Below are positions 1 to 64,000 of a DNA stretch of 64,000 bases, in pieces. The translations under genes were made by a program, and so were the position numbers. Location of the stretch: positions 1 through 64,000 of the forward strand of contig NZ_QJHB01000002.1 in assembly GCF_003260275.1 (NCBI RefSeq), given 5' to 3'. Numbering within the stretch: the stretch's first letter is position 1; every line of letters starts with the position of its first letter. The DNA is from Homoserinimonas sp. OAct 916. GTDB taxonomy: Bacteria > Actinomycetota > Actinomycetes > Actinomycetales > Microbacteriaceae. The notes under the pieces are model-generated. The model saw only the letters and a list, made by a program, of their open reading frames with translations. It was not told the DNA's origin and made no database searches.

Positions 1-776
1 CATCGATGTTCACCTTCTTCGGCGGCAGCGTCCCGCGCCTGGTGCCCGACAACCTGAAGACTGGGGTCATCTCCCACCCCCGAGAGGGCGAAGTCGTCCT
101 GAATGACGCTTACCGGGAGATGGCGGCGCACTACTCGGCCGCCGTACTCCCGGGCAGAGTGAGACACCCTCGAGACAAGAGCAGTGCCGAGAACACGGTC
201 TCCCACGTCGCGACCTGGGTCATCGCGGGCTTGCGGCATGAGCAGTTTACGTCGCTGCCGCAGTTGCGCACCCGGATCTACGAGCAGATCGATGCCTACA
301 ACCGGCAGCCGTTCCAAAAACGCGACGGGTCCCGGCTGAGCGTGTTCACCACGGAGGAGAAACCGCTGCTGCAACCACTGCCGGCGGCGCCGTTCGAGAT
401 CAGCTCGTGGTCCTACAAGCGCAAGGTGAACAAGAACGCTCACGTGGTCTGGGCGAGGAACTTCTACTCCGTCCCCTTCAGCCACATCGGCGCCCTGGTA
501 GACCTTCGCGTCACCGAGACGATGCTGGAGGTCTATCGGCGCGACGAGCGCCTGACCAGCCACCCGCTGCTGCCAGCGAGCACAACGAACCAGTATCAGA
601 CGAACGACGCCGACCTGCGAGCCATTGCGCAATCGTGTGATGTTTCCAGCAGCGCGCCCATATGCGCCGAGCAGTTCGAAGATGAATTCTTTGTCATACA
701 CAGTACGACCGGCGAGTGGTTTCACTCGTTCCTCTACTGCTTTGAGATTCAGGCGCATTCTCTTACCGTAACCTAG
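1..776 (+). pseudogene. istA: IS21-family transposase IstA, 3' fragment
   Basis: The reading frame is open from the window edge, so the 5' part lies outside. The visible part is the second half of an IS21 transposase integrase core: LVPDNLKTGV carries the second catalytic Asp (about base 50) and HPRDKSSAEN carries the catalytic Glu (about base 190). A further IstA-like region follows (FYSVPFSHIG and NQYQTNDADL, to about base 615). After that the frame runs through about 50 residues with no IS21 resemblance, so the C-terminus is probably replaced by fused non-IS sequence. No istB helper ATPase follows, although IS21 elements normally need it. This is likely a dead remnant at the edge of an accessory region. 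Confidence 0.8.
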
Positions 777-1300
777 GCGCGGGCCGGTCCTGCGAGGTGA
801 CTCCAGGCGCGAAGGTCCCGCGCAATTGAACAGACTTCGTCGGACAGCTCGATCGATCGGCAATAGCCCACTGCGACAAAGCATCAGACGCAGGTTCAAT
901 CTGCTGGGTCGGCTCAGGACGGGGCGTTCTTGATTCAGGCACGTCAAAGAGGAGTCAGTCTTCGATTAGTTCTGGCTAAACGCTTTGCTGAACGAGCCAG
1001 ATTTCGCGCGTCGACGCGCACGTGCTTTCCCCTGGAGGATTTTGAGCCCTACCGAAAACTTGCGAAAATCTCGAGTTTTACCTGGTCGTACCGAGAATCG
1101 AGTGACTCTCCTTGGGCAAGAATACCCGATCGATTGCGGTCCGTCACGGGTGTTTGAGATCGTATTAGACGGCGGTACCGAGCCCGAAAAATATTTCGCC
1201 GTAATCAGAAAGCTTTCGATGGGCACGCAGCTTAGCGAATGCGATATCCCTTGCGTGGCGATGGCACCCAGCTGACGTCAGGGGTGCTCCGCAGCGATAC
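777..1300. other. Intergenic, no supported gene
   Basis: Several short overlapping open frames occur on both strands, but none has a recognisable domain, a convincing ribosome binding site or clear family resemblance. The stretch separates the IS21 remnant from the convergent TIR-like gene and is best read as decayed sequence. Confidence 0.5.
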
Positions 1301-2542
1301 CTAATTCTCCTCCGGATGATCGATGTGATCCCAGAACGCCGGGAAGAATTGCGATAGCGGGCTCTCAGTGTTCCCACCGTCGTCCATGGCAGCTCGCGCC
1401 TGCCGCGTGATCTCCTGGCGGTGGAGATCGAGCTTTGGGACCAAGACGTAGATGTCAGTCATGTCAATCTCTACCGTGCGGTACTGGCCGACATCGAATG
1501 GAAGCTTGTCGCCAGTCCGAATCAACTGGACCACCGGCCTACGCACCGCGTGCCGTAGTGCGAGTTCGTAGTACACATTCGGGTTCGCGAAGCTGAGGTC
1601 TGCGATTACGAGCGCCGCCTGTGCGATGTGCTCGATGACCTGGCCGGTGATCAATCCAGGTTTGCTGATCCGGTCTGCGCGGACGACTTCGAGGCCGAGG
1701 CCCTCAAGCGCGGGTTCTATAAGCGATGAAAGCACCAGATCGGCATGTTTACGCTCGACCGAATCCGCGGATCCGATAGGTGAAACAACGAAGCACGTCT
1801 TATTGAACGCACTAGCGTGGGAGCCCTTGTTACCCGACTTCGGCAATTTTCGTGTCTTCGGGGGCGGCGGTGCGAACCGGGCCACAATCTCTGCTTGCGC
1901 CTCTTCCGTAGGTTCGCTGTACTCGCTGTTGCGCTCCTGCTCTTCTGCCGTACCGCTGTCATCAGGGGTCTGTTCCAGGACCGCCTCGATAGGCACGATG
2001 TGCTCTGAACCAGCGATAGTGCGGATCAGCCCGACCTCCCGAGCATTGGCAAGAAAGGTCTCCACACACTCGGCCACGTGGTCCTCGTGTGTCCCAGCCC
2101 CCGATGCGGCATCACGCAACACTTCTACGCTCGGAAGTCGGCTATTTTTGTACTGCTGATAGATTGCTGCGAACGGTGCGATGCTCTCAATTGCGAGCTG
2201 GAACCTCGCGGTAACGCGTCCCGCGATCGCGTAGTCCGGATCGGTTGCGATCGCACCCGTTGGAGTCAATGAGAGAAATTCGGCGTTATAGGCTCCCTCG
2301 GTAATACCGTATTGTCCGCTGCTCGTGATCAGCTTGCGCACGGCGTCGCTACCGGGCGACCGACCAAGCGATTCAAGCAGGGTAAGACGCCGAATGGGCT
2401 TGCCCGCGCCGTGTGTCTGAATTGCCTCGGCAAGGAGCAGGGCCTCCTTGAACGACATCGCAGGGAAGGTGCGCGCACGCCGTGTGCGACCGCCGCTCGA
2501 TCCGTTAGCAGACTCCCCGGCGGTGTTCCTCGCATCTGTCAT
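1301..2542 (-). CDS. Two-domain protein with C-terminal TIR/nucleoside-deoxyribosyltransferase-like domain
   Basis: This is a 413-residue protein. Residues about 28-190 form a helical N-terminal domain (SFKEALLLAEAIQ at 30, SSGQYGITEGAYNAEF at 74) that resembles the DUF5343-type winged-helix region, with moderate confidence. Residues 195-245 are a Glu- and Pro-rich linker. Residues 249-365 form a TIR-like or deoxyribosyltransferase-like fold: TCFVVSPIGSADS at the first strand, LVIADLSFANPNVYYELALRH with the expected catalytic Glu326, and RRPVVQLI as the next strand. In such proteins this fold hydrolyses NAD or nucleotide N-glycosidic bonds and often acts as an abortive-infection effector. It stands alone among phage- and plasmid-derived remnants, with no obvious partner gene. 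No strong ribosome binding site precedes the ATG, so the start is uncertain. A defence role is inferred from fold and context. Confidence 0.6.
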   Translation of the reverse strand: MTDARNTAGESANGSSGGRTRRARTFPAMSFKEALLLAEAIQTHGAGKPIRRLTLLESLGRSPGSDAVRKLITSSGQYGITEGAYNAEFLSLTPTGAIATDPDYAIAGRVTARFQLAIESIAPFAAIYQQYKNSRLPSVEVLRDAASGAGTHEDHVAECVETFLANAREVGLIRTIAGSEHIVPIEAVLEQTPDDSGTAEEQERNSEYSEPTEEAQAEIVARFAPPPPKTRKLPKSGNKGSHASAFNKTCFVVSPIGSADSVERKHADLVLSSLIEPALEGLGLEVVRADRISKPGLITGQVIEHIAQAALVIADLSFANPNVYYELALRHAVRRPVVQLIRTGDKLPFDVGQYRTVEIDMTDIYVLVPKLDLHRQEITRQARAAMDDGGNTESPLSQFFPAFWDHIDHPEEN

Positions 2543-2606
2543 ACGCTCAGCATGGCCGAAAGGCCTGAGACTCGCAAGACAACCGTTACCGGCACTAACG
2601 GCGCTA

Positions 2607-3128
2607 CCAGAATCTACGAGTCAACGGCCCGCAGCCCCCACGACAATTTGATTGTCGGGATCCAAGTCGGTGTCAGTCTGGCGTTGTTTACAAAAGCGCA
2701 CGGGAGCAATGTGCTGGGTGCGCGTTCCGTGACATCCGCGAGCCGATAGATTTCGTCCAGTCTAAGGTTCCTCTCACTGAGTTCGACCCGGCCGACGTAG
2801 CTTCGGCCGGGTTACGTGCGATTCACAAAGTCCTCCCGGATAAACCCCACGTGAGCCCAAAACTCGCGGCCTCGCGCGCCGTACGCCGCTGCCTGATCGA
2901 GTTGCTTCTTAGTGACGGAGAGTACCTACCCGTTATCGAGTCCCTTGATATCGCCTTCAGAGACCGAACCCCCCGTTGGAGCCTCTATGTGGGTGAGAAC
3001 CCAGAGAGCGTCTCGATGAGATTCCCGTCGCGGGTGGCATCCTTGCGCACGTTGAGAGTAAAGCCTTGGGGAAGGATGACGAGGCTATTGTCCAGCACGA
3101 TGCCATCACGGACGCTTTAACCTCATGA
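2607..3128 (+). pseudogene. Frameshifted gene of unknown family
   Basis: One frame runs from a stop near 2605 through protein-like sequence (ending near YVGENPE, about base 3003). A different frame then continues with equally protein-like sequence (LDEIPVAGGILAHVESK) to a TGA at 3126-3128. Each frame is closed or nonsensical where the other reads well, which points to a single indel near 3000-3010. I see no convincing start codon with a ribosome binding site. The family is not recognised. The 3' end overlaps the convergent HsdM fragment by about 20 bases. Confidence 0.35.
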
Positions 3129-3360
3129 TTGCCGAGCTTACGATAGTCGACTTCGGTGTATCCACTTCGTTCTTGCTCTTGCTCTTGCTCTTGCTCTTGC
3201 TGAAGGACGAAATTAGATTATCCCGGATACACCGGTATGAAAGCGCCCCGAGCACGTAAAGTTTGAAGTCACCACAACCGACTCTGTCCCGCAGGTCATT
3301 CACGATCCGCCGGATGGCCTTGTGCAGTTCGGCACCCCCGGCTTCTTTACTTTCCGACAT
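3106..3360 (-). pseudogene. hsdM: Type I restriction-modification methyltransferase HsdM, N-terminal fragment
   Basis: The ATG at 3360 opens a frame whose first 55 residues match the N-terminal helical domain of HsdM (ELHKAIRRIVNDLRDRVG, then DFKLYVLGALSYRCIRDNL). HsdM normally uses this domain to contact HsdS. A Ser-Lys repeat follows at the hexanucleotide array, and the frame ends about 25 residues later, long before the N6-adenine methylase domain (NPPF motif) of a normal protein of 500 or more residues. No hsdR or hsdS is visible nearby. It is a truncated relic of a type I R-M locus in a defence-rich stretch. Confidence 0.6.
3171..3200. repeat. Hexanucleotide tandem repeat (TCTTGC)x5
   Basis: Five perfect copies of TCTTGC lie on the plus strand. 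On the minus strand they encode alternating Ser-Lys residues inside the HsdM fragment. The unit is six bases long, so copy-number change would keep the frame. Confidence 0.9.
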
Positions 3361-3381
3361 CCTGTGTGCTCTTGCGTCCAT

Positions 3382-4167
3382 ATCGTTGTGCAGTATTACC
3401 GACAGGGCCGCACCAAGGAGGCGCGGCTCAAAACGTGGAGCCAGGATCCAATGCCCATTTTCTCTCGCGTGTCACTGGTTCTACGCCATGAAACCGCTTG
3501 GAAGCCGTGCTCGGCCTTGATCTGCAAGACGCGTGGTATCTATTTGCGCGGTGCGGGTACAGGCAGCGAGTCTGCTCGACTTGAAGTGCGGCGAACTTCA
3601 GGGCTAGTCAAGTAGACCCGGGTAGAACGTCAATATCGAGTTCCCGGTAGATGCTTGACAAGATCATGACTTCTCCGACGGCTGTGGCCACCTGAGTCGT
3701 CACGCCTCTTGCAAGTCACGGACACCTACCCGAGACGCGGTCACTCAGCAGGAGCAGGCACCTGGCAGATCGTGGATCCGATAGCTGTATTGGTGAACGG
3801 TTGGACGTTGGAGAGCTCGGTCTCGGGGAGGAGCGATTCGATCTGCCAGAGCCGTAACGGCTCTGGTCAGCGGTGTGCACCTAGTCATCAGGAGGGTCGC
3901 TCGGCTTTGGAAGGAGGCTGATGATGAACGTTCCAAGCTTTCGAGTACGAAGCGCAAGGACGGACGCGGTGGCGAGCGTGCGAGATCTACAAGATTCTTC
4001 TGCGGCCAACGGTCCCGCCGATTCGGCGGCACTGTTCATTCTGCCGATTTTGCGGTGGTTGTGACGGTGGCGCAAAATTTGCGGCACCGTCAAGGTGGTG
4101 CCGAAGATGAACCAGTTATGGTTCTACGGTACGCCGAGTACCGCAACTGTCAACCACGATGTCGGCA
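3382..4167. other. Intergenic, no supported gene
   Basis: About 790 bases of scattered short frames on both strands. None shows a known motif, a good ribosome binding site or consistent family resemblance. Given the HsdM fragment on one side and a defence cassette on the other, it is probably a graveyard of a restriction or mobile locus. Confidence 0.5.
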
Positions 4168-5025
4168 TCAGGCTAAGCTTCCTGCGCCACGACTGAATAT
4201 CGGATCGAGGATCGCTGCGACTCGGATGATCTGTTCGTCTAGGTTCTCCTCACAAACAGCTTCGAGCTTTTCCTTGCGACGCCAAGCGGCCCACTTCGAC
4301 TGCCCCACTGCTCCGTAGCCGTCAAGGAGCGGCGTGATCGGTTTCAGTTCAATACCCCGATAGTCAGACACCGCTCGGACGGACTCCAGCAGCGCTTCGG
4401 CATCAAGACCAGCGCCTCCGAGCGCGACGATGTCGACGTAATCTCTCCATCGAGTGCTCGTAATTCCGCGTTCAAGAATCGTCACACCCTTCTCGGCGAC
4501 CGTCGATTCGGGCGCGTACCCAATGAGCGTAATGGGCGCTCCGAGAATCCTGTCAAGCGTTACCTCGCGCGGTGCTGGCACGATCGGATCGCCCGTTGAC
4601 ACGTCCCATGCCACTGTTCCCCGCCAGCTGCTGATCGCGACTTTCACGCGGAGACGGACACCTGGGTATTCGGCACCGTCGCGAATCTCGTGAACGGTGA
4701 GTGTATCGAGGTCAAACTCGACGCCGTCATCGACTTCGACCTCAGCGGCGTCTCGAACAACGTGAGCGAGGTGTTCGGGCGAGACTTCCGCGCCGATCGC
4801 ATTTGAGTCAGCATCTTTCGTCGGTCGGCGCACGCCGTACGCACCGAGCAGAATCCCACCCTTCAGTACGAAATCACGCGCATGAGGTGTGCGATTCAAC
4901 CGGTCAAGAAATGACTCGAGCGCATGCCGAATCAGGTACTCCTCCGTTGGCGCCGGGACACCCTGTTTGGCCGCAACTGATCGAGCCGCAGACTGAAGTT
5001 GACGGTACACATCGTTGCCGGTCAC
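4168..5025 (-). CDS. abiEii: AbiEii-type nucleotidyltransferase toxin
   Basis: This is a 285-residue member of the AbiEii/AbiGii (MenT-like) nucleotidyltransferase family, the toxin of type IV toxin-antitoxin pairs; family members add nucleotides to tRNA acceptor ends. From the chosen GTG start, the catalytic signature lies at residues about 55-74: KGGILLGAY followed by RPTKDADSNA, giving the expected GG then DxD pattern. A later helical region contains GVTILERG and RWRDYVDI, typical of the family. The start at 5025 is chosen because a GGAGG box lies seven bases upstream and because it gives a GTGA overlap with the upstream antitoxin stop, implying translational coupling. The upstream in-frame extension lacks a ribosome binding site. 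Confidence 0.85.
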   Translation of the reverse strand: MTGNDVYRQLQSAARSVAAKQGVPAPTEEYLIRHALESFLDRLNRTPHARDFVLKGGILLGAYGVRRPTKDADSNAIGAEVSPEHLAHVVRDAAEVEVDDGVEFDLDTLTVHEIRDGAEYPGVRLRVKVAISSWRGTVAWDVSTGDPIVPAPREVTLDRILGAPITLIGYAPESTVAEKGVTILERGITSTRWRDYVDIVALGGAGLDAEALLESVRAVSDYRGIELKPITPLLDGYGAVGQSKWAAWRRKEKLEAVCEENLDEQIIRVAAILDPIFSRGAGSLA

Positions 5026-5570
5026 GTGAGTGCCTCCAAGGTTTGCAGGAGTGGGGCTTTGGCTCGTGGGAGTTCCGTGGCGAATGCCATAAGCTCGGCG
5101 GGCTTGCCACCACGGCGGAGCCATTCTTTGGTGGCGTCGCGAGCTACTTCATACCCGACTGACGCTCGAAGGCGGAAGCAGTCGACAATCGTGCGCTCGG
5201 CGCTATACAAACCGATGGTCTGCGAGCTGCCTGGAATCAAGATCTCCTCTCGACCGAGATCGAACGTCGCCGGGTCGAAGCGGTGCCAGCGAATCGCACC
5301 CTCGGTCAGCGGCGCACGCGTTCCGCGCGGTATTGCGATATCCAATGCATCAGGAATCGCATCGGTGAGATCGTGGTGTGCGAGCGCTGAAAGCAGACAA
5401 ATGGTTGCTTCCGGTCGGCGGGTGGCCGCTTCGAGCTTGTCCCAGTCCATTGCGGGTGCATCCGCGGGCAAATAGATGCCTCGACCGATGCGTTCCCACC
5501 GCCCCTCAGCATGCCCCCGGTACAAGGCGCTTCGCTTCTCGGCGGCAGCCTTTGGTCTTAGAGCTTTCAC
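5022..5570 (-). CDS. abiEi: AbiEi-type antitoxin / transcriptional regulator
   Basis: A 182-residue protein starting at GTG 5570, seven bases after a perfect AGGAGG box. The N-terminus is a winged-helix-like region ending in WERIGRGIYLPA, the typical AbiEi entry motif. The C-terminal domain includes TICLLSALAHHDLTD, PDALDIAIPRG, IGLYSAERTIVDCFRLR and a helical end. AbiEi family proteins repress their own operon and counter the AbiEii toxin. The gene is the first of a two-gene operon; its TGA overlaps the toxin start. The pair sits next to a tyrosine integrase, as expected for cargo of an integrative element. Confidence 0.85.
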   Translation of the reverse strand: MKALRPKAAAEKRSALYRGHAEGRWERIGRGIYLPADAPAMDWDKLEAATRRPEATICLLSALAHHDLTDAIPDALDIAIPRGTRAPLTEGAIRWHRFDPATFDLGREEILIPGSSQTIGLYSAERTIVDCFRLRASVGYEVARDATKEWLRRGGKPAELMAFATELPRAKAPLLQTLEALT

Positions 5571-5659
5571 GAGATCACCTCCTGACACGTTTCGTACACA
5601 GCTAATGTTATCTGAGTACGTTTCGTTTCGCGAGGTAAATCTTCCACCCAAAATATTGA

Positions 5660-6829
5660 TCATGACCCGAATGCCTTCTCCAGCAGACCTGCAGTCGTGG
5701 GATTGACTGTCTCGTTGCGGCGGATGTAGTGCTTGATCGTGATCGCCGGGTCGGTGTGACCGAGCAGTTGCGAGGCCAGCTCAACTCCAGCTTGCTCGTT
5801 GATCGTGGTTGCGACGGTACGGCGGAACTTGTGCGGAGTGACGCCCTCGATCCCGGCCAGAGCCATGACGTGGCGGAGTTGGCGGCGCACGTTGTTCGTC
5901 GTGAGCGGGGTCCCCTCGCGGGAGCAGAACAACAGCGCATTGGGGTCGATCGTATTGAGCTCTTTCGTTCGCCGCTGCACGGCGTTTGCGGCGAATCCAG
6001 GAAGCTGGATCGTGCGCCGTGACCGCGCGGTTTTCGGATGATCCTGCCGCGTCGTCAGTTCGCCCTTTGGGCTGATGATCGTTCCGGTGATGCGCACGGA
6101 CGGCATGCTCAGGTCGATATCGCGGCGGCGGATTGCGAGAACTTCACCGATGCGAGCGGAGGTGCCCAGCATGACCTCGATGATTGCGCCGAGTTGCCCA
6201 TCGGGCTTTGGCCCCGACACTTCGCGCCCCGCCTCCCAATACGCGATCGCCGCACGGATCGCAGTGATCTCCTCGGGCGCGAACGCGTCGGGTATCGGTG
6301 CGTCACGGTGCAACCGTGCGACGTGATCGACGGGGTTGCGTAGCAGCACCTCGTGTCGCACGGCCAGTGCGATCGCGAGTCGCAACACGACACGAGCATG
6401 CTTCGCCTTCGAGTACGAATCCTTCGCCAGCCGCTTCAGGAACTGGTCACATCGGGCCACTCCGATCTCGCGCAATGTCAGATCTTTGAATGCGGGCAGC
6501 ACGAGGGTGCGCATGTCGCGTTCATACAGTTGCCGTGTGGCTGTCGCCAGCCGATCTTCCAGATCAATGTCTTCGAGCCAGTACGCCACCAGGTCGGGGA
6601 ATGGACTGTCAGCCGTGAGCGAGCCTGCACTCGGCGCAATCAGATTGCGATCGACGCATTTGGCTTTGAGCGCGTGGGTTGCAGCGGCCGGGCTGTCGCC
6701 GCTTGCCTGCACGAGTCGGGTGGCGCCATCCCAGTCGCGGTAGCGGGCGCGTGCTTCGATGCGTCCGCTCGGGCGACGGCGGGTGGTGATCTCACCGTAG
6801 GTGCCGATCGTCAGACGCGGGCGGCTCAT
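5660..6829 (-). CDS. int: Tyrosine recombinase / phage-type integrase
   Basis: This is a 389-residue site-specific integrase. The N-terminal beta-rich arm-type binding domain (residues 1-60) and SAM-like core-binding domain (about 75-170) precede the catalytic domain. The catalytic residues are visible as Arg226 (GTSARIGEVLAIRR), His333 and Arg336 (TPHKFRRT), His358 (LLGHTD) and nucleophile Tyr368 (IKHYIRR), so the enzyme looks complete. It lies directly downstream of an excisionase-like gene and some 430 bases from a tRNA-Pro 3' fragment that is probably its attachment site. It likely moves an element carrying the adjacent AbiE cassette. Confidence 0.9.
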   Translation of the reverse strand: MSRPRLTIGTYGEITTRRRPSGRIEARARYRDWDGATRLVQASGDSPAAATHALKAKCVDRNLIAPSAGSLTADSPFPDLVAYWLEDIDLEDRLATATRQLYERDMRTLVLPAFKDLTLREIGVARCDQFLKRLAKDSYSKAKHARVVLRLAIALAVRHEVLLRNPVDHVARLHRDAPIPDAFAPEEITAIRAAIAYWEAGREVSGPKPDGQLGAIIEVMLGTSARIGEVLAIRRRDIDLSMPSVRITGTIISPKGELTTRQDHPKTARSRRTIQLPGFAANAVQRRTKELNTIDPNALLFCSREGTPLTTNNVRRQLRHVMALAGIEGVTPHKFRRTVATTINEQAGVELASQLLGHTDPAITIKHYIRRNETVNPTTAGLLEKAFGS

Positions 6830-6833
6830 CGTG

Positions 6834-7079
6834 TCACCGCCGAGGAGGGCGAGACAGTGCAGCAGGCGACGGGTCGCGCTGCGCCTCGATCCACTCGGTC
6901 ACATCCGTGACGGCGAACTTCAAGTGCTTGCCGAAGCGGTATGCGCGGGGTCCGACGCCGCGCGAGCGCCAGTCGTAGATCGTCGAGACGGCCACGCCGA
7001 GGTATTCCGACAGCTCTCGGATATCGAGTAGCGGTGGCAGGTCGGGCGAAGGCAACGGAAGCGGGGTTGGATTGGTCAT
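6834..7079 (-). CDS. xis: Excisionase-like MerR-type helix-turn-helix protein
   Basis: Starting from ATG 7079 this is an 81-residue protein with a helix-turn-helix of the excisionase/AlpA kind: LLDIRELSEYLGVAVSTIYD, then RAYRFGKHLKFAVTDVTEW. Such proteins bend att DNA and set integrase direction. It ends four bases before the integrase start, so both are probably co-transcribed. A GTG at 7121 in the same frame would add 14 residues, but neither start has a strong ribosome binding site; ATG 7079 fits the family length better. Confidence 0.75.
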   Translation of the reverse strand: MTNPTPLPLPSPDLPPLLDIRELSEYLGVAVSTIYDWRSRGVGPRAYRFGKHLKFAVTDVTEWIEAQRDPSPAALSRPPRR

Positions 7080-7221
7080 ACAGACCAGGTGCACGATGCG
7101 CTCCAGGGCAACCGGAACCACCCGTAGGTGACACTCGCGAACCGAGCAAAGCGCAGGTCAGAAGTCGTTTCAGGAGGGGTTTTAGATGGGTATTAGATGG
7201 CCGGATCAAATCTCACCAACG

Positions 7222-7257
7222 AAAAATCGCGGAAACCCTTGAGTTTCCGCGATTTTT
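7222..7257. terminator. Bidirectional-looking rho-independent terminator
   Basis: A perfect 15-base inverted repeat (7222-7236 and 7243-7257) with a six-base loop. The arms end in a run of A on the left and a run of T on the right, so it can terminate in both directions. It lies between the int/xis genes and the tRNA-Pro fragment. Confidence 0.8.
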
Positions 7258-7302
7258 TGGTCGGGCTGACAGGATTTGAACCTGCGACCCCCTGACCCCC
7301 AG
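7258..7302 (-). other. 3' part of tRNA-Pro(GGG), probable att site
   Basis: The minus strand reads as the 3' 45 bases of a tRNA: anticodon loop CTGGGGG, the 3' anticodon stem, the variable loop, a complete T arm with loop TTCAAAT, and the acceptor strand CAGCCCGA followed by CCA. The anticodon-loop sequence fits tRNA-Pro(GGG). No 5' half follows at 7303 and beyond. Tyrosine integrases commonly use tRNA 3' ends as attB, and the integrase lies just beyond the CCA end, so this is most likely an att core left by integration. Confidence 0.8.
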
Positions 7303-7449
7303 GTAGTCGAAATTGTCGAAATCGTAGATTGGCCGGGGCGCAGCGAGGCGCAACGGGACTCAATTCAGGTCTTAGATTGCATGGTTTGCATGTCTTCGGT
7401 CCCCTTTTGGTCCCCCCTTTTCTCGTCTACCTTCCTAGATGAGTAATTC

Positions 7450-8356
7450 CTAATGGTCGTAGGCGATAAGTGAGCATTTGCGGGGTGCGTCGATGAGCCA
7501 GTAGCGCCAGATTCCAGCGGAGAGGGCAAGGAGTTTCGCACCGGCTCTGGCATCAACACCAGCCGCTGTTCTGCGCCGTGGCGTTCGAGTCCCAGGTGCT
7601 CTTGGGGGCGTCGGAGAGAGCCTCGATCCATTGGCGGATGCACCCGAAGCCCCCGAATCTGGGATTCTCGTCTGTGCGGTCGGGCCGGATCAAGGTGGCA
7701 CCGAGTTCATCTTTGACGAACCGTTCAAGTCTTTTCCTACGAAGCCGTTGTCGCCGAGGATGACTGCTCATCGAGGACGAGGTGGTGGTCACGCCCGAGC
7801 ATTGCTTAGGTGACATCGCGTTCGCCAACCTTCGGGTTGGCGAGCGCCCAAATGATGGGAATGCCCTCGGGCGTGCTGATCAGGTAGAGCCGGAAACCCC
7901 GGAAGAACCGTGAGTGCGAGGCGCAATACCCCTAGTCGGCGTCGCCGGCCAGATCCGAGCGATTCACCGTCCCTCGTGACATTCCCACGGGCACCGGGGT
8001 CGAGTCGACCAGGCGCAGCAGTTCATACCAGGACGAGGTGTCTCGGGCGAGCTCGGTGATCACGGCCGAGATCAGGGTGCCTGCGGCGCGGACGCGCTTC
8101 TTGAATCCGGGCTATTGGGGGATGCCCGGGAACATGCCGTACAGGTGGGTGCGGGTGTAGCGAACCCATCTGGTTTCCGCGTCGAGCTGCAGCAGGTGCT
8201 GGGCTACGACCACGCAGAGTCATTCAGCGTCGCTCAGGACCGGGCGGCGTCTCGGGAGCTGACCTCGAGACAGGCCGACGCGGGAGGACGCGGTCGTCAA
8301 GGAAGACATAAAGTGTGGTCAAGAAGGTGTTGAGTTCATCGTTCGTATCGAGGGTT
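7450..8356 (-). pseudogene. IS982-like family transposase, degenerate
   Basis: Joining all three minus-strand frames gives a recognisable IS982-type transposase: LNTFLTTLYVFLDD near 8340, then RTHLYGMFPGIPQ, LVDSTPVPVGMSRGTVNRSD, SHSRFFRGFRLYLISTPEG and IIWALANPKVGERD. It continues with LGDNGFVGKDLERFVKDELG and IRQWIEAL, and ends in LIAYDH just before a stop at 7450-7452. In-frame stops (for example after FPGIPQ and LAGDAD) and several frameshifts show it is inactive. Terminal inverted repeats were not identified. Confidence 0.75.
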
Positions 8357-8544
8357 TAACACCGTCCGTCAGACTCTAAAGCTGCCGCGCCCATCGAGGC
8401 AATGGGGTTGGAATTAGCCGTCTAGAGGAGTTTCGTCGCCATTGTGATTCGCTGGGGCCGGGCGTACTATGCCTACAGGTTCGCTCTCCTGATACCCGTT
8501 CGGGGGTGATATCGACCCCGTAGCAAATTTTCTAAGGTGAAATA
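8357..8544. other. Intergenic region upstream of the secreted CHRD-like gene
   Basis: No gene is seen. The region should hold the promoter of the gene starting at 8545, whose ribosome binding site is the AAGGTGA just before the ATG. Confidence 0.4.
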
Positions 8545-9186
8545 ATGCACAAACGTCTACTCCTTGCTGTCGCTTCGGCAGCCGGATTATTTCTGACCGT
8601 TACCGGAGCCGGCGCCGTCCCGGCACCAGCACACAACCAATCGGGCCACGACTACGTGGCAGATCTTCAGCCGCTGAACGCCGGTGATCACACGGTTGGC
8701 TCGGATACGTATACGATCCCGACGGCGAGCGGTAGCGCGGTCATCAACCTCAAGGGCAACGACCTCACCGTCACTATCAACGTGGAGGGCGTCACTCCGC
8801 TCACCCTCCATCCCCAGCACATTCACGCTGGCACGATGTGTCCAGTCGCGAGTGATGACGTCAACCATGACGGCTTCGTCGACGTCATTGAGGGGCTCCC
8901 CAAGTACGGCCCCATTCTGATTCCGCTGGACAGCAACTTGGGCAGCTTCGCGCCGTCACTCGACTTTCCGGTCTCAGACGCCTCGGGAAGCTACACCTAC
9001 AGCCAGAAAGCATCCAAATCGCACCTGCAAAAGGAGCTGAAAGAGGCACTGAAGCTGGGCAACCGCCACGTTGTGATTCACGGTATCGACCCTGCATATC
9101 CACTTCCGGCCTCCGTGCAATCACTGCCAGGACTTCCGGCATGGGCAACTCTTCCGGTCGCTTGTGGCGACCTCGTTCGGCAGTAA
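8545..9186 (+). CDS. Secreted CHRD-like protein with EF-hand-type loop
   Basis: A 213-residue protein with a clear Sec signal peptide: KR followed by a hydrophobic stretch (LLLAVASAAGLFLTV) and an Ala-rich cleavage region near residues 25-30. The mature part resembles the beta-rich CHRD fold: ADLQPLN, then GSAVINLKGNDLTVTINVEG, LHPQHIHAG and later RHVVIHGID. An inserted segment DVNHDGFVDVIEG (around residue 110) matches a calcium-binding EF-hand loop pattern (D-x-N-x-D-G-x-x-D-x-x-E). There are two Cys, one in each half. The ribosome binding site is AAGGTGA before ATG 8545. The role is unknown; it is probably extracellular. Confidence 0.65.
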   Translation: MHKRLLLAVASAAGLFLTVTGAGAVPAPAHNQSGHDYVADLQPLNAGDHTVGSDTYTIPTASGSAVINLKGNDLTVTINVEGVTPLTLHPQHIHAGTMCPVASDDVNHDGFVDVIEGLPKYGPILIPLDSNLGSFAPSLDFPVSDASGSYTYSQKASKSHLQKELKEALKLGNRHVVIHGIDPAYPLPASVQSLPGLPAWATLPVACGDLVRQ

Positions 9187-9200
9187 CGCCCGTCGCACAG

Positions 9201-9240
9201 ATGAACGAACCCTGCACACTGGGGTGCGGGGTTCGTTCAT
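9201..9240 (+). terminator. Inverted repeat downstream of the CHRD-like gene
   Basis: ATGAACGAACCC (9201-9212) pairs perfectly with 9229-9240, with an inner GC-rich stem in the 16-base loop. No T run follows, so it may be a factor-dependent terminator or an mRNA 3' stabiliser. Confidence 0.5.
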
Positions 9241-9287
9241 CCATAGCCTCGACCGGCCCCGGGTCGTTGCCATCGAGGCACCGGATG

Positions 9288-9666
9288 CGCGTACGACAGG
9301 TTCGGCCCGCGGGCCCTGCTGCTGCTTCCCGTGATCGCCGCAGCGATACCAGTGCTCGCATTCACCGACGTTCTCGCATCAGTCATCGCCGGGTCATTGC
9401 TGTGGGGTGGAGCACTCGGCATCCAGGAATCAACGCTGCGCGCGACTGTCGCCGACCTCGTGCCGCCGGATCGCCGAGGCACCGCGTACGGGATCTACGC
9501 CGCCATCGTCGGCGTCGCGACGGCCGTCGGCGGCATCATGGCAGGCGCACTGTATGGTGTCTCGATTACCGCACTCATCATTGTGACGCTCGTCATCCAA
9601 GCAGCTGCGGTTGTCACGTTCGCGCTACTCTTCGTGCGCCCGAACGGCCGCAAAGTCAGTCCGTGA
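9288..9666 (+). pseudogene. MFS transporter, C-terminal fragment
   Basis: About 125 residues correspond to the end of a 12-helix major facilitator: YDRFGPRALLLLPVIAAA, then LLWGGALGIQESTLRATVAD, LVPPDRRGTAYGIYAAIVG and two last membrane helices. The QESTLRATVADLVPPDRRG segment is typical of the loop before helix 11 in MFS efflux proteins. Upstream helices are missing; the frame is lost before about 9285. The stop TGA overlaps the next gene's ATG by one base, so the original operon junction survives. Confidence 0.7.
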
Positions 9667-10085
9667 TGTGGTGGCAGATATTGATCAGCATCCTCGGCGG
9701 CCTGTTCTTGCTCTGGTTGGTTCTTCTCGCGTTGCTGTGGGCAGCTGCGCGTGGCCAACCAGATGCGATGACGCTTCGCGACGCGCTCAGGTTGGTACCT
9801 GATGTGATTCGCCTGGTGCGTCGGCTTGCCGCCGACAAAAGTGTTCCGCGCGGAGTGCGGATCTGGCTATTCGCACTGTTGATCTACTTGCTGCTCCCGA
9901 TCGATCTGATCCCCGATTTCATTCCCGTGATCGGATACGCAGACGACGCCATCGTGGTGGGGGTGGTCCTCCGCTTCGTCACCCACCACGCGGGTGCTGC
10001 CGCGCTCGACAAACATTGGCCGGGAACCCAGCAGGGCCTGCAAGCGCTGCGCACACTCGCCGGGCTCCGCGAGGGCGCCGACTGA
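9666..10085 (+). CDS. YkvA/DUF1232 family small membrane protein
   Basis: A 139-residue protein with an N-terminal membrane helix (QILISILGGLFLLWLVLLAL) and a DUF1232 segment containing FALLIYLLLPIDLIPDFIPV then GYADDAIVV, the hallmark of the YkvA family. The biochemical function of the family is unknown. The ATG at 9666 overlaps the stop of the MFS fragment (TGATG), suggesting it was translationally coupled to that transporter before the transporter was truncated. Confidence 0.8.
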   Translation: MWWQILISILGGLFLLWLVLLALLWAAARGQPDAMTLRDALRLVPDVIRLVRRLAADKSVPRGVRIWLFALLIYLLLPIDLIPDFIPVIGYADDAIVVGVVLRFVTHHAGAAALDKHWPGTQQGLQALRTLAGLREGAD

Positions 10086-10161
10086 CGCGCGAGCCGATCC
10101 CCATTCGCTTCCATCTTTTGAATCCGTTCTTTGCGCTGCCAGACAAAGTTGGCTCGACGGA

Positions 10162-10713
10162 TTACACCGCACCGGTGCCGAGAAGTAGGCCGAGCAGGTA
10201 GGTTGCTGCCGCTGCTCCGAAGCCGATCATGAGTTGGCGCAGCCCGCGCTTGACGGGCGAAGCGCCCGAGAGAAGCCCAACTATCGCCCCGGTGCCAAGC
10301 AGCGCGACTCCCACGAGGCCTGCCGAGACGATGACTGCCGCAATCCCTTCCATCCAGAACAGGTAGGGAAGCACGGGAATGATGGCACCGGATGCGAAGA
10401 AGCAGAAGCTTGACATAGCCGCGCCGAGCCCGGTTCCGACAGCTTCGTGCTGGTCAGGTTCGGATGCCCCCGCTTCGAACTCGAGTCCTGAGTTTCCATT
10501 GAGAACTTCCGCGGCGTGAGCTTGCGCGTCGTCGGGGCTCATACCTCGGGATCGGTAGAGCAATGCCAGCTCGTTAGCATCAATATCGAGATGGGGTAGG
10601 GCGTTCCGCATCTGGGGATCAGCAGTAGACGCTTCCAAGAGCTCACGCTGTGACTGCACGGAAACGTATTCGCCCGCTCCCATGGGAAGCGCACCTGCTA
10701 AGCCTCGATCCAC
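10162..10713 (-). pseudogene. VIT1/CCC1-family iron/manganese transporter, truncated at the 5' end
   Basis: The 183-residue frame starts in the middle of the family: LAGALPMGAGEYVSVQSQRE is the conserved segment that normally follows the first two membrane helices. The cytosolic helical region and three more hydrophobic helices follow (AMSSFCFFASGAIIPVLPYL, VIVSAGLVGVALLGTGAIVG and the C-terminal helix). Full members are about 230 or more residues, so helices 1 and 2 are missing. Upstream sequence does not restore them. It is probably non-functional unless it starts elsewhere. Confidence 0.65.
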
Positions 10714-10828
10714 CGAGCCGGTCCCGAGGCTGGCTTGATCTTGATCTGAATGACCTGCCGGGTGGTGGGCAACACTGAGCTTTGAGCCTCGCTGCTCGGA
10801 TGTTCCACTGGTTGTTTTTGTTCGGGGC

Positions 10829-11458
10829 TTGTCTGCCAGGTCGGTCAGGTGGCGGCAATACCTGGTGGGCCGCAGAGCGCTCGTCCACTCGGCCGCATTG
10901 GATCACCGGACACCTGCCGAGCTGTTCCGATGGACGCTCGACCCCACCGCCGCGCAACATTCCGAGCACGTCGCGATCCTCACCGGCTCCACTCAAGCAG
11001 CTTCAGGGTGGCCCGAATCGCTGGAAGCGATGATCAACGCTTACCCCAGAACGCGGGACTCGATCTGGCAAGTCGTCTACCTCGCGCTGGCCGCGCTGAC
11101 TGACTGACCCGCGCGTGCTTGGTACGGTGTCACCGCGTGCCGGTGAAGACTTCGACCCCGAAACCTTCCTCGCCGAACGCGGCACCCATTCTATCTGCTG
11201 GCCACTGGAGCCGGCGCATCCAGTGCGCTGGTTGCGGCCCTCGTGGAAAATCTCGTTGAAACCGCACGCCGTCTCGCTGCACGCTCGGCCGGTGCCCGCC
11301 CCGATCCGTCCGTGCTGCTGGCTCTGGATGAGATCGGGAATCTCGCCCCGTTACCGTAGGTCCCGATACTCATGGCTGAGGGCGGCGGCAAACGACGCGA
11401 TGTGAAACAACTCCGCACCGACTGCGGTGAGATCGAAGCGCTGCTTCGTCGTTCCTGA
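10829..11458 (+). pseudogene. TraG/TraD-like conjugative coupling protein, frameshifted remnant
   Basis: Three frames must be joined. The first gives TPAELFRWTLDPTAAQ through SIWQVVYLALAALTD (to 11107), the second RVLGTVSPRAGEDFDPETF (11115 onwards), and the third FYLLATGAGASSALVAALVE then LLALDEIGNLAPLP. The last segment is the Walker B region of type IV coupling ATPases. Stops follow that region and at the end (RTDCGEIEALLRRS). The N-terminal membrane part and Walker A are absent. It is a dead piece of an actinobacterial integrative conjugative element, next to SSB and DUF4913 genes of the same kind of element. Confidence 0.7.
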
Positions 11459-11536
11459 AGCAGTCGGTGCACCTGTCTGACACGAGGCGGTCTTCAAACC
11501 GTAGGCCGCCGCTGATTTCTCAGGAGGACATATCCG

Positions 11537-11995
11537 ATGGAAATACAAACGCAGCAGTCATTCTCAGGCTTTGTGGCTTCGGAGCCGCGGTTGACCTATA
11601 CCGAGAATGGTGATGCCCGGTTGTTCATGAAAGTCGGCAAAGAGTATTACCGGCAAGAACACGACGGGTCATTCACCGAGCTGGAAACGACGTTTCACAA
11701 TCTGGTGGCGTTCAAGGCTGCCGCTGAACAAGGTCATGCCCGGTTTGCGAAGGGTGACAGGTTCGTAGCCGAAGGATACGTGCGCGAATACTCCTGCGAA
11801 CGTGATGGGCAGACCATCGAGGGTGAGGAGTTCACAGCCCGCCGGCTCGGCCATGACATGGCGCGCACTCGCTATGAGGTTGATCGCGCACCCCGACGCC
11901 AAGGCGTCGGCCGCGCCGCAGCCTGGGAGGCATCGGCTTTCGAACCACCGGCGCATTCTCAACCCACTACTTCGTCACCTGCCATTGGTATGTGA
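11537..11995 (+). CDS. ssb: Element-encoded single-stranded DNA-binding protein
   Basis: A 152-residue protein with an OB-fold SSB domain in residues 5-105: FSGFVASEPRLTYTENGDAR, then TFHNLVAFKAAAEQ, FAKGDRFVAEGYVREY and a disordered Pro/Ser-rich tail. It lacks the usual DDDIPF-type acidic tip seen in chromosomal SSB. A strong AGGAGG ribosome binding site precedes ATG 11537. SSB genes of this divergent type are regular parts of actinobacterial ICEs, where they protect transferred single strands. It is intact although its neighbours are broken. Confidence 0.8.
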   Translation: MEIQTQQSFSGFVASEPRLTYTENGDARLFMKVGKEYYRQEHDGSFTELETTFHNLVAFKAAAEQGHARFAKGDRFVAEGYVREYSCERDGQTIEGEEFTARRLGHDMARTRYEVDRAPRRQGVGRAAAWEASAFEPPAHSQPTTSSPAIGM

Positions 11996-12005
11996 GGCGA
12001 CAACC

Positions 12006-12574
12006 ATGAGCGAGCACGGTCATGACTCAGATGAGATCAACATTGAAGATCTCGACACCAGCACGTTCGAAGATTCCACAGCGGGGCCTCCGCACCCGCT
12101 CAACTGGAAGCTCCTTGGATCCGAGGTTCTGGAAGCAGAATGGCTGGAACTCAACCAGTGGGTGAGAATTGGCCACGACGCACCTACGGTCTCCCGGCAT
12201 CGGTGGTCCCACCGTTCTGGCACCATCATCCCGAACTACTTTGGGAACTTTCCGCACTGTACCTGCACTGGCTGTGCGCCTACGGCCCTGAACAGAACAG
12301 TTCCGCACCGTGTGCCTGGCACTGCGACTCCGCCGATACCTGTCAACGCCTGCGTGACTCGGTCGCGGCGTCCGGTACCCGTCCGGATCGCGACTTACCT
12401 ACGAGGAATCCCACATGGCCCGGTGAGGGCCTTGCGCGTTCCGTCGAGGACGTCGTCATCCAAGACCGTGTTGAAGAATGCGTGGATTTCGTCCTGGCAG
12501 AAGTCGCAAAGCGCCGTGAGAAAGAGGACGCTTTCTACCGCACGCTCGATCCTGAGACAGGTGAAGTCCCATGA
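12006..12574 (+). pseudogene. DUF4913 protein, frameshifted
   Basis: The frame from ATG 12006 starts with an acidic leader and reaches PHPLNWKLLGSEVLEAEWLE, then goes out of register. The frame starting near 12140 continues with RTYGLPASVVPPFWHHHPEL, WELSALYLHWLCAYGPEQN and on to the natural end LDPETGEVP. The two halves together match the DUF4913 architecture known from actinobacterial ICEs. The junction is within about 20 bases of 12165, consistent with one indel. The function of the family is unknown. Its stop overlaps the next small gene (ATGA). Confidence 0.7.
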
Positions 12575-12777
12575 CGGCGAATGATCAGCGCCCTCCAGCT
12601 CGGATGCGCGAGTTTCACGTTCACGGCGAACTGCATGAGACTCCTGACTTGCATCGTCTCGCACAGGTTTTCATCGGTATGGCTCTGGCCCGAACCGAGC
12701 AAGACCGCACCAAGCCACACCCTCCGCACGCCGGGCCTGGAGAGGCTCAGAGCGGTGAGATACAATCAACCTCGTAA
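12571..12777 (+). CDS. Small hypothetical protein of the conjugative element
   Basis: A 68-residue protein translationally coupled to the DUF4913 gene by an ATGA overlap. The N-terminal half (REFHVHGELHETPDLHRLAQ and VFIGMALARTEQD) looks folded and the C-terminus is Pro/Ser-rich. No family is recognised. The coupling and typical position suggest it is a genuine element gene. Confidence 0.5.
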   Translation: MTANDQRPPARMREFHVHGELHETPDLHRLAQVFIGMALARTEQDRTKPHPPHAGPGEAQSGEIQSTS

Positions 12778-12840
12778 GAAGCCAACGGTTGAACTCCGAT
12801 TTAGCCGTGGTGCGCAGTCCTGTTTGGCCCAGCGTGGCTT

Positions 12841-12951
12841 ACCCGACAGGCTCCACGGAGCCAGTCGGGTCGTGTTTCCTATTACGAGTCGCACCACAGC
12901 GGTAGATGATGCCGCTTGTGTTGGTCCCAATCTATGGAGATAGGAAACACG
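12841..12951 (+). promoter_or_regulatory. Structured leader before the serine recombinase
   Basis: Two secondary structures are stacked here. The first, 12841-12870, is a near-perfect hairpin with 14-base arms, one mismatch and a two-base loop. The second is a perfect 12-base inverted repeat (CGTGTTTCCTAT at 12871-12882 and its complement at 12940-12951) separated by 57 bases. The distal arm overlaps the purine-rich ribosome binding region (GGAGATAGGA) upstream of GTG 12957, so pairing could hide it. Alternatively the repeats may be recombinase binding sites. Confidence 0.5.
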
Positions 12952-12956
12952 CACCC

Positions 12957-14561
12957 GTGCCCATCACACAACCACCTGCCATCGCTAGCCTCGATCGCTT
13001 CGGGGAGACCACCACTTTCGCGGTTTCCTACCTCCGCGTGTCCACCAAAGAGCAAGCTGAACGTGGCGGCCGAGACGAAGGCTTCTCCATCCCCGCCCAG
13101 CGCGAGGCGAACTTACGCAAGGCTCGCGATCTGAACGCGGTAGTCATCGAAGAGTTCGTTGATGCTGGAGAATCCGCGCGCAAGGCCGACCGCCCAGAGT
13201 TGGTGCGGATGATCGAGTACGTCAAGACCAACGAGATCGCCTACTGCATCGTCCACAAGGTCGATCGGCTCGCACGCAACCGTGCTGATGATGTCGCGAT
13301 TCATTTGGCGCTGAAAGAAGCCGGCGTGATGCTAGTCTCCGCGACCGAGAACATCGATGAGACGCCCTCGGGGATGCTGCTGCACGGCATAATGTCCACT
13401 ATCGCCGAGTTCTACTCCCGCAACCTCGCCAACGAAGTTTCCAAAGGAATGAACCAGAAGGCTGTCACCGGCGGGACTAACGGCAAAGCGCCAGTCGGCT
13501 ATCTCAATATCACCACCCGTGATGAACTCGGCCGGGAACTGCGCACCGTCCAGCCTGACCCCGATCGCGCACCAATGGTGAAATGGGCTTTCGAAGCCTA
13601 CGCGACCGGTAACTACTCCACCTCCTCATTGCACGAAGCGCTCGTCGACCGGGGGCTGACGACCGTGCCGACACCCAAACGTCCGACGAAGCCGCCAGCG
13701 CTGTCCACCATCCAGAAGATGCTCGCCAACCCCTACTACAAAGGCAACGTTTCTTTCCGTGGCGCAACCTACGAGGGCATGCATGAGCCGCTCATTAGCC
13801 CTGAAATTTGGTACCGGGTTCGATCGGTACTCACCGCGAAACAGACCTCTGGGGAGAAGACCCAGGCGCATGATCACTACCTCAAAGGCACTGTGTACTG
13901 CAGACAGTGCGGCTCACGGCTCATGGTGACCAACGCCAAGAGCCGCAGCGGAACTATCTACCCGTACTTCATCTGCGCCGGAAGACACGCCAAACGAACC
14001 AACTGCGAACAGAAATCAATGTTCATCCCCGACGTAGAAATTGCCGTCGAGGACTACTACCGACGCATCCAGATACCCGAACACGTCGTCTCCGCGCTCC
14101 GCACCTTCATCACGGCACAGTTTGATCAGCTCCACGTAACCGCCAAGCAAGAACGCCATGCGCACGGGCTCGAACGCGACGATCTACTTGCCGAGCGATC
14201 CAAACTCCTGCAAGCACACTACGCCGGAGCCGTCCCTCTCGATCTACTCAAGACAGAACAAGACCGCATCGCGCGGAGGCTCGCGTTCTTGAATGCCCAG
14301 GTCGAATCCGGTGACATCGAGTACGAGCAAGCCAAAGCACATCTGGACGACTGCCTAGCCCTGGCTGGGGATTGTCATCAGCTGCACATGAGCATCGATG
14401 ACTCCCTACGCCGCATCGCCAACCAAGCCTTCTTCAGCAAGATCTACCTCAGCGAAGAAGGAACCATTGACGGCGAACCAGGGGAACCGTTCACCGTGTT
14501 CTTCAACCCCGACGTACAGTCAACAGCGGCCCGCCACGAACGGCGACCAGTTAATAGTTAG
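12957..14561 (+). CDS. Large serine recombinase (resolvase/invertase family)
   Basis: From the GTG at 12957 this is a 534-residue large serine recombinase. The catalytic resolvase domain starts with FAVSYLRVSTKEQAE (nucleophile Ser in the RVST motif), continues with the conserved KVDRLARNRADD arginines and ends near IAEFYSRNLANEVSKG. A recombinase domain follows (PVGYLNI to the region ending in NPYYKGNVSFRG), then a zinc-ribbon with Cys pairs (GTVYCRQCGSRL and YFICAGRHAKRTNCEQ) and a coiled-coil C-terminal segment. All parts are present, so it may be active. It lies at the right edge of the conjugative-element relic, beside tRNA-Val. The upstream in-frame ATGs at 12906-12909 lack support. Confidence 0.85.
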   Translation: MPITQPPAIASLDRFGETTTFAVSYLRVSTKEQAERGGRDEGFSIPAQREANLRKARDLNAVVIEEFVDAGESARKADRPELVRMIEYVKTNEIAYCIVHKVDRLARNRADDVAIHLALKEAGVMLVSATENIDETPSGMLLHGIMSTIAEFYSRNLANEVSKGMNQKAVTGGTNGKAPVGYLNITTRDELGRELRTVQPDPDRAPMVKWAFEAYATGNYSTSSLHEALVDRGLTTVPTPKRPTKPPALSTIQKMLANPYYKGNVSFRGATYEGMHEPLISPEIWYRVRSVLTAKQTSGEKTQAHDHYLKGTVYCRQCGSRLMVTNAKSRSGTIYPYFICAGRHAKRTNCEQKSMFIPDVEIAVEDYYRRIQIPEHVVSALRTFITAQFDQLHVTAKQERHAHGLERDDLLAERSKLLQAHYAGAVPLDLLKTEQDRIARRLAFLNAQVESGDIEYEQAKAHLDDCLALAGDCHQLHMSIDDSLRRIANQAFFSKIYLSEEGTIDGEPGEPFTVFFNPDVQSTAARHERRPVNS

Positions 14562-14602
14562 GTCTCAAACCGCTGATGTCGCCGGTTTGAACAACGACCT
14601 TA

Positions 14603-14678
14603 TGGTGGGCCCTACCGGGATCGAACCGATGACATCCACGGTGTAAACGTGGCGCTCTACCAGCTGAGCTAAAGGCCC
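14603..14678 (-). tRNA. tRNA-Val (anticodon TAC)
   Basis: The minus strand folds as a full cloverleaf: acceptor GGGCCTT with its partner, D arm TAGCTCAGCTGGTAGAGC, anticodon stem CCACG with loop TTTACAC, T loop TTCGATC and an encoded CCA. It marks the right boundary of the accessory region. Confidence 0.95.
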
Positions 14679-14738
14679 TCGGAGTGCACCTTCACGATGC
14701 ACCACGAGCAATCAACACTCTACCGAATCTCTAGCCGG

Positions 14739-15212
14739 TCAGGCGGCCTCTCGGAGTTCCCCCAGCGCTTCCTGGTACTGCGCGAACGGCCGCGCCTCGC
14801 CAGCCGAGGTGACGAACGATGCCCGCACCACCCCGTCGGTGTCGATGAGGAACGTCGCCCGGTTGGCCAGTCCCGGCTCATCCAGGAACGCTCCGTATGA
14901 CTGCGCCACCTCGCCGTGCGGCCAGAAGTCGGCCAGCAGGGAGAACTGGTACCCCTCCTGCTCTGCCCAGGCGCGCAGCGCGAATTTTGAGTCGACGGAG
15001 ATGCCCAGCAGTTCCACGCCGGCCGTCTCGAACTGTTCGAAGTTGTCGCGGATCTCGCAGAGTTCCCCGGTGCAGATGCCGGAGAAGGCCAACGGGAAGA
15101 ACACGAGCGCGACGGCTTTCTTGCCACGGAAGGAGCTCAGCTGCACCTGCTCGCCGAACTGGTTCACAAGCTCAAAATCCGGCGCCTGGGCACCGACCTG
15201 GATGATCGTCAT
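14739..15212 (-). CDS. Peroxiredoxin (AhpE-like)
   Basis: A 157-residue cytosolic thiol peroxidase of the AhpC/TSA family. The thioredoxin fold begins with APDFELVNQFGEQVQLSSF. The peroxidatic Cys47 sits in FFPLAFSGICTGE, the P-L/T-x-x-x-x-C context of the AhpE group, and a further Cys52 lies one helical turn later. Residues LLGISVDSKFALRAWAEQEG and SLLADFWPHGEVAQSYG are typical. It reduces hydrogen peroxide and organic peroxides or peroxynitrite. It is divergent from aceE across about 270 bases. ATG 15212 is preferred over the upstream GTG by family alignment. Confidence 0.9.
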   Translation of the reverse strand: MTIIQVGAQAPDFELVNQFGEQVQLSSFRGKKAVALVFFPLAFSGICTGELCEIRDNFEQFETAGVELLGISVDSKFALRAWAEQEGYQFSLLADFWPHGEVAQSYGAFLDEPGLANRATFLIDTDGVVRASFVTSAGEARPFAQYQEALGELREAA

Positions 15213-15484
15213 AGTCACACTCTCTTTGCGTCACGAAGCCTCAAGGGCGCGAATAGACCATGATACTGGTCGCCGACTGTGAGGCCAGTGGCACCGGGAC
15301 GGAGCTTCCGTCCTCGTCACCTAGACTGGAGAGGTTGCTCGAATGGATTCATTCGGCACGCGGCGTCATGCTGGTTCGAGAATCCGATTCGATCCGGACG
15401 TGGCCGAGATCCGCCCACAGTCACCGCGATTTACGACAATTGAACCCTAGACACAATCTGCCCACCCACAGAAATGAGGTCGAC

Positions 15485-18211
15485 GTGCCGGTAAACGACC
15501 AGGACCCGTACTCAGTCACTCCCGCGGATTCCGATCCGGAAGAAACCGCCGAATGGTCGGAATCGCTCGATTCACTGGTCGCCGCACACGGGCGCGGCAG
15601 GGCCCGCGAAATCATGTTGAGCCTGCTCAAGCGCTCCAAGGAGTTGCAGCTGGGCGTGCCGATGGTACCGACCACAGACTTCATCAACACCATCGCCAAT
15701 GAGAACGAGCCCGACTTCCCCGGTGACGAAGACCTCGAACGTCGTTACCGTGCGTGGATTCGCTGGAACGCCGCCGTCACCGTGCACCGCGCTCAACGGC
15801 CCGATATCGCCGTCGGTGGCCACATCTCCACCTACGCGTCGTCTGCGTCGCTCTATGAGGTGGGCTTCAACCATTTCTTCAAGGGCGCCGGCGCCCCCGG
15901 CGGGGCCGACCAGATCTTCATCCAGGGTCATGCCTCCCCCGGCATCTATGCCCGCTCCTTCCTGGAAGGACGCCTCACCACCGACCAGCTCGACGGGTTC
16001 CGGCAAGAGAAGTCGCACCCGTCGGGTGGGCTCTCCTCCTACCCGCATCCGCGCCTCATGCCTGACTACTGGCAGTTCCCGACGGTGTCGATGGGCCTCG
16101 GCCCGATCAACGCGATCTGGCAGGCCCAGCTGAACAAGTACGTTACGAACCGCGGCATCAAGGATGCCTCGCAACAGAATGTGTGGGCATTCCTCGGTGA
16201 CGGCGAGATGGACGAGGTGGAAAGCCGGGGACAGCTCCAGGTCGCCGCAAACGAGGGGCTCGACAACCTCAAATTCGTGATCAACTGCAACCTGCAACGG
16301 CTCGACGGACCGGTTCGCGGCAACGGCAAGATCATTCAGGAGCTGGAGAGTTTCTTCCGCGGCGCCGGTTGGAACGTCATCAAAGTGATCTGGGGTCGCG
16401 AGTGGGACCCGCTGCTGGCGGCCGACACCGACGGTGCACTGGTCAACCTGATGAACCAGACCCCGGATGGCGACTACCAGACCTACAAGGCCGAGAGCGG
16501 CGCCTATGTGCGCGAGAACTTCTTCGGCCGCGACGAGCGCACACTCATGATGGTGAAGGACCTCAGCGACGAGCAGGTGTGGAACCTCAAACGCGGCGGC
16601 CACGACTACCGCAAGGTCTATGCTGCGTTCAAGGCCGCCGAGGAGCACAAGGGCCAGCCCACCGTCATCTTGGCGCTGACCGTCAAGGGTTACGGCCTGG
16701 GATCTTCCTTCGAGGGTCGCAACGCGACCCACCAGATGAAGAAGATGACCCTCGAAGATTTGAAGACGTTCCGTGACTCCATGCGGATCCCGATCACGGA
16801 TGCCCAGCTCGAGGTCGACCTGTACCGACCGCCCTACTACCACCCCGGCCCCGATGACGAGGCGATCCAGTACATGCAGGAGCGCCGCCGGAGCCTCGGC
16901 GGTTACCTGCCCGAGCGTCGGCATACCCACGCTCAGGTCGCCCTGCCTGCAGAGGAGACCTACGCCGTCTCCAAGCGCGGCTCGGGCACACAGGAGATCG
17001 CGACCACACAGGCATTCGTGCGACTGCTGAAGGACCTGTTGCGTGCCAAAGATTTCGGCCACCGAATCGTGCCGATCATCCCGGATGAGGCTCGCACCTT
17101 CGGGATCGACGCCTTCTTCCCCACCTCGAAGATCTACAACCCGCACGGTCAGACCTACACCTCGGTCGACCGCGAGTTGCTTCTGGCATACAGGGAGAGC
17201 CCCCAGGGCGTGATCCTGCATGTGGGCATCAACGAAGCCGGTGCCGCCGCCGCGTTCACCGCCGTCGGAACCAGCTACGCCACCCACGGCGAACCGCTGA
17301 TCCCGATCTACGTCTTCTACTCGATGTTCGGGTTCCAGCGCACCGGTGACGCGTTCTGGGCGGCCGGTGACCAGATGACCCGCGGTTTCATCATCGGCGC
17401 CACCGCCGGACGCACCACACTCACCGGCGAGGGCCTGCAGCATGCTGACGGCCACTCACCGATGCTCGCCGCCACCAACCCGGCTGTGGTCTCCTATGAC
17501 CCCGCCTATGGCTATGAGATCGGGCACATCGTTCAATCGGGCCTCGACCGGATGTACGGCGGCAACCACCCCGACCCGAACGTCATGTATTACCTGACGG
17601 TGTACAACGAGCCAATGGTGCAGCCGAAGGAGCCGGAAGGTGTTGACGTTGACGGCATCATCCGTGGCATCCACCGAGTCAGTGTCTCGCCCCAGCACGG
17701 GCCGAAGGCGCAGTTGCTTGCCTCCGGTGTCGCGGTTCCGTGGGCGTTGGAAGCCCAGGAACTGCTGGCCCGGGACTGGGGTGTCTCAGCCGACGTCTGG
17801 AGCGTCACCAGCTGGAACCAATTGCGGCGCGACGGAGTCGATGCAGAGGAGCACAACTTCCTGCACCCGAACGACGAGCCCCGGGTGCCGTATGTCACCC
17901 AGAAACTCTCCGGCTCCCAAGGCCCGGTCGTCGCGGTGTCGGACTTCACCCACTCGGTGCCTGACCAGATCCGCCAATTCGTTCCTGGCGACTTCGCAAC
18001 GCTCGGCGCCGACGGCTTCGGTTTCTCCGACACCCGTCCGGCGGCACGCCGGTTCTTCAAGATCGACGGACCCTCGCTCGTTGTGCGCACCCTGGAACTG
18101 CTGGTTGAGCGCGGTCAGATCGACAAGGCCACACCCGGACAGGCGATCGAGAAGTACCGCCTCTTCGACGTCAACGCCGGCACCACCGGGTCAGCCGGTG
18201 GGGCGAGCTGA
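15485..18211 (+). CDS. aceE: Pyruvate dehydrogenase E1 component (homodimeric type)
   Basis: A 908-residue thiamine diphosphate enzyme that decarboxylates pyruvate and transfers the acetyl group to the E2 lipoyl domain. The length matches actinobacterial AceE. The ThDP/Mg site is visible as GDGEMDE with the following [19 protein letters not shown] (around residues 235-280). The second half contains the transketolase pyrimidine domain ([19 protein letters not shown]) and the C-terminal region starting at [17 protein letters not shown] 15485 is preceded by GAGGT and begins [10 protein letters not shown], the usual N-terminus; the frame is open further upstream without a better start. It stands directly before the fatty acid operon, linking acetyl-CoA supply to lipid synthesis. 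Confidence 0.95.
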
Positions 18212-18225
18212 TCGGTCCGAGCGCA

Positions 18226-19452
18226 ATGACGCCACAGAAAAAGGTGCAGACCAAGGCCCAGACATTGGCGTGGTTGCGCACGATCTCAGGGGAATTGGCG
18301 ACGGCAACACTGAAGCGTCTGGAAGACACGCTGCCCTGGTATGGCACGATGCCGCCCGGGCGGCGGTCGGCGGTCGGCATGGTCGCCCAGGCCGGGATCA
18401 CAAGCTTCATCGCCTGGTTCGATGACCCCAAATCAACCCCGTGGATCGCCGCCGATGTCTTCGGCGCCGCCCCGCGTGAGCTTCTGCGTTCGGTCAGCCT
18501 GCAGCAGACCCTGCAATTGATCCGTGTGACCGTGGAGGTGGTCGAAGAGCGCGTCACCAGTGGCAGTGAGACCCTGCGTGAAGCCATCCTGCTTTATTCT
18601 CGCGAGATCGCCTTCGCTGCTGCCGATGTCTACGCCCGCGCGGCCGAAGCCCGTGGGCTCTGGGATGCCCGGCTGGAAGCCCTCGTGGTCGACTCCATCC
18701 TGAGCGGTGAGTACGACGACGAGCTGCCGAGCCGCATCGCCGCGCTCGGCTGGCACGGCCACGGCGAGGTCAGTGTCCTCGTCGGGACGGCCCCCCAGAT
18801 GTTGGATGTCGACCAGCTGAGACGTGCAGCCAGGCACATGACCGCCGACGTGTTGATCGGGGTTCAGGGCAAGCGACTGGTGCTGGTGATCGGTCGTGCC
18901 CAACCGTCGATGAGCGAAGTCGATCCGGAGATCGGCGCCTCACCCACCCTGTCGTTCCTGGAGATCGCGACCCAGCTGGAATCCGGGTTCGGCTCCGGCC
19001 ACCTGGTGCTCGGACACGAGGTGCCGAGCCTTGTCGAGGCTTCCAAGAGCGCCAAAGCAGCACTGGCCGGCTTCGCCGTTGCCCGCAGCTGGCGCAACGC
19101 GCCACGGCCGGTGCAGTCCGACGACCTGCTGCCGGAGCGGGCCCTGGGCGGCGATCCCCTCGCGCGGGCGAGCCTTGTCAATCGCATCTACCGACCCCTT
19201 CAGGCGCACGCACCGGAACTGATGACCACGCTGTGGGCCTATCTCGACAACGGGCGCTCACTCGAGGCCACTGCGCGCGAACTCTTCGTGCATCCGAACA
19301 CGGTGCGCTACCGCCTCAAGCGCGTCACCGAGGTGATCGGCTGGGACGCAACCGGCGCACGGGAAGCACTCATCTTGCAGTCCGCCCTGATAATTGGTTC
19401 GATGAACGAACCCGAACCGCAACCCAAGACGCAAGGAAGAGCCCTCACATGA
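18226..19452 (+). CDS. fasR: PucR-type transcriptional regulator of fatty acid synthesis (FasR/MabR-like)
   Basis: A 408-residue regulator with a PucR/CdaR C-terminal helix-turn-helix: WAYLDNGRSLEATARELFV, then HPNTVRYRLKRVTEVIG (about residues 335-380). The central part has the GGDEF-like fold seen in this family. Homologues in the same position (MabR in mycobacteria, FasR in Streptomyces) activate the adjacent fab operon. The gene lies 14 bases after aceE and overlaps fabD by an ATGA, so it is translated together with its targets. The assignment rests on position and domain. Confidence 0.85.
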   Translation: MTPQKKVQTKAQTLAWLRTISGELATATLKRLEDTLPWYGTMPPGRRSAVGMVAQAGITSFIAWFDDPKSTPWIAADVFGAAPRELLRSVSLQQTLQLIRVTVEVVEERVTSGSETLREAILLYSREIAFAAADVYARAAEARGLWDARLEALVVDSILSGEYDDELPSRIAALGWHGHGEVSVLVGTAPQMLDVDQLRRAARHMTADVLIGVQGKRLVLVIGRAQPSMSEVDPEIGASPTLSFLEIATQLESGFGSGHLVLGHEVPSLVEASKSAKAALAGFAVARSWRNAPRPVQSDDLLPERALGGDPLARASLVNRIYRPLQAHAPELMTTLWAYLDNGRSLEATARELFVHPNTVRYRLKRVTEVIGWDATGAREALILQSALIIGSMNEPEPQPKTQGRALT

Positions 19453-20369
19453 TCGTCATCGTCTGCCCTGGCCAGGGTTCACAGACGCCCGGGTTCCTTG
19501 AGCCCTGGCTGGCCGAGCCACGATTCCAGGACATGCTCGAGTGGATGTCGAATGAGGCGGGGCTTGATCTGGTCGCCCATGGCACCGTCAGCGATGCCGA
19601 CACCATACGGGACACCGCGGTTGCCCAACCGTTGATCGTCGCCTCCGGGCTCCTCGCATTGTCAGCACTGCTGGCAGATGGCCGTCGTAAACGGGTCGGC
19701 GGGATCGCGGGGCACTCGGTGGGTGAGATCACCGCCGCCAGTGGGGCCGCCATCCTCACCCCCGGTGACGCACTGCGTCTCGTTCGGGAGCGTGGAAACG
19801 CGATGGCCGATGCCGCTGCGATCACCGCCACCGGGATGAGCGCAGTGCTCGGAGCCGATGAGGACGAACTCCTGGCCCGGTTGGACGAACTCGATCTGGA
19901 ACCGGCGAACTTCAATGGCGGAGGGCAGATCGTCGTCGCCGGCGACCTCGATGCACTCGCGGCCTTGAAGGAGGCGCCACCGGCCAAGGCGCGGGTCATC
20001 CCGCTCCAGGTGGCCGGTGCATTCCACACCCGGTATATGCAGCCCGCCGTCGAGCGCCTGACTGCTGTCGCCGCCGCCCTGGACGCCAACGACCCCAACC
20101 TGAGACTGTGGACCAACAAGGACGGCAGCGCACAGACCTCGGGTCGCGGTTTCATCGACCTGATGGTCGGGCAGGTCTCCTCCCCGGTACGGTGGGATCT
20201 ATGCATGAACTCCTTCAGCGAGGCCGGCATCACCGGGCTCATCGAGGTCACTCCGAGCGGTGCACTCACCGGCCTGGCCCGCAGGGCGCTCAAAGGCGTG
20301 CCGACTCTGGCGATCAAGACCCCGGATGACCTGCCCGAAGCCCTCCAGATGATTGATGACCACGCCTGA
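19449..20369 (+). CDS. fabD: Malonyl-CoA:ACP malonyltransferase
   Basis: A 306-residue enzyme that loads malonate onto acyl carrier protein. The N-terminal VCPGQGSQTPGFL motif, the nucleophile Ser90 in GHSVGEI and the catalytic His in VAGAFHTRYM are present. ATG 19449 overlaps the regulator stop and has AAGGAAGAG upstream. It is the first enzyme gene of the FAS-II operon fabD-fabH-acpP-fabF. Confidence 0.95.
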   Translation: MIVIVCPGQGSQTPGFLEPWLAEPRFQDMLEWMSNEAGLDLVAHGTVSDADTIRDTAVAQPLIVASGLLALSALLADGRRKRVGGIAGHSVGEITAASGAAILTPGDALRLVRERGNAMADAAAITATGMSAVLGADEDELLARLDELDLEPANFNGGGQIVVAGDLDALAALKEAPPAKARVIPLQVAGAFHTRYMQPAVERLTAVAAALDANDPNLRLWTNKDGSAQTSGRGFIDLMVGQVSSPVRWDLCMNSFSEAGITGLIEVTPSGALTGLARRALKGVPTLAIKTPDDLPEALQMIDDHA

Positions 20370-20379
20370 CCGTTCACCG

Positions 20380-20424
20380 CACCACAGCACGGCACCACAG
20401 CACCACAGCACCACAGCACCACAG
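20380..20424. repeat. 8-bp tandem repeat (CACCACAG) between fabD and fabH
   Basis: Five copies of CACCACAG: one at 20380-20387, then after CACGG four perfect adjacent copies at 20393-20424. They lie in the short spacer, just upstream of the weak fabH ribosome binding region. Confidence 0.9.
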
Positions 20425-20449
20425 CACCCAACCAGAACGAGAGACACCC

Positions 20450-21460
20450 ATGACACAGCCCGTCCTGCAACAGGCGACCGGCCCGCAGTTCACCCGCATC
20501 TACGCGATCGGCGCTGCACGAGGCGACCTCGTGGTCGACAACGACCAACTGGTCGGGCCGATCGATTCCTCTGACGAGTGGATCAGGCAACGGACCGGTG
20601 TGATCGAACGCCGCCGTGCCAGTGCCGACGTGCAGGCTGTCGACCTGGCTACCACCGCTTCTTTGGAGGCGATCGAACGCTCCGGCATCTCCGCCGACCG
20701 AATTGGCGTCGTCATCGTGGCGACCGTCAGCAACACGATGCAAACACCGTCGATGGCTGCCCTGCTCGCCGAGCGGGTGGGGGCCAACCCCGCGGCCGCA
20801 TTCGATATCTCTGCGGCGTGCGCGGGGTACGCCTACGGCATCGCCCAGGCCGACGCGTTCATTCGTGCAGGGCTCGCCGAATTCGTGCTGGTCGTGGGCG
20901 CCGAGAAACTCTCCAACTACGCCAAGCCGACCGACCGCTCCATCTCGTTCCTGCTCGCGGATGGCGCGGGCGCCGCACTTGTCGGTCCGAGCGAAACGCC
21001 GGGCATCTCCCGGTCGACGTGGGGCTCCGACGGCTCGAAGTGGGATGCAGTGGGCATGGACGCCACGTTCGACGAGTACCGTAACGGCGAGGGCTCGGTC
21101 GATTGGCCAACACTCAGGCAGTCCGGGCAAACGGTGTTCCGCTGGGCCGTCTGGGATATGGCCAAGGTGGCCAAGCAGGCGTTGGATGCTGCGGGCGTGC
21201 GCGCCGACCAGTTGGCGGCTTTCATCCCCCACCAAGCCAATATGCGCATCATCGACGAGTTCGCCAAACAGCTGAAGCTGCCCGAGCAGGTCGTCATCGC
21301 GCGGGACATCGAAACCACCGGAAACACCAGTTCGGCTTCCATCCCGCTCGCGACCCATGCGCTGCTCACGGAGCACCCGGAACTGTCCGGAGGTCTCGCC
21401 CTGCAGATCGGCTTCGGTGCTGGGCTTGTCTACGCCGCACAAGTCGTCGTCCTGCCCTAA
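20450..21460 (+). CDS. fabH: Beta-ketoacyl-ACP synthase III
   Basis: A 336-residue initiating condensing enzyme that joins acyl-CoA with malonyl-ACP. The catalytic triad is visible: Cys124 in DISAACAGYAYG, His in AAFIPHQANMRI and Asn in TTGNTSSASIP. The substrate-gating loop contains DEWIRQRTGVIERR. In actinobacteria FabH prefers branched or short acyl-CoA primers. It is separated from fabD by the tandem repeat and followed closely by acpP. Confidence 0.95.
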   Translation: MTQPVLQQATGPQFTRIYAIGAARGDLVVDNDQLVGPIDSSDEWIRQRTGVIERRRASADVQAVDLATTASLEAIERSGISADRIGVVIVATVSNTMQTPSMAALLAERVGANPAAAFDISAACAGYAYGIAQADAFIRAGLAEFVLVVGAEKLSNYAKPTDRSISFLLADGAGAALVGPSETPGISRSTWGSDGSKWDAVGMDATFDEYRNGEGSVDWPTLRQSGQTVFRWAVWDMAKVAKQALDAAGVRADQLAAFIPHQANMRIIDEFAKQLKLPEQVVIARDIETTGNTSSASIPLATHALLTEHPELSGGLALQIGFGAGLVYAAQVVVLP

Positions 21461-21503
21461 ACTGTTCTTTGGTCATCTGACAACAATCGAGGAGATACAC
21501 ACA

Positions 21504-21755
21504 ATGGCACTGTCCACCGAAGAAGTTCTTGCCGGCCTGGCGGAATTGATCAATGATGAGACCGGCATCGCAACCGACACGGTAGAGCTCGGCAAGTCGT
21601 TCACCGACGACCTCGACATCGATTCGATCTCGATGATGACGATCGTCGTCAACGCAGAAGAGAAGTTCGACGTCAAGATCCCGGACGAAGAGGTCAAGAA
21701 CTTGAAGACTGTCGGCGACGCCGTCACCTTCATCACCAGCGCGCAGGGTGCGTAA
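21504..21755 (+). CDS. acpP: Acyl carrier protein
   Basis: An 83-residue acidic protein that carries the growing acyl chain on 4'-phosphopantetheine. The attachment site is Ser41 in DDLDIDSISMM, with helix III KIPDEEVKNLKTVGD following. A GAGGAG ribosome binding site precedes ATG 21504. It sits between fabH and fabF as is usual in actinobacteria. Confidence 0.97.
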   Translation: MALSTEEVLAGLAELINDETGIATDTVELGKSFTDDLDIDSISMMTIVVNAEEKFDVKIPDEEVKNLKTVGDAVTFITSAQGA

Positions 21756-21775
21756 CTCACCCCATTCCCGTTTGA

Positions 21776-21814
21776 ACCGTGATGCAGGATGCCATCGGCA
21801 GACTGCATCACGGT
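21776..21814 (+). terminator. Hairpin between acpP and fabF
   Basis: A perfect 12-base inverted repeat (ACCGTGATGCAG at 21776-21787, complement at 21803-21814) with a 15-base loop and no long T run. It could attenuate transcription so that acpP is made in excess of fabF, or protect the acpP mRNA 3' end. Confidence 0.5.
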
Positions 21815-21945
21815 CTTCAGTTGCGCCGACACCTGAAGTTCATTACGCAGGCTGACCGACTCGGACTCCGAACATTCCGAGCCGCTGAAACTGGCTGGTC
21901 ACCGCAACCTGCGCGCCACTCTCGACAGCCCAGGGGGCTCGTCGG

Positions 21946-23208
21946 ATGGTGAGCAACCCAGAGAGTCCTGAAATGCCCAAGAAGATCGTCGTCACCGGAA
22001 TCGGTGCCACCAGCCCCATTGGCGGAACAGCCCCAGAAACGTGGGCGGCCCTATTGGCCGGCGCGTCCGGCGCCAGTCCGTTGGAGCAACCCTGGGTCGA
22101 AGAGCTCGAACTTCCGGTGAAGTTCGCAGCGCAGGCCAAGGTGAAGACCGCCGATGTGTTGGAGCGTTTCGAGACGAAGCGACTCGACCCTTCGAGCCAG
22201 TTCGCGCTGATCGCCGCACGGGAGGCCTGGGCTGACGCCGGCAGCCCCGGGGTGGATCCGGAACGCCTCGGCGTCGACTGGGCAACCGGAATCGGCGGGG
22301 TCTGGACCCTGCTCGACGCCTGGGACACCCTGCGAGAACGCGGGCCACGCCGGGTTCTGCCCATGACAGTGCCGATGCTGATGCCGAACGGCCCGGCTGC
22401 GGCCGTCGGTATGGATCTGCACGCCCGAGCGGGCATTCGCACAGTGGTGTCTGCGTGTGCCTCGAGCACGGAATCCATCGCCGACGCCTACGACCACCTG
22501 CAGCAGGGTCTGGCCGATGTGATCATCGCCGGTGGCTCCGAAGCCGCCATCCACCCGTTGCCGATCGCGTCATTTGCAGCGATGCAGGCGCTTTCCAAAC
22601 GAAACGACGACCCAGCCACGGCTTCCCGTCCGTACGACTTGACCCGAGATGGGTTCGTGCTCGGAGAGGGTGCGGCCGCCCTCGTGCTCGAGACCGAGGA
22701 GCACGCGAAAGCACGTGGCGCCAAGATCTACGCCGAACTGCTCGGCGGCTCCGTGACCAGTGATGCGCACCACATCACCGCCCCCGACCCGGAGGGCACT
22801 GCCGCAGCACGCGCCATGCGCACCGCAATCGAAGGTGCAGGCGGTTCCGTTTCAGATGTCAGCCACATCAACGTTCACGCCACCAGCACGCCGGTCGGTG
22901 ACATCGCCGAGTTCCACGCACTGAAGCGGGTCTTTGGAGATCTCGTGGAAGGCATTCCGGTTTCGGCCACCAAGGCGTCCACCGGGCACCTGCTCGGTGG
23001 GGCCGGCGCGATCGAGGCGTTGTTCACGGTGATGGCGCTGTCGACGCGTACAGCACCGCCCACGATCAACCTGAACGAGCATGATCCGGAGATCCCACTC
23101 GACGTCGTCACGTCACCGCGTTCGCTCGGCACGGGAGACCTGCTGGCGATCAGCAACTCGTTCGGCTTCGGCGGCCACAACGCCGTGATCGCGTTCCGCA
23201 GCGCCTGA
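21946..23208 (+). CDS. fabF: Beta-ketoacyl-ACP synthase II
   Basis: A 420-residue elongating condensing enzyme. The Cys-His-His triad is visible: Cys in VVSACASSTESIADAY, His in INVHATSTPVGD and His in TKASTGHLLGGAGA. The N-terminus KKIVVTGIGATSPIGG is typical; the second ATG at 21973 (MPKKIVV) may be the true start, which would give 411 residues. It is the last gene of the FAS-II operon before the inserted catabolic cluster. Confidence 0.95.
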   Translation: MVSNPESPEMPKKIVVTGIGATSPIGGTAPETWAALLAGASGASPLEQPWVEELELPVKFAAQAKVKTADVLERFETKRLDPSSQFALIAAREAWADAGSPGVDPERLGVDWATGIGGVWTLLDAWDTLRERGPRRVLPMTVPMLMPNGPAAAVGMDLHARAGIRTVVSACASSTESIADAYDHLQQGLADVIIAGGSEAAIHPLPIASFAAMQALSKRNDDPATASRPYDLTRDGFVLGEGAAALVLETEEHAKARGAKIYAELLGGSVTSDAHHITAPDPEGTAAARAMRTAIEGAGGSVSDVSHINVHATSTPVGDIAEFHALKRVFGDLVEGIPVSATKASTGHLLGGAGAIEALFTVMALSTRTAPPTINLNEHDPEIPLDVVTSPRSLGTGDLLAISNSFGFGGHNAVIAFRSA

Positions 23209-23388
23209 TCCACACGGCCGTGCCTTGTTGTGCGTACAACATCAGGAGCTGACGGCAGCTGGCGGCCCCAGTGGCCCGGCGGCCCTCAACTCCTGAATTT
23301 TTGCGTGCACCGTTGCTGCCGGCCAGGAAGAAGACCGGGCCCTTCCCCACGACGAGGGCGCGGATAGCGAAACCATCGCGTTACGCAG

Positions 23389-23400
23389 ATTGTATGCAAT
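23389..23400. promoter_or_regulatory. Operator-like site ATTGTATGCAAT
   Basis: A near-palindromic 12-mer of the kind bound by GntR/FCD repressors (TTGTAT-x-CAA pattern), about 110 bases upstream of the first CoA-transferase. Related sites stand at 23485, 27110, 27136 and 27232. Confidence 0.5.
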
Positions 23401-23484
23401 AGCCGTGCAGAAACTTGTCGCCCCGAGACCTCGTCTGGGTATAATGACGGAAGTGTCCTGTGCGAACGATTGCACTCCTCGGAA

Positions 23485-23496
23485 ATTGCATACGAA
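23485..23496. promoter_or_regulatory. Operator-like site ATTGCATACGAA
   Basis: This site lies just upstream of the first CoA-transferase start and is repeated exactly at 27232-27243 before the second copy. It probably overlaps the 5' leader, fitting repression by the local GntR protein. Confidence 0.5.
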
Positions 23497-23507
23497 AGTA
23501 GGCCTTG

Positions 23508-24713
23508 ATGTCTTCCTCTCCCTCGTTGCCGTTGGATGATCTCCGAGTCGTCGAGCTCGGCTCACTGTTGGCTGGGCCGTTCTGCGGGCAACTGCTGGGC
23601 GACTTCGGTGCCGAGATCATCAAGGTCGAAGACCCGGGCAAGGGTGACCCGATGCGGCAGTGGGGCCGCGAACGCCCGTACGGCACGTCGTTGTGGTGGC
23701 CGGTGGTGGCCCGCAACAAGAAGTCGGTGACCGCAGACCTGCGCTCGGAAGCCGGGCAAGACCTGGTGCGCAGGCTGATCGCCGAAGCGGACGTGCTGGT
23801 CGAGAACTTCCGCCCCGGAACGCTGGAGCGTTGGGGGCTGTCCCCCGAGAAGTTGTGGGAGCTGAACCCCAAGCTGATCATCACCCGGGTGACCGGCTAT
23901 GGCCAGACCGGGCCCTACGCGGCGCGTGCCGGTTTCGGCGCGATCGGGGAGGCGATGGGCGGGATCCGTTACATCACCGGTGAACCGGACCGGCCGCCGG
24001 CGCGGGTCGGTGTGTCGTTGGGTGATGCGCTTGCTGCCCTGTTCGCCACCCTCGGAACCCTCGTCGCCGTGCACGAGCGCACCCGGTCGGGCCGTGGCCA
24101 GATCGTCGACTCGGCCATCTACGAAGCGGTGCTCGCGATGATGGAATCGTTGATCCCGGAATGGCAGGTGGCCGGTTACGAGCGCCAGCGCACCGGTGCC
24201 ACACTGCCGAATATCGCGCCGAGCAATGTGTATCCCACCGAAGACGGTGAGATGGTTCTGATCGCCGGCAACCAGGACACCGTGTTCAAACGCCTGGCCG
24301 AGGCCATGGGCCAGCCCGAATTGGCCGCGGACGACCGGTACGCGACCCACGTGGCGCGCGGATCGCGGATGGAAGAACTCGACGGGATCATTGCCGAATG
24401 GACTGTGACCCTGCCGGCCGACGAGCTCCTGGAGCGGTTGCACGCTGGCGGGGTTCCGGCCGGACGCATCTTCCGTGCCAAGGACATGCTGGCCGACCCT
24501 CATTTCGCCGCACGGGAGGCGATCGTGAAGATGACGCATCCGCAGCTCGGGGATTTCAAGCTGCAGAACGTCTTTCCCCGACTGACCGAAACCCCCGGGT
24601 CCGTACGCAGCCTCGGCCCGGACCTCGGCGCACACAACAAAGAAATCTATCAAGGAATACTGGGCCTCGACGACGAGACCATGGCGTCACTGCACACATC
24701 CGGCGTCATCTAA
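23508..24713 (+). CDS. Family III CoA-transferase (CaiB/BaiF), copy A
   Basis: A 401-residue enzyme of the CaiB/BaiF/formyl-CoA transferase family, which moves CoA between carboxylic acids through an enzyme-aspartyl anhydride. The N-terminus LDDLRVVELGSLLAGPFCGQ, the RPGTLERWGLSPE segment and GVSLGDALAALFATLG with the likely catalytic Asp are typical. It is the first gene of module A, followed after nine bases by an isochorismatase-fold hydrolase. Over about 1.1 kb the DNA is almost identical to copy B at 27252. The substrate is unknown; it probably activates the acid released by the neighbouring amidohydrolase. Confidence 0.9.
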   Translation: MSSSPSLPLDDLRVVELGSLLAGPFCGQLLGDFGAEIIKVEDPGKGDPMRQWGRERPYGTSLWWPVVARNKKSVTADLRSEAGQDLVRRLIAEADVLVENFRPGTLERWGLSPEKLWELNPKLIITRVTGYGQTGPYAARAGFGAIGEAMGGIRYITGEPDRPPARVGVSLGDALAALFATLGTLVAVHERTRSGRGQIVDSAIYEAVLAMMESLIPEWQVAGYERQRTGATLPNIAPSNVYPTEDGEMVLIAGNQDTVFKRLAEAMGQPELAADDRYATHVARGSRMEELDGIIAEWTVTLPADELLERLHAGGVPAGRIFRAKDMLADPHFAAREAIVKMTHPQLGDFKLQNVFPRLTETPGSVRSLGPDLGAHNKEIYQGILGLDDETMASLHTSGVI

Positions 24714-24722
24714 GGAGACCGA

Positions 24723-25331
24723 ATGACCGAGATCGCTGAGGGATTCGGCGGAACGCTGTCGCTGGGCCGTCGCCCCGTAGTCCTGTCAATTGACTTGATG
24801 CGGTCGTACTTCGACCCAGACAGTCCGCTCTGCCTCCCCTCGACACGCTGCCTTGAATCGGCCAGTAGGATCATCCAGAAGGCACGGGCGAACCAGGTGC
24901 CCGTCATCCATACACGGGTCGAGTACGGCGGTGGTGGTATCGACGGAGGGCTGTTCGTCAGAAAGGTGCCCGCGCTTGAACTTCTGATCGGAAGCAACCC
25001 ACTGAACGACTTCATGCCGGAAGTGGCGCCGGTTGATGGAGAACTGGTGCTGACGAAACAGTACGCAAGTGCATTCTTCGGCACGTCGCTGGTCTCGACC
25101 CTGCAGGCCAACAGTTTTGACACGATCGTCGTCCTCGGAGTCAGCACCAGCGGCTGTGTGAGGGCCACCGCCGTGGATGCGCTGCAATACGGATTCACGG
25201 CTGTGGTCGTGCGCGATGCCGTCGGAGATCGAGAACCGGGGCCGCACGAGGCGAATCTTTACGATATTCAAGCAAAATATGCCGAAGTGATCGACGAAGC
25301 CGCCGCGATCACCTACTTGGAGAACCGATGA
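24723..25331 (+). CDS. Isochorismatase-fold cysteine amidohydrolase, copy A
   Basis: A 202-residue member of the cysteine hydrolase family that includes N-carbamoylsarcosine amidase, maleamate amidohydrolase and nicotinamidase. The catalytic triad is visible as Asp in VLSIDLMRSYF, Lys in LVLTKQYASAFFGTSL and Cys in LGVSTSGCVRATAVDA. The family cleaves amide or carbamoyl groups to release ammonia. The SAFFGTSLVSTL segment is closest in style to the carbamoylsarcosine/maleamate branch rather than true isochorismatases. The stop overlaps the following lyase start (ATGA). It is highly similar to copy B at 32432. Confidence 0.85.
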   Translation: MTEIAEGFGGTLSLGRRPVVLSIDLMRSYFDPDSPLCLPSTRCLESASRIIQKARANQVPVIHTRVEYGGGGIDGGLFVRKVPALELLIGSNPLNDFMPEVAPVDGELVLTKQYASAFFGTSLVSTLQANSFDTIVVLGVSTSGCVRATAVDALQYGFTAVVVRDAVGDREPGPHEANLYDIQAKYAEVIDEAAAITYLENR

Positions 25332-26278
25332 CCAGCCACACCCCGCCACTCGACCGGGAGAAGCAGACAGTGCAACGCGTGCAGATCTGTGAGGTGTCCC
25401 CCCGGGACGGATTGCAGAACGAAGACGTGCTGGTCTCGACCGATGACAAGGTCGAACTGGTGGAGCGAGCCATTCGTGCCGGTGCAACACGTATCGAGGC
25501 CACCAGTTTCGTGCATCCGCAACGCGTTCCCCAAATGGCAGATGCCGAACGCGTGATGGCCTCCGTGCCCCGAGGCCACGGGGTCAGCTACGGCGGGTTG
25601 GTGGTCAACCAGCGTGGGTTGGATCGGGCACTGGCAGCCAACGTCGATGAGATCAACATCGTGGTCGTTGCCACCGACACCTTCTGCCAGCGCAACCAGG
25701 CGATGACGACCGAGCAGTCGGTGCAGAATGCGGCCGCACTTGCGGCGCAGGCGCGCAGCGCCGGAATCTGGTCGACGATCACGATCGGTGCGGCTTTCGG
25801 ATGCCCGTTCGAGGGCGAGGTGCCGATCGAACGCCTGCACGAAGTCATCGAGCGTGTCGTTGGTGCGGGTGCAGACGAGGTCGCACTCGCCGACACCATT
25901 GGAGTCGCAGTGCCGTGGGAGGTCACCGAGCGAATCGCTCTCGCCCGTCGGCTGGCGGGCGCCGACGCCGCACTGCGGATACATCTGCACGACACCAGGC
26001 ATACCGGAGTCGCGAATGCCGTAGCGGCCGTCGCGGCCGGGGTGGCGGTGCTTGACGCTTCGATCGGTGGCACCGGCGGATGCCCGTTCGCCCCCAACGC
26101 AACCGGGAACGTGGCAACCGAAGACCTCGTCTACCTCTTCGACCGCAGTGGGATCGAGACCGGGCTCGAACTGGCGGAGCTCACGGCTGGGGCAGAATGG
26201 TTGGAGGGGCGGCTCGGCAAAACGCTTCCGGGGGCGTTGCTTCGGGCCGGTGCGTTCCCCGGCGACCTGTCCGCCTGA
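25328..26278 (+). CDS. Hydroxymethylglutaryl-CoA lyase-like enzyme, copy A
   Basis: A 316-residue TIM-barrel lyase of the HMG-CoA lyase/isopropylmalate synthase superfamily. VQICEVSPRDGLQNEDV has the catalytic Arg-Asp, HLHDTRHTGVANAVAA has the metal-binding His pair, and GGTGGCPFAPNATGNVATED has the catalytic Cys loop specific to HMG-CoA lyase. True HMG-CoA lyase splits HMG-CoA into acetoacetate and acetyl-CoA; the real substrate here may be a related 3-hydroxyacyl-CoA. It is translationally coupled to the amidohydrolase and ends module A. Confidence 0.85.
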   Translation: MTSHTPPLDREKQTVQRVQICEVSPRDGLQNEDVLVSTDDKVELVERAIRAGATRIEATSFVHPQRVPQMADAERVMASVPRGHGVSYGGLVVNQRGLDRALAANVDEINIVVVATDTFCQRNQAMTTEQSVQNAAALAAQARSAGIWSTITIGAAFGCPFEGEVPIERLHEVIERVVGAGADEVALADTIGVAVPWEVTERIALARRLAGADAALRIHLHDTRHTGVANAVAAVAAGVAVLDASIGGTGGCPFAPNATGNVATEDLVYLFDRSGIETGLELAELTAGAEWLEGRLGKTLPGALLRAGAFPGDLSA

Positions 26279-26348
26279 GCGCTCGCCAGGGCTTCTAGTC
26301 GATCCCTGTGCGATCCCTCAGCCCACAAACTCTCGTTTCGCGATTCCT

Positions 26349-27026
26349 CTAGGTCGTTTCGTCCTCCGCGGCCTCGCGGGTCACGGAGACCCAGGCCGAA
26401 TGGATGTGCGCTCGCATCACCGACTCGGCCCAGGTGGCATCCTGGGCGCGTAACGCGTCAATCAGTTCGTGATGGTGCGCAAGGCTGCGCCGAAGTTCGT
26501 CGGGGGTGTAATGCGAGAAGGTTCTCCAGACGAACGGAACCTGCACGAGTGTGGTCAGCAACGACCGCAGGCGAACGTTGCCGGAGGCGATGAGGATCGC
26601 GTCGTGAAACTGTGCGTTCAGCTTCGTGAGCAGGTCGACATCGAGCTCCTCGGCTGCCGCGACGCGATCCATCTCGGCGGCCAACCCCTCCAACGCGCCC
26701 AGGTCGGCCTCGCCAGAGGTAGCGGCCAGCGCACTCCCCCATGGCTCAAGGCGGGAACGAATCGCGTAGACGTTCTCAAGGTCTTTGAACGCCCAACTCT
26801 GAACCTGTGCACCCCGGTTGCGCTCATGCCGAACCAACCCGTCGGCCTCCAACCGGCGCAAGGCTTCACGAACAGGGGTGCGACTCACCCCGATCTCAGC
26901 GGCGAGGTCACTCTCACGCAACCATTCCCCACCGGCCTGCTCCCCTGACAGGATCTGGTCGCGGATCGACCGGTATGCGAGCTCGACCGGGCGATCGTCG
27001 TCAACGTCGCTCGCAAACATTGTCAT
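26349..27026 (-). CDS. GntR-family regulator with FCD domain
   Basis: A 225-residue repressor-type protein. The winged helix occupies residues 15-80 (AYRSIRDQILSGEQ, then SDLAAEIGVSRTPVREALRR and GLVRHERNRGAQV). The FCD ligand domain follows, with the metal-binding pattern FHDAIL, HHHELIDAL and a final MRAHIHS. It lies between the two catabolic modules, divergent from module B and convergent with module A, with similar operator-like sites before both. It probably senses a pathway acid and represses the cluster. Confidence 0.9.
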   Translation of the reverse strand: MTMFASDVDDDRPVELAYRSIRDQILSGEQAGGEWLRESDLAAEIGVSRTPVREALRRLEADGLVRHERNRGAQVQSWAFKDLENVYAIRSRLEPWGSALAATSGEADLGALEGLAAEMDRVAAAEELDVDLLTKLNAQFHDAILIASGNVRLRSLLTTLVQVPFVWRTFSHYTPDELRRSLAHHHELIDALRAQDATWAESVMRAHIHSAWVSVTREAAEDETT

Positions 27027-27109
27027 GACAGATTCCGCTCGGCGCCCGGTTGCCCATGTCCGACGGGTACGGGGGGGCGGACATGGCAGATGAAGTTGAT
27101 CATCCCGCT

Positions 27110-27120
27110 ATTGTATTCAA
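27110..27120. promoter_or_regulatory. Operator-like site ATTGTATTCAA
   Basis: A GntR/FCD-type half-palindromic site in the divergent region between gntR and module B. With the second copy at 27136 it forms a pair 26 bases apart. Confidence 0.45.
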
Positions 27121-27135
27121 GTTGGTCATCGTGTC

Positions 27136-27146
27136 ATTGTATTCAC
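27136..27146. promoter_or_regulatory. Operator-like site ATTGTATTCAC
   Basis: It repeats the site at 27110 with one mismatch at the end. The position in the gntR/module B promoter region fits autoregulation. Confidence 0.45.
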
Positions 27147-27231
27147 CTTTGCTTCTTCGGCCATTGACGAGGGCAAATACACCGCGTAACTTGGGGAACG
27201 AACACGCCCGCAATTTCCCGATTCGTCATGA

Positions 27232-27243
27232 ATTGCATACGAA
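27232..27243. promoter_or_regulatory. Operator-like site ATTGCATACGAA before copy B
   Basis: This is identical to 23485-23496 before copy A. It lies nine bases upstream of ATG 27252 and covers an alternative upstream ATG at 27228, which supports starting the protein at 27252. Confidence 0.5.
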
Positions 27244-27251
27244 AGATCGCA

Positions 27252-28460
27252 ATGTTGCCTTCCTCTCTCTCGTTGCCGTTGGATGATCTCCGAGTCGTCG
27301 AGCTCGGCTCACTGTTGGCTGGGCCGTTCTGCGGGCAACTGTTGGGCGACTTCGGTGCCGAGATCATCAAGGTCGAAGACCCGGGCAGGGGTGACCCGAT
27401 GCGGCAGTGGGGCCGCGAACGCCCGTACGGCACGTCGTTGTGGTGGCCGGTGGTGGCCCGCAACAAGAAGTCGGTGACCGCAGACCTGCGCTCGGAAGCC
27501 GGCCAAGACCTGGTGCGCAGGCTGATCGTCGAAGCGGACGTGCTGGTCGAGAACTTCCGCCCCGGAACGCTGGAGCGTTGGGGGCTGTCCCCCGAGAAGT
27601 TGTGGGAGCTGAACCCCAAGCTGATCATCACCCGGGTGACCGGCTATGGCCAGACCGGGCCCTACGCGGCGCGTGCCGGTTTCGGCGCGATCGGGGAGGC
27701 GATGGGCGGGATCCGTTACATCACCGGTGAACCGGACCGGCCGCCGGCGCGGGTCGGTGTGTCGTTGGGTGATGCGCTTGCTGCCCTGTTCGCCACCCTC
27801 GGAACCCTCGTCGCCGTGCACGAGCGCACCCGGTCGGGCCGTGGCCAGATCGTCGACTCGGCCATCTACGAAGCGGTGCTCGCGATGATGGAATCGTTGA
27901 TCCCGGAATGGCAGGTGGCCGGTTACGAGCGCCAGCGCACCGGTGCCACACTGCCGAATATCGCGCCGAGCAATGTGTATCCCACCGAAGACGGTGAGAT
28001 GGTTCTGATCGCCGGTAACCAGGACACCGTGTTCAAACGCCTGGCCGAGGCCATGGGCCAGCCCGAATTGGCCGCGGACGACCGGTACGCGACCCACGTG
28101 GCGCGCGGATCGCGGATGGAAGAACTCGACGGGATCATTGCCGAATGGACTGTGACCCTGCCGGCCGACGAGCTCCTGGAGCGGTTGCACGCTGGCGGGG
28201 TTCCGGCCGGACGCATCTTCCGTGCCAAGGACATGCTGGCCGACCCTCATTTCGCCGCACGGGAGGCGATCGTGAAGATGACGCATCCGCAGCTCGGGGA
28301 TTTCAAGCTGCAGAACGTCTTTCCCCGACTGACCGAAACCCCCGGGTCCGTACGCAGCCTCGGCCCGGAACTCGGCGCACACAACAATGAAATCTATCAA
28401 GGCCTGCTGGGACTGGATGACGACACCCTGTCGTCATTGCGCACTTCCGGCGTCATCTAA
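27252..28460 (+). CDS. Family III CoA-transferase (CaiB/BaiF), copy B
   Basis: A 402-residue paralogue of the enzyme at 23508. Only about six base changes are visible over the first 1.1 kb, causing a few conservative replacements (Lys to Arg, Ala to Val, Asp to Glu), while the last 25 residues differ more. The same catalytic GVSLGDALAALFATLG segment is present. ATG 27252 aligns with the start of copy A. The gene opens module B and is followed after nine bases by hyuA with a shared AAGGAGA ribosome binding site. Confidence 0.9.
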   Translation: MLPSSLSLPLDDLRVVELGSLLAGPFCGQLLGDFGAEIIKVEDPGRGDPMRQWGRERPYGTSLWWPVVARNKKSVTADLRSEAGQDLVRRLIVEADVLVENFRPGTLERWGLSPEKLWELNPKLIITRVTGYGQTGPYAARAGFGAIGEAMGGIRYITGEPDRPPARVGVSLGDALAALFATLGTLVAVHERTRSGRGQIVDSAIYEAVLAMMESLIPEWQVAGYERQRTGATLPNIAPSNVYPTEDGEMVLIAGNQDTVFKRLAEAMGQPELAADDRYATHVARGSRMEELDGIIAEWTVTLPADELLERLHAGGVPAGRIFRAKDMLADPHFAAREAIVKMTHPQLGDFKLQNVFPRLTETPGSVRSLGPELGAHNNEIYQGLLGLDDDTLSSLRTSGVI

Positions 28461-28469
28461 GGAGAACTC

Positions 28470-30548
28470 ATGACATACCGACTCGGTGTAGACGTCGGCG
28501 GCACCTTTACCGACATCCTGCTCGTCAATGAGGACAGTGGCGACACTTTTCGCGCCAAGACCTCATCCACCCCCGCCGACCAGTCCATCGGCGTGATCCG
28601 AGGAATGGGCCAGGTCTGCGAGTTGGCCGGAATCGACCTCACCCAGGTTGGGGACGTCCTGCACGGAACCACGGTCGCAACGAACGCCATCCTGGAGGGA
28701 AAGGGGGCACGCGTCGGACTCGTCACCACAGACGGGTTTCGGCAGGTGCTGCAGATTGCCCGGTCATTCGTTCCCGGTGGGCTCGCCGGCTGGATCATCT
28801 GGCCCAAGCCCGAGACGCTGGCCGACCTCCAAGACACGGTCGAGGTTCGCGAGCGTATGAGTAGTGCCGGGGAGGTCGTCACCGAGTTGGACGAAGACGA
28901 TGTGCGCCGTCAACTCACCAAGCTGCGTGACAACAAGATCGAGACATTGAGCGTGAGCCTGATCAACTCCTACGCGAACTCCGACCACGAACGGCGCATC
29001 AGGGAGATCGCCGCGGAGGAGCTGCCGGGAATCCAGGTCTCTCTTTCCTCTGAAGTCCTCCCCGAGCTTCGCGAGTACGAGCGGGCGATCACCACCGTCG
29101 CGAACGCATACGTCCAGCCACAGGTCACCAGCTATGTCGACCACCTGGAGAGTCAGTTGGAGGACTCGGGCATTCAAGGCAAGCTCTACATCCTCAAGAG
29201 CGACGGCGGTCTGGTGTCCGCGAAGACGGCAGCTGTCAACCCTGTGTCGGTGATGATGTCTGGCCCGGCCGGAGGAGTGATCGGCGCCACGTGGATCGCA
29301 GAGCAGGCGGGCTTTCCGAACTTCCTCACGTTGGACATGGGCGGCACGTCCACCGATGTTGCGCTGGTGCAGGATCTTGTGCCCCGAGTCGGTCGCGAGA
29401 CGAGCGTCGGCGACCTCACGGTACGCGCCACCTCCGTCGACGTGCGCACCGTGGGCGCCGGTGGCGGATCGATCGCCCACGTCCCGCCACTCACCCAGGC
29501 ACTTCGAGTGGGGCCACAGAGCGCCGGGGCAGACCCCGGGCCGGCCGCCTACGCCGCCGGCGGAACGGAGCCGACAGTGACCGACGCGAACGTGGTGCTC
29601 GGCTACCTGCCGACCCAGCTGGCGGGCGGGGAGATCACGCTCGACCATGAGGCCGCACGCACGGCTGTACAGCAGATCTTCGACGCCACCGAGCTCGACA
29701 GCATTGAGGCAGCCGCAGCAGGCATCGTCGACATCGTCAACGAAAACATGTTCGGCGCATTGCGACTGGTCTCTGTGCAGCAAGGGTTCGACCCCCGCGA
29801 TTTCGCGCTGGTCGCCTTCGGCGGGGCGGGCCCGTTGCACGCCAACGCGATCGGCCGCCTGATGGGTTCCTGGCCTGTCATCATTCCGCCGTCTCCCGGG
29901 GTGCTCTGTGCGTACGGTGATGCGACCACCAGCCTGCGTGACGAAGCCGTTCGCACCCTGGTGCGCAGCTTCGCCGATCTGACCGACGACAGTCTGGTCG
30001 AGATCCTGAAAGAGCTCGCAACGGAGGCACGAGCATCACTGCTCGACGAGGGTGTCGACGAGGCCAACCACCACGTGGCATACACCGCCGATCTGCGCTA
30101 CCTCGGTCAGGGCTTCGAGATTCCGGTGACCATCGACATCGACAGCTTCGATGGTCAGGGGGCCGGGCTGGACGCCTTGCGCGCCGTCTTCGACAACGAA
30201 CATGAGCGTCTGTTCTCCTTCCTCCTCGATGGTGAGCACGAAGTCGTCACCGTTCGTGCGACCGTGAACGGCCCACGCCCCGAGGTCACCGCGCAGCTCT
30301 TGGACGAGGGGGGCACTGACCCTGCCGACGCGCTGAGAACGACAACGGAGATCTGGGTGGAGGGTGCCAAAACGGCCGCAAACGTCTATGACCGCACGAA
30401 GCTGAAAGCAGGGCAGATCATCTCCGGCCCTGCCATCATCACCGAGATGGACTCCACCACTCTGGTGCTCCCCGGCCACGCCGCTACAGTGCACGTCAGC
30501 GGCAGCCTGCTCATCCGCCCCGAAACCACGCAGACCGAGGAGGTCTAG
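28470..30548 (+). CDS. hyuA: Hydantoinase/oxoprolinase subunit A
   Basis: A 692-residue ATP-dependent subunit of the HyuA family (N-methylhydantoinase, 5-oxoprolinase, caprolactamase and acetone carboxylase relatives). The actin-like ATPase fold shows YRLGVDVGGTFTDILLV at the N-terminus, GTTVATNAILEGKGARVGLV, then MSGPAGGVIGATWIA and LDMGGTSTDVALVQD. The C-terminal third holds the family's beta-rich domain (NGPRPEVT to the end). With HyuB it hydrolyses cyclic amide bonds using ATP. Four bases separate it from hyuB. The substrate cannot be read from sequence. Confidence 0.92.
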   Translation: MTYRLGVDVGGTFTDILLVNEDSGDTFRAKTSSTPADQSIGVIRGMGQVCELAGIDLTQVGDVLHGTTVATNAILEGKGARVGLVTTDGFRQVLQIARSFVPGGLAGWIIWPKPETLADLQDTVEVRERMSSAGEVVTELDEDDVRRQLTKLRDNKIETLSVSLINSYANSDHERRIREIAAEELPGIQVSLSSEVLPELREYERAITTVANAYVQPQVTSYVDHLESQLEDSGIQGKLYILKSDGGLVSAKTAAVNPVSVMMSGPAGGVIGATWIAEQAGFPNFLTLDMGGTSTDVALVQDLVPRVGRETSVGDLTVRATSVDVRTVGAGGGSIAHVPPLTQALRVGPQSAGADPGPAAYAAGGTEPTVTDANVVLGYLPTQLAGGEITLDHEAARTAVQQIFDATELDSIEAAAAGIVDIVNENMFGALRLVSVQQGFDPRDFALVAFGGAGPLHANAIGRLMGSWPVIIPPSPGVLCAYGDATTSLRDEAVRTLVRSFADLTDDSLVEILKELATEARASLLDEGVDEANHHVAYTADLRYLGQGFEIPVTIDIDSFDGQGAGLDALRAVFDNEHERLFSFLLDGEHEVVTVRATVNGPRPEVTAQLLDEGGTDPADALRTTTEIWVEGAKTAANVYDRTKLKAGQIISGPAIITEMDSTTLVLPGHAATVHVSGSLLIRPETTQTEEV

Positions 30549-30552
30549 GACC

Positions 30553-32424
30553 ATGGCACAACTCATCGAAACCTCAACCACGCCCCTGAACAGAGTGGAA
30601 GTCGATCTCGTCACCATCGACCTCGTCGAGAACGCCCTGCGTCACGCACGGTACGAGATGGACGAAGTACTCTTCCGAACGGCGCTCTCCCCCGGCATCC
30701 GCGAACAGCACGACGAGTTTCCTCTGATCGGCGACCCTGAAGGAAAAATGGTCGTCGGCCAATTCGGCCTCTCGATCCCAGACTTTCTGGAGAACTTCGA
30801 CGGCACCATCGAAGAGGGCGACGTTCTGCTCACCTCCGACCCGTACTCGTGCGGTGCGGCGATCAGCCACGCCAACGACTGGCTGATCGTGATGCCGATC
30901 TTCTTCGAGGGGCGGATCGTCGGCTGGTCATCGATGTTCGGGCACATGACCGACGTCGGCGGCAAGACTCCGGCCTCGATGCCCACGGATGCCCGCACGA
31001 TCTTCGAAGAGGGTGTGGTGATCCCCCCGTTCAAGCTGTACAACAAGAGCGTGCTTGCTGAGGACTCGCTACGGATCATTCTGAACCAGGTGCGCAAGCC
31101 TGACTGGAACCGGGCCGACCTGAACGGACTTGTGGCAGCGTGTCGTACTGCCTCCAGACGTGTGCAGGAATTGTGCGCCCGCTTCGGCGCCGACACCTAC
31201 ACGTCGGCCCTCGAAGAGCTCATGGACCGCAACTATCGGGCCATGAAGATCCTGCTGGCGATGGTGTTCAAAGACGGTGAGACGATCTCGTTCACCGACT
31301 ACATCGACGACGACGGTGTCGGTTACGGCCCGTACAAGCTGAAGATGAGCCTCACCCGCACCGGCGACAAGGTGACGCTCGACTTCAGGGAGAGCAGCCC
31401 GCAGGCGCAGGGACCGATCAACTATTTCATCAACGAGAACCTGGTGCGCATGTTCTTCGGGATCTACATGATCACCGTCGCGGATCCGCAGATTCTCTGG
31501 AACGACGGGTTCTACCCGCTTGTGGATGTGATCATTCCCGAGGACTCGTTCTGGAAGCCCAAGTATCCGGCGGCCTTGAACGCAAGAAATCACGGAATCG
31601 GTCGCGTCTTCGACCTGTTCGGTGGCCTCCTGGGTCAGACCAACCCCGACCTGCTGAACGCGGCCGGCTTCTCCTCATCGCCGCACTTCATGTTCTCTGG
31701 AAACTACAGCGAGGGCGACCGCAAGGGTGAGTGGTTCCAGCTCTACTCGATCGGCTTCGGCGGCATTCCGGGGCGCCCGGTCGGCGACGGCCCGGACGGA
31801 CACTCGCTGTGGCCCTCGTTCGTCAACATCCCGTGCGAGTACCTCGAGTCGTACTACCCGCTGCGCATCGAGCGCTGGGAGACCATCAGCGACACCGGCG
31901 GCGCCGGGCTGCATCGCGGTGGCAACGGGGTGGACGTCTCGTACCGGTTCCTGGAACCCGGAACGATCGCGATCCACGATGATCGTTGGTTGACCTACCC
32001 GTGGGGTGTGAACGGCGGCGAGCCGGGAGCACGCGGTACGAAATGGATCGATCGGGCGGATGGCACAACAGAGATCATCCCGAGCAAAGTCATCGATGTT
32101 CCCGTTCATCGAGACGATGTTCTGCACTTCGTGACCTGGGGCGGCGGCGGGTGGGGCGACCCACTGGCCCGCGACCCAGAGCTGGTGGGCCTGGAGGTTC
32201 GGCGTGGCCTTGTGACCGTTGACGGTGCGCGTAGCTACGGCGTCGTCTGCGATGGCGCCGGTGCGGTGGACGTCGAGGCGACCGATCGGTTGCGCACGGA
32301 GATGGGCGAGGGCCGACCGAGCCCGCTCCCAACCTTCAACATGGGGCCGCCGCTCGAAACGATCCTGGAACGCTGCCTGGAGGAGACGGGTTTGCCGGCT
32401 CCCCTGCCGCCGATAAGTGTCTGA
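30553..32424 (+). CDS. hyuB: Hydantoinase/oxoprolinase subunit B
   Basis: A 623-residue HyuB-family subunit that carries the metal site for cyclic amide hydrolysis. Recognisable parts are VENALRHARYEMDEVLFRTA, SPGIREQHDEFPLIGD, LLTSDPYSCGAAISHANDW with the His cluster, and GHMTDVGGKTPAS. The end contains GGGGWGDPLARDPELV, the typical C-terminal signature. A GGAGG site inside the end of hyuA precedes ATG 30553. It forms a heteromeric enzyme with HyuA; the following amidohydrolase gene starts eight bases after its stop. Confidence 0.92.
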   Translation: MAQLIETSTTPLNRVEVDLVTIDLVENALRHARYEMDEVLFRTALSPGIREQHDEFPLIGDPEGKMVVGQFGLSIPDFLENFDGTIEEGDVLLTSDPYSCGAAISHANDWLIVMPIFFEGRIVGWSSMFGHMTDVGGKTPASMPTDARTIFEEGVVIPPFKLYNKSVLAEDSLRIILNQVRKPDWNRADLNGLVAACRTASRRVQELCARFGADTYTSALEELMDRNYRAMKILLAMVFKDGETISFTDYIDDDGVGYGPYKLKMSLTRTGDKVTLDFRESSPQAQGPINYFINENLVRMFFGIYMITVADPQILWNDGFYPLVDVIIPEDSFWKPKYPAALNARNHGIGRVFDLFGGLLGQTNPDLLNAAGFSSSPHFMFSGNYSEGDRKGEWFQLYSIGFGGIPGRPVGDGPDGHSLWPSFVNIPCEYLESYYPLRIERWETISDTGGAGLHRGGNGVDVSYRFLEPGTIAIHDDRWLTYPWGVNGGEPGARGTKWIDRADGTTEIIPSKVIDVPVHRDDVLHFVTWGGGGWGDPLARDPELVGLEVRRGLVTVDGARSYGVVCDGAGAVDVEATDRLRTEMGEGRPSPLPTFNMGPPLETILERCLEETGLPAPLPPISV

Positions 32425-32431
32425 GATACCG

Positions 32432-33040
32432 ATGGTGGAGATTGCCGAGGGGTTCGGTGGAACGCTGTCGCTGGGGCGGCGTCCCGTCGTGCTCTCGATC
32501 GACATGATGCGGTCGTACTTCGACCCGGACAGTCCCCTGTGCCTGCCGTCGACAGCGAGCCTGGAGTCTGCAGGCCGGGTCGTCGAGGCGGCGCGGGAGA
32601 ATCAGGTGCCCGTCGTGCACACGCGGGTCGAGTTCGGCGCCGGCGGTGTCGATGGCGGACTGTTCATCAGGAAGGTGCCGGCGCTGATGCGACTGGTCGG
32701 CAAGAATCCGTTGAACGAGATCATGCCGCAGGTGGCGCCGCAACCCGACGAACTCGTGATCACCAAACAGTATGCGAGCGCGTTCTTCGGCACGTCACTG
32801 GTTTCGACGCTGCAGGCAAATGGGATCGACACGATCATGATTCTCGGGGTCAGCACCAGCGGTTGCGTGCGCGCCACCGCCGTCGATGCCTTGCAGTACG
32901 GCTTCACCGCCGTGGTCGTGCGCGACGCGGTGGGCGATCGAGAACCCGGGCCACACGAGGCGAACCTTTACGATATTCAGGCGAAATACGCCGAAGTGAT
33001 CGACGAAGCCGCGGCGATCACCTACTTGGAGAGCCGATGA
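32432..33040 (+). CDS. Isochorismatase-fold cysteine amidohydrolase, copy B
   Basis: A 202-residue paralogue of the protein at 24723, with the triad Asp (LSIDMMRSYF), Lys (VITKQYASAFFGTSL) and Cys (GVSTSGCVRATAVDA). The last 60 or so residues are nearly identical to copy A while the middle differs more. ATG 32432 aligns with the copy A start; a GTG at 32417 overlapping the hyuB stop is possible. Being coded directly after hyuAB, it probably hydrolyses the half-amide or carbamoyl product of the ring-opening enzyme. The stop overlaps the lyase start. Confidence 0.85.
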   Translation: MVEIAEGFGGTLSLGRRPVVLSIDMMRSYFDPDSPLCLPSTASLESAGRVVEAARENQVPVVHTRVEFGAGGVDGGLFIRKVPALMRLVGKNPLNEIMPQVAPQPDELVITKQYASAFFGTSLVSTLQANGIDTIMILGVSTSGCVRATAVDALQYGFTAVVVRDAVGDREPGPHEANLYDIQAKYAEVIDEAAAITYLESR

Positions 33041-33987
33041 ACGCTCAGACCGAATCACTCGACCGGGAGCAACCCACCGTGCAGAGCGTGCAGATCTGCG
33101 AGGTGTCTCCCAGAGACGGGCTGCAGAACGAAGACGTATTGCTTTCGACCGCAGACAAGGTCGAACTCGTGCAGCGAGCGATTCGTGCTGGCGCACAGCG
33201 AATCGAAGCCACGAGTTTCGTTCACCCAAAACGCGTTCCGCAGATGGCGGATGCCGAAGATGTCATGGCTGCGGTGCCGCGGGGCAACGGGATCAGTTAC
33301 GCCGGGCTGGTGGTCAACCAGCGCGGACTGGATCGGGCGCTGGCAGCCAACGTCGACGAGATCAATATCGTCGTTGTGGCGACCGACACCTTCTGCCAAC
33401 GCAACCAGGGGATGTCGATGCAGCAATCGGTGGAGAACGCCCACACGCTTGCCGAGGGAGCGCGCGGTGCCGGAATCTCGTCGACGATCACGATCGGTGC
33501 GGCGTTCGGGTGCCCGTTCGAGGGCGAGGTGCCGATTGAACGCCTGCGCGAGGTCATCACGCGTGTCGTCGACGCCGGCGCAGACGAACTCGCACTCGCT
33601 GACACCATCGGGGTCGCGGTGCCCCGTGAGATCACTGAGCGAATGGCACTGGCCCGTCGCCTGGCGGGCCCGGAAGCCCGACTGCGCCTGCACCTGCACG
33701 ACACCAGACACACCGGGGTCGCCAACGCGGTTGCGGCAGTGGCTGCCGGTGTCGCGGTGCTCGATGCGTCAATCGGTGGGGCCGGCGGCTGTCCATTCGC
33801 CCCGAACGCGACCGGGAACGTGGCGACGGAAGACCTCGTCTACCTCTTCGATCGCAGCGGGATCGAGACCGGGTTGGACCTCGCACAGCTCACCGCCGCT
33901 GCGGATTGGCTGGAGGGACGATTGGGCAAGATTCTGCCCGGTGCGTTGCTTCGGGCCGGTGACTTTCCCGGAGTCCTCTCTGCCTGA
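33037..33987 (+). CDS. Hydroxymethylglutaryl-CoA lyase-like enzyme, copy B
   Basis: A 316-residue paralogue of the lyase at 25328 with all key motifs: ICEVSPRDGLQNEDV, HLHDTRHTGVANAV and GGAGGCPFAPNATGNVATED with the catalytic Cys. The start at ATG 33037 overlaps the amidohydrolase stop (ATGA). It ends module B; a convergent MFS gene follows. The presence of two copies suggests specialisation for related substrates or dosage. Confidence 0.85.
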   Translation: MNAQTESLDREQPTVQSVQICEVSPRDGLQNEDVLLSTADKVELVQRAIRAGAQRIEATSFVHPKRVPQMADAEDVMAAVPRGNGISYAGLVVNQRGLDRALAANVDEINIVVVATDTFCQRNQGMSMQQSVENAHTLAEGARGAGISSTITIGAAFGCPFEGEVPIERLREVITRVVDAGADELALADTIGVAVPREITERMALARRLAGPEARLRLHLHDTRHTGVANAVAAVAAGVAVLDASIGGAGGCPFAPNATGNVATEDLVYLFDRSGIETGLDLAQLTAAADWLEGRLGKILPGALLRAGDFPGVLSA

Positions 33988-34057
33988 GCGCCGTTCAGGA
34001 GGCTTCGAGGTGATCGGTGTGTGATCGCTCAGCCACCGACGAGGGTGTGGTGACGGC

Positions 34058-35515
34058 TCACTGCTTGGTTCGACCGGCATACACGGGGCGTCCGCCTGCC
34101 TTCACGAAGAACATCATGATCAATCCGACGAGGAGCACGAGCACGATTCCGAGGATGCCCCAATAGATTGCTCCAAATGCGGCGATGAACACGGTCCACA
34201 GCAACGGAGACAAGAAGCTGGCTGCTCGTCCGGTCGTGGCATAGAGGCCGAAAATCTCGCCCTCCTTGCCCACCGGACTGACTCGCGCCAACAGCGACCG
34301 GCTGGCGGCCTGGGCGGGCCCGACGAACGCAGTGAGCGTCAATCCGCCCACCCAGAACACGACGGTGCCCGAGTCATGCAGCACGAAGACGGCAAGGCCT
34401 GCGATCACCAGCCCGATCAGGGAGAGGAGAATGACCGAGCGCGGGCCGTACGAGTCGTCGAAGCGCCCGGCAATGATTGTGCTGATACCGGCGACGAGGT
34501 TGGCCGCTATGCCAAAGATGACCACTTCGAGGAATGTGAAGCCGAACACCTGCTTTGCGATGATCGCCCCGAACGCGAACACACCGGCCAGGCCGTCACG
34601 ATAGACAGCGCTGGCGAGTAGAAACCAGAAGGTCTGGCGGGAGTCGCGGAACAGTGAGGCGATGTCTTTGCCCAGAATGACGTAGCTCTGAAAGAGGTTC
34701 GCCTTCTGCACCCCTTGCCGTTCGCTGAGTTCCGGCACGTTGAGGATGAAGGGGATGAGAAACACAATCCCCCAGATCGCGCAACCCACTGCGACAATAC
34801 GGAACGGAAGACCGTTGTCTTCGGGAAGGCCGAACCAGTCGGAGACATAGGCGACGACGACGATGACCAGGGCGACGATCCCGCCGATATAGCCCATGCC
34901 CCAGCCGAGGCCACTCACCTTGCCCACGGTTCTCGGTGTGGAGACCTGCACGAGCATCGCGTTGTAGTTGACCCCGGCGAGTTCGCTGAAAATGCTGCCG
35001 ATGGCGATCAAGGAGACCCCGAGCACGAAAAAGGCCGGCGACCCCTCGACGAAGAAGAGCAGGGCCATGCTCACGATGAGGCCCGCCGTATAGATGAGCA
35101 GCCAGAACTTGCGGCGACCGGCCGCATCCGCCCGTTGGGCGAGCACGGGCGCGAGCAGGGCGATAGCCAGCCCGGCAATGGTCAGTGCCAGCCCCAGTCC
35201 GCTCGCGAGATCTGCGAGCCCGTGTTGCTTGGCCGGGTCGGCGTCGTCGAGGGCGGCAACCGCCGGGTCCAAGAACGTGTCGGTCGTCAGATAGAGCGCT
35301 GTGAAGACGAACGTGAGAATGACCGAGTTGAACGGTTGCGTCGCCCAATCCCACAGCGCCCACGAGAAGACCCTCGTGCGCGGGATCACCCTCCCCTCCT
35401 GCAGGTCGAGCCCCACTGCCGCGATTGCCCCGCTGTTGGCGATCACCGGCACCCGCTTCGACGTGGTGGCCGCGTGATCTTTGTCGACATCGTTGTCGGG
35501 GGTGTGCTCATTCAT
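34058..35515 (-). CDS. MFS transporter of the UMF1 (Atg22-like) family
   Basis: A 485-residue membrane protein with about 12 hydrophobic helices. The first helix begins WALWDWATQPFNSVILTFVF, the signature of the UMF1/Atg22 group of the major facilitator superfamily. A hydrophilic stretch of about 45 residues precedes it. Members move small metabolites, but their substrates are mostly unknown. It is convergent with module B and could import its substrate or export a product. Confidence 0.85.
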   Translation of the reverse strand: MNEHTPDNDVDKDHAATTSKRVPVIANSGAIAAVGLDLQEGRVIPRTRVFSWALWDWATQPFNSVILTFVFTALYLTTDTFLDPAVAALDDADPAKQHGLADLASGLGLALTIAGLAIALLAPVLAQRADAAGRRKFWLLIYTAGLIVSMALLFFVEGSPAFFVLGVSLIAIGSIFSELAGVNYNAMLVQVSTPRTVGKVSGLGWGMGYIGGIVALVIVVVAYVSDWFGLPEDNGLPFRIVAVGCAIWGIVFLIPFILNVPELSERQGVQKANLFQSYVILGKDIASLFRDSRQTFWFLLASAVYRDGLAGVFAFGAIIAKQVFGFTFLEVVIFGIAANLVAGISTIIAGRFDDSYGPRSVILLSLIGLVIAGLAVFVLHDSGTVVFWVGGLTLTAFVGPAQAASRSLLARVSPVGKEGEIFGLYATTGRAASFLSPLLWTVFIAAFGAIYWGILGIVLVLLVGLIMMFFVKAGGRPVYAGRTKQ

Positions 35516-35662
35516 GCCCTCAGGCTAGCGCCTAACAACCATCGCCCTCCGCTCCAACGCGGACGATGCTTCTTCAGCGCTTTCCAATCCGAACGGGGGA
35601 TGCGCATCGAGTCCCACCCAGACGCCCCACACAGGTTCGTAACACGAAGAGGAGTACCTCGA

Positions 35663-35782
35663 ATGCTCAAGAATTTCCAATGCCTATTGACCTGTGGCGG
35701 CGACTTCGTCGACCATGAGTATGTGAACGACATCGTCGTGTCCCCCGGCCTCACCTCCAGCCAGTGGGCCAGGAACGGGTAG
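35663..35782 (+). CDS. Possible small protein, 39 residues
   Basis: ATG 35663 follows a good GAGGAG ribosome binding site by eight bases and encodes MLKNFQCLLTCGGDFVDHEY and 19 further residues. No family is recognised. A short inverted repeat (GGGTAG and CTACCC) lies right at its end. It may be a leader peptide, a small protein or chance. Confidence 0.3.
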   Translation: MLKNFQCLLTCGGDFVDHEYVNDIVVSPGLTSSQWARNG

Positions 35783-35912
35783 CAGGCCTACCCGAGAAAC
35801 GAACAGATCAGCGGGGTCAACGGGCCCATAGGGTGGAGGCACGAACCGACGTGGAGGCGGGGATCAACCCTCCTCAAATCATCTCCGGTCGATGGACGAA
35901 AGGATCACAGCA

Positions 35913-36677
35913 ATGGGACTCATGGACGGCAAGAAGGGGTTGGTCACGGCTTCCGGTGGGGGAATCGGTCGCGCGAGTGCTCTCGCGTTTGCCCGCGAAG
36001 GCGCACGAGTGCTGGTGTCAGACATCGATGACGCCGCAGGCAACGAGACCGTTGAGCTCATCCGTGCCGCAGGCGGCACCGCGGAGTATCTGGCGGGCAA
36101 CGCCGCGGAAGAGTCCAGCGCGGAGGCCCTGGTCGCACGAGTTGTCGAGTTGTGGGGTCAATTGGACTTCGCCCACAACAACGCCGGCATCGGCGCCCCC
36201 ACCAAGCCGGTCAGTGAGCAGGAGGGCTCCGATTGGGAGCGCACCTTCGGCATCAACCTGTTCGGCATGATGTATTGCATGAAGCACCAGATCAAGCGCT
36301 TCAAGGAGCAAGGGACACCTGGTGCGATCGTGAACACGGCGTCGGTGGCGGGCATCAGCGCGAACGCGGGACTCTCGGCCTACAACGCCAGCAAGTGGGG
36401 TGTGCTCGGGCTGACGCAGACGGCTGCGACCGAGAACGCGGCTGACGACATTCGTGTCAACGCCATCTGCCCCGGCGCAACTCTCACCGCTGCCATTGAG
36501 TACTGGGCAGCCGAGGTGCCCGACCAGTATGAGGCCGTGGTCGAGGCGATTCCGATGAAGCGTATGGCGACTGCCGAGGAGCAAGCGAATGCGGCCGTCT
36601 GGCTGTGCTCCGCGCAGGCCTCCTACATCACCGGGGTTGCGTTGCCGGTCGACGGAGGCGCGTCGCTCAGACGTTGA
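35913..36677 (+). CDS. Short-chain dehydrogenase/reductase
   Basis: A 254-residue classical SDR. The NAD(P) site is GLVTASGGGIGRASALAF, Asp in SDIDD suggests NAD preference, NNAGIG is present, and the catalytic Ser-Tyr-Lys reads NTASVAGISANAGLSAYNAS with the Lys following. ATG 35913 is preferred over 35892 because AAAGGA lies just upstream. It oxidises or reduces a hydroxy/keto group; it may serve the neighbouring catabolic cluster or act independently. Confidence 0.85.
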   Translation: MGLMDGKKGLVTASGGGIGRASALAFAREGARVLVSDIDDAAGNETVELIRAAGGTAEYLAGNAAEESSAEALVARVVELWGQLDFAHNNAGIGAPTKPVSEQEGSDWERTFGINLFGMMYCMKHQIKRFKEQGTPGAIVNTASVAGISANAGLSAYNASKWGVLGLTQTAATENAADDIRVNAICPGATLTAAIEYWAAEVPDQYEAVVEAIPMKRMATAEEQANAAVWLCSAQASYITGVALPVDGGASLRR

Positions 36678-36692
36678 AAGGAGCCGGTTGCA

Positions 36693-36715
36693 CCCCACAA
36701 ATTCAGGTTGTGGGG
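36693..36715. terminator. Inverted repeat after the SDR gene
   Basis: CCCCACAA (36693-36700) pairs with 36708-36715 across a seven-base loop. It lies between convergent genes and may serve as terminator, though without a T run. Confidence 0.45.
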
Positions 36716-36781
36716 GCTACCGGTGCCTTAGCGGTCTCCGCAGACCTGTGCGCCTGAGGATTTGATCGGCCCCTGGCCGGG

Positions 36782-37285
36782 TCAGCCGACCTTGTGCAAC
36801 CAGACCACCGAGTTGTGGTCACTCGCGTGCCGGAACGGTTCGAGTTCGTCGTCCCAGGCCTGGCCGAGGGCCAGCCGGAGCTCGCGATGCAGTTCCAGAG
36901 TGTTGTGACCGGCGACCTCCATCGCATAGCGCACCCGGTCCTCCGGGATCACGGTGTTGCCACCGGTGTCGGTCTGGGCGTAGAAGATTCCGAGGTCAGG
37001 AGTGTGTGACCACCGGGCGCCATCGCTGGCTCCACTCGGATCCTCGGTCACTTCGTAGCGAAGGTGCTCCCACCCACGCAACGCAGATGCCAGTGCCGCT
37101 CCCGTGCCGACCGGGCCCTCCCAGTAGAACTCCGCACGCTGGCTGCCCTTGAGGATGGGCTGTTCGGTCCATTTGAAGTTGACGGCACGACCAAGGGCGC
37201 GTCCTGCAGCCCACTCAATGTGGGGGCAGAGCGCGCGCGGGGAGGAGTGCACATAAAGCACCCCTCGTGCATTTGCAACAGCCAC
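36782..37285 (-). CDS. DUF3145 family protein
   Basis: A 167-residue actinobacterial protein with the typical opening RGVLYVHSSPRALCPHIEWA and the end HNSVVWLHKVG. The function is unknown. The GTG start follows GGAGG closely. In related genomes this gene commonly neighbours the fab operon; here it is separated from fabF by the catabolic cluster (recollected knowledge, to be checked by synteny). Confidence 0.85.
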   Translation of the reverse strand: MAVANARGVLYVHSSPRALCPHIEWAAGRALGRAVNFKWTEQPILKGSQRAEFYWEGPVGTGAALASALRGWEHLRYEVTEDPSGASDGARWSHTPDLGIFYAQTDTGGNTVIPEDRVRYAMEVAGHNTLELHRELRLALGQAWDDELEPFRHASDHNSVVWLHKVG

Positions 37286-37469
37286 AATTCCTCCATCTGT
37301 TCAGGTGCGACTTCCCCATCGACCTGTTGTATGGATCCTGTGCTGTGTGTGAAGTTTTCACTGCGCCACAAATTGCGCGAGTCCTTGAATTATGGCGGAT
37401 ATACCCCGAAATGACAACCTTGTCATTATCGACACGCCGCCCACCGGTAGCGGTCACGGCCGCTGATAT

Positions 37470-37494
37470 ACCTATACTCGGTAGGCAAATAGGT
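37470..37494. promoter_or_regulatory. Inverted repeat upstream of padR
   Basis: ACCTAT (37470-37475) and ATAGGT (37489-37494) form a perfect inverted repeat about 65 bases before the PadR gene. It may be an autoregulatory operator; no direct evidence. Confidence 0.3.
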
Positions 37495-37559
37495 GGTGCC
37501 GGCATTCCCGCTGCGCAGCTGATGCCGGCTGACACCGTGACTCGATCTCTGGAGCCCTC

Positions 37560-38183
37560 ATGTCTGTTCGCCAGTCCCTTCTCGCCATTCTCGACCAGGG
37601 CCCGTGTTACGGCTACCAGCTGCGCACCGAGTTCGACCGGCGCACCGGGTCAAGCTGGCCCCTGAACGCCGGGCAGATCTACAACACCTTGGATCGGCTT
37701 GAGCGCGACGGCCTTGTTGAACGAGGCACACCAGATGATGACGGACAGATCTATTACCGGATCACGGCGGAGGGCACCGCCGAAGCCGCCCGCTGGCTCG
37801 GCTCCCCCGTCGTGCGCTCGGCGGCCACCAGAGATGAGCTCGCCATCAAGCTCGCTGTCGCCGTGACTCTTCCGCAGGTCGATATCGTGCGCGCGATCGA
37901 AGTACAACGCAGTGCGAGCACAGAGACGCTGAAGGAACTCACCCGAGCGAGAGACGCGACTGAGGCACCGGAGACTTCCGACGCGTTCGCCAAGATGCTC
38001 GTCATGGACTCACTCATCTTCGCCGCCGAAGCCGAGCTGCGCTGGCTCGACCACACCGAGACACAACTATCGCTGGCCACCGCTGCCGGCCACGCCACTC
38101 CTCTGCCGCTCAACACGGCCGCCCCCAAACGAGGCCGACCCGTGAAGATCGGGCACACTCCCGTCGCCTGGGAGAAGCCGTGA
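37560..38183 (+). CDS. PadR-family transcriptional regulator
   Basis: A 207-residue regulator. The PadR winged helix occupies residues 1-85: SLLAILDQGPCYGYQLRTEF, LNAGQIYNTLDRLERDGLVE, then QIYYRITAEGTAEAARWL. The C-terminal half is the helical dimerisation segment followed by a basic disordered tail. PadR repressors usually control an adjacent transporter; none is adjacent here, so its target is unclear. Confidence 0.9.
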   Translation: MSVRQSLLAILDQGPCYGYQLRTEFDRRTGSSWPLNAGQIYNTLDRLERDGLVERGTPDDDGQIYYRITAEGTAEAARWLGSPVVRSAATRDELAIKLAVAVTLPQVDIVRAIEVQRSASTETLKELTRARDATEAPETSDAFAKMLVMDSLIFAAEAELRWLDHTETQLSLATAAGHATPLPLNTAAPKRGRPVKIGHTPVAWEKP

Positions 38184-38250
38184 AGGTTCAGGATGCGCCC
38201 GCCGCTTGACGAGAATCCCCGGACAAGAGTCCCGTCACCATTGCCCACTC

Positions 38251-39090
38251 CTAGGCGTGGAGCAGTGCCCCTTCTTTCGACATCACGTTCTTCTCACCGG
38301 CTTCGATCGGGAACGGAAAGCGGTTCTGCTTGGGCGGCATCGGGCAGTTGAACGCGTAGGAGAACGCACACGGCGGCAGCACAGCATGGTTGAAGTTGAG
38401 CACCACGTCGCCAGCCGCATCCGGCGCCACGAACAGGAACCGGCCGACACTGTAGGTGGACACTCCGCTGGTGGAGTCAGCGAACACGACCTGCAATGCG
38501 CGGCCCGAGCTGATCGCGGCCAGGTGGTAATCCACGCCGTCCTTGGAGAATGAGATCTCACCGGGCAGCGGGATCTCGCGGGTGCGGCCGTCGTCTTTGC
38601 TGTGCTCGAACGGCAACGTGGCCCCGGGCATTGGAGTGAACTTTGCAGAAACCACCCAGTCGGGATCATAGGCGAACGCATCGATGGTTCCGAAAGCCTG
38701 GATCGCCTCGGACTGGGCGTCCCACACGCGCAGCGCGTATCCGTCTTCGCGGGCGATCACGAACCCGGTGACGGTGTCGCTGAACACGATGTTGCCCGGT
38801 TTTTCGTCGTCCTTCCCACGCACAATCACCTCGCCGTCGACGGGTGACCCGTCGACGACGATGCCGTCGGATGCGGCAGCCACCAGCCGAAGGCCGGATT
38901 GCCCCTCCGGCAGCGGGGCCCACAGCCCGGGCACACCCCAGATTTCTCGGGTCTGCTGGGGATCGCCGGTGATCAGTTCGGTGGCGACGAGCGCGAGGTT
39001 GCCCTGGGGCTGCGTGACGGCGCGGTCGCGGCGTTCACGAAAGGTCTTGTATTGGCTGCCCGGATCGACGGTGGTCGCTGTTTCAGTCAT
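38251..39090 (-). CDS. DUF1684 family protein
   Basis: A 279-residue soluble protein. The conserved C-terminal block LNFNHAVLPPCAFSYAFNCP followed by NRFPFPIEAGEK is the hallmark of DUF1684. Two Cys in the PPCAFSYAFNCP segment and the NxxHxxxxPC pattern suggest metal or ligand binding. The biochemical function is unknown. It stands convergent with the PadR gene. Confidence 0.85.
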   Translation of the reverse strand: MTETATTVDPGSQYKTFRERRDRAVTQPQGNLALVATELITGDPQQTREIWGVPGLWAPLPEGQSGLRLVAAASDGIVVDGSPVDGEVIVRGKDDEKPGNIVFSDTVTGFVIAREDGYALRVWDAQSEAIQAFGTIDAFAYDPDWVVSAKFTPMPGATLPFEHSKDDGRTREIPLPGEISFSKDGVDYHLAAISSGRALQVVFADSTSGVSTYSVGRFLFVAPDAAGDVVLNFNHAVLPPCAFSYAFNCPMPPKQNRFPFPIEAGEKNVMSKEGALLHA

Positions 39091-39111
39091 GTTTCCATTC
39101 TGTCAGTTGAA

Positions 39112-40812
39112 TCATTCGGCCTCAGAATATGCGTCAACTATCGACACATTCACGGGGAAATCTACGGGGAAGTTGTGGAACAGGAGACGCCCGGCGGCCT
39201 CAGCTGCCGCCCGGAGCTGCTCCACCGTTTCGGCTGCGCGATCGGCCGGCGTGTGCACGATCACCTCGTCGTGGAGGAAGAAGACCAGGTGTGGGCCCTC
39301 GGTGAACGGTCGGCTTCCATTCTCTTGGTACTGGCTGCGGCGCACCTCGGCCATCCAGCAGAGGGCCCACTCGGCCGCGCTCGCCTGCACGACGAAGTTT
39401 CGGGTGAACCGGCCCCAGTCGCGGGCGGCCGACCGGGCACGGCGCTCGTCTACGAGGGTGGCATCCGGCTCACGGCTTCGCCGTTGCACCTGTTGCCATT
39501 GGTCGGCAGGGAACGGCGAGCTCCGGCCCAGCCGGCTGGTGACCTGTTCACCGCGCTCCCCCGCCCTGGCGGCATTGTCGACGTAGTCGATCGCACGGGG
39601 GAAGGCGCGCGCAAGCCGGGGCAGCAACCTGCCGCTGTCACCGGTTGTTCCCCCATACATGGCGCCGAGCATGGCAATCTTGGCTTGGCTTCGTTCGGCG
39701 ACCGCGCCGCTGGCGACAATGCCCGCGTAGAGGTCGGTGCCACGCCCGGCCAAGGACATCGTGGTGTCTCCGGCGAGAGCCGCGAGCACTCGTGGCTCCA
39801 ATTGGGCGGCATCAGCGACCACGAGCTTCCAGCCGGGGTCGGCCACCACCGCCCCTCGTACCTGCTTGGGCAGTTGCAATGCGCCGCCGCCGTCGGTCGC
39901 CCACCGTCCGGTCACCACACCGCCCACCACGTAGTCGGGCTTGAACCGACCGTCACTCACCCACTGGTCGGACCAGGCCCAGCCGTTGGCCGACAACAGG
40001 CGGGAGAGCTTCTTGTAGGCCAGCAGGGGCTCAATTGCGGGATGCACCAGTTCCCGCAACTCCCATGACCTGGTGGATGAGACGACCAGCCCGACCCGTC
40101 GCAGTGCGCGCAGCAGGTCTGTATGCGAGTCGGGATTGAGATCGGCCTGTCCGAGGGCCTGGCGCACCTGGTCGGCGAGGGCCTCGAGCTTGATCGGTCG
40201 TGAACCCGGCTGGGGCCGGGGCCCGGCCTGTTCGGTCAGCATTCGATCGTGCAACTCCGAGCGAAACGGCAACCCGGCATGATGGATCTCGGCAGCGATC
40301 AGGGCACCGGCCGATTCGGCGGCCAGCAAGAGGCGCAACCGCCCGGGCTCCGCTGCCGCAGTCACCGCCTCCTGTTGCTGGCGGAACTCGGCGATCTCCC
40401 CCGAATCGACCGGAGCAGGTTCGGTCGGCACGTCTTCGAAGAGCGCTACCATCGTGCCGGAAACCGGAGACCCGCCCCTCGCCGTCTGGTTCGCCGGTGC
40501 CGGTTCGTCCCACGCGTCACCCGGGCCGGCCGCCAGCGCGGACTTCCGGCACAGCGCCGACCGCTTCAGGATGGCCCGCGACAGGCGCAGGTCGTGGCAG
40601 CGTTGCACCCGCACACCGGCCGCCAGCAATGCCGGGTACCACGACTGTGTGTCACCCCAGAGCCACCGGGGATGCGCCGATTCGGCCGCGCGAACGGCCG
40701 CGGGGAGGGCATCCATCGTGACGACGCTGGGCTTGCCCTCAACGGTGCCGTCGCCTGAGACCGGTTGCAGGCATGCGCTACTCGCCCCGTGCCGAGTCAA
40801 CAGGAGGTACAT
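39112..40812 (-). CDS. Family A DNA polymerase with degenerate exonuclease region
   Basis: A 566-residue PolA-like protein without the 5' nuclease domain, often named bifunctional 3'-5' exonuclease/DNA polymerase. Polymerase motif A is VVADAAQLEPRVLAALAGD, motif B includes RSQAKIAMLGAMYGGTTG and motif C is VFFLHDEVIVHTP with the catalytic Asp-Glu. The N-terminal 200 residues match the exonuclease-like region common in actinobacterial homologues, and I do not see a full set of DEDD residues. ATG 40812 (MYLLLTRHG) is preferred over the longer frame because a GGGAG box precedes it. The role is probably in DNA repair. Confidence 0.85.
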   Translation of the reverse strand: MYLLLTRHGASSACLQPVSGDGTVEGKPSVVTMDALPAAVRAAESAHPRWLWGDTQSWYPALLAAGVRVQRCHDLRLSRAILKRSALCRKSALAAGPGDAWDEPAPANQTARGGSPVSGTMVALFEDVPTEPAPVDSGEIAEFRQQQEAVTAAAEPGRLRLLLAAESAGALIAAEIHHAGLPFRSELHDRMLTEQAGPRPQPGSRPIKLEALADQVRQALGQADLNPDSHTDLLRALRRVGLVVSSTRSWELRELVHPAIEPLLAYKKLSRLLSANGWAWSDQWVSDGRFKPDYVVGGVVTGRWATDGGGALQLPKQVRGAVVADPGWKLVVADAAQLEPRVLAALAGDTTMSLAGRGTDLYAGIVASGAVAERSQAKIAMLGAMYGGTTGDSGRLLPRLARAFPRAIDYVDNAARAGERGEQVTSRLGRSSPFPADQWQQVQRRSREPDATLVDERRARSAARDWGRFTRNFVVQASAAEWALCWMAEVRRSQYQENGSRPFTEGPHLVFFLHDEVIVHTPADRAAETVEQLRAAAEAAGRLLFHNFPVDFPVNVSIVDAYSEAE

Positions 40813-40890
40813 ACCGACCATTCTCCCGCGCCCCACCGACGTCGCCGCCGCCAGGTGACCTGTCGGTCTGGTTTCGGCGCGAACCACGAA

Positions 40891-42030
40891 TCAACGACGT
40901 GGGTACGGGTATTCCGCCTCACGGTTCTGGAATGCCAGAACCGCCTTGTTGAGCACGATTCCGTCGTGGATCTCGATTGCCCGCCGAATGGTCTCGTCCT
41001 CCTGCCACGCATCCGGCCCGGCGATCATGGTCTCGAGGTACGGAAGCAACGCCTCGCTGACCTCCCAAGTGGCCGAGTTCCACAGCAACGAGGGTGTGTG
41101 ATCGACAGCGTAATAGTGCACCCGGTTTCCGACTTCGAAGATGGGGTCGTCGAAAGTGGTCGGTTTGGCCCAACTGAACCCCATGCCCTCGTCACAGGAG
41201 ACGTCGACGATCAGCGAGCCGGGCCGGAACGCGTTCAGGTCTTCGGTGTGCAGGTAAATGATCGGGTTCTCCGGATCCTGCAGGGTGCAGTTGACCACGA
41301 TGTCGTTCTCAGCAAGATAGGGCGCGAGTTCCACCTGGCCCTCGTCGTCAGTGTTCACGAAGCTGCCACCGCTCTCATCATCATGCTCGATCTGCACCAT
41401 CCAGGCGGAGTGGATGGGCGAAGCGACCGCTGATACGCTGCGCATGGTCAGCACTCTCACATCGTGGATCCCGTGTGCGTTGAGTGCGGTGACCGCCCCT
41501 CGGGCTGTCGCCCCGAACCCGATCACCGCCGCGGTCAGTCGCCGACCGTAGTCGCCGGTGACCCCCATCAGCTCCAGGCTGTGGATGACCGAGGCGTAAC
41601 CGGCGAGCTCGTTGTTCTTGTGGAACACATGCAGGCTGAAACCGCCGTCGCTGGCCCAGTGGTTCATCGCCTCGAAAGCGATCAGGGTGAGCTTCTTGTC
41701 GATCGCCAGCTGTGCGATCTCGGCGTCCTGCACACAGTGTGGCCAGCCCCACACGATCTGGCCCTCGCGCAACTCCGCCAGGTCGGCCGGTTGCATCTTG
41801 GGCAGCAGGATCACGTCACAGCGCTTGATCAGTTCAGCCCTGGAGAGAATACCGCCGACGTGTGGGGCCAACTCGTCATCTGTGACGTCGAACTTGTTGC
41901 CATACCCCGTCTCGATGAAGATCGCGGCCGAGACATCGGGCTCGATGCGCTGAAAGTGTGCGGGATGGATCGGCAACCGGTACTCGTTCTCCAGCGACGA
42001 ACGGCCGAATATTCCGATAGTCAACGACAC
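40891..42030 (-). CDS. N5-(carboxyethyl)ornithine synthase-like dehydrogenase
   Basis: A 379-residue protein of the alanine dehydrogenase/transhydrogenase superfamily. The N-terminal domain opens SLTIGIFGRSSLENEYRLPI, the NAD(P)-binding part has TAAVIGFGATARGAVTALNA, and the C-terminus YYAVDHTPSLLWNSATWEVS is typical of the N5-(carboxyethyl)ornithine synthase group. The known enzyme reductively joins pyruvate and ornithine using NADPH; whether this homologue does so is inference. GTG 42030 aligns with the family start. It is divergent from a two-gene glycosyltransferase operon. Confidence 0.75.
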   Translation of the reverse strand: MSLTIGIFGRSSLENEYRLPIHPAHFQRIEPDVSAAIFIETGYGNKFDVTDDELAPHVGGILSRAELIKRCDVILLPKMQPADLAELREGQIVWGWPHCVQDAEIAQLAIDKKLTLIAFEAMNHWASDGGFSLHVFHKNNELAGYASVIHSLELMGVTGDYGRRLTAAVIGFGATARGAVTALNAHGIHDVRVLTMRSVSAVASPIHSAWMVQIEHDDESGGSFVNTDDEGQVELAPYLAENDIVVNCTLQDPENPIIYLHTEDLNAFRPGSLIVDVSCDEGMGFSWAKPTTFDDPIFEVGNRVHYYAVDHTPSLLWNSATWEVSEALLPYLETMIAGPDAWQEDETIRRAIEIHDGIVLNKAVLAFQNREAEYPYPRR

Positions 42031-42332
42031 CTTTGTACCTACACCTTCACATCGAACGGGTTGCCGGGCCGCGGGAGTCGCCCTGAAGGGTGTCACATCC
42101 CGGCCAGTGTTTCGACAGTACGCCATACCGGGCCTCATCAGGGACGTCGGCACCCGGTTCGGCTCACTCCCCGTGCATCTGGGCGAGCCGCGCCTCTCCA
42201 GATCGATCGTCGACTCTGCGAGATCGTCCCAGGCGAAAAATTTGTTGGGTGATTTCCACTGCGAAGTGAGTAGAATCGGTAGCCAAGCTAGATACTATTA
42301 TTAGAAGCTAAAATTCTTGAAGAGGTTTGTTG
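42031..42332. other. Divergent promoter region
   Basis: About 300 bases between the carboxyethylornithine synthase-like gene (minus) and the HEAT/GT4 gene (plus). It is more AT-rich near 42240-42320, where a TAGAAT -10-like box precedes the plus gene. No further gene is seen. Confidence 0.4.
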
Positions 42333-44543
42333 ATGCGAGTTCGGGAATGCCTTGAGGCGGTGAAGACTGCTGATCGGTTGGTAGAAGTGCTCCGGCTAGC
42401 AGATGAGCTCGCTGTGGAGGCGGGGCGTGACGGTGGTTCAAGAAATATTCGAACTCTTCTGAGCGCCGTAGCATCGACGGACCAGATCGCGGCAATCGCG
42501 TCGATACATGCTCTCTCGCACATCCCTGATGAAGAGTCAGTTGATGCTCTGTCGGAGCTGCTGTCGAGCGAGCGCGGGTTTGTGAGGGAACACGCCGCGT
42601 GGGCGCTCAGTGCCCGTGCCCCCCGGCCCGAGTCTGTGGGGCGTCTCATCGGTTTGGTTGTCACCGGCGGGTTTGCGGGCATGTTGGCCCAGCGAACCCT
42701 TGAAGAATGGTCGAAGACATCCCCCGAACTCGTCGTGATCGGTGTGGAAAGCGCATTGCTCGGTGTCGCCGAACCCGGCAGCCGTTATCGGCTGGTGGAG
42801 ACGATGGGTCTGGTGCACCAACCCATCGCCACCCACCCGTTGTTGCGCATCGCTGCAGACGAGGGTGAGGACCTCTCGATTCGGGTGGCCGCTGTCGCCG
42901 CGATGGGCGAGCGGGGAGAAAGCGGAGAAGTACCCGAGGCCCTCGAGCAACTAGTGACAGCCGGAGGTCATCTCGCCGAGGTTGCGCAGCTTTCCCTCGC
43001 CGATTTTGCCGATCAAGGAACCACGAACGATGCGAGCTCGAACTCAACCAGAGCGAACGGTCTCACCGTGGCCCAACTCTTTCTTCACGCCGAAATCGAC
43101 TCAGAGCTGCGTCACGCCGGGAGCGGCGACAACGGAGGAATTGCCACCCTGCTGGTGCGACTCGGTAACGCGTTGGTGAGTGTTTCGGAACAGGATGCCG
43201 CCGACACCAGCGAGGGACTGGATCGGCGTTTGCCGATCGACCGGGTGCTCACACTTTCCAGGGGCACACTCGACGAAGCAGTGCGGAGCTTGGCCACTCT
43301 GCGAGAGCATCGCTCCGGCCACCTGTATGGCCGGATCCCGTTGCTGCAGGAATCGATGCGATCAGCCATTGCCTGGCCTCTGCGGGTAGCCACACGTCGG
43401 GGAATCGCGCGGATACTCAGGGCCGCCGCCCCTGTTGATGCAATCCATCTGCGCATGGCCGATGTGGGGAGTCTGGCTGCGTTCGACGTCGCTCGTACCT
43501 TGGATATACCGATCATCTTCACTGCGGCACCAGACCCCCATGGGTTGATCAACTCCATGGATCTCTCGGGTGAGCTGAATCGTCAGAATTTTGGAACCAT
43601 CGATGAGGTGGAACACTTCTGGTTCAGAGCGCGCCTCATCCAACGGCTGGCAACCAACTCAGAGCATGCGGTGTTCTTTCCCCGGCCAACCCTCCGTCAC
43701 GATCTGAAAAACCTCATGGGAATCGATATTTTGAGCGAGCCCGCGCGATACACGACGGTTGCGGAAGGCATCGATCTCGAGGTGACTGACCACGCAGTTC
43801 GTGAAGCGCAGTCCCATGCTGCCGGAGGTCCCGCCAGCGCTCCGCTGGCCGAGCTTCGCACACTGCTGGAAGAGCTCCCACGGGAGCGTCGGGGTCTGCC
43901 ATTGCTGATTAGCGTCGGCCGATTTCACCGGGTCAAAGGGATGGCGACCGTCGTGGATGTCTGGGCCGGGTCGGATCTGCGTCTCCGCACGAATCTGTTG
44001 TTGGTCGGCGGAAACCTGCAGAATCCCTCAGCCGATGAATGTGAGCAGTTGGGCCGGATGAACCGAACCATCGACTCCAGGAATCGGATGCTCGAAGGGC
44101 TCGTACTTTCGGGTAATCGCCCCAACGGCGTCGTGTCTCGTTGGATCGCGGCGGCACGCATTGGATTGCCCGGACTCGTGGCCCCGAACGGCGTGTATGT
44201 CTGCGGAAGCCTCAAAGAAGAGTTCGGTCTTGCGCTGCTCGAGGCCATGGCTTCGGGTTTGATTGTGGTGGCGCCCAACGGCGGCGGCCCGGCCACCTAC
44301 GTGGAACAGGGTCGAACCGGGTTCTTGACCACAACATGGGACCCAGCATTACTCGGCGCAGCCATTCACGACGCCTTGGCCTGCGCGGCGACCGAGACCA
44401 CAGTTGAGCGTGCAGCGTATTCTCGCAGCATCGTCGAGGAACGTTTCACCGTCCAGTCGATGGCTCACGCACTGAACAAGGTCTATTCCGATGTACACCT
44501 CGACGACGTGCAACATCGAAAAGAACTGGTTTTCTCCACGTGA
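42333..44543 (+). CDS. HEAT-repeat domain fused to GT4 glycosyltransferase
   Basis: A 736-residue protein with an unusual architecture. Residues 1-230 are helical HEAT/Armadillo-like repeats (DQIAAIASIHALSHIPDEES, LLSSERGFVREHAAWALSAR, LSIRVAAVAAMGERGESGEV). A GT-B glycosyltransferase region follows from about 330 to the end: LLISVGRFHRVKGMATVVDV, then the nucleotide-sugar site YVCGSLKEEFGLALLEAMAS with the E-x7-E motif, and GLIVVAPNGGGPATYVEQG. ATG 42333 follows AGAGG. The stop overlaps the next gene (GTGA), so both glycosyltransferases are made together. The acceptor is unknown; the repeats may bind a protein partner. Confidence 0.8.
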   Translation: MRVRECLEAVKTADRLVEVLRLADELAVEAGRDGGSRNIRTLLSAVASTDQIAAIASIHALSHIPDEESVDALSELLSSERGFVREHAAWALSARAPRPESVGRLIGLVVTGGFAGMLAQRTLEEWSKTSPELVVIGVESALLGVAEPGSRYRLVETMGLVHQPIATHPLLRIAADEGEDLSIRVAAVAAMGERGESGEVPEALEQLVTAGGHLAEVAQLSLADFADQGTTNDASSNSTRANGLTVAQLFLHAEIDSELRHAGSGDNGGIATLLVRLGNALVSVSEQDAADTSEGLDRRLPIDRVLTLSRGTLDEAVRSLATLREHRSGHLYGRIPLLQESMRSAIAWPLRVATRRGIARILRAAAPVDAIHLRMADVGSLAAFDVARTLDIPIIFTAAPDPHGLINSMDLSGELNRQNFGTIDEVEHFWFRARLIQRLATNSEHAVFFPRPTLRHDLKNLMGIDILSEPARYTTVAEGIDLEVTDHAVREAQSHAAGGPASAPLAELRTLLEELPRERRGLPLLISVGRFHRVKGMATVVDVWAGSDLRLRTNLLLVGGNLQNPSADECEQLGRMNRTIDSRNRMLEGLVLSGNRPNGVVSRWIAAARIGLPGLVAPNGVYVCGSLKEEFGLALLEAMASGLIVVAPNGGGPATYVEQGRTGFLTTTWDPALLGAAIHDALACAATETTVERAAYSRSIVEERFTVQSMAHALNKVYSDVHLDDVQHRKELVFST

Positions 44544-45841
44544 CGGTGCTCATAATCAGCCCCGACTATGCCTCACATCTGTATCCCCTCGCTGCCCTGG
44601 GAACCAGGTGGTCAGATGCTGGGGAGCGAGTCGTGGTCGCAACCGGCCCCGCCACCGCTTCGATTGTGCGATCCTTTGGCTTCGAGCACGTCAATCTGCA
44701 ACTCAGCCGTGGTTCCAACCCCGGGGTCATCCGTGCTGAAGAGCAGCCAGACGGCGAAGATGACGCGCTGCGTGGTTTTTTCGCTGCGACGCGTCAGGGA
44801 ATGATCCAGACACTCACGTTCCAGGCTGAAGCCCGAATGAACGATCTCATGTGGGAGCCGGTTGCCACCGCCCGGGCTGTCCAAGCCATTGTCGACGAGC
44901 TGAACCCGAATACGATCGTGGTCGATCATCTGGCTTTCAGCGCCCGACTGGCACTGGTCGCCGCCGAAAGAAAACATATCGATGTCGTCTTGGGGCATCC
45001 CAGCGCGCTGCCGCTGACGGCTGCAAGCGAGGTGTATGGGCTGCCTCCGGCGTGGCCGGCCGCGTTTTCTCCGAGCGATCAGCAGCTCGGAGACTTGAGG
45101 GTCGTCTGCGAAGAAGTGAGTGAGGCATTCACTGCAGAATGGAACCGTGCGTTGACGGAGCTGGCACCCACGCGAACGCTGTCCGAGGACGCCTTCGCCG
45201 AGCACGGTGACGTTCTGGTCTTCAATTACCCGGCCGAACTCATGCCATCAGATCGGTTAGAGCTCTTACCGCCTCACACGTTCATCGGCGCATCGGTGCG
45301 CACCGAACCGCGCGAAGCGCACATCGACCAGTGGTTGGCATCCAGCGACGAGCCATTTGTCTATGTCAGCTTCGGCAGCTTTCTTTCGGTACGCGCCGAC
45401 GTGCTGGGCAGGGTCGCCACGGCATTGAGGGAAGAGAACATCAGGGCAGCGGTCGCCTACGGATCCGCAGGCGCACCGGCCTTGGGTGAAGTCCCCGACC
45501 ATTGGCTGGTCGGGGAATTCCTGCCACAAGTCACGTTGCTGGGTTCAGCGGCTGCCGGGGTGACGCACGGGGGCAATAACAGCGTGACGGAGGCCATGAC
45601 GTTTGGCGTTCCGCTGGTGGTCCTGCCGTTCTCCACAGATCAATTTGCAGGAGCTGAAGCCTTGGAACGCGTCGGATTCGGTGCTGCTCTAGATCCCAAT
45701 GGTGCCAGTGTTGACCAGATCAAACACGCGATCGGGTCGATGCTGAATCTTCCTGCGAACATCCGTGCGGCTCTGACCGCCCTGGCGCTCAGCGTGCGAC
45801 AGGGTGACGGGCAGCAAACCCTGATCGAGCGAGTTTCGTGA
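44540..45841 (+). CDS. GT1 (UDP-glycosyltransferase/macrolide glycosyltransferase-like)
   Basis: A 433-residue GT-B enzyme of the GT1 type. The N-terminal domain starts TVLIISPDYASHLYPLAALG, and FVYVSFGSFLSVRADVLG starts the second domain. The donor site THGGNNSVTEAMTFGVPLVV followed by LPFSTDQF matches the UGT signature. Such enzymes glycosylate small lipophilic molecules. It is coupled by GTGA overlap to the HEAT/GT4 gene, implying sequential sugar additions on one acceptor or a shared complex. Confidence 0.85.
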   Translation: MTVLIISPDYASHLYPLAALGTRWSDAGERVVVATGPATASIVRSFGFEHVNLQLSRGSNPGVIRAEEQPDGEDDALRGFFAATRQGMIQTLTFQAEARMNDLMWEPVATARAVQAIVDELNPNTIVVDHLAFSARLALVAAERKHIDVVLGHPSALPLTAASEVYGLPPAWPAAFSPSDQQLGDLRVVCEEVSEAFTAEWNRALTELAPTRTLSEDAFAEHGDVLVFNYPAELMPSDRLELLPPHTFIGASVRTEPREAHIDQWLASSDEPFVYVSFGSFLSVRADVLGRVATALREENIRAAVAYGSAGAPALGEVPDHWLVGEFLPQVTLLGSAAAGVTHGGNNSVTEAMTFGVPLVVLPFSTDQFAGAEALERVGFGAALDPNGASVDQIKHAIGSMLNLPANIRAALTALALSVRQGDGQQTLIERVS

Positions 45842-45965
45842 CAGTTTTGTTCACGCTGTGAAGATCCACGAATGCGGCATGGTGATCGGGTTGAGAGCGA
45901 GGCGCCCGTGAACCCAGCCGCTGGTGTTGCAGAACGGACTGCGAGTGCGTTGGGACCTGTTCGGC

Positions 45966-47696
45966 TCAGGGCTCCTCGTCCAGCTGGGCGAGCCGCGACT
46001 CCTCCAGATCGAGCATCGCCTGCGCACGCCCCAACGCCCGCGAGGTGTGCGAACCGGTGGAGCGCGCGTCGAGCAGCGCTGCGCGCTCGGCCCTGAGCAT
46101 CGCGAGCCGAAGTGCCCTGCTCTGCCGGTGGGGCCCCGCACTTTCGGCCTCGGGCAGTTCCATGATCGACTCGGTGAGGAACTTCCCCTCCGCCCTCACC
46201 CGCTCGATCACCGCCGGGTCGAATTGCTCCCCGTTGTCCTGTATGAGCCCGGGGTTGTCGAGGGTCGCCAGGCCAACGCTGCTGATCTCGTCGAGCAGGT
46301 CGGCCAGTTCGGCTCGATCGGTCACCGCATCGGTACCGACAATGTGCAGCCTCGTGATGAGGAATGGGAGCGTCGCGCCCTGCACCAGCACCGTCACGAT
46401 TGCGACGGTGAAGGCAATCAGTACCAATTGTGACCTGTACGGGATACTGTGCGGCAGTGACTGCGCGGCGGCCAGGGTCACCACTCCGCGCATTCCCGAC
46501 CAGGCCAGAACGGCGCCACCGCGCCAACCGAGCCCCTCGGCTGCCAACGATTTGTAGTCGGCACGTTTTCGGGTGAAGAAGCGATGGACCCGGGCCTTCT
46601 GGTTGTCCGACATCGTGCGGCCCCCCGCGCGCTCACTGGAGTCAGCACGCTTCAGCCGCTCCATTGCGACGTCGAGGCGCTGGCCGATCGTGGCCGCTCG
46701 CCGTTGGTCGTGCCGCAGCACTCCGATCAGAGGCACGACGAACGCCACCCTGATGACCAAGAGCAGCCCGGCGGCTGCCAGCCCCATACCGATGGCAGGC
46801 AATACTCCGAGGTGTTTCTCTGTGACATCCTCGACCAGTGCCTTCAGCTCAAGACCGATCAAAAGGAACACCCCGTTCTCAAGCACGAACTGGATGGTGC
46901 GCCAATTGATCCGCTCGCTGATGCGATCCTGCGCGGTGAAGTATTTCGCACTCTGGTGACCTGTGACCAGGCCGGCGGCCACCACGGCGAGAACACCCGA
47001 TGCGTTCAACTTCTCGGCCGGAAGGTAGGCGAGGAATGGCACAGCAAACGAGACGGTCGTGTTGAGCACCGAGTTGTCGAATTTTGATCGCACCCACACT
47101 GTGGCGTACCCGATCGCCACGCCGACGACAACGGCGACCGCGACCGCATACGCGAAGTTTCCCACAATCTCCCAGAGTGAAACAACACCAGCAGTCGCCG
47201 CGATCGCCGATCGCAACAGCACCAGGGCAGAGGCGTCGTTGACGAGGCCCTCCCCCTCCATCACCGTAACAAGCCGTGGGGGCAGGCCCAGCCGCTTACC
47301 CAGGGAGGTGGCCGCGACCGCATCAGTTGGGCTGATCACAGCGCCGAGTGCAATGGCGGCGGCCAGTCCGAGCCCCGGGAGCAGCCAGTAGAACAGAAGT
47401 CCGCTGCCGATAGCGCTCACGATCACCAAGAGAATCGACAGTCCCGCAATCGGTTTCAAGTTGCGACGAAAGTCAACCAACGGCACATTCACCGCGGCCG
47501 CATAGAGGATCGGCGGCAGTACGAGAGCGAGGATCAATTCGGGCTCGACCTCGATCGGCGGGAACCCCGGCAGCAGGCTGCAGGCGATACCGATGACGAC
47601 CAGGATCAGGGGTGTCGCAACACCGAGTCTGGGCGCGAGTGCAGACGCGGCGACAACGACCAGCACGCCGAACAACACGACTACCGCGTAGTCCAT
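45966..47696 (-). CDS. Na+/H+ antiporter, CPA1 family
   Basis: A 576-residue membrane protein. About 12 transmembrane helices fill residues 1-420, with the conserved transport motifs LGAVISPTDAVAATSLGKRL and MEGEGLVNDASALVLLRSAI (the Asn-Asp ion site). The last 150 residues are a soluble helical domain with acidic and basic runs. It exchanges sodium or potassium for protons to control pH and salt. It is transcribed convergently with the GT1 gene. Confidence 0.92.
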   Translation of the reverse strand: MDYAVVVLFGVLVVVAASALAPRLGVATPLILVVIGIACSLLPGFPPIEVEPELILALVLPPILYAAAVNVPLVDFRRNLKPIAGLSILLVIVSAIGSGLLFYWLLPGLGLAAAIALGAVISPTDAVAATSLGKRLGLPPRLVTVMEGEGLVNDASALVLLRSAIAATAGVVSLWEIVGNFAYAVAVAVVVGVAIGYATVWVRSKFDNSVLNTTVSFAVPFLAYLPAEKLNASGVLAVVAAGLVTGHQSAKYFTAQDRISERINWRTIQFVLENGVFLLIGLELKALVEDVTEKHLGVLPAIGMGLAAAGLLLVIRVAFVVPLIGVLRHDQRRAATIGQRLDVAMERLKRADSSERAGGRTMSDNQKARVHRFFTRKRADYKSLAAEGLGWRGGAVLAWSGMRGVVTLAAAQSLPHSIPYRSQLVLIAFTVAIVTVLVQGATLPFLITRLHIVGTDAVTDRAELADLLDEISSVGLATLDNPGLIQDNGEQFDPAVIERVRAEGKFLTESIMELPEAESAGPHRQSRALRLAMLRAERAALLDARSTGSHTSRALGRAQAMLDLEESRLAQLDEEP

Positions 47697-47936
47697 TCCG
47701 CAACTCTACGCCTGGGCGTCACGCCGCAGACACCCTTCAAACGGCGGTCTCCCCTTCGCGTGTGACACAAACCGGCAGCATTGGGGCCGAGAGCGTTCTG
47801 ACTCGAGATCTGCGTCTGTGGAGGCCCGCCTGCGGGCTCAAGTACATGCGGTCGCTGGGTTGGCGTCGCGCTCGGTCATGGGTTACCTGAGTGTGGCGGG
47901 TGCATAATGGCAGAATCAGCGCGGATGGGACGAACA

Positions 47937-48506
47937 ATGACGTATCAGATCAGACCTCTTGACGAGTCCACCTGGGACGCCTTTGCGGCGCTCGTCGAGT
48001 TCAACAACGGAGTCTTCGGCGGTTGCTGGTGCATGGGATTTCACCCAGAGGGTGTTGGCAAGGGCACGACTGCTGCACTCAATTGCGAACGCAAACGGAG
48101 TCGGGTATATAGCGGGAACGCGCACGCTGCGCTCGTGTTTGATGGAGAGTCTTGCCTCGGCTGGTGCCAGTTCGGCCCTCCGGACGAGGTGCCGCGAATC
48201 AAGAGTCGCGCTGCATACGAAAGAGACGCAACAACAACCTCGGATTGGCGGATCGCGTGCTGTTTCGTCGGTAAGGGGCATCGTCGTCAGGGTGTCGCGG
48301 CCGCGGCCCTGGCTGGTGCGCTCGACCTGATCGCCGGCGATGGTGGGGGCAGTGTCGAGGCTTATCCGGAGGATGTCGAGTCGGTGCCTGCCGGGTTTCT
48401 GTTCAACGGTGCGCTCTCAACCTACGAAGACCTGGGGTTCACGCGAGATCGTAAGATCGGCAAGAACCGATGGGTGGTCACGAGACTAGTCGAACGGTCG
48501 GCGTGA
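47937..48506 (+). CDS. GNAT-family acetyltransferase
   Basis: A 189-residue acetyltransferase from ATG 47937 (ATG 47907 would add ten residues). The acetyl-CoA loop is CCFVGKGHRRQGVAAAALAG, the N-terminal GGCWCMGF motif is typical of a Cys-rich GNAT subgroup, and the end (TYEDLGFTRDRKIGKNRWV) fits. The substrate is unknown; small molecules are likely. Confidence 0.8.
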   Translation: MTYQIRPLDESTWDAFAALVEFNNGVFGGCWCMGFHPEGVGKGTTAALNCERKRSRVYSGNAHAALVFDGESCLGWCQFGPPDEVPRIKSRAAYERDATTTSDWRIACCFVGKGHRRQGVAAAALAGALDLIAGDGGGSVEAYPEDVESVPAGFLFNGALSTYEDLGFTRDRKIGKNRWVVTRLVERSA

Positions 48507-48775
48507 GCGTGGGGGAACCTTCTCAGGATCCAACACCGGACGTTCGTTACGGTAACGGCTACGGCTGCGGCCATCGCAAGCAAACCGGGTAGCTGTTGGC
48601 GCCTGGTGTTGCTGTTGGCCCGGGGCTCCTCCGTCAATGTCGAGTACTCCGATCTCCAGCAACGCTCAGTCGGGAGCGGGCCCACCAAGCATCGTCAGGT
48701 CGTCATCCATGGCAACTCCAGAGCAGGTGTTCCCCGGCATCTCAAGAAATCATTTTCGGTCGTGCCGCGTGCACC
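48507..48775. other. Intergenic, no supported gene
   Basis: Short frames only. The stretch lies between convergent GNAT and monooxygenase genes; no clear terminator hairpin was identified. Confidence 0.4.
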
Positions 48776-49918
48776 TCAGGTGCCGCTGGAGGGTGGGACG
48801 GTTTGCTGCTTGTTCCGGAAGGGGAGAGTGTTCAACACACCGTTGCGCAAGATGATGCCCGCTCGGGTCTTGGGTACGAGGAGGCGCGATGAGATGCCGG
48901 CGCCGCGTCGTAGCGGTCGGATGTGTTTGCGGTGCTTTTGTTGATAGTGCGCGAAGGCGGCGGTGTGATTGTCCGGGTATGCGGTAATTGCGTCGGCGAG
49001 GGTCTGGGCTCCGACGATCGCGCTGCTGGAGCCGTCACCGAACAGCGAGATGCAACTCGCCGCGTCACCGAGCAGCACCACGCGGCCGGCACTCCACTGC
49101 GGAACGTCCACACGGGTGACTTCGTCGAAGTACCTGTCATCGGACGCACCCCATGCCTTGAGGGCGAGTGTGGTGAGCCATCCGCCGCTGGCGTAGGTGG
49201 ATTCGACCAGGCGCCTGCCGTGTTCCGGATCTCGGTAGTCAAAATTGTGCTGCCCACGGAAGATGAACGCGAACCCGGGCTTACCGCCGGCCGGATGGAT
49301 GCTCAAGGAGGTTCCCGGTTCGTTGTACATCAACACGGTAAGTGGATCCTCAATCTGTAGAGGGGCCTGCACGGTGCCCACGAACATGCCGAAGGGGCGG
49401 GAAAAGTGTTCTTCGGGGCCGAAAGCCAAGCGCCGAACGGTGGAGTGCACTCCGTCGGCTCCGATCATCAGGTCGAACCGACGGGATGGGGTCCTTTCAA
49501 ACTCGACATCGATTCCGCCGCTGTCCTCATGCAAGACGGTGATCGAGTCATGCGGGATGATAAGGGTGCTCTCCCGTGCCTTATCGAGCAGCAAGTCGAC
49601 GAGTTCGTTGCGTGCGAGCTCAACTTCCTCGTGGTGGTCACCGGGTTTGTGGGTACGGATCGAAGCCCGTGGCCGCCCGTCAGCGTCGACAAAAGTCAGA
49701 CGATTGACCCCGGTGGCGGCCTCCTCCAGGCGCGGCCAAATACCCATTTGCCGTGCAATGGCGACCGCTTCACCGCGTACATCGACTGGGTTGCCGCTCG
49801 ATCGCGTGCCGTCCGCGCGTTCCACGATCGTGACCGACCAACCGGCCCTCGCCAGCCAGTACGCGACGGTCGCGCCAGCAACGCCGCCGCCGGAGACCAA
49901 GACGCTGCGATCCGTCAT
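48776..49918 (-). CDS. FAD-dependent monooxygenase (PHBH/TetX-like)
   Basis: A 380-residue class A flavin monooxygenase. The FAD dinucleotide motif is SVLVSGGGVAGATVAYWLAR, the DG motif region reads FDLMIGADGVHSTVRRL and the second FAD motif RVVLLGDAASCISLFGDGSS. The closest style is TetX-like or hydroxylase of aromatic or polyketide substrates. The N-terminal start ATG 49918 (MTDRSVLV) is preferred over the four-residue longer frame. The gene stands alone; a Rieske remnant lies about 140 bases upstream of it. Confidence 0.85.
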   Translation of the reverse strand: MTDRSVLVSGGGVAGATVAYWLARAGWSVTIVERADGTRSSGNPVDVRGEAVAIARQMGIWPRLEEAATGVNRLTFVDADGRPRASIRTHKPGDHHEEVELARNELVDLLLDKARESTLIIPHDSITVLHEDSGGIDVEFERTPSRRFDLMIGADGVHSTVRRLAFGPEEHFSRPFGMFVGTVQAPLQIEDPLTVLMYNEPGTSLSIHPAGGKPGFAFIFRGQHNFDYRDPEHGRRLVESTYASGGWLTTLALKAWGASDDRYFDEVTRVDVPQWSAGRVVLLGDAASCISLFGDGSSSAIVGAQTLADAITAYPDNHTAAFAHYQQKHRKHIRPLRRGAGISSRLLVPKTRAGIILRNGVLNTLPFRNKQQTVPPSSGT

Positions 49919-50299
49919 CCGTCCATTCAAGCACTTAACACCAGAGGCACTCAGAAGCAGAAGTAGTTTCGCTGCGCCGGATGAGGTTCCTACTCGGGCA
50001 GCCGGCCTTGGTCGAAAGCCGGCTCAGATCGTGTCGTGTCCGCCGGCTGGGGGCGGCTCGTGTGTTGAGTGTCCCTGGCATCAGAGCGTTTTCTCACTGC
50101 GAACCGGTGAAGTGATCCACGGGCCCGCCACGAGTGCACGGTCACGTTTGAGAAGCTGCACCGTGCCAGCGGCCCCTCATGGATATCCCACACGTGCGCG
50201 CAGCGAGTTCTAGAGTTCAGCGTTGCCGGCCACATCTGCGCGCCAGCTGCTGCCGTGCCTCAAAATTTCTGGGAGGGTGAACGCAAACGGTTCTGTGTT
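49919..50299. other. Intergenic region containing a Rieske remnant
   Basis: Apart from the short Rieske-like piece at 50055-50140, no gene is supported. The region separates the monooxygenase from the stress-response operon. Confidence 0.4.
50055..50140 (+). pseudogene. Rieske [2Fe-2S] domain remnant
   Basis: One frame encodes CVECPWHQSVFSLRTGEVIH followed by GPAT. This is the second half of a Rieske ferredoxin site (C-x-x-H) and the strand after it. The first C-x-H box and the rest of the domain are missing. It is a short fossil, perhaps of a dioxygenase ferredoxin. Confidence 0.6.
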
Positions 50300-50623
50300 C
50301 TATTCAATGTTCGCGATGAGGATTCGGATGCTGGCCACTGGTTGCGAATTTTGTCTGAAGTGGTCGACGAGGGTGTCATAGACCAGTCGGCAGAGGTCGG
50401 CGGCCGGGGTGTTCGTTGCAGCCCCAATCGTGAGTGCGACGGCGATTCCGCCGTCGGTTTCGGTGATCGAAATCGGCAGTGGTGCTGGTTGCTGCGTGAT
50501 CACCGAGACAACATTTTCGAGTATGGTCTGCGCGGCCGGTGCGGCGGGATAGACGGTTGCCACTCCGGGAATAGCCGTGGTCACGTTCAGAATTTCTTGT
50601 TGAAGATCGGTGGTCGTGGTCAT
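50300..50623 (-). CDS. Small Asp23/Gls24-operon protein
   Basis: A 107-residue protein, third gene of the sigma operon, overlapping the preceding gene by ATGA. The sequence (VTTAIPGVATVYPAAPAAQT, then GGIAVALTIGAATNTPAADL and RLVYDTLVDHF) has the strand-helix pattern of the Asp23/Gls24 fold without its N-terminal part. It is probably an envelope-stress component of unknown action. Confidence 0.6.
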   Translation of the reverse strand: MTTTTDLQQEILNVTTAIPGVATVYPAAPAAQTILENVVSVITQQPAPLPISITETDGGIAVALTIGAATNTPAADLCRLVYDTLVDHFRQNSQPVASIRILIANIE

Positions 50624-51252
50624 CGGGAACTACCTTTCGCCGCAGGATTATGCACGTCATCGACGGTAATGTCGACCCCGGCGATAGTGAGGTCGGTGTG
50701 CCGGATGAGTATCCCGTAGATCGCTTCACGGAGCCGATCGGCGGCGTCGGGAATGCTGGTTCCCCAGCCGATACTGGCATCCACGCTGATCGTGATCGGA
50801 GCACCTGGGGTGGTGACATCGCCGTCGAGCCGGCACCGACCAACCAGTAGCCCCTCGACCATGTCGCCGGCGGCACGGACGAGTCCGCGAACTGTGCCCT
50901 CGGTGATGGCGAGTTCGGCGGCAGGGTCGGGGTGGGTGACGGGGATGGTTCTACCGGCGCGGGAGTCACGGCTGATGTTGTGTAGGATCCCTGCCACCCA
51001 GGACTCATCCAGATCTGGTTCCGTCGATGCCTGTGCCTCGAGGAGCGTATCCGAGAGCCGATACAGTCGTTCGAGCGATGTCAGGGCAATCTGGCAACTC
51101 GGGGACGAATCGATCGATGCATCGGCGGGAGCACGCCCCGCGTCGAGGTAGTCGCTGAGTTCATCCAGGGTGTGCCCATCGAGCTCGGCCGGATCCCGCC
51201 GGGTGCGGTCAGCGTCGGTGGCCGGCTCGGAGTCGTTCTGGCTGTCGTTCAT
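50620..51252 (-). CDS. Asp23/Gls24-domain protein with N-terminal extension, sigma-linked
   Basis: A 210-residue protein. The N-terminal 85 residues are acidic and helical (LDGHTLDELSDYLDAGRAPA to a leucine-rich helix), reminiscent of cytoplasmic anti-sigma adaptors. The C-terminal part is Asp23-like: AELAITEGTVRGLVRAAGDM, then ITISVDASIGWGTSIPDAAD and IAGVDITVDDVHNP, the characteristic end of the fold. ATG 51252 has GGAGG seven bases upstream and overlaps the sigma factor stop. It may modulate the sigma factor; this is inference from coupling. Confidence 0.65.
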   Translation of the reverse strand: MNDSQNDSEPATDADRTRRDPAELDGHTLDELSDYLDAGRAPADASIDSSPSCQIALTSLERLYRLSDTLLEAQASTEPDLDESWVAGILHNISRDSRAGRTIPVTHPDPAAELAITEGTVRGLVRAAGDMVEGLLVGRCRLDGDVTTPGAPITISVDASIGWGTSIPDAADRLREAIYGILIRHTDLTIAGVDITVDDVHNPAAKGSSR

Positions 51253-51815
51253 CGCCATCCCTCCATCTCGCGGATCAGGTTCTTGCGGGCCCTCGCTATC
51301 AGCCCTCTGACCGTTGACGACGGCAGGTCGAGGTTCCGGCCGATCTCCAAGTAACTATAACCACCGATTTCGCGAAGCACCCAGCAACGGCGTTGCTGGT
51401 CAGGGAGATCGGAAAGGACTGCGTTCAGCGCTTGTTCCAACGACCTCTTCTCAACAAGCGCCGTGGGGATCTGATCATCCGGGATTCTCAGTTCATGGTC
51501 GGTGATATCGCCGTGCTCGCGACGGCGGCGGAGTACGTCGAGTGCCTTATTGGAGACGATCCGCATCAACCAACTCTTCACCGCGCCGGGATCCATAAGC
51601 TCTGGCAGGTGCTGCCAGGCCTGCACGAGAGATTCTTGCACGACATCATCCACGTCGGCGGTCGAGCCGAGAACCCGACCTGCGTAGACGCGTATCAGCA
51701 GACCGTATCGGCGCACCAGGGCTTCGAAGGCGCGAACGTCACCGTCGACAGCTCGACCGACGAGGATTCGGTCGCTTGCGACGGTCAGATCGATCGGCTG
51801 GTCCTGAGGGCCCAT
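51249..51815 (-). CDS. ECF-type RNA polymerase sigma factor
   Basis: A 188-residue sigma-70 family protein. Region 2 reads FEALVRRYGLLIRVYAGRVL then VDDVVQESLVQAWQHLPELM and WLMRIVSNKALDVLRRRREH. Region 4 has LSDLPDQQRRCWVLREIGGY and IGRNLDLPSSTVRGLIARAR. ATG 51815 is chosen; an upstream TTG at 51830 is also possible. The operon encodes two Asp23-type proteins after it and faces the five-gene Asp23 operon, which it probably controls. Confidence 0.9.
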   Translation of the reverse strand: MGPQDQPIDLTVASDRILVGRAVDGDVRAFEALVRRYGLLIRVYAGRVLGSTADVDDVVQESLVQAWQHLPELMDPGAVKSWLMRIVSNKALDVLRRRREHGDITDHELRIPDDQIPTALVEKRSLEQALNAVLSDLPDQQRRCWVLREIGGYSYLEIGRNLDLPSSTVRGLIARARKNLIREMEGWR

Positions 51816-51942
51816 ACCGTCATTCAACACCAGACAATGAACATTTCGCGAATAGGTTGTGACGAAAAGGCCATCCGCTTCGTCTTATAGGTAACAAAAC
51901 ACTTGTGCTGCACGATCGGGCACCCGACTAAGGAGTTACCTC

Positions 51943-52398
51943 ATGGCAACCAACACCCCCACCCCCACCCCCACCCCCTCCGCCGCATCAGCCGGTATCG
52001 AGAACGGACACGCGACTCTCGGTCGAACCATCATCAATGACGGTGTCATCTCCCGGGTCGCCGGCATCGCCGCTCGCGACGCACGCGGCGTGTACGCGCT
52101 CGGCGGCGGAGCAGCACGGGCGATCGGCGCCATCCGTGACGCCTTCAGCGCCACCGACCAGAGCCAGGGCATCAGCGTCGAAGTGGGCGAAACCCAGGTC
52201 GCGGTCGACGTCACGATCGTAGCTGAATACCCGATGCCGCTCCAGGGCGTGGCCGACGGTGTCCGCTCCGCTGTGATCCACGCCATCGAGACGATCGTGG
52301 GCATGGAGGTCACCGAGGTCAACGTGACTGTGAATGACGTGCACCTGCCCTCCGATGAGGATGCCAGGGATGAGACTGTAGAGGCGCGAGTCCAGTGA
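51943..52398 (+). CDS. Asp23/Gls24 family envelope stress response protein
   Basis: A 151-residue cytoplasmic protein with the full Asp23 fold: GRTIINDGVISRVAGIAARD, GVYALGG, then ISVEVGETQVAVDVTIVAEY and TEVNVTVNDVHLPSDED. The N-terminus has a Thr-Pro repeat coded by CCCCCA units. AAGGAG precedes ATG 51943. It is the first of five genes joined by four-base overlaps. Asp23 proteins are peripheral membrane proteins held by an AmaP-like anchor and respond to cell-wall stress. Confidence 0.85.
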   Translation: MATNTPTPTPTPSAASAGIENGHATLGRTIINDGVISRVAGIAARDARGVYALGGGAARAIGAIRDAFSATDQSQGISVEVGETQVAVDVTIVAEYPMPLQGVADGVRSAVIHAIETIVGMEVTEVNVTVNDVHLPSDEDARDETVEARVQ

Positions 52399-52592
52399 TC
52401 TCCTCCGCCACGCGCACCGGAATCTTCGTCGGGGCGCTCCTCGCACTGACTTGGATCGTTCTCGGTTTCTGGCCGTTCGTGTTCGTCGCCGTGGCCATGG
52501 CAATCGGTGCGGTTCTGGGCCGGATCGCAGAAGGCAAAATCAGCATGGCCGGTCTTGTCGACGCGTTCCGCGGCAAGCGGTCGTCGTCATGA
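52395..52592 (+). CDS. DUF2273-like small membrane protein
   Basis: A 65-residue protein with two hydrophobic helices (TGIFVGALLALTWIVLGFWP and VFVAVAMAIGAVLGRI) and a basic end. Such small proteins regularly accompany AmaP and Asp23. The GTG start overlaps the preceding stop (GTGA). Confidence 0.75.
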   Translation: MISSATRTGIFVGALLALTWIVLGFWPFVFVAVAMAIGAVLGRIAEGKISMAGLVDAFRGKRSSS

Positions 52593-52969
52593 GTGATGCC
52601 GCGATCACTGCGGACGGTGCAGGACAACGCGGCCGCAACCGCATCACGAACAAATCGCTCAAGGCGGTGGTGTCTGCGGTGACCGCGGACACTCTCGGGG
52701 TGGACGCGCGCCGGGTCGTCGTCGATCTTTCTGACCAGAAGGGTGCTCTTGCAGTGTCGGTGACCACGTCGATCAGAGTTGTGTCGCTTGATCGCGTCCA
52801 CGGCGAACCATCCGTCGTCGCCCGCTCCGGCGGGTCGATTATGGAACGCACCACCCACGCACAGGAGAGCATTCGTGACAGGGTGAATTACCTCACCGGG
52901 TACACGATCGGCCGAGTGACGGTGCGAGTCAGCGGTCTGAGCATCCAACCGGAGGAACGTGTCCGATGA
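52589..52969 (+). CDS. Asp23/Gls24-like protein
   Basis: A 126-residue protein with an Asp23-like pattern: RITNKSLKAVVSAVTADTLG, RRVVVDLSDQKGALAVSVTT and YTIGRVTVRVSGLSI at the end. It is shorter than the first Asp23 gene. ATGA overlaps join it to both neighbours. Confidence 0.7.
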   Translation: MSDAAITADGAGQRGRNRITNKSLKAVVSAVTADTLGVDARRVVVDLSDQKGALAVSVTTSIRVVSLDRVHGEPSVVARSGGSIMERTTHAQESIRDRVNYLTGYTIGRVTVRVSGLSIQPEERVR

Positions 52970-53544
52970 TCTCAAACCGATACCACGCTCGCATCACCCG
53001 CCGCGAAACCCACTCACCCCGATCCCTGCTTGCGATCATTCTCGCCGTCATCCTCATCATCGTCTTCTCGTGGATCGGGACCGAAATCGTGCTCGCCCTG
53101 CTCGGCCTCCGCGCACTTCTGGTCGCCCCGGTCGATATGTTCACCTCCGCGGTCAACGTCGTCGCTGAGCCGACCGGCGCAGTCGCAGTAGTCGGGATAG
53201 TGGTTGCGGTGGTCGGTCTCATCCTGGTCGTCGCCGCTGTCTCCCCTGGCCGCCGAGCCCGTCATGTGCTTGTGACCGAGCGTGCAGCAACAGTCGTCGA
53301 CAACGAAGTGATTGCGTCCGCACTGGCCAGGCACGCCGCCTATGCGGCAAATGTTGACCCCGACAGCACCACCGTGTCAGTATCCCGGCGACACGCGGTC
53401 GTGCACCTCACCCCTACATCCGGGGTGCCGGTGGACCGTTATGAAGTCGCCGACGTGGCGGCCAAGCAGCTCGAATCGTACGGGCTACGCCGACCGGTCC
53501 TCGCGCGCGTGCAGATCGACGAGAGGGGGAGAGTGGGCGCATGA
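52966..53544 (+). CDS. Membrane protein of the Asp23 cluster (DUF6286-like)
   Basis: A 192-residue protein with two membrane helices (SLLAIILAVILIIVFSWIGT and AVAVVGIVVAVVGLILVVAA) and a soluble C-terminal domain ending in VLARVQIDERGRVGA. Homologues occur only next to Asp23 genes in actinobacteria. The precise function is unknown; it is possibly a membrane anchor. Confidence 0.7.
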   Translation: MISNRYHARITRRETHSPRSLLAIILAVILIIVFSWIGTEIVLALLGLRALLVAPVDMFTSAVNVVAEPTGAVAVVGIVVAVVGLILVVAAVSPGRRARHVLVTERAATVVDNEVIASALARHAAYAANVDPDSTTVSVSRRHAVVHLTPTSGVPVDRYEVADVAAKQLESYGLRRPVLARVQIDERGRVGA

Positions 53545-54146
53545 ACAACACCAACCGTGCGCTGAACCGGCTGCTGATATTCTTCTGCGGGCTCCTTCTT
53601 TTGGTCGTCGGCGCCGGCGCGGCTGCCGGGGTGCTCGTCCCTGCCTTCCGGGACTGGTGGAAGGGCGCGACCACCGGCGCCACCGTGCAGGTGTCGACCT
53701 GGCTGCGTCAGACGCCGCTTGGGAACACCGGAGTGAGTTGGATCATGCCGGCAATCCTTCTGCTCCTTCTTATCGCCGTAATCGTTCTGATCGCATTCAT
53801 TACCCGGCAGGGGCACGGCCACACTGGCGTCGCGGTTTACGAGCGCTCCAGTGAGACGGGCACAACGATCATCGACTCGGCCGTGCCAGAGCACGCCATC
53901 CAAGATGCACTCAGCCGCCGACCCGAGTTCGTCACGTCCCACGTCTCCACATACCAGGTGCGCCGCACCCCGGTGCTGAAGGTCTCGGTCACGTGCCGCC
54001 GCGGAGTGTCGCCCAAGGACGCGGCCACGATCATCGAAGACAAACTTCGGGCCCTCGACGAACTGCTGGGCAGGCAACTGCCGGCGCTGATCCAGATCAG
54101 TGGCGGTTTTCGTGCCAACCTGACCAAATCGACCCGTTTGCAATAG
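53541..54146 (+). CDS. AmaP-like alkaline shock membrane anchor protein
   Basis: A 201-residue protein with two membrane helices (LLIFFCGLLLLVVGAGAAAG and a second at about residues 68-87) separated by a 35-residue loop, then a soluble domain with beta-alpha pattern (TPVLKVSVTCRRGVSPKDAA to LPALIQISGGF). It resembles AmaP, which anchors Asp23 at the membrane. It is the last gene of the five-gene operon, followed by tRNA-Met. Confidence 0.7.
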   Translation: MNNTNRALNRLLIFFCGLLLLVVGAGAAAGVLVPAFRDWWKGATTGATVQVSTWLRQTPLGNTGVSWIMPAILLLLLIAVIVLIAFITRQGHGHTGVAVYERSSETGTTIIDSAVPEHAIQDALSRRPEFVTSHVSTYQVRRTPVLKVSVTCRRGVSPKDAATIIEDKLRALDELLGRQLPALIQISGGFRANLTKSTRLQ

Positions 54147-54188
54147 CCACAGCTAAGACAAGAAACCCTGATCAAACAATGTTCAAAG

Positions 54189-54262
54189 TAGGGCGGACGG
54201 GACTTGAACCCGTGACCGACGGATTATGAGTCCGCTGCTCTAACCAGCTGAGCTACCGCCCC
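54189..54262 (-). tRNA. tRNA-Met (anticodon CAT)
   Basis: A full cloverleaf on the minus strand: acceptor GGGGCGG, D arm TAGCTCAGCTGGTTAGAGC, anticodon stem GCGGA with loop CTCATAA, T loop TTCAAGT. CCA is not encoded. The CAT anticodon could also be tRNA-Ile2 with a modified C; the elongator Met type is more likely. Confidence 0.9.
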
Positions 54263-54278
54263 GTGTTGCCGACCGAGG

Positions 54279-55577
54279 CTAGTCGGTCGGGATGATCGGT
54301 ATCGCTTCGGTGACCGGAGCGGACACCGCCTCTCCACGATACAGGCTCTCAAAGGTGGCCAGAGTACGGTTGATGTCGTGCGCCTTGATGTGTTTGAGCG
54401 ACTTCATCTTCATGATGCCCAACTCCTCGGCCGAGGCGGTGAACACGGCGGCGAGCTTATCGGCCATGTCTTGCGCATTACCCGGCTCAAAGAGGTAGCC
54501 ATTACCGTCGTGCACCAGGTGCGGCAACGCCATCGCGTTCGCGGCGACCACCGGCAGCCCTGACGACATCGCTTCCATCGTCGCGATCGACTGCAACTCC
54601 GCTATCGACGGCATGCCGAACACAGTGGCCCGCGTATAGGCGGCCTTCAGCTCTTCGTCAGTGACATAACCGGTGAATGTCACCCGGTCTGCGATTCCGA
54701 GAGTGACCGCGAGATTCTGAAGATTCTTCAGCTGGTCGCCGCCACCAACAATCTCGAGCTTCACATCGAGAGAGACCGGCAGCAGCTTCACCGCTTTCAA
54801 CAGCACATCGATGTGCTTCTCCCCCGTCACCCGGCCGACGAACAAGACCCGGTTCTCGGTGCGTGGCTCGAAGTTAGGCGTGTATTTGGAAGAATCGATG
54901 CCGCAGGAGATGGCGTACACCCCGGTGAGGCCGGTGTACTTCTCCAAGAACTGGGCGGCGCGCTTGGTCGGTGTGGTGACCGCTGCGGCACGGCCGAACG
55001 TGCGCCTGGCTGCCCGCCAGGCCATCTGAATAGCCCGGTGTTGAAGCCACTTGGGCAGGAGCGTGAACTCCAGCATGTTCTCGGGCATGAAGTGATTCGT
55101 CCCGATGATACGGATGCCGCGCTTGCTGGCCTCTTGGCTCAGCCCCCGGCCAACGATGATGTGTGATTGAAAATGCACCACGTCTGGTTTCACTTCGTCC
55201 AGTATCCGGGCGCTGTTCTGCTTGATCCGCCAGGGGATCGCGAATCGCAGCCAATCATGCGGATACCAGCGCCAGCTGTGCAGGCGGTGCACCATGACCG
55301 GTTGACCCTCAAACATTTCGATCCCGGTGTGCTGGCGCCCGGTCGCACTGGGAGCCATGACGTGCACATCGTGCCCCCGCGCGACCAGTCCTGCGCTGAG
55401 ACGTTCGGCAAACTTTGCAGCACCATTCACATCAGGTGCGAAGGTGTCACACCCGATCAGGATGCGTAGCGGCCTGCCGTTGGCACTCGACGCACCGGCG
55501 TTCCCGGGAGTGCTGGAAGGGCTGGAGTTATTGGCGTCGCCGGGCACGGGCGTGCCCATTTCAGGCGTTGTTGGCAA
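54279..55577 (-). CDS. GT4-family glycosyltransferase
   Basis: A 432-residue GT-B enzyme. After a disordered 35-residue leader, the N-terminal domain starts LRILIGCDTFAPDVNGAAKF. The second domain has NRVLFVGRVTGEKHIDVLLK and the donor site FGMPSIAELQSIATMEAMSS with the E-x7-E pattern, then GLPVVAANAMALPHLVHDGN. It probably acts in the envelope, for instance on phosphatidylinositol or diacylglycerol acceptors, as actinobacterial members do. The gene stands alone after tRNA-Met. Confidence 0.88.
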   Translation of the reverse strand: MPTTPEMGTPVPGDANNSSPSSTPGNAGASSANGRPLRILIGCDTFAPDVNGAAKFAERLSAGLVARGHDVHVMAPSATGRQHTGIEMFEGQPVMVHRLHSWRWYPHDWLRFAIPWRIKQNSARILDEVKPDVVHFQSHIIVGRGLSQEASKRGIRIIGTNHFMPENMLEFTLLPKWLQHRAIQMAWRAARRTFGRAAAVTTPTKRAAQFLEKYTGLTGVYAISCGIDSSKYTPNFEPRTENRVLFVGRVTGEKHIDVLLKAVKLLPVSLDVKLEIVGGGDQLKNLQNLAVTLGIADRVTFTGYVTDEELKAAYTRATVFGMPSIAELQSIATMEAMSSGLPVVAANAMALPHLVHDGNGYLFEPGNAQDMADKLAAVFTASAEELGIMKMKSLKHIKAHDINRTLATFESLYRGEAVSAPVTEAIPIIPTD

Positions 55578-55695
55578 AATGAACGAATCCCCACCTCTGC
55601 GGTCTGCAGCAGATCTCTGGTTCCGCGATACTGTGTGCGCGATCCCGGGCCAAAGAAACTATTCTAGGCGCGAACATGGAGTGAAGCCCGACCAT

Positions 55696-56637
55696 TCAGG
55701 CGCCTTTCGTGAGTTTGCCCGCCGGAACTTGGGTCTGCGGATGGTAGCGGGCCAGGAGCAAGACCCCCCAGATCGCCACGGCGCCGCAAATCACATAGCC
55801 GACTCCCGCGGACAGGCCCGCCTGGGCCGCCTCACCCAAGACGACGATCCCGATCGTCACAGCCACCACAGGGTCGATCACGGTCAGTCCCGCGATGACC
55901 AGGTCAGGCGGGCCGGACGAGTAGGCATTCTGCACGAAGATGCCGCCGACCACGACGGCGATCAGCAGACCGGCCACGCACCACAATGTGAGCAAGCCGA
56001 ACTGCTGCTGGGTCAACCGGCCGATGATCACCTTCGCGAGAGTGGCCACGAAGCCGTACAGTACACCCGCCCCCACGATGTAGTACAACGCCTTGAACTT
56101 GCGCCGCAGGGTGATGAACGTCGCCAAGAACGCCGTGAGGACCACCGCAAGAATGATCAGGATGATCACCAGGTCATCTTCGGTCACCGGCCGATCCCGC
56201 GCCGTGAAGGCGGCAAGGGTCACGAACGCCCCGACCCCGACGATGCACAGCGTGATCGCGATGATCGAGGGTCGGTTGAGTCCGACCTTGCTGATCCGTG
56301 AATTGAGGATCGCTGTGATCACCAGTGCGATCGCGCCCAGCGGTTGCACGACGATCAATGGGGAGAAGACCAGGCTGACCAGTTGGAACGCGATCGCGAG
56401 ACCGATCAAGAGGGTTCCGATGACCCAGGATGGTCGTGCCAGCAGTTGGCCGAACTGGCTGGCGCTCAGTGCACCGCCGCCAGACACATCGTGCTGTTCG
56501 ACCTTGTTCACGCCGCGATACTGGAACTGGGCTCCGAGCGAGAGAAAGATCGCACCGACCAGAGCAATCGGGATGCCAACGAATTGAATGGGGTCCAGCT
56601 CAACCTGAGACGCGAGAGACTCGAACTCGAATGGCAC
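55696..56637 (-). CDS. DMT-superfamily membrane transporter
   Basis: A 313-residue membrane protein with about nine or ten hydrophobic helices. IQFVGIPIALVGAIFLSLGA is the first helix, and LVFSPLIVVQPLGAIALVIT and GLTVIDPVVAVTIGIVVLGE are the conserved regions of the NIPA/EamA-like group. GTG 56637 is chosen with AGGTAGG upstream; the longer frame overlaps the divergent def gene. The substrate is unknown, possibly Mg2+ or metabolites. Confidence 0.8.
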   Translation of the reverse strand: MPFEFESLASQVELDPIQFVGIPIALVGAIFLSLGAQFQYRGVNKVEQHDVSGGGALSASQFGQLLARPSWVIGTLLIGLAIAFQLVSLVFSPLIVVQPLGAIALVITAILNSRISKVGLNRPSIIAITLCIVGVGAFVTLAAFTARDRPVTEDDLVIILIILAVVLTAFLATFITLRRKFKALYYIVGAGVLYGFVATLAKVIIGRLTQQQFGLLTLWCVAGLLIAVVVGGIFVQNAYSSGPPDLVIAGLTVIDPVVAVTIGIVVLGEAAQAGLSAGVGYVICGAVAIWGVLLLARYHPQTQVPAGKLTKGA

Positions 56638-56678
56638 GTGTAAGACCCTACCTGCCGATTCGTCGATATTCTTGGTGA

Positions 56679-57245
56679 ATGGCCGTCCTACCAATACTAA
56701 TTTCCGGAGCTCCGGTTCTACACTCTGCCGCTGCGCCGGTGACCGAATTCGATGCCGCGCTGCGAACACTGATCGACGACATGTTCGAAACGATGGATGC
56801 CGCACCCGGGGTCGGCCTCGCGGCACCACAGGTAGGCATCGGCCTTCGCCTGTTCGTCTATGACTACGCGATCGACGACGAAAAGCCCAGGCGAGGCGTC
56901 GCGATCAACCCCACGCTCTGGCTCTCTCCCGCACGCCCCGGCGCCGCAGAGGAAGATGACGAGTCGGAGGGGTGTCTCTCGTTCCCGGGCGAGCGCTATC
57001 CGCTGCGGCGCGCCCAGCGGGCCATTCTTCATGCCGTCGATGAGGCCGGTGTTGCGTTCACCCTGGAGGCCGAGGGGTGGTTCGCGCGGATCCTGCAACA
57101 CGAGACCGACCACCTGGATGGGATTCTCTACACGGATCGCCTGGAGCCTCCGCACCAGAAGGCCGCCGCCAAAGTGTTACGAAAGAACGGCTGGGGCGGC
57201 CCGGACCTGTCCTGGATGCCCGGGGTCGACGACCTGGAGGCCTGA
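56679..57245 (+). CDS. def: Peptide deformylase
   Basis: A 188-residue metalloenzyme that removes formyl from the N-terminal Met of new proteins. Its three motifs are GVGLAAPQVG, EGCLSFPG (metal Cys) and QHETDHLDG (two metal His and catalytic Glu). ATG 56679 starts the conserved MAVLPILISGAPVL. It is divergent from the DMT transporter. Confidence 0.95.
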   Translation: MAVLPILISGAPVLHSAAAPVTEFDAALRTLIDDMFETMDAAPGVGLAAPQVGIGLRLFVYDYAIDDEKPRRGVAINPTLWLSPARPGAAEEDDESEGCLSFPGERYPLRRAQRAILHAVDEAGVAFTLEAEGWFARILQHETDHLDGILYTDRLEPPHQKAAAKVLRKNGWGGPDLSWMPGVDDLEA

Positions 57246-57296
57246 CCGTCAGGAGGCCTGACGCTCGGATGCGATGTACACCATCGCGGGGTGCGA

Positions 57297-58214
57297 TCAG
57301 CCCCTGTTGCCGAGGTCGACGCCGTGCACGCCGTTGTGAAGCCGCAGGCGCGGGAACGCGACCGACACCGAGTAGCCGACGCCGGGAACGGCTTGCACAT
57401 CGAGCACACCGCCGTACAATTCGGCCCGTTCGCGCATCTCAGACACGTCCTTTCCGGTGGAGGTGTGTGTGAGTGCCGAGGCGTCATCCGCTATGGAATA
57501 GACGCCGCCGCGCGTCGCCTTGTTGGGGTCGATCCCGGCACGCCGAAGGCTGGCGCGAACACCGTCGTCGTCGATCTGGACCCGTACGCCGTCTTCGGTC
57601 CACGCGTAGTTCACCTGCACCTCGGTCCCGACCCCTCCATGTCTGAGGGAATTCTGCAACGCCAATTGCACGATCCGCGCCACCGTGACATCGGGTCCCG
57701 GCCTCAGAACGAACGGATTGCCCGTCTCGGCAAAGTTGATCTTCAGACCCTCGTCGCTCATTGCCTGAAATAGTTCTTCGATCGACTGCGATGACGGTCG
57801 GATCGCCGCGACCTTCTCGTCGTCGCGCAGCACCGTGGTCACTCGACGCAGGTCTCCCAGGGTTCCCTGGCCGTTCTGCACCAGTTGGCGCAGCAGCCTC
57901 CCGGTAGCCTCCGGGTCACTCTCAGCGGTGTATGCGGCTCCCTCGGCCTGCCGAATCAGTGCGCCCTGGGAACGGATGCCGAGGTCAAGCAGTTCGCGTG
58001 CGATTCCCACTCGTGCCCGCTGCTCCCCGAGCGCCAGTTCGAGGTCGACCACCTCTGCCACGGCTTCACTGCGCTCCCTGACCAGTTGCCGGCCCCTCGA
58101 GCGTGCGCTCAACCAGAGCGTCAGAGCCACAATGGTCAGCACAGCGAACACCGCGGACAGCACCGAGAGGGTGAAGATCACCGATTGCGGGTTTTCGTCG
58201 ATCCAAGCGTTCAT
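57297..58214 (-). CDS. Histidine kinase-like membrane protein lacking the phospho-accepting His
   Basis: A 305-residue protein starting at ATG 58214 behind AAGGAG. One membrane helix (residues 12-35) is followed by a HisKA_3-like dimerisation segment and a C-terminal HATPase domain: VARIVQLALQNSLRHGGVGT (N box) and VRVQIDDDGVRASLRR (G1 box). In the dimerisation helix the usual ELHD motif reads GIARELLDLGIRSQG, so the phospho-accepting His is replaced by Leu. No response regulator gene is adjacent. It is probably a pseudokinase or ATP-dependent sensor. Confidence 0.75.
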   Translation of the reverse strand: MNAWIDENPQSVIFTLSVLSAVFAVLTIVALTLWLSARSRGRQLVRERSEAVAEVVDLELALGEQRARVGIARELLDLGIRSQGALIRQAEGAAYTAESDPEATGRLLRQLVQNGQGTLGDLRRVTTVLRDDEKVAAIRPSSQSIEELFQAMSDEGLKINFAETGNPFVLRPGPDVTVARIVQLALQNSLRHGGVGTEVQVNYAWTEDGVRVQIDDDGVRASLRRAGIDPNKATRGGVYSIADDASALTHTSTGKDVSEMRERAELYGGVLDVQAVPGVGYSVSVAFPRLRLHNGVHGVDLGNRG

Positions 58215-58299
58215 GCGGCTCCTTGGGGGCGCGTTGTGGATGCGGCCTCTCAAAACTGTAGCCGGTGGCACCGGTGGGCCGCGATCCGGGGTGCGGCGG

Positions 58300-59433
58300 T
58301 CAGCGTTTGACGGTCGAAACCGTGACGGTGAATTTTCGGTTCCGGCCCGCCTCTCGCGTGGGGCCCACCGTTCTGCCGAGTGCCGACCGGTAGCCCAGGT
58401 GCGAGTTGTACACCGTCCACAACTGACCTCCTGGCCTCAGTATTCTGGCCGCCGCACCGAACATGCGCTGCGCCAGGCCGGTATGCACCGTGGCCCCGAC
58501 GTGGAACGGCGGGTTGCAGACGACGAGGTCGACCGAGGCCGTGGCAATCGACTCGGCAACATCGTCACGCACGACTCGAACTCGACCATCGACCCCGTTC
58601 GCTTGCGCGGTCTGGGTGGCAGAGAGCACCGCTGCAGCCGACTGGTCGGTGGCGATCACCCGCATCGCGGGGTTGGATTGCGCCAGCGTGGCGGCGAGCA
58701 CTCCGGTGCCGCAGCCGAGATCGAGCGCCGTGATGGCCCCCACGGGCATCTGATCGGTGAAACCCAGCAGAAAGCGTGTGCCGATGTCTATCCCCGTTCC
58801 ACCGAAGGCCCCGCCGTGCGCGCACACCCACACACCGATATCGCGATGGTACTCCCGGCGCGGGTAGCCCGCGTGTTCACCGCCACGAACTGGCTCCGCT
58901 GCGTGCAATACCCGCGACTTCTGCTCGGCCAGCCCCACGTCGACGTGACCGAACCGTTCCCGCAGGAGCCTCGTCTGCGCCAAAGTCATGTGCTTCACCC
59001 GGCCCCCGGCGAATACCTGAACCTCCGGCGACGCGAATTCAGCGATTGTCTGCGCCATCTCATCGAGCGCCGCCAACTCACGCGGCAGTTGGAGCAACAC
59101 CGTCTGGGCCCCGGCAAGCAGGCCCTCGTCAAGCCCATGGTTGGTGAAGGCTCCGTCGAGGCCGACGACGTGCGCATTCCGGGCCAGCGCGCGCTCCCCC
59201 AGAAGCGGGTCCTGATGGGTTCGGATGCCGGTGGCACCGTAGAGCCCTGCGGCCCCGAGCGTCAACGCGCCGTAGCGGTCACCGATCACGGTCACGCTCG
59301 CGGCAGGCGCGTCGGCCAGGTGCCCCGCTGCCCGATCAAGGATGAGGCGATCGGTGGCGTCGACGGCGAAGAGATTATCGGCTTCGACGTCGGGGAAACG
59401 TCGAAGTGCATCAAAACGAAAGGGTATGGCCAT
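58300..59433 (-). CDS. RsmC/RlmG-like class I methyltransferase
   Basis: A 377-residue protein with two methyltransferase-like halves, the second catalytic. The SAM motif is ITALDLGCGTGVLAATLAQ, and DLVVCNPPFHVGATVHTGLA is the NPPF motif of base N-methylation; the N-terminal half is a degenerate copy. E. coli RsmC and RlmG modify G residues of rRNA. ATG 59433 lies behind a GGGAG site. The gene lies beside tRNA-Asn on the same strand. Confidence 0.85.
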   Translation of the reverse strand: MAIPFRFDALRRFPDVEADNLFAVDATDRLILDRAAGHLADAPAASVTVIGDRYGALTLGAAGLYGATGIRTHQDPLLGERALARNAHVVGLDGAFTNHGLDEGLLAGAQTVLLQLPRELAALDEMAQTIAEFASPEVQVFAGGRVKHMTLAQTRLLRERFGHVDVGLAEQKSRVLHAAEPVRGGEHAGYPRREYHRDIGVWVCAHGGAFGGTGIDIGTRFLLGFTDQMPVGAITALDLGCGTGVLAATLAQSNPAMRVIATDQSAAAVLSATQTAQANGVDGRVRVVRDDVAESIATASVDLVVCNPPFHVGATVHTGLAQRMFGAAARILRPGGQLWTVYNSHLGYRSALGRTVGPTREAGRNRKFTVTVSTVKR

Positions 59434-59470
59434 GGGGCTCCCATCATCGCACCGTGCACGAACGAAGAAA

Positions 59471-59494
59471 CCCCCGGTCGTGGAGGACCGGGGG
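59471..59494 (-). terminator. Rho-independent terminator after tRNA-Asn
   Basis: A nine-base perfect stem (CCCCCGGTC at 59471-59479 and its complement at 59486-59494) with a six-base loop. On the minus strand it is followed by TTTCTTCG. It directly follows the tRNA. Confidence 0.85.
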
Positions 59495-59499
59495 CTTCG

Positions 59500-59572
59500 C
59501 TCCCCGAGTTGGACTCGAACCAACAACCTGCCGGTTAACAGCCGGCTGCTCTGCCAATTGAGCTATCGGGGA
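59500..59572 (-). tRNA. tRNA-Asn (anticodon GTT)
   Basis: A cloverleaf on the minus strand: acceptor TCCCCGA, D arm TAGCTCAATTGGCAGAGC, anticodon stem GCCGG with loop CTGTTAA, T loop TTCGAGT. CCA is not encoded. Confidence 0.95.
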
Positions 59573-59742
59573 ATGCTGAAACAGCGTAGCTACCTTACCA
59601 AAGGAATCGACCCCACAAAAACCACCCGCGAACTCGAAGCCATGGCGCTCATCCGCGCGCATCCTGATGAGGCCCCTCCCCCGCGAAACCAGTACTCTGC
59701 TTAGTGGAAAAGTTTTCCCCGTCGGCTTCGCAAAGGATTCTC

Positions 59743-61095
59743 ATGGCGTCCACACCCACCCCCCAGCTCGACCGTGAACCGTTGCGTGACCGCGGGCACT
59801 GGGGCACTATGAGCGCCGACGCCCGGGCAGCGCTGCTCGACCGCGGCACGCACACGATCTTCGACCCGGCGTTGCGGGAGTCGATCGTGGAGATTCTGGA
59901 AGACGTGCGCGCGAACGGCGACACGGCGGTGGTGGGGGCATTGGCCAGATTCGACCACGTCGAGGTCGAGGCATCCGCCCTGCGGGTCACCGACGAAGAG
60001 TTCCGGGCCGCGCGCGACTGGGTGTCTGCCGACCTGCTGCAAGCGATTCGCCACAGTATTGCCCAGGTGCGGCGCTTCAACGAGCAGTTGATGAAACAAG
60101 GTACTTGGCAGTTCGAATCCGCACCGGGTGTCACCGTTGGAGAGAAGGCCACCCCGATCGCGAGCGTCGGGTTGTTCGTTCCCAGCGGCAAGGGGTCCTA
60201 TCCCTCCGTGTTGGTGCAACTGGGCACACCCGCGGTCGTGGCGGGCGTGACCGACATCGTCGTGGTGGTGCCTCCGGTGCCCGGCACCGACGGTGCTGTT
60301 GACCCGGCCGTACTGGTGGTCGCCGAAGAATTGGGAATCCGGGAGGTCTTCCGCTCGAACGGGCCCGCCGGAATCGCCGCGATGGCTTTCGGCACCGAGT
60401 CGATCCCCAAGGTGCTGAAGATCTGCGGCCCGGGCAGCCCCCCGGTGACAGCCGCCCAGGTCGAGGTGCAGCGTTACGGCACCAGCTCGGTGATGCTGCT
60501 GGGGCCGACGGAGAGCCTGATTCTGGCCGACGATTCGGCCGATGTGCCTCTACTCGCCGCCGACCTGCTCAACGAGGCGGAGCACGGCGACGATTCCTCC
60601 AGCGTTCTGGTCACCGATTCTGAGCAACTGGTCACCCTGGTGCGGGCGGAGATCGCCCGACAGGCGGCAGACCTGCCGCCGGAGCGCGCCGCCTACGCCT
60701 ACAGCGCCCTCGGGGTGAACGGTGGCGCGGTGCTGGTCGATGACCTGGTGCAGGGCGCCGAGGTCGCGAATGCCTACGCCCCCGAGCACCTGCAACTGGT
60801 GGCGCGTAACGAGGACGAGATTCTGTCTCTGCTGGTCAACGCCGGCGAGATCCTGTTGGGCCAGAGCACATTGTTCTCAGCGGGCAACTATGCGATCGGA
60901 TGCCCGGCGTCCCTTCCCACCAGTGGGTACGCACGCACGACCAGCGGCATCACCGCCGACACGTTCCGCAAGCGATCCGCAGTGGCACGCCTCACCCCGG
61001 AAGGTCTCGCCAGTCTGGCCGACACGATCACGGCGATGGCCGACCACGAGGGCTTTCCCGCCCACGCCGCCGCGGTGCGCCGCCGGCTGGGCTGA
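59743..61095 (+). CDS. Histidinol dehydrogenase family protein, divergent
   Basis: A 450-residue member of the HisD family, starting at ATG 59743 behind AAAGGA. Family marks are GLFVPSGKGSYPSVLVQLGT, LLNEAEHGDDSSSVLVT and NAYAPEHLQLV with the Glu-His pair of the catalytic site. The segment usually reading GDY-AGPNHVLPTGG is GNYAIGCPASLPTSGYAR here, so one likely zinc-ligand Asp and the NH of NHVLPT are changed. HisD oxidises histidinol to histidine with NAD; this paralogue may act on another amino alcohol. No other his gene is nearby. Confidence 0.75.
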   Translation: MASTPTPQLDREPLRDRGHWGTMSADARAALLDRGTHTIFDPALRESIVEILEDVRANGDTAVVGALARFDHVEVEASALRVTDEEFRAARDWVSADLLQAIRHSIAQVRRFNEQLMKQGTWQFESAPGVTVGEKATPIASVGLFVPSGKGSYPSVLVQLGTPAVVAGVTDIVVVVPPVPGTDGAVDPAVLVVAEELGIREVFRSNGPAGIAAMAFGTESIPKVLKICGPGSPPVTAAQVEVQRYGTSSVMLLGPTESLILADDSADVPLLAADLLNEAEHGDDSSSVLVTDSEQLVTLVRAEIARQAADLPPERAAYAYSALGVNGGAVLVDDLVQGAEVANAYAPEHLQLVARNEDEILSLLVNAGEILLGQSTLFSAGNYAIGCPASLPTSGYARTTSGITADTFRKRSAVARLTPEGLASLADTITAMADHEGFPAHAAAVRRRLG

Positions 61096-61204
61096 TTCGA
61101 CCCCCGCTCCACGTGAAACGCTTCGCGCCGGTTTGAACGGGCGCGATGAGTGCCACGTGGCGCGGAGTTCCAGGTGCCGACTCGCGAGGCTTCACGAGCC
61201 GGCG

Positions 61205-62212
61205 TCAGTACCCGAGGCTGCGATCGACCACTCCCACGAACCGGCCGTGGCCGGTGAACGCCTGCACGTTCTGCCGGATCCTCTCGGCCAGGAGCGGCTC
61301 GGTCATTTCCGGGGTGTCCGCCGAATGCGGCGTGATCAGGCAACGCGGCTCCGCCCACAGGGGATGCCCATCTGGTAGCGGCTCTGGGTCTGTCACGTCG
61401 AGAGCTGCCCCGGCCAATTGGCCGTCGGCCAGCGCGTCGGTCAGGGCAGCCGTGTCGACCAGCGCCCCGCGGGCAATGTTCACCAGGTAGGCCGTCGGCT
61501 TCATCAGAGCCAGCTCCTTTTCCCCCACGAGGTGTCGGGTGCCCGCGGTCAGGGCGGCCGCCAGGACAACGAGATCGGCCTCCGGCAACACTTCGCACAT
61601 TTGTTCTGACCGAACGACTCGGGCTGCGCCGGGAACGTTTTCGACACTCCGGCGCACGACCGTGATCTCGGCCGAGAAGGGTGCAAGCAACGAGATCAAC
61701 TCGCGGGCGATACCCCCGGCGCCGATGATCACCACGTTCGCCCGGTACAGGGACCGGCCCGCCTTCTCCCCTGTCCACCTGGTTGCTCGTACCCGGTTCG
61801 GGATCTCCCGCAACAACGCGAGGCTGAGGGTGAGTGCGTGTTCGGCAACCGGTTGCGCGTAGGCACCCTTGGCGCTTGTGAACAGGCGGTCGGGCAGTTC
61901 ATCACTTGCCAGCGTCGCCGCGAAACCATCCACCCCGGCCCACGGCAGTTGTACCCAACCCACCTGCGGGTTCGTTCGAAGAATCTGGGCCAGGTCACCC
62001 GCCCGCTCATAGGACAGCCAGACAATACCGCGGGTCGCCGCGCCGAGTGCTCCCACGATCCCTCCGCCGGCCCTCACCGCCGAGACCATGTCGTCAGGCG
62101 CCGATGGCAAGATGGCCACCTCGCCGGGCTCCGGCCTGCGGTCGGCGGGAATCTCCGAGGCTTCAGTCGCGAGCACCGCCGTGTGTCGAGCAGTGGGCCC
62201 CGAGCCGCTCAC
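61205..62212 (-). CDS. D-isomer specific 2-hydroxyacid dehydrogenase
   Basis: A 335-residue NAD(P)-dependent enzyme. The Rossmann part shows RANVVIIGAGGIARELISLL, the catalytic region has the Arg in VNIARGALVDTAALTDALAD, a Glu-region DVTDPEPLPDGHPLW and the His in LITPHSADTPEM. It interconverts a 2-keto and a 2-hydroxy acid. The GTG start overlaps the stop of the upstream ABC ATPase gene (GTGA), so it is co-translated with the transporter genes. Confidence 0.88.
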   Translation of the reverse strand: MSGSGPTARHTAVLATEASEIPADRRPEPGEVAILPSAPDDMVSAVRAGGGIVGALGAATRGIVWLSYERAGDLAQILRTNPQVGWVQLPWAGVDGFAATLASDELPDRLFTSAKGAYAQPVAEHALTLSLALLREIPNRVRATRWTGEKAGRSLYRANVVIIGAGGIARELISLLAPFSAEITVVRRSVENVPGAARVVRSEQMCEVLPEADLVVLAAALTAGTRHLVGEKELALMKPTAYLVNIARGALVDTAALTDALADGQLAGAALDVTDPEPLPDGHPLWAEPRCLITPHSADTPEMTEPLLAERIRQNVQAFTGHGRFVGVVDRSLGY

Positions 62213-63051
62213 AGGCGCGAGCGGGTGTGGGCGTCGTCGACGGCGTGGTGGGCGGCCATCTTCTCGATGTACGGATGCCGCCGGTCGCGCAACACCTCGT
62301 CCAACTTCCCGTAGCCGACGAGCAGCCCTTCATGCAGCACGGCCACCTTGGTCGCCAAACGCCCGAGTAGGGCCAGATCATTACTGATGATCATCGATGA
62401 CCGCCCCGTATCGCTGCGTGCCGTCGAGATCAGCCGGGCCACCGCGTCCCGAGCCGACGGGTCGATGCCTGCTGTGGGTTCGTCTGCGATCAGCAGAGGT
62501 GGATCCAGAACCAAGGAGCGCGCGATCGCCACCCGCTGCCGCTGGCCCTTCGAGAGCTCGTATGGGTACATGTCGATCACCCGCAGTGGCAATTCAACGG
62601 CGTCCAGGAGCGTGGCGACCGCGAGTTCAGTGGCTCGCACTGCGGCCTTGCGGTCATGGATGTAGATCGGCATCGCGATGATCTGGCCGGCTGTGAAGTC
62701 GGGAGGCAACGACTGATTGTCATCTTGTGCCAGGTAGCCGACCCTTTGACGAACCGCGCGCAGCCGCCGGCGACCCAGATGGCGTAACGGTGAGCCGAGA
62801 ACCCAGGCCTGCCCGCCGACGATCCGCGGCCGAACTCCGCTGCGGCCCGCGATTGCCGAGCGGCCACCCAGCACCCGGGCGAGAGTGCTCTTGCCACTGC
62901 CGGCGTCGCCGATCACGCCGAGAACTTCACCAGATCGGATCGTCAGCGTCAGGCCGCTGATGGCAACATGGGCGGGGCTCGGCCCGTGCGCAGCGTAACC
63001 GATACTGAGATCGCTGGTGCGAACGAGAGCGGACTGGGCAGGGTCTTTCAT
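62209..63051 (-). CDS. ABC transporter ATPase, peptide type
   Basis: A 280-residue ATPase. Walker A is GVIGDAGSGKSTLARVLGG, the signature LSKGQRQRVAIARSL (a variant with Lys for Gly), Walker B PPLLIADEPTAGIDPS, and a degenerate H loop follows. A strong AGGAGG site precedes ATG 63051. It sits between a second ATPase (63067) and the hydroxyacid dehydrogenase. It probably powers uptake of peptides or related compounds. Confidence 0.88.
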   Translation of the reverse strand: MKDPAQSALVRTSDLSIGYAAHGPSPAHVAISGLTLTIRSGEVLGVIGDAGSGKSTLARVLGGRSAIAGRSGVRPRIVGGQAWVLGSPLRHLGRRRLRAVRQRVGYLAQDDNQSLPPDFTAGQIIAMPIYIHDRKAAVRATELAVATLLDAVELPLRVIDMYPYELSKGQRQRVAIARSLVLDPPLLIADEPTAGIDPSARDAVARLISTARSDTGRSSMIISNDLALLGRLATKVAVLHEGLLVGYGKLDEVLRDRRHPYIEKMAAHHAVDDAHTRSRL

Positions 63052-63066
63052 CTATCGACCGTCCTC

Positions 63067-64000
63067 CTAGGCGTCAAGGGCGAGTGCGGCGTCCTGGGCC
63101 TGCAGCACATGCAGCGCGGCCCGACGCGTCGCCTGCAACTCGGGGTTCGGCACCGGAAGCGAGGCCAACAGACGCTGGGTGTATGGATGCTGCGGGGCAC
63201 CCAATACCTCGGCTCCCGTGCCCTCCTCGACCAGCTTGCCCTTCCAGAGCACTGCGATCTTGTCAGCCAGGATGTCGACCACCGCCAGGTCGTGGCTGAT
63301 GAACAAGGCGGCGAAGCCGAATTGGGCCTGAAGCTCGGAGAACAGCTCGAGAACTTTCGCCTGCACTGACACGTCGAGCGCCGACGTGGGCTCGTCGGCG
63401 ATGAGCAGTTTGGGGTCCAGCGCCAGCGACCTGGCCAATGACGCCCGTTGTCGTTGCCCGCCGCTGAGCTCGTGCGGGAATCGGTCGCCGTAGGCCTTCG
63501 GCAGTTGCACGGCCTCCAGCAGCTCGTCGACCCGCGACCTGGCCGCCGAGCGATCGTGGGCGCGACCGTGCACGACCAGCGGCTCGGCGACACATTCCGC
63601 GATGGTCAAGAGCGGGTTGAAGCTGGTGCCCGGGTCTTGGAAGACGAAACCGATCTGGGACCGGATCTTCTTGAACTGGCGCTCCCGCACGCCGCGCATC
63701 TCCATGCCCAGAACGTTGAGCGACCCTCCGGTCACCCGGGTCAGACCCGCGATGGCGCGACCGGTGGTCGTTTTTCCGCTACCCGACTCCCCCACCAGTC
63801 CGAGAACCTCCCCGGGGCGGATGCTGAAGCTGATGCCGTCGACGGCCACGAAACCGGGTCGCCCCAGACGGCCAGGATATTCAATGCGCAGTTCGTCAGC
63901 GACCACCAGCGGTGCCACGTCGTCCCAATCGGCAGGCCGGTTCTGGGCACGATCGACCGTTTTCAACGCACTCTGCCCGACGTGCGGCACTGCGGCAAGG
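63067..64000 (-). CDS. ABC transporter ATPase, peptide type (partial, runs off the window)
   Basis: The visible protein has Walker A GLVGESGSGKTTTGRAIAGL, signature HELSGGQRQRASLARSL, Walker B PKLLIADEPTSALDVSVQ and the H loop ALFISHDLAVVDI. Its first 10-15 residues (PHVGQSALKTVD) look like the end of a preceding OppD-type ATPase module, so the gene is probably a fused double ATPase whose first half lies beyond 64000. A GTG start at 63990 is the alternative. It is the upstream partner of the ATPase at 62209. Confidence 0.8.
   Translation of the reverse strand, partial: LAAVPHVGQSALKTVDRAQNRPADWDDVAPLVVADELRIEYPGRLGRPGFVAVDGISFSIRPGEVLGLVGESGSGKTTTGRAIAGLTRVTGGSLNVLGMEMRGVRERQFKKIRSQIGFVFQDPGTSFNPLLTIAECVAEPLVVHGRAHDRSAARSRVDELLEAVQLPKAYGDRFPHELSGGQRQRASLARSLALDPKLLIADEPTSALDVSVQAKVLELFSELQAQFGFAALFISHDLAVVDILADKIAVLWKGKLVEEGTGAEVLGAPQHPYTQRLLASLPVPNPELQATRRAALHVLQAQDAALALDA

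Follow-up and report, generated by a model that had tools for sequence, protein, structure and literature searches.

An ECF sigma factor paired with AsdA, an Asp23-domain protein and candidate anti-sigma factor, opposite an Asp23 operon in Homoserinimonas sp. OAct 916

Results

Organization of the locus

The window analyzed, the 64,000 nucleotides at positions 1 to 64,000 of contig NZ_QJHB01000002.1, contains two groups of overlapping genes that face each other on opposite strands. On the minus strand, the stop codon of a sigma factor gene (51249–51830, 193 amino acids) shares four bases with the ATG of the gene here termed asdA (50620–51252, 210 amino acids), which in turn overlaps by four bases with a third gene (50300–50623, 107 amino acids). 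On the plus strand lies a five-gene Asp23 operon (51943–54146), each gene of which overlaps the next by four bases. It encodes the Asp23 family protein asp1 (51943–52398, 151 amino acids; Pfam Asp23, 84.4 bits), a small DUF2273 membrane protein (52395–52592, 65 amino acids; 32.5 bits, cut-off 25.4), a second Asp23-like protein, asp2 (52589–52969, 126 amino acids; 20.6 bits, below the cut-off of 28), a DUF6286-like membrane protein (52966–53544, 192 amino acids; 33.4 bits, just below the cut-off of 35) and a membrane anchor (53541–54146, 201 amino acids) that reaches 29.2 bits against the NCBIfam AmaP equivalog NF033218 (cut-off 55), hence is referred to as AmaP-like only. The ORF positions and domain searches bear out the layout and coordinates given in an earlier note on this DNA. 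A scan of positions 49900–54400 for sigma-70 promoters and terminators revealed no excess over shuffled sequence.

Linkage of sigma factor and AsdA

The sigma gene encodes a member of the ECF group, with scores over the cut-offs of Sigma70_r2 (57.8 against 24 bits), Sigma70_r4_2 (48.2 against 25.7) and TIGR02937 (87.2 against 42.9). It is located directly upstream of asdA in all of the 114 close loci. Because a start codon giving the identical four-base overlap is available in 113 of these 114, the overlap is not understood as a chance event; the single exception, L093, has a broken sigma reading frame in its record. Among distant or plasmid loci, the sigma gene precedes asdA in 22 of 23, and at class level a sigma stop codon lies within 102 bases of the match in 16 of 17 loci (402 bases in the remaining one). 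The arrangement of a sigma factor with an Asp23-domain partner recurs in many actinomycetes. A canonical Asp23 gene was found within the fetched stretch in 100 of the 114 related loci, and within the family, close AsdA and asp1 co-occur in the same 9 of 35 genomes, with neither present alone in any.

Asp23-like portion of AsdA and the third gene

Residues 114–203 of AsdA (50644–50913, minus strand) are assigned to an Asp23-like domain on the basis of a Pfam Asp23 (PF03780) match below the cut-off (22.4 against 28 bits; residues 123–203 of a 212-residue reading) and a structure model. A Streptomyces relative of AsdA passes the same cut-off with 28.4 bits. The structural matches of the modeled Asp23 part are alpha/beta domains like those at the C-terminus of cation-diffusion facilitators, and a fold search with the full model produced matches via this domain only (C-terminal domain of MamM at Z 10.6, with an rmsd of 2.1 over 78 aligned residues). 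One could see in AsdA one more structural Asp23 protein, co-transcribed with the sigma gene by happenstance while the sigma factor is controlled otherwise: the models show the Asp23 domain clearly, and unlinked Asp23 proteins are also found in the family. We consider this very improbable, given the fixed overlap, a linkage that spans families and plasmids, and an extra N-terminal domain for which the window's remaining Asp23 proteins have no counterpart.

The position of the third gene is occupied by an ORF in 107 of the 114 loci, and 101 of 108 proteins encoded there, that of the window included, fall into one HMM family. Comparison with the Asp23 fold gave a score of 34.0 (probability 78%). 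Since 1 of 100 permuted alignments scored above the real one, the suggestion that this protein has a short Asp23-like fold is tentative.

N-terminal domain of AsdA

Alignments, profile comparison and model helices together delineate residues 25–99 of AsdA (50956–51180, minus strand), which resemble a zinc-type (class I) anti-sigma domain that has decayed. The zinc motif is intact in the top 17 class-level relatives from other families (C-G...HxxxCxxC in all 17), and HxxxCxxC is kept in 7 of the 114 close AsdA sequences. Among 22 distant or plasmid pairs, 11 have HxxxCxxC, and the whole domain with this motif is absent from 10. In the AsdA of the window, S46, S50 and C53 occupy the motif positions, so that the zinc site survives only in fragments and the protein, lacking HxxxCxxC, is not classed with the zinc-binding anti-sigma factors (ZAS). 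Adjacency to the sigma gene in every close locus and profile similarity are consistent with a class I anti-sigma (ASDI) assignment. Compared with 28 zinc-type domains, the profile scored 31.5 for all 114 sequences, 42.7 for the 12 cysteine members and 34.5 for the distant set. Each of these scores exceeded all 100 column-permuted controls, and the profile similarity stood above every permuted control in all four subsets. The associated probability was 83% for all 114 sequences and 95% for the 12 cysteine members, and it dropped to 23% for the 102 sequences without Cys50, among them that of the window.

In profile searches of the PDB, the AsdA family matched best, with weak E-values of 0.052 and 0.033, to 3hug_B, the anti-sigma factor RslA of the RslA/SigL system of Mycobacterium tuberculosis; between this and the other anti-sigma entry in the ranking come zinc fingers and SecE2. 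The match is confined to the motif region, and RslA, unlike AsdA, is not an Asp23 protein. Sets of 13 and 16 relatives each gave a single Pfam zf-HC2 hit, below cut-off (E 0.076). Helices predicted in the AsdA model (29–37, 45–48, 51–74, 83–98) follow the order of a three-helix bundle plus a fourth helix. A fold search with the N-terminal model returned no anti-sigma domain (best Z 3.2), an absence that proves nothing. At the start of helix 4, position 85 is W in 110 of 114 sequences and F in the other 4; a conserved W/Y in helix 4 that contacts the sigma factor is reported for some other groups (PMC7406223), where the interface places helix 4 on sigma region 2 and helix 1 on region 4. Covariation between sigma factor and AsdA (114 pairs, effective number 75.5) was dominated by the clade-specific columns G129/D130, and the top interprotein pairs showed no N-terminal enrichment. 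Inside AsdA, 5 of the 15 top pairs couple positions 20–27 with 46 or 50, that is, the ligand region.

The expectation that the sigma gene would be followed by something other than a classical anti-sigma factor was half right: the partner is indeed an Asp23 protein, but its N-terminus resembles a degenerate classical anti-sigma domain. A regulatory role of AsdA, likewise proposed earlier, gains indirect support from the conserved overlap and this N-terminus. The portion gripping the sigma factor would likely be the N-terminal domain rather than the Asp23 fold, which would serve as sensor or tether. Alternatively, AsdA could bind the sigma factor as a positive partner, as co-activator or for delivery to or from the membrane. 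Linkage and promoter data would suit any tight functional partner, and the ten distant pairs whose Asp23 partner has no anti-sigma motif are in line with it. We nevertheless regard inhibition as the better reading and the positive role as unlikely, considering that the AsdA N-terminus resembles domains known for sigma inhibition (PMC8999054).

Promoter of the Asp23 operon

Upstream of the Asp23 operon, a conserved promoter of ECF type reads GTGAC-N17-CGTC (51859–51887, plus strand; GTGACG-N16-CGTCTTA in the window). The upstream regions of related asp1 genes outscored the maximum of 2280 control stretches in 92 of 100 cases, the promoter matrix being applied in leave-one-out mode with near relatives still in training, and each locus's own site being excluded from the controls; removal of near-duplicates left 91 of the 100 regions. 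The strict pattern matches once in the organism's own genome, at this operon. Two observations speak against the link: the asp1 gene on a Streptomyces plasmid had no good upstream site by the matrix, and only four of nine Asp23 operons that lie far from the sigma gene, in genomes with the sigma–AsdA pair, have a strong promoter.

Conservation of the promoter indirectly supports the earlier proposal of a link between the sigma factor and the facing operon, with the sigma factor as activator. The site could instead be read by another sigma factor, the neighboring one serving other genes. The assignment is built on linkage and conservation, and the four remote operons with a strong promoter (L217, L218, L223, L234) carry the site too. 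All four, however, come from genomes that possess the pair, while six asp1 upstream regions from five genomes without close AsdA score at most 0.3, with the caveat that two of the six adjoin a diverged sigma gene. Moreover, two loci with no asp1 close by, L028 and L170, have the site ahead of the sigma gene itself, and the own genome offers no second match to the pattern. Involvement of another sigma factor thus seems highly improbable to us.

Discussion

Based on the evidence collected in this study, we propose, as the probable reading, a self-contained sigma/anti-sigma switch in which AsdA holds the ECF sigma factor, and the sigma factor, once freed, transcribes the Asp23 operon. The class I-type N-terminal domain of AsdA would bind the sigma factor and keep it off RNA polymerase. 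A signal, most likely an altered contact with the Asp23/AmaP-type membrane scaffold, would enter via the C-terminal Asp23 domain and loosen the grip, upon which the released sigma factor would read GTGAC-N17-CGTC. Relatives with an intact C...HxxxCxxC may add zinc-release sensing; in the window's branch, zinc release was set aside as an unlikely signal because the ligands are mostly missing.

In Staphylococcus aureus, the Asp23/AmaP operon is under SigB control, and we know of no Asp23-domain anti-sigma factor in that organism. Its operon shares with the present one the Asp23 protein, the membrane anchor and a connection to the envelope; Asp23 forms filaments there, and cells without asp23 or amaP show an induced cell wall stress response (PMC6954212). 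The closest precedents for the pair itself are ECF286 and ECF292, likened here by description, in which an ECF sigma factor stands beside a soluble Asp23-family protein; a published but untested prediction ascribes an anti-sigma role to these neighbors, and the available portion of PMC8999054 names neither an anti-sigma domain nor a promoter and lists the zinc-type groups apart. ChrR, which acts on RpoE in Rhodobacter sphaeroides, is likewise a soluble anti-sigma factor with an N-terminal zinc-type and a C-terminal sensor domain. Its sensor is cupin-like and its signal singlet oxygen, whereas AsdA has an Asp23 second domain and a degenerate zinc site (for ChrR, PMC8999054). Laboratory study of the sigma/Asp23-domain arrangement was not found in the literature searched and, as far as found there, the anti-sigma domain of AsdA, the decay of its zinc site and the promoter tying the sigma factor to the Asp23 operon are new.

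A further, tentative and somewhat doubtful possibility is a homeostat. Sharing the Asp23 domain with the scaffold that its sigma factor makes, AsdA might gauge scaffold assembly at the membrane directly; the window's branch would have dropped the zinc switch, leaving the Asp23 contact as the only sensor. Co-assembly of AsdA with Asp23 and the anchors might then free the sigma factor under envelope stress, or relock it when scaffold is in excess.

Lastly, what Asp23 proteins do at the molecular level is not yet clear (PMC6954212). The present locus connects an Asp23 domain with an output that can be read, namely one sigma factor, one conserved promoter and one operon, whereby a promoter reporter in a non-pathogenic actinomycete could be used to test what is sensed or bound by Asp23. 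For the listed prediction of Asp23-type anti-sigma factors, the locus supplies a specific hypothesis on domain and promoter, valid for several families of the class, in which the likely brake shares its Asp23 domain with the envelope proteins that the switch appears to turn on.

Results

On the minus strand, the gene for an ECF sigma factor of 193 residues (51249-51830) is followed by asdA (50620-51252), encoding the 210-residue protein AsdA with its C-terminal Asp23-like domain, and by the gene for a 107-residue protein (50300-50623). The plus-strand operon facing them (51943-54146) encodes Asp23 (gene asp1), a DUF2273 protein, a further Asp23-like protein and two membrane proteins, one DUF6286-like and the other an AmaP-like anchor. 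Several of the weaker family assignments score under curated cut-offs and stand as likenesses. The earlier note had described a four-base overlap at sigma/asdA and overlaps throughout the five-gene operon opposite; in both operons each gene overlaps its neighbour by four bases. A tRNA-Met gene lies just 3′ of the Asp23 operon on the opposite strand (54188-54262, minus).

The arrangement was compared across 114 related ("close") loci. A search of 59 relatives supplied 15 of them (17 rows minus the own match and one weak Asp23-only match), 80 are the best of 163 confirmed loci with named records (Herbiconiux, Subtercola, Agreia, Microbacterium, Leucobacter, Cryobacterium, Promicromonospora and others), and a search of the order contributed 19 (the strongest rows, minus the own match and one locus already included). 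Every one of the 114 has the sigma gene directly 5′ of asdA. A start codon allowing the four-base overlap is present in 113; L093, with a disrupted sigma reading frame in its record, is the exception. A ribosome-binding site, mostly ATGGAGG, is embedded in the overlap of the first 15 loci. The canonical Asp23 gene, asp1, lies within the fetched stretch in 100 of the 114 loci, on the strand opposite to the sigma/asdA pair in 42 and on the same strand in 58, and all four partner genes were detected in 60. In the family to which the window belongs, 9 of 35 genomes have both asp1 and close AsdA, and none of the 35 has one without the other; asp1 is found without close AsdA in 5 of 23 genomes from other families of the order. 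The sigma gene is also directly 5′ in 22 of 23 distant or plasmid loci, and among 17 class-level loci (full-length, from the top of a longer match list) 16 have the sigma stop at most 102 bases from the match, the distance in L303 being 402 bases. The pair is plasmid-borne in L250, L251 and L252, records from Microbacterium proteolyticum, Streptomyces anulatus and an Arthrobacter; in the latter two an Asp23 operon adjoins it. Several genomes (G004, G007, G011, G031, G035 and G160) carry two AsdA genes.

The N-terminus of AsdA, acidic and helical according to the earlier note, proved to be a conserved domain in alignments, and in some relatives it carries a zinc-type anti-sigma signature (C-G-H ... 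H-L-E-S-C-P-E-C in L032). The alignment of 114 sequences combines the window with 113 of the loci, L093 being left out. Both motif cysteines occur in 12 of them and the complete HxxxCxxC in 7; 68 show D-H-S-S-C, the pattern of the window, at positions 25, 27, 46, 50 and 53. Because CG...HxxxCxxC is present in 17/17 class-level loci from other families, HxxxCxxC in 11/22 distant or plasmid sigma-linked loci (including the Streptomyces anulatus and Arthrobacter plasmids) and in 7/114 close sequences, the zinc site is seen, at the level of sequence, to decay along a series whose end is the window's branch. The remaining 11 of those 22 comprise ten with a short N-terminus lacking HxxxCxxC and one with the cysteines but no histidine. 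The short-N-terminus branch (L148-L151, L153, L156-L158, L161 and L164) has kept the overlapping sigma gene.

Profile comparison against an alignment of 28 zinc-type domains, with 100 column-permuted controls per subset, gave scores of 31.5 for all 114 sequences, 42.7 for the 12 cysteine members, 41.2 for 10 of those and 22.1 for the 102 members without Cys50, each exceeding all 100 controls; a distant set scored 34.5, likewise above all 100. The probability for the 102 members is only 23%, so it is mainly the relatives that carry the claim of an anti-sigma domain in the window's protein. In two PDB profile searches the top match was 3hug_B (E 0.052 and 0.033), labelled "probable conserved membrane protein", which we take to be the anti-sigma factor RslA. 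DdvA, also an anti-sigma factor, ranked third in one search (E 0.36) and last of seven in the other (E 1.4), behind zinc fingers and other proteins. The AlphaFold model of AsdA (mean pLDDT 80.5) places helices at 29-37, 45-48, 51-74 and 83-98 before the Asp23 domain. Fold searches with its N-terminal part returned no useful match, and sigma-AsdA interprotein covariation gave no informative signal.

Counts of spaced four-base pairs 5′ of asp1 revealed GTGA-N18-CGTC in 72 of 91 de-duplicated upstream regions; five shuffles gave at most 9 for any pair. All 100 regions together show it in 80, with spacing N17 in 2 and N19 in 0. CGTC is typical of ECF -10 elements, and the conserved spaced pattern marks a predicted ECF-type promoter of the Asp23 operon at 51859-51887 (plus). 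With a leave-one-out matrix, 92 of the 100 regions outscore every one of 2280 control stretches, and 98 are at or above the 99th percentile; for 22 distant, plasmid or class-level regions the respective numbers are 1 and 12, and the matrix scan found no good site in the Streptomyces plasmid asp1 region.

The strict pattern matches the own genome once, at 51859-51887, and a looser one adds three matches, all within long reading frames. Across the ten pair-bearing family genomes, counting the own one, there are 14 strict matches; judged by position, 10 precede an asp1 gene, one precedes a sigma gene (L274) and 3 lie elsewhere. The 26 family genomes without the pair hold 5, all inside reading frames of >150 residues, and 23 genomes of other families hold 8. 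Nine Asp23 genes lie remote from sigma in pair-bearing genomes; four of them have strong sites (28.2, 25.3, 25.3, 32.9), one has an intermediate site (13.0) and four have none. Six asp1 regions in five genomes lacking close AsdA score ≤0.3, two of them with an adjoining diverged sigma. In 2 of the 114 loci the spaced pattern precedes the sigma gene, oriented with it. In L028 and L170, which have no nearby asp1, a high-scoring promoter lies ~220-243 bases 5′ of the sigma gene; since it stands before that gene itself, its position suggests autoregulation of sigma there. The promoter elements are partly self-complementary (GACG ... CGTC), and in divergent loci the promoter might therefore have weak additional activity toward the sigma gene. 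In the reverse direction, scores reach ~11 in L030 and L067.

Discussion

In our best reading, AsdA would be a soluble anti-sigma factor composed of an N-terminal anti-sigma domain and a C-terminal Asp23 sensor, and the main target of the sigma factor it controls would be the Asp23 operon. Such a build resembles that of ChrR, the soluble anti-sigma factor of Rhodobacter sphaeroides, in joining an N-terminal anti-sigma domain to a C-terminal sensor, in AsdA's case Asp23. An Asp23-type anti-sigma factor is already known as a prediction, for neighbours of ECF286 and ECF292 (PMC8999054); zinc-type groups are listed separately in that review, and the word Asp23 is absent from the main text of the anti-sigma domain survey PMC7406223. 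Literature on Asp23/DUF322, sigma and anti-sigma factors and ECF286/ECF292, covered mostly by title and without the source classification, held no description of this domain or promoter, so the anti-sigma domain, its zinc decay and the promoter are new within these limits. A domain common to the anti-sigma factor and its target prompts a bold reading, namely that AsdA is a putative gauge of the very scaffold under its own control.
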